IMG/VR virus record: IMGVR_UViG_3300009136_000036 | Coordinates: 1-23,690 of that record | Strand: one strand, 5' to 3' | Origin: a virus | Length of the DNA: 23,690 nucleotides | Shown here: positions 1-23,690 of the stretch, piece after piece | Position numbering within the stretch: the first letter of the stretch is position 1 | Layout of the letters: the number at the start of each line of letters is the position of its first letter | Translations under genes and position numbers: made by a program | The notes under the pieces: generated by a model | Databases searched by the model: none | The model's input: only the letters and a program-made list of their open reading frames with translations | Told to the model about the DNA's origin: nothing

Positions 1-59
1 CGCACAGGACTGGAAATTATTATTCATCATGCTGTGATGCCGGAATGATTCAGCTTTAA
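1..59 (+). CDS. 3' end of an unidentified small phage gene (5' end outside the window)
   Basis: An open frame enters from the left edge (first complete codon at 3-5) and ends at TAA 57-59. The visible residues are HRTGNYYSSCCDAGMIQL. Its stop codon is the first TAA of the repeat element at 57-75, so the repeat supplies both the end of this gene and the ribosome-binding site of the next. Too little is visible to assign a family. The frame is open to the window edge, whereas the other two forward frames hit stops at 35-37 and 46-48, which supports this as the coding one. Confidence 0.5.
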   Translation, partial: HRTGNYYSSCCDAGMIQL

Positions 60-75
60 CCAACCATAAGGAATA
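57..75 (+). repeat. 19-bp three-frame stop + Shine-Dalgarno element, copy 1
   Basis: Exact copy of TAACCAACCATAAGGAATA. It contains TAA at 57, 67 and (with the next base) 74, one in each forward frame, and the Shine-Dalgarno core TAAGGA at 67-72, about 9 nt before the ATG at 82. It therefore ends any upstream reading frame and starts the next gene. Identical copies lie at 254-272 and 484-502. Confidence 0.85.
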
Positions 76-81
76 AGGGAA

Positions 82-273
82 ATGCGAATTACCCACGAAA
101 TGATAGATAAAGCATCTGCCGCCTATGCTGAAAAGAGGCATCCTCAAAGGTGGGATGGTGAGCCATGGGGTCAGGCTGGGCGGGCGAATCATAACGCCGC
201 CATTAAAAATGCATTAACGGTTATTTTTAAAGAGTATAGATTAGTAAAAAAAATAACCAACCATAAGGAATAG
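82..273 (+). CDS. small phage protein of unknown function, 63 aa
   Basis: Sixty-three residues, soluble, basic and rich in Ala, Lys and His, with no membrane segment. The first part (HEMIDKASAAYAEKR) looks helical and resembles the openings of many small phage accessory proteins, but I do not recognise a family. The ATG is placed by the TAAGGA of repeat copy 1, 9 nt upstream. The last residues, TNHKE plus stop, are translated from repeat copy 2, so they are a by-product of the repeat rather than part of a fold. The next gene starts 5 nt after the stop codon, indicating co-translation. Confidence 0.7.
   Translation: MRITHEMIDKASAAYAEKRHPQRWDGEPWGQAGRANHNAAIKNALTVIFKEYRLVKKITNHKE
254..272 (+). 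repeat. 19-bp three-frame stop + Shine-Dalgarno element, copy 2
   Basis: Exact copy of TAACCAACCATAAGGAATA. TAA at 254 and 264 and TAG at 271-273 give stops in three frames. TAAGGA at 264-269 is the ribosome-binding site for the ATG at 279. The element is read through as ...TNHKE by the 63-aa gene before its stop. Confidence 0.85.
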
Positions 274-278
274 AGATA

Positions 279-503
279 ATGATTAACAGAGAGGAATACC
301 TAGACGATCACGGCTTGCAAGTCGATCCTTTGTTTGACATGGTTGATGAGTATCAATCTAAAATCGAGCAACTAAAGAAAGAAAACGAAGATATGTTAAC
401 AATGCTGACCGTGGTGTCAAAAGCAGATTGGCAAGCTTCAAACTTATGCTTAAGAGTTGAGCTAGAAGATTTAGTTATGTGTTTAACCAACCATAAGGAA
501 TAA
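279..503 (+). CDS. small coiled-coil phage protein of unknown function, 74 aa
   Basis: Seventy-four residues. An acidic N-terminus (MINREEYLDDHGLQVD) is followed by a heptad-like stretch at about residues 23-40 (DEYQSKIEQLKKENEDML) that should form a short coiled coil, so dimerisation is likely. There is no membrane segment or known motif. The ATG lies 9 nt after the TAAGGA of repeat copy 2. As in the preceding gene, the C-terminus is LTNHKE because repeat copy 3 is translated in the same frame. The two proteins share nothing else, which argues that the repeat moves or is conserved independently of the genes it flanks. Confidence 0.7.
   Translation: MINREEYLDDHGLQVDPLFDMVDEYQSKIEQLKKENEDMLTMLTVVSKADWQASNLCLRVELEDLVMCLTNHKE
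484..502 (+). repeat. 19-bp three-frame stop + Shine-Dalgarno element, copy 3
   Basis: Exact copy of TAACCAACCATAAGGAATA with TAA at 484, 494 and 501, one per forward frame. TAAGGA at 494-499 sits 8 nt before the ATG at 508. It ends the 74-aa gene and starts the 48-aa gene. Confidence 0.85.
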
Positions 504-507
504 GAGA

Positions 508-654
508 ATGACATTACTACTAGTAGTTTTACTAAACATAACACCGCCAACGGCATCGACTGAAGGGTTAAATGTTGGACAATTAGAGAGGTGGTGCAAG
601 GCGCGCCCTCAAAATATGGCCCATCCTCGGTGTAAGCCGTGGCAACAAAAATAG
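508..654 (+). CDS. small protein with signal-like N-terminus, 48 aa
   Basis: Forty-eight residues. The first 10-12 (MTLLLVVLLNIT) are strongly hydrophobic and followed by a PPTAST segment that could be a signal-peptidase region or the end of a short anchor. The rest is basic and contains two cysteines (C30 and C42) and three tryptophan/proline-rich patches, so a small exported or envelope-associated peptide is possible. Start choice is supported by the TAAGGA of repeat copy 3. The N-terminus lacks the basic n-region of a classical signal peptide, so export is only a guess. No family recognised. Confidence 0.5.
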   Translation: MTLLLVVLLNITPPTASTEGLNVGQLERWCKARPQNMAHPRCKPWQQK

Positions 655-660
655 CTAAAA

Positions 661-689
661 TTGTGATTAAAGGCTTAATAGCTTATAAT
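661..689 (+). promoter_or_regulatory. candidate sigma70-type promoter
   Basis: A -35-like TTGTGA at 661-666 and a perfect TATAAT at 684-689 are separated by exactly 17 bp. They lie in the only non-coding gap of this region, between the 48-aa gene and the genes from 719/730 onward. Transcription would start near 696 and could drive the downstream membrane/lysis genes. No operator-like dyad is obvious around it. Confidence 0.55.
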
Positions 690-729
690 TAAGGTTCATT
701 TAATCAGGTGTAAGAATAATGCTCAAAAG

Positions 730-897
730 ATGTATTTCGTTATATGCCAAAACTCAGCTTGGCGGGTCTACAGAGAAAACAGCGAAGAAAGCTATTTATC
801 TGGATACGGCGAGATTGAAACTGCAATAGAAATATCGCGGTTATATGGCATCACTTTGACTGAATTCTATAACCTTCAAACTTTAAGAGTAGCGTAA
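730..897 (+). CDS. small phage protein of unknown function, 55 aa
   Basis: Fifty-five residues beginning MYFVICQNSAWRVYRENSEE and ending LRVA. The pattern, with alternating hydrophobics, then a helix near residues 30-45 (EIETAIEISRLYGI), is that of a small soluble protein. The ATG at 730 has only a weak upstream purine stretch. A competing ATG at 719 in another frame has the better spacing to AGGTGTAAGA but encodes only 36 residues of unlikely composition, so I prefer 730. Stop TAA 895-897 is followed 2 nt later by the next ATG. No family recognised. Confidence 0.5.
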   Translation: MYFVICQNSAWRVYRENSEESYLSGYGEIETAIEISRLYGITLTEFYNLQTLRVA

Positions 898-899
898 TC

Positions 900-992
900 A
901 TGGTCCCGAGCCATCAAGACGGTGACAAGAAGCCACCAAAAACCACTGACAAAGTCGCGACAAAGAAAAAGAAAAAGAAAGCAAAAAGATAA
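900..992 (+). CDS. lysine-rich 30-residue peptide
   Basis: A 30-codon frame starting MVPSHQDGDKKPPK and ending in a run of Lys (KKKKKAKR). Its stop TAA at 990-992 overlaps the ATG of the membrane-protein gene at 992, so its translation could feed ribosomes into that gene. The extreme basic tail suggests nucleic-acid binding, or merely a leader peptide. It is too short to call by homology; the tight TAATG junction is the main support. Confidence 0.4.
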   Translation: MVPSHQDGDKKPPKTTDKVATKKKKKKAKR

Positions 993-1480
993 TGGACATT
1001 CTTGACGGGTTTTTTTTGTTGATGGCTTTTTATCTCTATTTAAAAGCTAAAGATGAGTATAAAAACATAGCATTAGTAGTATTTTGCTGGTTTTTTATTA
1101 GCGATGTAATGGCGCATCACTTCTTTTTAGAGTTGAGGGCGGCGAACAATTGGCTTATTTATTTGATCTATAACTTTATAATAGGCGGGTGTTGGCTCTT
1201 TTTGTGTAAATTTAAATCGCACCTTGTTATATTTCTACTACTTACCACAAATGTTTTGTTGTCCATTGTTGCCTCGTTCTATTTCATAGGGAATTTAGTA
1301 CCTAAATCAGTTTATAATATGTATCCATACGCAGCGAATACTATCGCTGGATTAGTGCTTATTTATTTATGGATGCTTGGAAATGGAGTTAGACGCTTGG
1401 ACAGTGACGATAATAATAGAGGTTATATCGCTAATCTTCTTCGTGTTCGTTATGGGATTTATAACAGGGGCAGCAAGTGA
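992..1480 (+). CDS. multi-span membrane protein of unknown function, 162 aa
   Basis: One hundred and sixty-two residues, very hydrophobic, with four to five likely membrane helices (around residues 5-18, 25-43, 52-70, 75-97 and 112-132), a charged loop KAKDEYKN after the first helix and a basic C-terminal tail (RYGIYNRGSK). The base composition is visibly more AT-rich than the structural genes, and a T8 run (1010-1017) lies in codons 7-9. The gene starts inside the preceding stop (TAATG) and its TGA overlaps the GTG of the next gene. Position just before the lysis genes suggests an envelope function: an accessory holin or a superinfection-exclusion protein are possibilities, neither proven. 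Confidence 0.65.
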   Translation: MDILDGFFLLMAFYLYLKAKDEYKNIALVVFCWFFISDVMAHHFFLELRAANNWLIYLIYNFIIGGCWLFLCKFKSHLVIFLLLTTNVLLSIVASFYFIGNLVPKSVYNMYPYAANTIAGLVLIYLWMLGNGVRRLDSDDNNRGYIANLLRVRYGIYNRGSK

Positions 1481-1830
1481 GCGACGAAAGCAGAAACAAT
1501 CCGAATATAGAGCGAATATTAGACAGCTTCGCAGGCACGTTGGAGAAACATGCAGAGAAAACAGATACAGCGCTGGAGAAATTGACCGAGACAGTACAAA
1601 AGCTGGCAGATAATCAAATTGAGACTAAAAAGGATCGAGAATACGACTCAGCAAGAGCGGAACGCATAGAAGAGAATCAAAAAGAACAAGGGAAAAAGAT
1701 TGAAACCTTATCAAATACCGTCCTACTATTAGACGAAAGAGTCGGTAACCAAAAGAATAAATGGGCCGAAGTTGGCAAGATAGGCGGCGCAATAATCACA
1801 GCGGTTCTAATCGCTAAGTTGGCTATATGA
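1477..1830 (+). CDS. XhlA-like coiled-coil protein with C-terminal membrane anchor
   Basis: One hundred and seventeen residues. The first ~95 are hydrophilic with heptad-like spacing (for example LEKLTETVQKLADNQ and IETLSNTVLLLDERV), followed by a C-terminal membrane helix (about residues 100-117, GKIGGAIITAVLIAKLAI). This architecture matches the haemolysin XhlA/phage coiled-coil-plus-anchor proteins often found beside holins. It starts with GTG at 1477, preceded by AGGGG at about 8 nt and overlapping the upstream stop as GTGA; its own stop overlaps the next start as ATGA. A role in lysis or as a membrane tether is inferred from architecture and location only. Confidence 0.6.
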   Translation: MSDESRNNPNIERILDSFAGTLEKHAEKTDTALEKLTETVQKLADNQIETKKDREYDSARAERIEENQKEQGKKIETLSNTVLLLDERVGNQKNKWAEVGKIGGAIITAVLIAKLAI

Positions 1831-2234
1831 GCGTACCATTCACAGAAAATCCAGATATAGACGTTAGGCGCTGGTATCACGAAGATTGCACGATAGGCCG
1901 GTTGTTTACTGGTGATATGCAATGCTTTACGTTAGAGCTACCATTCCTAGATAATCAAAAAAACGTATCATGCATCCATGAAGGCTGTTATGAGTATTTT
2001 ATTAGGCCGAAGCCAAGTGGCAAAGTAATCGAATTAAAAGGCGTAGAAAACAGAACTCACATTCAATTACACTCAGGAAATTACACTAGCCAAATTTTAG
2101 GTTGTTGTCTCCCAGGTGATTCGATAAAGTGGTTGAACCGAGATAAGGTGCCAGATGTATCAAATTCAAGAAATACACTAATCAAGATTTTAAACAGAAT
2201 CCCAGAAACCGGAATAATTAGATTTTGGAGTTAA
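1827..2234 (+). CDS. DUF5675-type phage protein
   Basis: One hundred and thirty-five residues. The centre shows the pattern I associate with DUF5675: a thioether-free beta-rich domain with FTLELP near residue 34, a glycine/tyrosine turn near 53-57 (GCYEYFIRP), and the conserved block IQLHSGNYTSQILGC at about 79-93 (H82, G84-N85, G92-C93). The family is common in phages but has no established activity to my knowledge. The H...GC arrangement recalls YkuD-type L,D-transpeptidases, which is only a resemblance. It lies inside the lysis cluster where an endolysin would be expected. Start ATG overlaps the upstream TGA (ATGA). Confidence 0.6.
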   Translation: MSVPFTENPDIDVRRWYHEDCTIGRLFTGDMQCFTLELPFLDNQKNVSCIHEGCYEYFIRPKPSGKVIELKGVENRTHIQLHSGNYTSQILGCCLPGDSIKWLNRDKVPDVSNSRNTLIKILNRIPETGIIRFWS

Positions 2235-2236
2235 AT

Positions 2237-2458
2237 ATGGAATGGTTAAGGAAAGAATATCTAGCAATTAAGAATTCGAAAACTATTCGACTGTCATATC
2301 TTAAAACGCTAGCTGGCTTGGTGTCGGTTGCTTTGGCGCTTTCTGGTAACTTTGAATCAGTAATTGACCCGTTTTGGTTCGGCTTAGGTGTTGCCGTCCT
2401 TGGTATGATGGACAACAAACTTAGAAAAGTGACCACTCAACCGCTGGACGATAAATAA
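2237..2458 (+). CDS. candidate holin, 73 aa
   Basis: Seventy-three residues from ATG 2237, preceded by GGAG at 2227-2230 (6 nt spacing); an in-frame TTG at 2225 lies inside the previous gene and is less likely. The N-terminus is amphipathic and basic (MEWLRKEYLAIKNSKTIRLS), then come two hydrophobic segments (about residues 21-36, KTLAGLVSVALALSG, and 44-58, FWFGLGVAVLGMM) and a charged tail ending PLDDK. Size, two helices and position just before the spanin genes fit a small phage holin that permeabilises the inner membrane at lysis time. The sequence does not identify a specific holin family. Confidence 0.55.
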   Translation: MEWLRKEYLAIKNSKTIRLSYLKTLAGLVSVALALSGNFESVIDPFWFGLGVAVLGMMDNKLRKVTTQPLDDK

Positions 2459-2459
2459 C

Positions 2460-2624
2460 ATGAATAACGATCCAAGAAGAATGTTTTATACGGAAGAAGA
2501 AATCCAAGCGTTAACGCGAAGAGATAAGGCTGTTTTCCAGTTGGAGCGTTTTTGGTATAACTTAAGCGAATGGTTTCTTACCCTTAAAGAGTCTGACAGT
2601 CGATGGATGAAAAATGATGTTTAG
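2460..2624 (+). CDS. small protein in lysis cluster, 54 aa
   Basis: Fifty-four residues starting MNNDPRRMFYTEEEIQALTR, rich in aromatic and charged residues (FWYNLSEWFLTLKE near 31-44), with no clear membrane span. It begins 1 nt after the stop of the holin candidate, and its TAG (2622-2624) overlaps the start of the i-spanin gene by 11 nt, so it is translated in series with them. No family recognised; an accessory lysis function is inferred only from location. Confidence 0.55.
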   Translation: MNNDPRRMFYTEEEIQALTRRDKAVFQLERFWYNLSEWFLTLKESDSRWMKNDV

Positions 2625-2940
2625 CGGAATATGGGCTAAAATTAGCGCAGGTCTAGCGGTCATTGGTGGTGTATTACTATTGATGTTAAGAGGTGAAAAA
2701 AGCAAGCGGAAGGCGGCAGAACTAGAAGCTAGCATTGAGAAAGAAAACCGAAAGAATTTACAGAATGCAAAAAAAGTAGTTGAGGAAATACAAGAGAACC
2801 GTCAAAAGTTTGACGAAGAACAAGAAAAAAATCATACCGCCGATATAGTAGAATTGGAGAAACTTAAAAATGAAGATAACGATTCTGTTGTTGTTGATGG
2901 TGTGCTCAGCATGTACAACCAAGACGATAGTAAAAACTAA
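2614..2940 (+). CDS. i-spanin (Rz-like inner-membrane spanin subunit)
   Basis: One hundred and eight residues with the typical Rz layout: a single N-terminal membrane anchor (about residues 4-24, IWAKISAGLAVIGGVLLLML), then a long periplasmic helical/coiled-coil region rich in Lys, Glu and Gln (about 25-90). Two adjacent ATGs exist (2614 and 2617); either gives the same protein within one residue. The last 71 nt overlap, in another frame, the lipoprotein gene that follows, which is the hallmark of embedded or overlapping Rz/Rz1 spanin pairs. The pair fuses inner and outer membranes in the last step of lysis, implying a Gram-negative host. Confidence 0.8.
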   Translation: MMFSGIWAKISAGLAVIGGVLLLMLRGEKSKRKAAELEASIEKENRKNLQNAKKVVEEIQENRQKFDEEQEKNHTADIVELEKLKNEDNDSVVVDGVLSMYNQDDSKN

Positions 2941-3163
2941 ATTTGTCGATGTTCCTAAACGATTCTTGGTAGGTTGTGATGATCCGAAGTTTGACCCGCC
3001 ACAAGAAACGATTGATAAGGCTAAAGCGGGAGACTATAAGCACCTCTCAATTGATCAAGCAAAGCATTCGAAAACGCAATCAAAAGAAATTAAAGCATGT
3101 AACGAAAACATCGAAGACCTAAAAAAATACCAAGATAGAGTAACTAAGGGTAAGTTAGATTAA
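2870..3163 (+). CDS. o-spanin (Rz1-like outer-membrane lipoprotein)
   Basis: Ninety-seven residues. A short hydrophobic signal (MKITILLLLMVCSAC) leads to a lipobox-like site with Cys15 preceded by Ser-Ala; the -3 residue is Cys12 rather than the usual Leu, and Cys12 itself is a second, poorer candidate. The mature part is basic and polar with a helix near the C-terminus (NENIEDLKKYQDRVTKGKLD). It is longer and less proline-rich than lambda Rz1. The gene starts 71 nt before the end of the i-spanin gene in a different frame. Its stop overlaps the next ATG (TAATG). Confidence 0.75.
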   Translation: MKITILLLLMVCSACTTKTIVKTKFVDVPKRFLVGCDDPKFDPPQETIDKAKAGDYKHLSIDQAKHSKTQSKEIKACNENIEDLKKYQDRVTKGKLD

Positions 3164-3870
3164 TGGCTTTTGTATCAGGCGCACAGACAAATCCTGGCAA
3201 TGCTTACGCCCCAGCCAGTGATACAGACACAGCCTTGTGTTGGATAGCTGGCGCGTATGGAGTTGGAACGGCAAGCGGCAGCGCTCAAGACTTTGGCGGG
3301 TCTGGGATGACAGAGCCAGCAGCGCAAGATCAAACTTTAGATCTAGCAGGAAATGGCGACCCATCAGCTAACGCAAGTTATCTTGTAAATCCAGGAACTT
3401 CATCAAGTACACTTTCGCTCACGTGGTCTAGCGGCAGGGCTGGCGATGTTGGTTATGCTTTTACTGTGGCAGATATAGATCAAAGCACGCCTATTTCGGG
3501 GACTCCGACGGGTGGCACGTATACCAACTCCGGATCCGGAGAGCCTTCACTAACATACAGCGCAGAAAATGGCGACGTTGTGGTATACTGGCGCTACCAC
3601 GCAAGAGGAGGGGGAGCCATATCATGGACAGACCCGACCGATTTTACGCAACGCTCCGACATTGCTATAATTACGTCACCAGCCAGACGCTCAATAGCGG
3701 TATGGACAAGGGATGTCACAAGCTCGCTTGTAGGGGCAACAGTTCAAGCAAGCGAGAGCGCTGATGGCGATGGTTTGCAGGGTTGTTTTGTGCTGCTAGC
3801 CGCTGGTGGAGGCGGTGGAGTTTCAATACCTGTTATAATGAATCACTTAAGAAATCAAGGAATAAGTTAA
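3163..3870 (+). CDS. predicted virion/appendage beta-protein, 235 aa
   Basis: Two hundred and thirty-five residues, Gly/Ser/Thr/Ala-rich, without signal or membrane segment, with alternating beta-strand patterns (for example LSLTWSSGRAGDVGYAFTVA near 84-103 and GDVVVYWRYHARGGG near 136-150). The motif VADIDQSTPI near 101-110 resembles the f.nVdqttP segment found in a family of phage and bacterial jelly-roll proteins. A glycine-rich linker (AAGGGGG) near residue 213 precedes a short conserved-looking tail, VSIPVIMNHLRNQGIS. I infer a decoration or fibre-type virion protein. It heads the block of six virion-type genes before the terminase, each starting at or near the previous stop. Confidence 0.5.
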   Translation: MAFVSGAQTNPGNAYAPASDTDTALCWIAGAYGVGTASGSAQDFGGSGMTEPAAQDQTLDLAGNGDPSANASYLVNPGTSSSTLSLTWSSGRAGDVGYAFTVADIDQSTPISGTPTGGTYTNSGSGEPSLTYSAENGDVVVYWRYHARGGGAISWTDPTDFTQRSDIAIITSPARRSIAVWTRDVTSSLVGATVQASESADGDGLQGCFVLLAAGGGGGVSIPVIMNHLRNQGIS

Positions 3871-4412
3871 TGGCTAATAAAGAAGATTTAAGAATAGCAA
3901 AAGTTTTACAAGAATTAAAAATAGTAAACAACGCAATTACGCAGGCTATTGATAATGGCGCAACGCTGGCGGCTCGGTTGGTTGATGCTCAAGACGGCGA
4001 TAATACATCAGTCTGGAGTCAAACACTGTACGGAACGGCGCAAACAGGAACGGCGACTCTAACAATTGACTCTGTAGCAAAAACTATTTCGTGCTTAGCG
4101 GGGGCGAACTTGTTTTCAAGCTTTCGCGTTGGTCGAGACGTCCAGCTTAAATCTTTCTCAGATGCAGCTAATAATCAAACAACTGAAATAACCGCCGTTA
4201 CTGATGATATGATAACAGTAGTATCTAGCACATTGGTTGATGAGACTGATACAGCAGCAAAAGCAAGAGAGGCGGCAACGACAGACGAAAAAGCTATTGT
4301 AGACGCGTTAATATTAAATACCGACAGATTGACCGAAATACAGGCCGCGCTAGATAACGGAGTTGTAGTGACGGCAGATCGTCGAGGCGATTTAACAGAC
4401 TTTAGCTGGTAG
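3870..4412 (+). CDS. predicted virion-associated protein, 180 aa
   Basis: One hundred and eighty residues from ATG 3870, which overlaps the upstream stop (TAATG). An N-terminal helix (about 3-30, EDLRIAKVLQELKIVNNAIT) precedes a beta-rich domain (about 45-120) whose central part, RVGRDVQLKSF followed by ITAVTDDMITVV, follows the pattern of Ig-like/phage head-decoration or I-domain-type beta modules. A C-terminal helix (about 125-165) ends in DRRGDLTDFSW. Family unknown. Its composition and setting suggest a structural protein made with its neighbours. Confidence 0.5.
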   Translation: MANKEDLRIAKVLQELKIVNNAITQAIDNGATLAARLVDAQDGDNTSVWSQTLYGTAQTGTATLTIDSVAKTISCLAGANLFSSFRVGRDVQLKSFSDAANNQTTEITAVTDDMITVVSSTLVDETDTAAKAREAATTDEKAIVDALILNTDRLTEIQAALDNGVVVTADRRGDLTDFSW

Positions 4413-4421
4413 GGTAAATAA

Positions 4422-6299
4422 ATGTTTTTGAGACAATCGACAGCATCGCAAGAGATAAGCTTAGGTCAGTTTCTAGACTCTACTGATGGAGACACTGAGG
4501 AGGGTGGGTTAACAATAGCCAATACCGACATTAAACTCAGAAAGCATGGGACAACCACTTTAGCAAATAAAAATTCTGGCGGTGCAACCGTTATATCCAA
4601 TGGCGTCTATCAGTGTACTCTTGATGCAACCGACACAAATACAGCAGGCCAATTAGAGATATATGTTCATGTATCTGGAGCCTTAGCTGTAAAGAATACT
4701 TACGTAGTTTTAACTGCAACAGCTTTTGACGCTTTATTGACAGGAACTTATAATAATATTTCACCGGCTGAAGTAAATGCTGAGGCTGACACCGCCCTAA
4801 CTGATTATGACGGGCCGACGAACGCAGAAATGGAAGCGAGAACTTTAGTCGCGGCAAATTACTTTGATCCGACATCAGACCCAGTGGCGACAGTGACAAC
4901 CCTTACCAACCTGCCCGCAATCACTAGTAACTGGCTAACGGCAGCAGGTATAGCAGCAAGCGCACTAGATGGTAAAGGTGATTGGAATATTGGGAAAACA
5001 GGATACACAGTTTCAACCGTTTCAGATAAAACCGGCTACTCTATTAGCGGCGCAATAACCACATTAGACGGGTTGAATAACTTTGATCCTACCAGCGATG
5101 CGGTTGCTAATGTTACGTTAACCGCGTCATGTACAACAAACACCGACATGGTAACCGAGCCGCCAACAGTTGCGGCAATAGCTGATGGTGTTTGGGATGA
5201 GGTTCAGGCTGGACACACTACAGCGGGTACTTTCGGACTGTATTTAGATTCTGAAGTATCTGGAGCGGGTGGAGGTTCAGCGCCTACCGTATCAGAAATA
5301 GCCGACGGTGTATGGGATGAATTATTGTCAGCTCACACAGTTTCTGGATCATCTGGCGAAGCACTGGCGGCAGCTGGAACGGCTGGAGACCCTTGGACAA
5401 CCGCATTACCTGGGGCTTATGGAGCGGGAACGGCGGGTAAAATTATTGGCGATAACATCAACGCGCCACTAGACACTATTGACGCGAACATTGACTCAAT
5501 ATTGGTGGATACAGGGGAGATTGGAACGGCTGGAGCCGGTTTGACTAATATTAATCTTCCTAATCAAACAATGGATATTACTGGTAACATTACAGGCAAT
5601 CTATCTGGAAGCGTCGGAAGCGTGACAGGTGGCGCAACTTCAGCGGCACAAACAACAGCTCAAAATGATTTAGATATAATTACCGGTGCTGATGGTGTTA
5701 ATTTACTATCAGGCACGCAAGCAAGTATTGACGCTATCGAAGCAGATACTAATGAATTGCAAGGCGATTGGGTTGACGGCGGTCGATTGGATTTAATTCT
5801 CGACGCTAGATCGTCACAGGCAAGCGTAGATACGGTTGATGGAAATGTGGATAGTATTTTACTTGATACTGCTGAGATTGGCACAGCCGGAGCCGGTTTG
5901 ACTGACTTGGGTGGAATGTCTACAGGAATGAAAGCAGAAGTTAATACAGAAGCGGACACAGCGTTAACGGACTATGACGGGCCTACAAACGCCGAAATGG
6001 AGGCAAGAACACCAACGGCAGCACAATTAGCTTATATCACCGCTAACGCCGAAACTGGCCTCCCTGTGACATTTACTACTTCAGGCGGCTCAACTACGGC
6101 GGCGGTGCTTAATCTCGTAGATGGCGGCGCGGGGAGTGCGACAGACGACCAATATAACGGACGACTACTAGTATTTACAGATGGAACCTTGAAAGGCGTA
6201 GTGACAGATATCACTGATTACACCGGAAGCACAACGACGGCGACAATTACAGCGATACCATTTGCACCAACATCTAGCCATAATGCCAGGTTAATTTAA
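4422..6299 (+). CDS. modular tail-fibre-like protein with internal repeats, 625 aa
   Basis: Six hundred and twenty-five residues, low in Cys and Trp, rich in Thr, Ala, Gly and Asp. Residues 1-105 form a beta module (SLGQFLDSTDGDTEEG ... LDATDTNTAGQLEIYVHVSG) that I recognise as recurrent in phage tail proteins. The middle holds repeats: EADTALTDYDGPTNAEMEAR near residues 121 and 512; IADGVWDE near 253 and 293; DSILVDTGEIGTAGAGLT near 356 with its variant DSILLDTAEIGTAGAGLT near 476. Residues ~545-625 form a second recurrent module (TDDQYNGRLLVFTDG ... VTDITDYTGSTTTATI). A fibre or appendage is likely, possibly host-contacting. Its ATG is 9 nt after the upstream stop. Confidence 0.6.
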   Translation: MFLRQSTASQEISLGQFLDSTDGDTEEGGLTIANTDIKLRKHGTTTLANKNSGGATVISNGVYQCTLDATDTNTAGQLEIYVHVSGALAVKNTYVVLTATAFDALLTGTYNNISPAEVNAEADTALTDYDGPTNAEMEARTLVAANYFDPTSDPVATVTTLTNLPAITSNWLTAAGIAASALDGKGDWNIGKTGYTVSTVSDKTGYSISGAITTLDGLNNFDPTSDAVANVTLTASCTTNTDMVTEPPTVAAIADGVWDEVQAGHTTAGTFGLYLDSEVSGAGGGSAPTVSEIADGVWDELLSAHTVSGSSGEALAAAGTAGDPWTTALPGAYGAGTAGKIIGDNINAPLDTIDANIDSILVDTGEIGTAGAGLTNINLPNQTMDITGNITGNLSGSVGSVTGGATSAAQTTAQNDLDIITGADGVNLLSGTQASIDAIEADTNELQGDWVDGGRLDLILDARSSQASVDTVDGNVDSILLDTAEIGTAGAGLTDLGGMSTGMKAEVNTEADTALTDYDGPTNAEMEARTPTAAQLAYITANAETGLPVTFTTSGGSTTAAVLNLVDGGAGSATDDQYNGRLLVFTDGTLKGVVTDITDYTGSTTTATITAIPFAPTSSHNARLI

Positions 6300-6595
6300 T
6301 GGCAACTAGTGGAAATCAATTAACTAGAATCGGCGGTTTTTTTAGCGGCGTAGCAAAGAAATTAACTATTCTTGCTAAAGCGGCCGGAGTCGTACCTAAT
6401 CCCGCATCATTTGCTGTCATTGGATTAATTAACTCAGATGGTCAAGGCTCTTTAGGTGAAATATTAAATAATGGCGTTGGCACATCAGTTAGCCAAATAA
6501 GTAACTTTGCTGTAAAATCAACTATATTAGATCAAGGTCAAGGCGTTACCGGTGAAATAACCAGCAACGGCCAAGGCATAACGGGAAATATGTAA
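6299..6595 (+). CDS. small virion-block protein with QG(V/I)TG repeats, 98 aa
   Basis: Ninety-eight residues. A basic amphipathic N-terminus (MATSGNQLTRIGGFFSGVAKK) is followed by an Asn/Gly/Ser-rich part with short repeated turns: SDGQGSLGEI, DQGQGVTGEI and SNGQGITGN, all in the last two-thirds. This spacing suggests a small solenoid or a beta-rich assembly unit. No family recognised. The ATG overlaps the upstream stop (TAATG) and its own stop overlaps the next ATG, so it is part of the same translationally coupled series. Confidence 0.5.
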   Translation: MATSGNQLTRIGGFFSGVAKKLTILAKAAGVVPNPASFAVIGLINSDGQGSLGEILNNGVGTSVSQISNFAVKSTILDQGQGVTGEITSNGQGITGNM

Positions 6596-6930
6596 TGGGA
6601 CTTAAAGTCGGAGAATCGGGTAAGGTGTTTCGGTACGGAACGAGCTTTGATATGTCGTCGAGTACCTCATTAGAGTTAAAATTTACCGACCCATCTGGAG
6701 CAGAGATAAGCGTAACTGATCCGAAAGTAACAGCGCCAGCGGTAGGAGTAACAGATCCAGACGTGGGGCCATTGGTTGCTAGTGAGTACATGGAATTTGA
6801 CGTTGAAGCAACAGACTTTGTAACAGCCGGAACATGGTCTGTATGTGGGATATTCACTAACACCGCAACAACTCCCGATCAAATCTATCATGGCGATTCT
6901 GCTACGTTCACAGTAGGCGCGGCTTGCTAA
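6595..6930 (+). CDS. small beta-sandwich virion protein, paralogue A, 111 aa
   Basis: One hundred and eleven residues beginning MGLKVGESGKVFRYGTSFDM, with alternating hydrophobic strands and no helix or anchor. Key features are the strand-turn LELKFTDPSG near 26-35, VASEYMEFDVEATDFVTAGT near 61-80, GTWSVCGIFTN and a final FTV. This fits an Ig-like or BppU-like beta-sandwich used in phage appendages. It aligns by eye with the next gene product (same order of strands, YMEF/YVEY, AGTW/AGQW, FTV end), so the two are tandem paralogues. Start and stop both overlap neighbours as TAATG. Confidence 0.55.
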   Translation: MGLKVGESGKVFRYGTSFDMSSSTSLELKFTDPSGAEISVTDPKVTAPAVGVTDPDVGPLVASEYMEFDVEATDFVTAGTWSVCGIFTNTATTPDQIYHGDSATFTVGAAC

Positions 6931-7229
6931 TGAATAAGGACGAATTTGGACAAACTATAAGGGCTAACTTAAATGAGGATATTTCCTCAGCTAATAGTTA
7001 TCAACTATCACTAGAACCACAAGCTGGAGCAATAATCAATAAAACGGCCACCATAGGCACTGTAAACATTACTGAGGGTGATGAAAAGTGGTTAGCTAAC
7101 CAATATGTTGAGTACGTCGTAGAAGATGGCGTATTAGATAAAGCAGGACAATGGCGAAAGAAAGGCAAAGCGATATTCTCAACAAAGGAAGTATTAGGAA
7201 ATTATTCTAGATTTACCGTATTACCATAA
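6930..7229 (+). CDS. small beta-sandwich virion protein, paralogue B, 99 aa
   Basis: Ninety-nine residues from ATG 6930 (TAATG overlap with the upstream stop; a TTG at 6924 is inside the previous gene and less likely). Like paralogue A it shows YQLSLEPQAGA near 22-32, then WLANQYVEYVVEDGVLDKAG near 54-73, GQWRKKGKAIF and an FTV near the end. The shared order and the same aromatic anchor points suggest duplication followed by strong divergence. Function is inferred from context: a virion appendage or adaptor. It is the last gene of the block before a 60-nt gap. Confidence 0.55.
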   Translation: MNKDEFGQTIRANLNEDISSANSYQLSLEPQAGAIINKTATIGTVNITEGDEKWLANQYVEYVVEDGVLDKAGQWRKKGKAIFSTKEVLGNYSRFTVLP

Positions 7230-7289
7230 ACCCCAATAACATAACGCAACTTATCGCACAGTTTAGAGGCGCAAGAGGAGAAAATAGTT

Positions 7290-7511
7290 ATGAAATCACC
7301 AATAGAAAGAACGCAGGCAAAATCAATTGATACTTTACCCTTACGCGGTGAAGGCAATCAAACCATTCATCAATCAGAAACAACCACCACAAAGCAAATA
7401 AGGTTAGAGCCCCCATCTACCGGATATATCAATAACTATACACTAGCAAATGGCGAAAGAGTATATCCTAAACCTGTAGAAGCAAGACTTCACCGGTGGG
7501 TGGAATTATAA
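7290..7511 (+). CDS. small protein preceding the terminase genes, 73 aa
   Basis: Seventy-three residues, hydrophilic, rich in Thr, Glu and Arg, with no membrane span. The start at 7290 is supported by a strong GAGGAG at 7275-7280. The stop TAA overlaps the terS ATG (TAATG), so translation of terS is probably coupled to it. The last residues (ANGERVYPKPVEARLHRWVEL) look folded, while the first 45 look disordered. I do not recognise a family. Location at the head of the packaging genes is common for small unknown phage proteins. Confidence 0.55.
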   Translation: MKSPIERTQAKSIDTLPLRGEGNQTIHQSETTTTKQIRLEPPSTGYINNYTLANGERVYPKPVEARLHRWVEL

Positions 7512-7891
7512 TGGCAAAGCCAGGAAGGAAAAAAGCTTATACCGACATAGATCACTTCGCCGCCATTGTGGAAGACTATTTTATGACTGCGGCATATATG
7601 GGTGAAGGCGATAATAGGATGTTTGCCCCTACCGTTTCAGGGCTAGCGTATCATCTAGGTATTGATAGACATACACTATTAAACTACCAAAGTGATAGTG
7701 TATTTTTACCCACTATAAAAAGAGCGAAGGAAAGAATTCATCAGGCGCTAGAGCAAAGGCTATACGGAAACAACGTCACTGGGATAATCTTTAACCTAAA
7801 GAATAACTTTGAATGGCGTGATAAAAAAGAAACAGAGCTATCTGGAGAGGTTCATTTGACGGCTGAGCAATGGCTTGATGATCTCAACTAA
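7511..7891 (+). CDS. terminase small subunit (P22 gp3-like)
   Basis: One hundred and twenty-six residues from ATG 7511. The layout is that of gp3-type small terminases: a GRKKAYTD start, a helical N-terminal segment, then SGLAYHLGIDRHTLLNYQ near 44-61, which reads as a helix-turn-helix for pac-site binding, a central helix (IKRAKERIHQALEQRLYGNN near 69-88), then NLKNNFEWRDKKETELSG near 94-111. It is shorter than P22 gp3 (162 residues). It recognises the packaging site and hands DNA to the large subunit. The next gene starts 14 nt before its stop, as expected for subunits made in fixed proportion. Confidence 0.8.
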   Translation: MAKPGRKKAYTDIDHFAAIVEDYFMTAAYMGEGDNRMFAPTVSGLAYHLGIDRHTLLNYQSDSVFLPTIKRAKERIHQALEQRLYGNNVTGIIFNLKNNFEWRDKKETELSGEVHLTAEQWLDDLN

Positions 7892-9413
7892 TCAAGAGCT
7901 TACCCAGCGACAAAGATTAAAAGATGATTTCGAGTTTTACTCAAGGAATTGCTTAACAATACGTTCAAAAAGCGCAGAGAAAATTTCCTTTCGATTAAAT
8001 AAAGCCCAACTACATATTCACAACCTAATTCAAAAACAACTTCACGATACGGGTAAGGTAAGAGCGGTTATACTTAAAGGTAGACAGCAAGGCGCGTCAA
8101 CTTACATACAAGGCCGGTTTACGTGGAGGACGACCCACAAGAAAGGGGTTAGAGCTTTTATCCTTACGCACGAAGATGATGCTACACAAAACTTGTTCTC
8201 AATGGGTAAGCGCTATTACGAAAACCTTCCTCAGTTTGTCCGACCATCAATATCAGCCAGTAATGCAAAAGAGTTAATATTTGACGTACTGGATTCGGGC
8301 TATAAAGTTGGCACCGCTGGTAATAAGTCAGTAGGCCGCTCACAGACAAATCAATTCTTTCACGGGTCCGAGGTCGCTTTTTGGCCTAATGCTGCCGAGC
8401 ACGCCAAAGGCATACTACAAACAATACCAGACTTGCCAGACACGGAAATCATTTATGAATCAACTGCGAACGGGCTAGGTAACTTTTTTCACCAACAATG
8501 GAAGATGGCAGAATCAGGGCAAAGTGAGTTTATAGCTATTTTTGTGCCGTGGTTCTGGCAAGACGAATACCGTAAAGATTTACCAAAAGACTTTAGTAAA
8601 ACCGATGAAGAGCATGAGTTAGCCATTCAATATGAGCTAGACGATAATCAAGTTTACTTCATGCGGCAAAAGATAATAGAACTCTCGGCAGATGGTACCA
8701 ATGGCGAGAAGGCGTTCAAGCAAGAATATCCAATGAACGCAAGCGAGGCTTTTCAAGTATCTGGCGGAGACGGATTGATAACCGCAAGCGATATCGTTAG
8801 AGCGAGAAAAACAGACGCTAATCCAAGCGGCTCTTTTGTTGTAGGGGTTGACCCGTCAAGAGGTGGGGATAGGTTTTCCACTATCAACAGAATGGGCAGG
8901 AAAGCCTGGAGTCTAAACAGTTACACCGGAGACCAAGTTGATAAACTAGGCAAATCAGTTTCTATTTGCAAAACAATCCTTGACACTACTGACCCAGTAG
9001 CAGGTAAGAAGCCGGACATGATGTTTATTGATGCTGGTGGCGGTATTGATATTGCCGATCGCCTACACGAATTAGGGTATCAAGACAGAGTAAAAGCGAT
9101 TTACTTTGGTTCGACTCCGCTAAATACTGATAAATACAAAAATAAACGCTGTGAAATGTGGGGTGAATGCAATTTATGGTTAAAAGATGAGAATATCGAA
9201 GTCCAAATACCCGATTCGGACGCTTTGCAGGCTGACCTATGTGCCTCACCCTATGATAGGGACTCACATGATAGAATTTGCCTATGGAAGAAGGAAAGGA
9301 TAAAATCTAAGTATGGGTTCTCTCCAGACGAAGGGGATGCACTGGCTTTAACGTTTGCCGAGCCAGTGAATGCCAATAAACCAAAACATATACAATTTGA
9401 TAGTGAGTTTTAA
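7878..9413 (+). CDS. terminase large subunit (packaging ATPase and nuclease)
   Basis: Five hundred and eleven residues from ATG 7878 (a TTG sits 3 nt upstream). N-terminal ATPase: Walker A-like KGRQQGAST at about 67-75 (K67, G72, S74), Walker B-like FFHGSEVAFW at 160-169 with E165 as catalytic acid, and a coupling motif YESTANG at 193-199. C-terminal RNase H-like nuclease: VGVDPS (D325), FIDAGG (D385) and DEGDALAL (D487) give the three acidic metal ligands. Length matches P22 gp2 (499). It pumps DNA through the portal using ATP and cuts concatemers. The Walker A is of the relaxed type usual in phage terminases. Confidence 0.92.
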   Translation: MISTNQELTQRQRLKDDFEFYSRNCLTIRSKSAEKISFRLNKAQLHIHNLIQKQLHDTGKVRAVILKGRQQGASTYIQGRFTWRTTHKKGVRAFILTHEDDATQNLFSMGKRYYENLPQFVRPSISASNAKELIFDVLDSGYKVGTAGNKSVGRSQTNQFFHGSEVAFWPNAAEHAKGILQTIPDLPDTEIIYESTANGLGNFFHQQWKMAESGQSEFIAIFVPWFWQDEYRKDLPKDFSKTDEEHELAIQYELDDNQVYFMRQKIIELSADGTNGEKAFKQEYPMNASEAFQVSGGDGLITASDIVRARKTDANPSGSFVVGVDPSRGGDRFSTINRMGRKAWSLNSYTGDQVDKLGKSVSICKTILDTTDPVAGKKPDMMFIDAGGGIDIADRLHELGYQDRVKAIYFGSTPLNTDKYKNKRCEMWGECNLWLKDENIEVQIPDSDALQADLCASPYDRDSHDRICLWKKERIKSKYGFSPDEGDALALTFAEPVNANKPKHIQFDSEF

Positions 9414-9415
9414 CA

Positions 9416-11512
9416 ATGAAGAATGATCCAACCGAAGAGCAGGATATTCACGCCGAAGCAATAAAGCGATTTAGCCAAGTTGAGGACAGAAAGCAGCGCC
9501 AGCTAGCAATTGAGGATATGAAGTTTGCCCACGCCGAAGGTGGGCAATGGGATGAGGACGCTTTGAGAAAAAGAGCGAACCGCCCTAGATTCACAATTAA
9601 TCGAATTGAGCCAGCTATAGACCAAATAGTCGGAGACCAAAGACAGAACAGAACATCTATAAAAGTTCGACCGGTATCAGGCGGCGCAGACGAAAAAACC
9701 GCGAAGATATACAACGGGCTAATCAGAAACATAGAATCGACTTCAAAAGCTACCAACTCTTACGATGCGGCGTTTGATGAAAGTGTGTCAGGCGGTTTTG
9801 GAGGGTGGAGGATATTAACAGAATTTACTGATGATGATGTGTTTGAGCAAGATATTAAGTTTGCTCCGATAAAGTCCGCTGCAAGTTCTTTATATTTCGG
9901 CCCCTCAGAGGCTTACGATAAAAGAGACGCGCCTTACGCCTTCTTAGTCACAGATATGGACAAGGCGGAATTCGAAGAAAAATATCCAGACAAGCAGTCA
10001 AGCAACTTTGTTGATAAAGTTTCAAACAGAACATCTTGCAATGAGTGGTTTAGTAGAGACACCGTCCGAATAGCCGAATATTGGAAGAAGGAGCCAGTAA
10101 AAAAGACCATCTCGCTTTTATCAAACGGCAGTGTGATCGATGAAACTGAAGAAGCTAAGGTAATGGATGAGCTGAAAGAGCAGGGGGTTACTGTTTTAAA
10201 AAGTCGTCGTGTCAACTCACATAAGGTTGTGCGATACATTATGAATGGAAACGAAATACTAGAGCCAAAGCAGGAATGGGCGGGAAAATATATACCGCTA
10301 GTGCCTGTTTACGGTAAGACTCACACTATTGAAGGCGTGACTTACACAAAAGGTATGGTTAGAGATGCCAAAGACCCGCAACGCATATATAACTATGAAA
10401 CGTCCCAAGCCATTGAAACAAGCGCGCTAACACCAAAAGACCCATTATGGTATACGCCAGAAATGGCAAGCGGTCACGAACAGAAGTGGGCGACATTCAA
10501 CACGAAAAACGATCCGTTCATGCCGTACAACGTAGACCCTAAAGCCCCAGGGCCACCAGTAAGAGGCGGTGCGCCATCATTGCAGCAGGCGACATTGGCT
10601 ATGATTGCACAATCATCCGCAGATATCGAAGCGACAACAGGGATACATGCTGCCTCGTTAGGGAATGCTCCGCAACTACTAAGCCAGCGCTCTGTTCAGT
10701 CTCAAGCAGAGAAGGGTGATCGAGGGTCATTTATTTATACCGATAACCTCCAAAAGTCAATTCAATATGGCGGCGAAATACTTATTGATTTAATCCCTAG
10801 AATTTATGATACAGCTAGAACTATTCGTGTATTAAATATAGATGGAAGCAGTGAACAAATAGATATCAACCAAGCGTCAAGCCAAACAATTACTGATAGG
10901 GAAACCGGCGAAAAGGTAATTGTTAACGACTTAACCCAAGGAAAATATGACGTTGTTGTTAATAGTGGTCCATCATTCACCACCAAGCGGCAGGAATCGG
11001 CAGCGCAGCTAATTGAATTGTCGGCAGCTAATCCGGTTGTTGCAGAACTTGGACTAGACATTATCGCTAGGAACCTAGACATTAATGACGCTGAAGAGCT
11101 TCACGATAGAATCAGACAGCAAATGATAAAAGCAGGAACAGTACAGCCGACCGAGGAAGAAAGCGAGGAGTTAGGGTTAGATCAGCCACAACAACCCGAC
11201 CCAATGCAAGTCGCGCTACTTGAGAACGTTCAAATGGAAACGCAACGACTAATGGCAGAAATAGAAAACAAAGAAGCTGACACGACCAGCAAAAGAATTA
11301 CAGCGCAGCAAAACACCGCTAAAACGCTAGATACCCTTGTTCAGACCATGCTGGATAAGATCGAAAAAGGGATTCCAATCACTAATGATGAAGTGCAACT
11401 AGTAGTTGCTCAGCGAGATATTGTTGCTACCGCTCAGGATGAATTAGAGAGGGAGGCTTTAATCTCACAACAGTCCAATAGTCCAGAACTATTGAATGGG
11501 CAGCTACAATAG
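9416..11512 (+). CDS. portal protein (P22 gp1-like)
   Basis: Six hundred and ninety-eight residues, against 725 in P22. The N-terminal part has the P22-portal look: HAEGGQWDEDALRKRANRPR near 38-57, then FTINRIEPAIDQIVGDQRQN near 58-77, followed by GGFGGWRI near 127 and the FGPSEAYDKRDAPYAF segment near 161-176. A C-terminal helical region rich in Gln and Glu (about 560-690) resembles the barrel helix of this family. It forms the dodecameric DNA channel at one capsid vertex and binds terminase and, later, the gp4-like protein. Starts 2 nt after the terL stop. Confidence 0.9.
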   Translation: MKNDPTEEQDIHAEAIKRFSQVEDRKQRQLAIEDMKFAHAEGGQWDEDALRKRANRPRFTINRIEPAIDQIVGDQRQNRTSIKVRPVSGGADEKTAKIYNGLIRNIESTSKATNSYDAAFDESVSGGFGGWRILTEFTDDDVFEQDIKFAPIKSAASSLYFGPSEAYDKRDAPYAFLVTDMDKAEFEEKYPDKQSSNFVDKVSNRTSCNEWFSRDTVRIAEYWKKEPVKKTISLLSNGSVIDETEEAKVMDELKEQGVTVLKSRRVNSHKVVRYIMNGNEILEPKQEWAGKYIPLVPVYGKTHTIEGVTYTKGMVRDAKDPQRIYNYETSQAIETSALTPKDPLWYTPEMASGHEQKWATFNTKNDPFMPYNVDPKAPGPPVRGGAPSLQQATLAMIAQSSADIEATTGIHAASLGNAPQLLSQRSVQSQAEKGDRGSFIYTDNLQKSIQYGGEILIDLIPRIYDTARTIRVLNIDGSSEQIDINQASSQTITDRETGEKVIVNDLTQGKYDVVVNSGPSFTTKRQESAAQLIELSAANPVVAELGLDIIARNLDINDAEELHDRIRQQMIKAGTVQPTEEESEELGLDQPQQPDPMQVALLENVQMETQRLMAEIENKEADTTSKRITAQQNTAKTLDTLVQTMLDKIEKGIPITNDEVQLVVAQRDIVATAQDELEREALISQQSNSPELLNGQLQ

Positions 11513-11520
11513 TTTAAAAT
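11492..11520 (+). promoter_or_regulatory. candidate promoter for scaffold and coat genes
   Basis: A -35-like TTGAAT (11492-11497) inside the end of the portal gene and a -10-like TAAAAT (11515-11520) are 17 bp apart. They precede the only sizeable gap (67 nt) between portal and scaffold. A second, weaker pair, TTTACT (11532) and TAAAAT (11557), has a 19-bp spacer. The region is AT-rich, so chance matches are possible. Confidence 0.4.
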
Positions 11521-11535
11521 GTATATAAAGGTTTA

Positions 11536-11554
11536 CTTGATACCTTAAATCAAG
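11536..11554. promoter_or_regulatory. small inverted repeat in scaffold leader
   Basis: CTTGAT and ATCAAG form a perfect 6-bp dyad around a 7-nt centre (ACCTTAA) in the leader between portal and scaffold. There is no T run after it, so it is not an intrinsic terminator; an operator or an mRNA hairpin influencing scaffold translation is possible. Confidence 0.35.
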
Positions 11555-11579
11555 GCTAAAATAGCCAGAGGGCGCAAAA

Positions 11580-12335
11580 ATGAATGAAGCTGAACAGGTG
11601 GATAGCGGTATTACGTTGGATAATGATAACGTTACCGAAGAAATTAACGAGGAATCAGTCCCTCAATTGGAAGAAGCCCCAGAGGTTGAAAAACCCGAAG
11701 AGCCAGCGGAAGAGCTTGATGGAGTTCAGAAGCGAATAAACAAGATAACATTTGATAAACATGAAGAGCAACGGAGAGCGGACAAGTTACAGGCCGAATT
11801 GGACGAGTTAAAAGCCAAACAGCCAGCAACTACGCAAGCCGAGCCAAAGCTAGAAGATTACGATTATGACGAGCAAGCATACAATAGCGCTCTTATAAGT
11901 TATAAGGTAAAGCAAACAGCTAGCGAGATGGTTTCTGATCAGCGAAAGCTAGAGCAGGAGCGACAGGCTAAAATCGAGCAGGAGAAGGTGACCGCGAATT
12001 TCAATGAAAAAGTGGCTGTTTTTGCAAAAGACAAGCCGGATTACGTTGAAGCAGTGTCAAAAATCCCTATCTTGCAGCCTTCTGTATTAGATGGACTAAT
12101 GAGGGATGAAAATGGTGCGGAGCTGGTTTATCATCTAGCTAATAATTTAGATGTAGCCGACCAAATTGTTAACATGAACCCCATTAACGCCATGTATGAG
12201 TTAGGTAAGATATCTTCAAGATTGTCGAAAGTTGAACCAATTAAACCTAGTTCAGCGCCCGATCCGATAGAGCCTTTGAAGTCGAACGGCATAACAGCTA
12301 AAGACCGAGGTCCGGAAGGTGCTACTTTTGAATAG
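11580..12335 (+). CDS. scaffolding protein (P22 gp8-like by position)
   Basis: Two hundred and fifty-one residues, very acidic at the N-terminus (Glu/Asp-rich, residues 1-50), then strongly helical (about 48-150, with long Lys/Glu/Gln stretches) and free of cysteine, which is the usual composition of phage scaffolds. P22 gp8 has 303 residues. It lies directly between portal and coat, as in P22. Unlike P22 scaffold, whose basic C-terminal helix-turn-helix binds coat, this C-terminus is not strikingly basic (ends DRGPEGATFE). It directs assembly of the coat into a procapsid and later leaves. AGAGGG lies 7 nt before the ATG. Confidence 0.75.
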   Translation: MNEAEQVDSGITLDNDNVTEEINEESVPQLEEAPEVEKPEEPAEELDGVQKRINKITFDKHEEQRRADKLQAELDELKAKQPATTQAEPKLEDYDYDEQAYNSALISYKVKQTASEMVSDQRKLEQERQAKIEQEKVTANFNEKVAVFAKDKPDYVEAVSKIPILQPSVLDGLMRDENGAELVYHLANNLDVADQIVNMNPINAMYELGKISSRLSKVEPIKPSSAPDPIEPLKSNGITAKDRGPEGATFE

Positions 12336-12346
12336 AGGAAGCAAAA

Positions 12347-13627
12347 ATGGCTAATAGCTCAAACAGCTTAGACAACAACACTACGCGAAAACTTGCTCGC
12401 GTATTTCTAGAGAAGTTCGAAGCTTCTCGCGTATTGACACGAACAGTTGATACTCAATTACTTCAAGGTAAATTTAATCCTTCAAGCGGAACCACTGTAG
12501 ACTTTAAACGTCCTCACGACTATAAGTCCGACCGGACGGCTGGCGGTGATATTTCAGCAGTAGATAAGTCTGATATTATCGCAGCAAAAGCAACTGGTAC
12601 TGTTCAGGATTATTTTACTGTCCATGCAGATTGGGATGATGTCGATGAAGCATTAAAACTTGATCAACTCGATGAAATCTTAGCTCCTATGGCGACTCGA
12701 ATCATCACCGATTTAGAGCTTGATTTCGGCGCTTACATGTATAAAAACTGTAACTTACATTATGGCGTGCCAGGAACTGCGGTCGATGCATGGTCAGACG
12801 TTGCAGGAACAGGCGCGTTAATGGATTCTATCGGCGTTCCAAACGAAGGCGAGCGTTACTATGTAATGAACCCATACACCTCGGTAAATCTTGCTGACGT
12901 TCAGCGCGGGCTCTCTTCTGGTGACAATAACCTTGTTAACTCAGCATGGCAGAACGCTATGATCAGTAAGCCTTTAGGTAACTTGCAGGCGCTAAGCTCA
13001 AACGCTCTAGCGTCATACACGTCAGGCACGCTAACCGATCGAGCTGGTACGCTTTCAGGAACTCCGGACGGAACTTACGCAACCAATAAAGACACTATGA
13101 CTCAAACGTTGGCTGTAACTGGTTTTGCCGCGGGTACTGACACGATTAGCGCAGGTGAGATAATTACAATCACTGGAAGAAACCGATTGAGCCTATCAAC
13201 TCGAAGCGCGTTTACTGATGGTGCCGGAGCAGAAGTATTATGGTCAGGCGTCGTAACAGCCGATGTCACCTTATCAGGTGGAGCTGGAAATATTGTTGTT
13301 GCAGGCCCTGGTATTAATGAAGCTAACGGTCAATACAACACAGTGGATAGCGCGATCACTTCAGGCGATGTTGTTACTATTCTCGGCTCAGCCAGTACGG
13401 TTTATCAACCAAGCATGTTTTATCATAAGCAAGCATTTGGTATTGGTTCTGTACCTCTTAAGAAATTGTTTGCTACTGATACAATTGCGACAACTTCTGA
13501 CGGAATGCAAATCCGAGTAACTAAATACTCTGATGGTGATGCAAATAAGCAAAAAGTACGTTTCGATTTACTTCCTGCTTACGTTACATTTAACCCATTC
13601 TTCGCCGGTCAAGGGTTTGGCGTATAA
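12347..13627 (+). CDS. major capsid (coat) protein, P22 gp5-like
   Basis: Four hundred and twenty-six residues, close to the 430 of P22 coat. The N-terminal region has the arm and E-loop-like segment (STTVDFKRPHD near 48-56; TVQDYFTVHADWDDVDEALK near 86-105). A Thr/Gly-rich beta stretch at about 225-345 (for example GEIITITGRNRLS near 266-278) sits where P22 coat carries its inserted I-domain. The C-terminus, VRFDLLPAYVTFNPFFAGQG, is the expected P-domain strand. It builds the icosahedral shell with the scaffold. GAGGAAG 6-12 nt upstream gives a strong ribosome-binding site, fitting the most abundant virion protein. Confidence 0.88.
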   Translation: MANSSNSLDNNTTRKLARVFLEKFEASRVLTRTVDTQLLQGKFNPSSGTTVDFKRPHDYKSDRTAGGDISAVDKSDIIAAKATGTVQDYFTVHADWDDVDEALKLDQLDEILAPMATRIITDLELDFGAYMYKNCNLHYGVPGTAVDAWSDVAGTGALMDSIGVPNEGERYYVMNPYTSVNLADVQRGLSSGDNNLVNSAWQNAMISKPLGNLQALSSNALASYTSGTLTDRAGTLSGTPDGTYATNKDTMTQTLAVTGFAAGTDTISAGEIITITGRNRLSLSTRSAFTDGAGAEVLWSGVVTADVTLSGGAGNIVVAGPGINEANGQYNTVDSAITSGDVVTILGSASTVYQPSMFYHKQAFGIGSVPLKKLFATDTIATTSDGMQIRVTKYSDGDANKQKVRFDLLPAYVTFNPFFAGQGFGV

Positions 13628-13647
13628 GGAAAGGTTAATTTTAATGT

Positions 13648-13668
13648 TGGGGCTTCGGCCCCATTTTT
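13648..13668 (+). terminator. intrinsic terminator after the coat gene
   Basis: TGGGGC (13648-13653), tetraloop TTCG, GCCCCA (13658-13663), then TTTTT (13664-13668). A perfect 6-bp GC-rich stem with a UUCG-type loop and T run is a strong rho-independent terminator. It lies 20 nt after the coat stop codon. No promoter is visible between it and the next gene at 13682, so downstream genes must rely on read-through or anti-termination, lowering their expression relative to coat. Confidence 0.9.
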
Positions 13669-13681
13669 AAGGCGATATAAG

Positions 13682-13816
13682 ATGAGTAAACCAAAGTTAA
13701 TTTCAATGTATAAAAAAAATGGAATGGAAATGAAGGTTAATGAAGATTCCATTGGTGGGGCTCTAGCTATAGGCTGGTCGAAACAAAAACCCAAATCAAA
13801 CCAAAAAAAACAATGA
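13682..13816 (+). CDS. small post-capsid protein, 44 aa
   Basis: Forty-four residues beginning MSKPKLISMYKKNGMEMKV, then NEDSIGGALAIGWSKQKP and a basic tail (SNQKKQ). The segment with a short hydrophobic patch ending in GW looks like a small phage head/neck-region motif, but I cannot name the family. The stop TGA overlaps the next ATG as ATGA. Codons 41-43 (CAA AAA AAA) contain an A8 run, a potential -1 slippery heptamer, so a fused 44+61-residue product is possible. AAGG at about 13669-13672 is the likely ribosome-binding site. Confidence 0.6.
   Translation: MSKPKLISMYKKNGMEMKVNEDSIGGALAIGWSKQKPKSNQKKQ
13803..13810 (+). promoter_or_regulatory. A8 run; possible -1 slippery site (A AAA AAA)
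   Basis: Eight A residues, read in the 44-aa frame as CAA AAA AAA, form the A_AAA_AAA type slippery heptamer (13804-13810). It lies immediately before the stop codon and the ATGA overlap. A slip of -1 continues as ACA ATG ATC into the frame of the 61-aa gene with no intervening stop. Confidence 0.4.
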
Positions 13817-13998
13817 TCAATGCCGACTTAGGGTCAGGAGAATTCAACTCTAAGCAATGGCACAAATCAGCTATTTTTGGAATGGACAATATTTCTGAAG
13901 TGGCTGAATATGTAAAGCAGGTCGCTGGTAAAGACGTCAACAAAGGCGTTCCATTAGACCAAGCAAAGGCCCAAGCTATAAAGTTAATAGGTGAATAA
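13813..13998 (+). CDS. small phage protein between coat and gp4-like genes, 61 aa
   Basis: Sixty-one residues starting MINADLGSGEFNSKQWHKSA, with a helix near 25-40 (ISEVAEYVKQVAGKDVN) and a C-terminal LDQAKAQAIKLIGE helix; soluble and well folded in appearance. It starts in the stop of the 44-aa gene (ATGA) and its TAA overlaps the ATG of the gp4-like gene (TAATG). P22 has no gene here, so this pair is an addition to the P22 order. A head-completion or adaptor role is inferred only from position. Confidence 0.6.
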   Translation: MINADLGSGEFNSKQWHKSAIFGMDNISEVAEYVKQVAGKDVNKGVPLDQAKAQAIKLIGE

Positions 13999-14435
13999 TG
14001 ACCACAGCAGCGGATATCATAAAAGGCGCGCTTAGAAGGCTTCAAGTAATAGGTTCTGAGACGGCTATAGAAGATGATGAGATCAGTGATGGTTTAGAGG
14101 ACCTAAACGACTGGGCTATTGCGATTGAGCATGGCAAAGTTGCCTTGGGTTTTGTTCCTGTCGAACTATCTTCAGATACGGTTAACATCCCTCGGGAAGC
14201 TGTCGGAATGTATAAAGATAATCTAGCGCTTTATATGGCCGGTCAATATGGCGCTCCAATTCCTCAAACTCTGGCAGCCTCAGCAAGTGATTCTATGACC
14301 CTTGTGTTAAATATGTTCCAGAGGTCTATCGACGTCGCGTATCCTGATACGTTGCCAATAGGGTCAGGCAATGAGTGTGAGCTATTGACAAGAGATAATA
14401 GGTTTTTCGACTTTACCGATAAAGAAAACTTTTAA
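13998..14435 (+). CDS. head-completion/packaged-DNA stabilisation protein, P22 gp4-like
   Basis: One hundred and forty-five residues (P22 gp4: 166), mostly helical: an N-terminal AADIIKGALRRLQVIGSETA segment, a DDEISDGLEDLNDWAIAIEH helix, a SAV-like central helix (EAVGMYKDNLALYMAGQYG), and the C-terminal DTLPIGSGNE motif that matches the P..MP.GSGN found near the end of P22 gp4. It binds the portal after packaging and forms the neck to which gp10-type protein attaches. Position right before the gp10-like gene supports the call. Confidence 0.75.
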   Translation: MTTAADIIKGALRRLQVIGSETAIEDDEISDGLEDLNDWAIAIEHGKVALGFVPVELSSDTVNIPREAVGMYKDNLALYMAGQYGAPIPQTLAASASDSMTLVLNMFQRSIDVAYPDTLPIGSGNECELLTRDNRFFDFTDKENF

Positions 14436-15883
14436 TGCCGATCATGACGCTACCTCTAGGTGGAGGATTTTATCAGTCGGAATCTCTACCATTATCAGCC
14501 CAGCGCTGTATAAACTGGTTTCCAGCAAGCCCACAAACAGCTAACGCGGCAAGCGCCACAGCTCTATTCCACACTCCAGGGCAGAAATCATTTGTATCGC
14601 TATCTGGTGAGAATCGAGGGCAGCGTGTAATGGGTGGCGTAAATTATGCTGTTAATGGGAATTCTTTATATAAAGTATCCAAAACTCAAACAAGCATACT
14701 TTTAGGTGTAATTCCAGGTGCTGGCTTAACCTCAATGTCAGACAACGGGACAAAGCTTGTAATTGTTGTTCCTGGCGATTCTGCTTATGTTTATGACGGC
14801 GCAACACTCACCCAAATAACTGATGTGGATTTTAGAACTTCTGACACAGTATCATTTAAGGACGGTTATTTTATATTTACCGCCAGCGATGGAAGTGTGT
14901 TCTTTAACTCTGCGCTAAACGACCCGTTAAACTTTAGGGCGCTAGATTTCGGGACTGCAGAAATAGACCCAGATAAAATAATTTCGACACATGTAACCCA
15001 TAACGAGTTATTTGTAATTGGCGAAGAGACTATTGAGCTTTTTCAAAATATCGGAGGAGCTGATTTCCCGTTTCAGAGAATTCCAGGCGCAAACATTCAA
15101 AAAGGCTCCCATTCTACATTTGGAGTTGTTGGGCTTGATGAAACATTTGCCTTTATTGGTGGCGGAAAAGATGAGAAGACCGCTATTTATCAGGTGGCCG
15201 ATAGCCAGCGAGCAATAAAAATAAGCACGTCAGCCATCGATAATGAAATTCAAAAATTTACAAGAGATGAAATTGATAATAGTTTTGCTATGACATATTT
15301 TGACAGAGGTAACCAGATAGCTATATTCACTTTTGAGTCAACCAGAATTCCCAGTAGAACGTTTGCCTATAATGCGACTTCATCAAGAATAACCGGTATT
15401 CCAACATGGTTTGAGTATCAAACAGGGGTTGATGATGGTAGATGGAATGTTAACTCAATTGTTGTTGCTTATGGCAAGATATTGGCCGCGACATCTAATG
15501 GCGAGGTGACTGAATTAGATCATGAAACCTATACCGACTTAGGCGAGACCATAAAACGACAATTCACAGGCGGTCCATTTTCTAACGAAGAATTACCATT
15601 ATTTATACCAACTATTAGATTATGGATGGAGGCAGGTGTAGGAACTTCTGGGCAAGGGTTGAACCCTGTAGTAAGTATGGATTATTCTGATAATGGTCGA
15701 ACTTTTGGTAACAATAGAGTTAGACAGGTTGGCGAAATTGGCGAATATGGTCAGCAAATAGAATGGAGAAGGAACGGAAGAACTCCAGCATTTAGGGTGT
15801 TTAGATTTACGCTGACCGACCCAGTCAAACCTATAATTCGAAAACTTCAAGCGATAGCGCAAGCGAGTGGACCAGATGGCTGA
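14435..15883 (+). CDS. packaged-DNA stabilisation protein, P22 gp10-like
   Basis: Four hundred and eighty-two residues (P22 gp10: 472). Beta-propeller-like repeats are visible, with strand-turn units such as LVIVVPGDSAYVYDGATLTQ (about 109-128), DGYFIFTASDGSVFFNSALN (143-162) and ELFVIGEETIELF (190-202). The opening MPIMTLPLGGGFYQSESLPL and INWFP near 29 match the start of this family (P22 MPIQQLP...). The protein stacks below the gp4-like ring in the neck, closing the head and receiving the needle or appendages. ATG overlaps the upstream TAA. Confidence 0.8.
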   Translation: MPIMTLPLGGGFYQSESLPLSAQRCINWFPASPQTANAASATALFHTPGQKSFVSLSGENRGQRVMGGVNYAVNGNSLYKVSKTQTSILLGVIPGAGLTSMSDNGTKLVIVVPGDSAYVYDGATLTQITDVDFRTSDTVSFKDGYFIFTASDGSVFFNSALNDPLNFRALDFGTAEIDPDKIISTHVTHNELFVIGEETIELFQNIGGADFPFQRIPGANIQKGSHSTFGVVGLDETFAFIGGGKDEKTAIYQVADSQRAIKISTSAIDNEIQKFTRDEIDNSFAMTYFDRGNQIAIFTFESTRIPSRTFAYNATSSRITGIPTWFEYQTGVDDGRWNVNSIVVAYGKILAATSNGEVTELDHETYTDLGETIKRQFTGGPFSNEELPLFIPTIRLWMEAGVGTSGQGLNPVVSMDYSDNGRTFGNNRVRQVGEIGEYGQQIEWRRNGRTPAFRVFRFTLTDPVKPIIRKLQAIAQASGPDG

Positions 15884-16142
15884 AATAATACCATTAAACG
15901 AAAGAGAGCCTATATTTGATAGGCAAGGGCTAGGCACTAGGCGCTTTAATGCGTTTATAAGAGACTTGACCGCCCAAACAAACGACACGACAACCTCTGT
16001 AGATTCAACAATTTTTGTGGAGTCGTTAACTCTGATAGCTGATATCAATAATCGGCTTGGCTCTGGTGATAGTTTAACTTTTGATACCACTGGATTTTCA
16101 TGGGATAGCGACGAATTTACTTTTGATATGGATGAGGCATAA
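15876..16142 (+). CDS. small neck/tail-region protein, 88 aa
   Basis: Eighty-eight residues from ATG 15876, 8 nt inside the gp10-like gene; a GTG at 15867 in frame would add three residues (MDQ) and cannot be excluded. The N-terminal PIFDRQGLGTRRFNAFIRDL at about residues 12-31 resembles a short motif seen in phage structural proteins encoded near tail genes. The rest is acidic with a Phe/Asp-rich tail (SWDSDEFTFDMDEA). It ends on TAATG with the next gene. No function can be assigned beyond a virion-related role. Confidence 0.55.
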   Translation: MAEIIPLNEREPIFDRQGLGTRRFNAFIRDLTAQTNDTTTSVDSTIFVESLTLIADINNRLGSGDSLTFDTTGFSWDSDEFTFDMDEA

Positions 16143-17425
16143 TGGCCCAGCAATTAATTAATACAGGTACAACGGCCAATGATGGCACTGGCTCCACTTG
16201 GAAAGCGGGCGGAGACATTATTAATGATAACTTCACCGAACTTTACGCGTCGAACAATTCCAATATATTGCCAATATCAGTTGAGGCTGATTTCCCCAAT
16301 CAAGATGCGTCGAGCATTTATTTAGATTCTGGGATTATTTACCAGCCAATAGCTAGTTTTTCGACCGCCAAAACAATTGTGTTCCAAGGTGGTAGAATCT
16401 CAGGTCTTGGAAAGGGGTTGGGCGTAACGCTCATTTATACCGGCTCGGGCAATCAGTTTTCAGCTACTGACAACGATATGAACATTGAAGAGGTAACGGT
16501 GAACGCTGCTGCTGGGTCTCATTACAGTTTTACTACATCGGGCGCTAATGCTGTAGCTCTTAGATCTATGACATCTTCCGGCGCTTTAAATCAAGGAACG
16601 ATAACTAACGGGACTAGCATTAATATAGACAGATATACAATGTCCGCATCAACGTCCACGACTGGATTTATCTTTGCTGGGACAAGTGGGGTAATAGTTG
16701 TTCAAACGTCGAATACTATTGGCGCACCGTCTGGGTTTATATCGTTCGATCTAGGTTCAGCCACTTTCATCGGGATTAATTTCACGCAATTTTTCCAAGA
16801 TACAACAATATTTGGTAATAATGCCGCATCTGTAGCCGTTTCAGGGTTAGCTAGTAGTGGTAATGTGACATCAGGTAATTTAATTAGCGTGGATACTTGT
16901 AATTTTTCTGGATTAACCGCGGCATTCACTAATATTTCACCATCGGATATAAGGTGGGAGTTTATGAGTTCGCCGCCGTTTGAGAACTCATCAAAAGAAG
17001 CTGACTCTTATTTAACTGCATCTAGCACAGTAACTATAGGCACTCAAAGCGTATTTGTCGCTATTAATGGCTCTAGCTGGGCGTCTGATATAACGGAAAG
17101 ATTTAGCTCAACGACCGCGGGTGTTTTAACCTTCCTTGGTGAGCGAGACGCAAAATTCTTTGTTAGTATGACATCAACTATTGAAAAAGTTGGTGGAGGC
17201 GCTGACGAGATAGAAGCAAGAATCTCATTAAACGGCGTAACAAGTGGAGCTAGCTTTGATAAAACAGGATCGACAACTGAAAACGCATCACCGACAAGCG
17301 TCACTAGTCAGCGACTGGTCACCCTATCAAACGGGGATACGATTCAAGGCTATGTAGCAAATAATGGAAGCACATCAAATATCGAAGTTAGTAAAGCTAA
17401 CCTAACAATTATTGAGGTTAGATAA
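16142..17425 (+). CDS. tail appendage/fibre protein in the tail-needle position, 427 aa
   Basis: Four hundred and twenty-seven residues. The N-terminus (INTGTTANDGTGSTWKAGGD then INDNFTELY, residues 6-35) is a widely shared phage tail-fibre attachment motif. The middle (about 70-290) is Ser/Thr/Gly-rich with solenoid-like strands typical of a beta-helix. The last ~130 residues (from SSTVTIGTQSVFVAINGS near 297) show a TNF/C1q-like jelly-roll pattern, with LSNGDTIQGYVANN near 392-405 and a final LTIIEVR. It stands where P22 encodes the tail needle gp26, to which it has no visible coiled-coil similarity. Confidence 0.6.
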   Translation: MAQQLINTGTTANDGTGSTWKAGGDIINDNFTELYASNNSNILPISVEADFPNQDASSIYLDSGIIYQPIASFSTAKTIVFQGGRISGLGKGLGVTLIYTGSGNQFSATDNDMNIEEVTVNAAAGSHYSFTTSGANAVALRSMTSSGALNQGTITNGTSINIDRYTMSASTSTTGFIFAGTSGVIVVQTSNTIGAPSGFISFDLGSATFIGINFTQFFQDTTIFGNNAASVAVSGLASSGNVTSGNLISVDTCNFSGLTAAFTNISPSDIRWEFMSSPPFENSSKEADSYLTASSTVTIGTQSVFVAINGSSWASDITERFSSTTAGVLTFLGERDAKFFVSMTSTIEKVGGGADEIEARISLNGVTSGASFDKTGSTTENASPTSVTSQRLVTLSNGDTIQGYVANNGSTSNIEVSKANLTIIEVR

Positions 17426-17757
17426 TGGCTAACGTTGTCTTAGTTAATTCAGTTGCAAACACAATTGCAGATACTATTCAAAAGTTTTACGACTCGCCCA
17501 CAACTGGCGGAGGAACAGTGATATCCGCTTTCACGGCAACAAATAATACAGGGGTTAACGCGTCATATAAGGCTTATATTTACGACGCCTCGGAAAGCCT
17601 GCTTGAAGCCGTGATGCCCACAAAGGTAGTTATTCGCAATCGGTTTGATTTGGGCGGCTCTATTGTTAACCAATTAATCCCCAAAGGCGGAAGCTTGCGA
17701 ATGGAATGCAGTGCGGCGGACTCTATAACTTTTAGGGTTTCTGGTAAAGAATTGTGA
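17425..17757 (+). CDS. small beta-rich structural protein, 110 aa
   Basis: One hundred and ten residues with regular beta-strands and no membrane segment: a variable N-terminus, then VMPTKVVIRNRFDLGGSIVN near 64-83, GGSLRMECSAADSITFRVSG near 88-107. This last part looks conserved (I recognise similar strings from phage proteins next to tail genes), but I cannot give a family name. It overlaps both neighbours (TAATG in front, GTGA behind), so it is co-translated with the appendage gene before it and the DUF2824-like gene after it. Confidence 0.55.
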   Translation: MANVVLVNSVANTIADTIQKFYDSPTTGGGTVISAFTATNNTGVNASYKAYIYDASESLLEAVMPTKVVIRNRFDLGGSIVNQLIPKGGSLRMECSAADSITFRVSGKEL

Positions 17758-18206
17758 TTGAAATAACTGAAGATATTGAGCTAATTAAAAGCTTAATGTC
17801 TAAGGTTTGGGATACAGCTACAGCAGATAATGACAAGTTCGAAAACTTCGAGCCAAGGATAGATAATTTCAACGGGTGGTTGATAGTTAGTGACTATGGT
17901 AATATAGATGGCATAGTTTACGTTGAACAGTCAACCACGACAACGGCAGTATTCCATCCTTATTTATTAGGAAAAAAGGGCTCAGGTAGAGATATGATTA
18001 AACAAGTTTTAAGCTGGTTTCTAAATACGCCAATACAAAAAGTTAATGTGTGTATTCCTGTGCTTTACAAATCAACATACAACACAGCTAAAAAGATTGG
18101 CTTTATTGATGAGGGAGTGAATAGAAAAAGCTTCCTCAAAAACGGAAAATATCACGATCAATTTTTACTAGGTTTGACGCGGTTAGAAATACAGGGGTTA
18201 TTATGA
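17754..18206 (+). CDS. GNAT-like protein, possibly DUF2824/P22 gp14-like
   Basis: One hundred and fifty residues starting with GTG (GTGA overlap with the upstream stop). It has a GNAT-like order: an N-terminal helix (IEITEDIELIKSLMSKVWDT), strands around WLIVSDYGNIDGIVYV (about 43-58), the turn LGKKGSGRDMIKQVLSWFLN near 73-92 replacing the acetyl-CoA loop, and YNTAKKIGFIDEGVNRKSF near 108-127. The place between tail and ejection genes is that of P22 gene 14 (172 aa), a head-assembly protein that I believe belongs to DUF2824. Acetyltransferase activity is not shown; the loop is only loosely like R/Q-x-x-G-x-G/A. Confidence 0.6.
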   Translation: MIEITEDIELIKSLMSKVWDTATADNDKFENFEPRIDNFNGWLIVSDYGNIDGIVYVEQSTTTTAVFHPYLLGKKGSGRDMIKQVLSWFLNTPIQKVNVCIPVLYKSTYNTAKKIGFIDEGVNRKSFLKNGKYHDQFLLGLTRLEIQGLL

Positions 18207-19012
18207 GTTTTATAGGTGACGCTATTGGCGGGATTTTTGGTGGCGGAAGCGCTGCAAGAAGGGCGGCAGGCGCGCAATCTGAAGGCGCTCAAGCTGGCAT
18301 TGACGAGCAGCGCAGACAATTTGATTTAATTCAAGGATTGATGGCTCCACAGATCGAAGCCGGAGACATGGCAAGGCAGCAGCAATTAGCCTTACTTGGT
18401 TTGTTAGGGCCAGAAGCTCAAGCGCAAGCGCAATCACAATTTAGCGAGTCTCCTGGGCAAAAGTTCATTAGAGAGAGGCAGCAACGAGCATTGGTACGCA
18501 ATAGCGCTGCTACTGGCGGATTGGGTGGCGGCAATGTGCAAACAGCGCTGCAGCAACAGGCGGCGGGCTTTGCTTCGCAAGATTTTGGTAATCAATTTAA
18601 TCGTTTGGCTGGTTTATCTGGTTCCGGTCAAGCGGCAACTGGAAATTTAGGCCAGTTTGGGCAGGCTTCAGCAGGAAATATAGCGAACCTCTTAGGCCAG
18701 CAAGGGCAAGCTCAAGCGTCTGGTATTTTAGGTCAGCAGCAAGCGAATGCAGGGTTGGCGGGGAATTTAATTACTACCGGTTTAGGGATTGCGGGGTTGT
18801 TTTCAGATAAAAGACTAAAGAAAGATATCAAGAAGATAGGCTCTATGGGTAAATTAGATTTATTTAGCTGGGTTTGGAGAAATACGGGCGAGAAAGATAC
18901 CGGATTTATCGCGCAGCAAGTGCAAAAAATCTTCCCCGAGTACGTTGTAGAAAATAACGGGTTTCTAATGGTTGATTATGAAAAAGCAATCGAGGCGGCA
19001 AAATGGGCTTAG
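18203..19012 (+). CDS. ejection protein, P22 gp7-like, with C-terminal S74-type chaperone domain
   Basis: Two hundred and sixty-nine residues (P22 gp7: 229). Residues 1-190 are Gln/Ala/Gly-rich: an MSFIGDAIGGIFGGGSAARR start, helices of the ARQQQLALLGLLGPEAQAQA type, and low-complexity GQ-rich repeats (LGQQGQAQASGILGQQQANA near 164-183), as in DNA-transfer proteins of the P22 ejection set. Residues ~200-269 have the S74 intramolecular-chaperone hallmark SDKRLKKDIKKIG, with S201 and K206 at the spacing of the known Ser-Lys dyad, then TGFIAQQVQKIFPEYVV and VDYEKA. It should be ejected with the DNA; self-cleavage at S201 is a possibility. Confidence 0.7.
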   Translation: MSFIGDAIGGIFGGGSAARRAAGAQSEGAQAGIDEQRRQFDLIQGLMAPQIEAGDMARQQQLALLGLLGPEAQAQAQSQFSESPGQKFIRERQQRALVRNSAATGGLGGGNVQTALQQQAAGFASQDFGNQFNRLAGLSGSGQAATGNLGQFGQASAGNIANLLGQQGQAQASGILGQQQANAGLAGNLITTGLGIAGLFSDKRLKKDIKKIGSMGKLDLFSWVWRNTGEKDTGFIAQQVQKIFPEYVVENNGFLMVDYEKAIEAAKWA

Positions 19013-20205
19013 TATCAGCGAATCAATTTAACTTAACGCCAAATGTTGGCGGGGCGATTAAGCAAGGCTTAAACCTTGGCGAACAATTTAAAAGTATTCA
19101 ACTTAAAAATAAACAGCAAGAGTTTTTGGAAGGTGGCGGATTGCAAGACCCAAACGCTTTGCAGAACGCGGCTAAATTAGGCTTAGACTTTCAATCCCAA
19201 ATAGCAAAAGGATTAGGCTTGCAAGATGATCGCACCGGCCAAATAGACGCGGCTAGACTTACTGAGGCGGCGAATTTTGCATTTAAAGCCCAAGGAATGC
19301 CATTAGAGCAGCAAAACATCGCAATTAACAAACGAATTGAAGAGGTTGAAGCGCGAGGTGGTGACGCTACCCAAACTAGAGAGTTGCTTAATATGCCTTT
19401 CGAGCAGCGAGGTAAAGCGTTCCAAGGGGTTCAATTGGCTGCATTGCCTAATGAAAAGCGATTAAATATATTAACTGGGTCTCAAGCTGGGACGGGTGAA
19501 AGAGAGTTCAATAATTTAATTTCAGGATTTACAGACGAAGAAAAGCAGCTTGCAAGGCAAATAAAAGCTGGCCTAAAACCTCGGGCGGTTGGCTCGGCTG
19601 TTCAGACAATTACCGAAGAAGGTATTGTCGAAGATATTGCCGGAACTGAAAAAACCTTATCCAAAAGCAAGGAGGAAGGTAAGCTAGAGGCGGGGTTGAA
19701 GCTTGCACCAGCAATTAAATCAGCGGTAATAGCGGCAACTAGCGCAGCTAACCAAGAGGCTGATATAAAAACTAAAGGCCGCTCGAATGGCGTTGCTTTA
19801 GACGTTTATAGAACAGGTATGAAAGGACTTATCGATGCATTAGGCCAAACTGATACAGGCCCATTTGTTGGATTAAGTCCGGCGTTAACCTCTAACCAGC
19901 AAATTGCCGACGGTGCAGTTGCGGCAATGGCTCCAATATTAAAGCAGATATTTAGAAGCGCCGGCGAAGGCACTTTTACTGATAGCGATCAAAAGCTATT
20001 AACTCAAATGATACCAACAAGAACCGACAGTAAAAAGGCAATTGCATCAAAACTAAGTAACATCGACGCAATTGTTAGATCTAAGCTATCAGAAGGCGTT
20101 AATGCTGAAGAGCCACCAGGGGAGGTTGATGAGGGTGTTATTATGGAAGACGCTAACGGTAATCGGGCGAGAGTTTTCAAAGATGGAAGGATTGAGGAGT
20201 TATAG
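19003..20205 (+). CDS. ejection/DNA-transfer protein, P22 gp20-like
   Basis: Four hundred residues (P22 gp20: 471), helical and rich in Gln, Ala and Lys, without signal or membrane segment. The C-terminal third has a segment I recognise from phage DNA-transfer proteins: FVGLSPALTSNQQIADGAVA near 287-306, then FRSAGEGTFTDSDQKLL near 316-332, MIPTRTD and a KLSNIDAIVRSKL helix near 347-359. It begins 10 nt inside the gp7-like gene. Together with the neighbouring two products it should form the set ejected into the periplasm to build a DNA conduit. Confidence 0.7.
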   Translation: MGLVSANQFNLTPNVGGAIKQGLNLGEQFKSIQLKNKQQEFLEGGGLQDPNALQNAAKLGLDFQSQIAKGLGLQDDRTGQIDAARLTEAANFAFKAQGMPLEQQNIAINKRIEEVEARGGDATQTRELLNMPFEQRGKAFQGVQLAALPNEKRLNILTGSQAGTGEREFNNLISGFTDEEKQLARQIKAGLKPRAVGSAVQTITEEGIVEDIAGTEKTLSKSKEEGKLEAGLKLAPAIKSAVIAATSAANQEADIKTKGRSNGVALDVYRTGMKGLIDALGQTDTGPFVGLSPALTSNQQIADGAVAAMAPILKQIFRSAGEGTFTDSDQKLLTQMIPTRTDSKKAIASKLSNIDAIVRSKLSEGVNAEEPPGEVDEGVIMEDANGNRARVFKDGRIEEL

Positions 20206-20207
20206 AA

Positions 20208-21941
20208 ATGGCGTTCGATATAACAACCGCAAAGCCAGTCAAAGACAAGCCTAAATTCGACCCTACAACCGCAAAGGAAGTTAATGGGGAGGTAGACTTT
20301 TCACAAATCGACCCAATGAAAGATATTAGTCTTTTTGGTGTCACTGGTGAGGATGTTGTAGGCGCTGGAAATCTAGCTGCTAATATCGGAACAGGAATTA
20401 TTGCAAAACCAGTAGCCGGAGGTATAGCGTTGAGAGATGTTGTTCAAGGTGAGGGCTTGCAAGGCGCTGAAACCGTGAAACAGGTTACAGAAGATATTCA
20501 GACCCCGCTATCTCCGGAAGGGTTAGCAGTTGCTAAAAATATAGGTGAAGGATTAAAAGAAATAGCTAAAACCCCAGGCATTGATCAGCTAGTTCAAGGC
20601 GCAAAAAGCCTTAAAGAATTATTTACTAAGATTGGAGAAACAACAGCTGGCACCGCTGCAGACCCGCTTGGATCCTTAATTGGGCAACCTACAAGCGAGC
20701 TTGGCGCTTCAGATGTTCCTGAAGCTATTGGTGGGTCCGTTCTTGGTGCTGTGCCTGAGACTGCTTTAGAGGTTGCTGGATTTAAGGGCTTGTCCTCTCC
20801 TGGAGTGAAAGCGGCAGCATCGGCTAGCAAGTTAAAATTACCCAAATTGCCATCATCAAGAGAGGTTAAAAAACTAATTGCAGCATCGGCTCCCAGTATT
20901 GATCAGTTGAAAGGATCAGCAAGGGCTATATATAGTAAAATTGATGATTTAGGTGTTCAGGTAAAACCCCAAGTAACAGATAAGTTATTTTCTAGAATTA
21001 ATCAGATTGTAAAAAGCGAGGGCTTTAACGCAAAAATACACCCCAAAGTCTCAGGCGTGTTAGATGAGCTGCAAAAAACGAAAGGACAAACACTCAGCGT
21101 TTCTGAAATAGATATATTGCGGAAGGTTGCGAGAGGGGCAGCTAGAAGCTTAGACCCTGACGAGGCAAGGCTCGGGAATATAATTATTTCGAAAATAGAT
21201 GATTCGCTAGATAATCTCGGCGCAAAATCCCTAATAAAAGGCGGCAACCCTGAAGTTGGTAAATTATACCGTCAAGCTCGCGGCCTATGGGGGAGAGCAA
21301 GAAGGTCTAAACTTATAGAGGAATCTTTCGAAAAAGCAAAAAATCAAGCATCCGGATTTGAGAACGGGCTACGAAATCAGTTTAGATCTATATTAAACAA
21401 CAAGAAAAAAATAAAAGGATTCAAGCCTGAAGAGGTTACCGCAATGCGCAGAATCGTAAGAGGTGGACCGGCTGAAAACATGGCTAAACATATTGGCAAG
21501 TTTGGCTTCACTGAGGGGCAGGCGTCTACAATGCTTTTAGGGAGTGCCGGAGTTGCTGGTGGGGCTGCATTAGGTGGCCCAGTCGGGGCGGTTATAGTCC
21601 CAGCAATTGGGCAGGTGTCAAAAAACCTTGCGCAAAAAATGACAAGAAATAACGCTGTATTCGCTAACGATCTAGTTAAAGCTGGAGATGACGCAAGGCA
21701 GATAATAAACTCATATTTTAGAGCCGTCCCAAAAGTAGAAAGAAGCTCTAGAGATTTGACCGAGCTACTTCTAGGTAAAAATTTATCAAAATTAACTAAA
21801 AAAACAAAAGGTTTGACCGCAGAAGAGAATCGACTAATAGCAGACGCCTTGTTTTTTACGAATAAACTTAGTGATCAGCAGCTAAAACAAGCTTTAGGGC
21901 TAGCCGCATTAACCGCATCGGAGAAAAGCGAAAATGAGTAG
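20208..21941 (+). CDS. ejection protein, P22 gp16-like by position
   Basis: Five hundred and seventy-seven residues (P22 gp16: 609). A short FDITTAKPVK then FDPTTAKEVN duplication opens the protein, followed by Ala/Gly-rich and helical regions. A hydrophobic Gly/Ala stretch near 444-465 (GSAGVAGGAALGGPVGAVIV) could insert into a membrane, which fits a protein entering the host envelope with the DNA. No lysozyme or transglycosylase motif (such as an E-S pair) is visible. The call rests on position after the gp20-like gene and on composition. GGAG about 9 nt before the ATG supports the start. Confidence 0.6.
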   Translation: MAFDITTAKPVKDKPKFDPTTAKEVNGEVDFSQIDPMKDISLFGVTGEDVVGAGNLAANIGTGIIAKPVAGGIALRDVVQGEGLQGAETVKQVTEDIQTPLSPEGLAVAKNIGEGLKEIAKTPGIDQLVQGAKSLKELFTKIGETTAGTAADPLGSLIGQPTSELGASDVPEAIGGSVLGAVPETALEVAGFKGLSSPGVKAAASASKLKLPKLPSSREVKKLIAASAPSIDQLKGSARAIYSKIDDLGVQVKPQVTDKLFSRINQIVKSEGFNAKIHPKVSGVLDELQKTKGQTLSVSEIDILRKVARGAARSLDPDEARLGNIIISKIDDSLDNLGAKSLIKGGNPEVGKLYRQARGLWGRARRSKLIEESFEKAKNQASGFENGLRNQFRSILNNKKKIKGFKPEEVTAMRRIVRGGPAENMAKHIGKFGFTEGQASTMLLGSAGVAGGAALGGPVGAVIVPAIGQVSKNLAQKMTRNNAVFANDLVKAGDDARQIINSYFRAVPKVERSSRDLTELLLGKNLSKLTKKTKGLTAEENRLIADALFFTNKLSDQQLKQALGLAALTASEKSENE

Positions 21942-23690
21942 CAGATTTGTACTACCCCTAGAGACTACGTTTGATATAAATGGATCTCCACAGGTCGGCG
22001 CTAGACTGGAGTTTTTCGAAGCTGGCACAACCACTAGAAAAGACACTTATTCAGACGAAGCTAAAACCACAGCTAATACCAACCCAGTAATTGCGGACGG
22101 AAACGGACGCTTTAGTGATATTTGGCTAAATGGAGATTATGACGTAACCCTAAAAGAAAGCGATGGAACTTTGGTTTGGGGGCCTGAAAAGATAACAGAA
22201 TTTGAAACGGCAACGGCAGCAGCTTCTAGAGCTAACAAAACAGCGACACAAGAACTAACCACCGCTGATATGGCTGCTGACACTAATAAAACCTATGAGG
22301 CCGGTGTTGACGTAGTCCAGACAGGCGAATACTCAACTGGCAACGGTGGCGGCGGTACTTATGATTGTGTGACGGTCGGAACGACTGCAAATGTGGATTT
22401 ACCTAATACTTACAATGTCATTGTATCAACCGCAGATGCTACTAAGTGTTTTGTGTTGAGAATACACGGAGAAACAAAAACTAGACAGTGGGGCTTGGGA
22501 TTTAACGGTGCAGACGATAGCGCTGGTTTAAATGCGCTAATGGTCTATCTAGAGACTAACAACGTAATAGTAATATCAGATGATGATGAAATATTCAACA
22601 CGACCACAGCAGACGTAAGTTGTGATGTAGGGCTGAAGTGGCTAGCTAATGGCGCGACACTAAAGCCGGTTGGGTTTAATGGTTTAATTGTTGGCGCAGA
22701 CGCAACGGGCACTAGTACGACCCTATCGGCAGATGTGCAAATAAATACCAACAAATTAACATTTACATCAGTGGCGGGATTTTCGGTTGGAGATCTAATA
22801 CAACTAGTATCTGCCGAAGCTTGGATGCTTGACCCAACGCCCACGGAAAATATGAAAAAAGGGGAGCTTTGCGTAATCCAGCGCATATCAGGAAGCGATG
22901 TTTATGTTGAGTCGCTTTTATATGATAACTACGATATATCTGCAAATGCCGTAACGGTAACAAGAATAGAGAAAATAAAGCCGGTTATTCAAGGTCTTAA
23001 TGTTGTTTACACAACGCCAGAGGATAAAGTAGGAATAGAGCTTCGAGGGTGTGTTGATGGTCGGGCGATTGACTGCGAGGTTACAGGAGCCAGAACGCAA
23101 GGGGTAAACGTCGTTCAATCTTATCGCACCAAAGTGGTAAGACTGACAGCTACAGCTATAAATAACAGCGGAACGGGTTATGGGGTGCAAATTAACGACT
23201 CAGCTTTGTGTGACGTTTGGTATAGTAATTTTAGCGAATGTCGAAGGGGTGTAGATATTAGTGGAACAATCCCAAGCCGAGGATGTAAGGTTTGGCATAA
23301 TCACGCGGATGGCTCAGGGCTGGATAGTGCTGCGGCTAATCTACCTAGCAATACCGGATCTAGCGGGTTTGGCAGCCATGAAACATCCGAACATAATTCA
23401 TTTAGATTTAACACTGTTTCGGGGTGTCGATACCACACATTATTAAGGGGTAAAGACGAAATCGTCGATAATAATGAAGCCTATCAGGATATTGTTATCG
23501 CGTTTGTCCAATGCTCTAAGGCTATAAACTGGACAGTAACTAACAACAAATATCACGCTTCATTGCGACCAGGCAAGACTTTGGACTTGGTAGCCGCTGA
23601 TGATGATGAACAAAAGATGCCTTTCTTTGTATCGTTTACTGATCCCGCTATAGATGGCGGATATTATACGATAAAAAATAATGAGTTTGA
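21934..23690 (+). CDS. tailspike (N-terminal part; gene continues beyond the window)
   Basis: The frame from ATG 21934 stays open to the window end, giving 585 complete codons, so the C-terminus is missing. Residues ~4-80 form a phage tailspike/tail-fibre N-terminal domain (FFEAGTTTRKDTYSDEA, NPVIADGNGRF, WLNGDYDVTLKESDGTLVWG). Residues ~189 onward begin a pectate-lyase-3-like beta-helix (FNGADDSAGLNALMVYLETN), followed by regular beta-helix rungs with repeated Asn/Gly turns (for example VVRLTATAINNSGTGYGVQI). It likely binds or cleaves surface polysaccharide; catalytic residues cannot be named. In P22 and Sf6 the spike gene also lies after the ejection genes. Confidence 0.8.
   Translation, partial: MSSRFVLPLETTFDINGSPQVGARLEFFEAGTTTRKDTYSDEAKTTANTNPVIADGNGRFSDIWLNGDYDVTLKESDGTLVWGPEKITEFETATAAASRANKTATQELTTADMAADTNKTYEAGVDVVQTGEYSTGNGGGGTYDCVTVGTTANVDLPNTYNVIVSTADATKCFVLRIHGETKTRQWGLGFNGADDSAGLNALMVYLETNNVIVISDDDEIFNTTTADVSCDVGLKWLANGATLKPVGFNGLIVGADATGTSTTLSADVQINTNKLTFTSVAGFSVGDLIQLVSAEAWMLDPTPTENMKKGELCVIQRISGSDVYVESLLYDNYDISANAVTVTRIEKIKPVIQGLNVVYTTPEDKVGIELRGCVDGRAIDCEVTGARTQGVNVVQSYRTKVVRLTATAINNSGTGYGVQINDSALCDVWYSNFSECRRGVDISGTIPSRGCKVWHNHADGSGLDSAAANLPSNTGSSGFGSHETSEHNSFRFNTVSGCRYHTLLRGKDEIVDNNEAYQDIVIAFVQCSKAINWTVTNNKYHASLRPGKTLDLVAADDDEQKMPFFVSFTDPAIDGGYYTIKNNEF

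Follow-up and report, generated by a model that had tools for sequence, protein, structure and literature searches.

We describe a short repeat, shared by a group of virus contigs, that is quite likely a joint of stop codons, ribosome site and start codon doubling as a homology patch for the exchange of small gene cassettes. Alignments of its carriers show small genes to be gained, lost and swapped between phages, singly or in short runs, and they locate the switch within the element, around the invariant core ATAAGGAA. The initial annotation of the DNA discussed here had proposed the same interpretation from three copies of the repeat. It is supported: the element recurs, the cassettes beside it differ, and homology between contigs switches at the repeat.

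The window (the whole analysed stretch of 23,690 nt, IMG/VR record IMGVR_UViG_3300009136_000036) carries three exact copies of the 19-mer TAACCAACCATAAGGAATA on the plus strand, at 57-75, 254-272 and 484-502, where 0.01 copies would be expected by chance according to shuffles. No further copies were found in the window with up to three mismatches allowed. These positions, as well as the spacings of 197 and 230 bp, are those given in the initial annotation. The window starts inside its own array, and the module upstream of the array therefore lies outside it. The features of the array are as follows:

3..59, plus strand: C-terminal part of an upstream gene, truncated at the contig end so that 18 codons are visible
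57..84, plus strand: element copy 1, TAAC plus CAACCATAAGGAATA, core at 61-75, extending up to the ATG at 82
TAA at 57-59, plus strand: stop within element copy 1 that closes the partial upstream gene
82..273, plus strand: cassette gene 1, a 63 aa ORFan ending in ITNHKE, the tail encoded by element copy 2
254..281, plus strand: element copy 2, core at 258-272; TAG at 271-273 stops the ORF 82-273; ATG at 279
279..503, plus strand: cassette gene 2, a 74 aa ORFan ending in LTNHKE, the tail encoded by element copy 3
484..510, plus strand: element copy 3, core at 488-502; TAA at 501-503 stops the ORF 279-503; ATG at 508
508..654, plus strand: cassette gene 3, a 48 aa ORFan, last in the array
661..689, plus strand: promoter-like TTGTGA-17-TATAAT, sigma70-like, closing the window array

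Most of what had been read from these first lines agrees with our scan. TAAGGA sits 8-9 nt ahead of the ATGs at 82, 279 and 508, the partial upstream frame closes at its TAA, and the next two genes end in ...TNHKE at the last stop of the repeat. Stops are present in all three forward frames, the third of them (TAA or TAG at 74, 271 and 501) needing the base that follows the 19-mer. The coding sequences between the copies, described as unrelated, are indeed ORFans without family matches, and no relatives of the three cassette proteins were found in the collections searched. As the window cassettes lack known relatives, exchange in the window itself would follow from the behavior of the element family. 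At the three window elements, we found neither promoter-like nor terminator-like matches, and the window repeats gave no match to known RNA families. Further downstream, window positions 1827-2234 encode a DUF5675 protein (PF18925, phrog_1501), of which carrier G002 has a relative.

Scanning IMG/VR for an exact 16-mer yielded 118 matches, mostly attributable to chance, with some contigs containing several spaced copies. Among 2.9 million viral contigs, the more specific form AACCATAAGGAATAGATNATG matched only 10 stretches, almost every one in a multi-copy carrier. The element set, built from full contigs and admitting two right-hand variants, amounts to 62 copies in 12 virus contigs (G000, which is the window, G001-G009, G018 and G019). 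The initial annotation had asked for the 19-mer to be sought in related phages, and the element recurs in 11 other virus contigs and is not a local feature. It had also predicted that the repeat would be conserved while cassettes differ, as is the case, and none of the outcomes named as refuting it (a repeat found only here, the same cassettes fixed in all relatives, a part of an ordinary protein domain) holds. The consensus of the 62 copies, CAACCATAAGGAATAGATGATG, is longer than 19 bp and usually includes one or more start codons. Its most constant part is the core given above, each base of which is present in at least 57 of 62 copies, and an alternative right end, ...AAGGAAGGTAACGAGAAATG, occurs mostly in the last copies of arrays. 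All elements of an array share a single orientation. The arrays are compact accessory regions of small ORFs spanning 0.4-3.4 kb, with wider spacing for the two copies of G018 and for groups of copies in G001 and G007. Copies are confined to these accessory arrays, none preceding structural genes, and the ORFs downstream of elements are small ORFans with a median length of 75 aa.

Outside the carriers, the element was absent from eight terminase relatives searched whole and from 41 terminase loci beyond that of carrier G001. It was not found in cultured phages, where the best match was a single copy with 22 of 24 bases. An origin in host genomes was considered and rejected: the 20-base form gave 7 single matches in 84,980 species genomes, and near-matches in three host genomes checked were at about the control level. 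Where IMG/VR contigs otherwise match part of the motif, the match is mostly a single, unrelated one. A screen for 13-bp start-linked repeats with at least three copies found none in 46 related loci (0.54 Mb) and 7 in 222 other phage loci. At least one of the seven is an artefact, L228, where the flagged sequence is a collagen-like repeat. Different repeats or junctions were observed elsewhere. Many phage contigs among L004-L083 contain a single copy of TAACCAACCATAAGGAGAA or GGAGAT, a different, possibly homologous gene junction that is unrelated to the arrays. In L168 (685-4887) and on the minus strands of L206 and L260, another start-linked repeat, GGAGACCTCGCAT(A)ATG, precedes several genes of an unrelated phage group with apparently conserved gene order, and on the minus strand of L266 (1443-4541) the repeat AACTTAACCAATAAATAAATA occupies the ribosome-site position ahead of several small genes.

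Within the element, stop codons in three frames are combined with a Shine-Dalgarno sequence and one or more start codons. Closure in any frame, as first suggested from the window, is borne out across the family, where upstream genes stop in all three frames (26, 14 and 10 by frame), with stops at core offsets -4 (8 genes), 0 (4), +6 (10), +13 (14) and +25 (7), among others. When scored from 20 bases before the ATG, three-frame closure occurs at 35 of 58 element starts compared with 19 of 146 other Shine-Dalgarno starts, and in 1.2% of random 24-mers. Proteins reading into the element gain the tails NHKE, NQP or NHKEGNEK, and many downstream proteins begin with MM because start codons lie within the element. 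Conservation of the element beyond its Shine-Dalgarno could reflect an unrelated function in regulation.

By protein comparison, the carriers fall into groups with few or no virion genes in common. The window and G001 share one P22-like set (portal phrog_156, head phrog_283). By terminase, both are closest among cultured phages to Pseudoalteromonas phage vB_PspP-H6/1 and Vibrio phage 1.182.O, at 63-64%. Other carriers encode a portal of phrog_145 (G007), a head-tail adaptor of phrog_332 (G018), an internal virion protein of the T7 type (G004), a terminase of phrog_979 (G008) or a tail sheath (G006), the last of which implies a contractile tail. G003 has a terminase of phrog_38 and no protein in common with the other carriers.

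Homology between carriers tends to end at the element. In a first set of element pairs from different contigs, with 80 bp compared on each side, 10 pairs share the upstream side only, 7 the downstream side only and none both (17 versus 0). In an extended set with 60-bp flanks, 28 pairs are one-sided (17 upstream only, 11 downstream only) and 4 two-sided. At other gene junctions of the same contigs, 86 pairs are two-sided, 38 of these coming from the near-identical pair G008/G019, and 112 are one-sided. The many one-sided homologies at such junctions mean that these phages are mosaic by other routes too. Among nucleotide blocks of at least 80 bp whose ends fall within arrays, 27 of 41 ends lie on an element in both contigs, with 5.0 expected under uniform placement, and nearly all remaining ends are in the long element-free stretches of G001, G007 and G018. 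Scored inside the element only, the copies are chimeric, the left part going with the upstream gene and the right part with the downstream gene. Elements behind the same upstream gene are 0.84 identical in their left part against a background of 0.63 (P 0.0055), while their right part stays near background (0.62 versus 0.55). For elements ahead of the same downstream gene, the right part is 0.94 identical against 0.55 (P 5e-5) and the left part is near background (0.65 versus 0.63); as phages share ancestry, junction pairs are not independent and these P values serve as guides. This chimerism locates the exchange inside the core, and speaks against the element being no more than a leader for the next gene.

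Individual cassettes illustrate these exchanges. The cassette beginning MMIELSNNQISILGKPNF follows three different genes in G004, G005 and G019, and in G004 and G019 it forms the sole shared nucleotide block over 100 bp, a stretch of 268 bp at 98.5% identity that runs from core +0 to position +12 of the next core. The swapping of small accessory genes, another suggestion of the initial annotation, is visible at one site that is found empty and filled with two different genes. After ...GGCGCTTTTTTATTAA|, G007 has one element and no gene, G001 has the gene MIIELELK... and G018 the gene MGTLSEYEK..., in both cases with an element or element-like copy on either side of the inserted gene. The array of G008 contains relatives of both genes. 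A strong terminator-like hairpin with six T (G001 3235-3303, G007 5557-5625; -25 kcal/mol) directly precedes this three-state site and a promoter follows it, so that the inserted genes lie between both. Over 38 kb, identity between G008 and G019 is mostly 95-98%, yet their arrays are entirely different, G008 having no cassette in common with G019 from 12462 to about 14950. Separately, several genes just downstream of arrays have near-identical first 24-33 coding bases, ATGAATAACCTAACACAAGAGCAAGTGAG (MNNLTQEQVS), and then diverge. They are located in G001 (L322) at 999 and 1219, in G018 (L340, reverse strand) at oriented position 30802, in G007 at oriented 3697 and in G019 at oriented 14106. 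This sequence is perhaps a second, coding, exchange patch.

The promoter-like sequence that closes the window array is followed by a leader. The degenerate relative of the repeat suspected at 699-720 is not a copy; it is this leader. The same promoter and leader come after the element site in the related phage G001, and a similar promoter after an element site in G007 and G018. Downstream of the conserved leader, the window has two ATGs in different frames, 11 bases apart (719 and 730). The same arrangement is seen in G001, and relatives favor the start at 730.

Genes for Erf, RecT or exonuclease, and for SSB or SSB-like proteins, are located just upstream of six arrays. Directly upstream are Erf in G001 (across the contig end), G005 and G018, RecT in G007, a RecE-like exonuclease in G004, and an exonuclease with a DUF1351 protein in G009. 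Between the recombination gene and the array, G005 encodes an SSB, and G009 and G018 a short protein whose tail, DDDIPF or DDLPPF, is SSB-like. With the models used, no recombinase genes were found beside the arrays of G002, G003, G006, G008 and G019. Erf and RecT proteins recombine diverged sequences (PMC3945230), and such annealing recombinases probably use this 22-bp element. Mixed infection or replication would then offer the setting for exchange, in which Erf or RecT, the single-strand-annealing proteins of the phages themselves, anneal homologous copies of the short repeat. The element would close any upstream gene in any frame and give the next gene a strong ribosome site and start codon(s); since the joint keeps both neighbors translatable, almost any exchange at it would be tolerated. 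Its translational role and its role as homology patch may together keep the element uniform.

Several known sequences resemble the element, and it is none of them. The start-associated repeats called SAS, described in mycobacteriophages of cluster K and Microbacterium phages of cluster EF (PMC3203893, PMC7302621), are 13 bp long and proposed to act in translation initiation. They are often paired with an extended form, ESAS, which consists of 17-bp imperfect inverted repeats and lies ahead of roughly half of the sites. SAS are likewise short asymmetric repeats over the ribosome site that precede many unrelated non-structural genes in a single orientation; their conservation reaches past the Shine-Dalgarno, and some contain the upstream stop codon. 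The element, too, lies over the Shine-Dalgarno a few nt before the starts of many unrelated genes, in one orientation, and all its copies are in compact accessory arrays of non-structural genes. It differs in sequence (CAACCATAAGGAATAGATGATG, versus GGGATAGGAGCCC or GGGAAAGGACCCC for SAS), in having starts inside the element, in closing three frames and in the gene exchange seen here; the passages covered in the two papers describe no gene exchange at SAS. The flanks of the element change with the gene upstream. Lambdoid boundary sequences (Clark 2001; Susskind and Botstein 1978; cited in PMC3029335) have been proposed as homology for module exchange. They share with the element a short conserved sequence at gene boundaries where homology between phages switches, whereas the element serves dozens of junctions as one universal joint, and does so in phages whose virion genes are unrelated. 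Of the window's own phage, P22-like head genes are seen, the early region being missing from the sequence. Single genes are gained and lost between 17-bp direct repeats in cluster O mycobacteriophages (PMC4351075); that repeat is palindromic and not tied to starts, unlike the element. Gene 68 of Island3 is another case of gain or loss between direct repeats, and its repeat encodes a shared C-terminal tail (PMC3029335), which resembles the NHKE tail but represents a single event.

The element also shares with the PeSLs of T4-like phages the presence of multiple copies marking a region of gene shuffling. PeSLs (Arbiol 2010; Comeau 2014) reportedly consist of an early promoter and a stem-loop at the boundary of a transcription unit. 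They are presented, in PMC4503421, which cites them, as short mobile multi-copy intergenic sequences proposed to mediate the shuffling of small genes through recombination. A PeSL is thus a joint for transcription, whereas the element, with stop, ribosome site and start, marks the boundary of a translation unit, and the three window elements gave no promoter-like or terminator-like match. For a three-frame translation joint common to phages with unrelated virion genes, with exchange inside it, we found no published precedent, which is weak evidence given the limited literature covered.

We consider it unlikely that the element is mainly an SAS-like translation-control site co-regulating early genes, with exchange a by-product of illegitimate recombination and selection for intact genes. 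As in SAS, the copies sit at the ribosome site, keep one orientation and are conserved past the Shine-Dalgarno, and roles in translation control and exchange are mutually compatible. An element belonging to the downstream gene would travel whole with that gene; instead, its left part tracks the upstream gene, the switches fall within the core of about 10 bp, and translation control has no need of three-frame closure. There is only a minimal chance that the repeat is simply the strongest ribosome site of these phages, reached by ordinary convergence on a consensus. It does contain TAAGGA, a good Shine-Dalgarno, but near-identity over 22 bp goes far beyond such a sequence, the copies keep to their arrays and do not precede structural genes, and start-linked repeats are rare in the screen above (0 of 46 and 7 of 222 loci).

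Site-specific recombination by a dedicated integrase, resolvase or homing endonuclease acting on the element would account for the precise junctions and the three-state site. A cassette of G002 is itself an HNH gene, and in G005 and G007 the recombinase gene is preceded by HNH genes. We nevertheless regard this mechanism as very improbable: tyrosine or serine recombinase domains were found in none of the 12 records, several being fragments (the same holds for PF00589, the tyrosine recombinase expected of integron-type cassettes), visual inspection of the element showed no evident dyad, and no endonuclease is common to all carriers. Misjoining of mixed-population contigs at a short repeat during assembly seems scarcely credible, even though assemblers can be misled by exact repeats and several carriers were obtained from the same or neighboring metagenomes. 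The common repeat is only about 22-30 bp, shorter than usual assembly k-mers. Moreover, misjoining fits poorly with chimeric left and right parts, intact reading frames, filled and empty sites with two copies versus one, and carriers from separate datasets. Exchange at a joint that doubles as homology patch remains our preferred reading.

Whether phage mosaicism arises via short conserved boundary sequences or via illegitimate recombination is a long-standing question, and most junctions show no recognizable boundary sequence (PMC3029335). In these arrays the joint can be seen, recurs often and is chimeric, and both empty and filled sites exist, which makes the homology-patch model directly testable. 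We tentatively suggest that one standardized connector, common to podovirus-like and contractile-tailed phages whose virion genes are unrelated, turns small early genes into exchangeable parts of a shared pool by closing any frame and bringing its own ribosome site and start, and that it may be maintained partly because annealing recombinases can trade genes at it without damage. The array is also a place to seek the short early genes that phages trade, possibly against host defenses.
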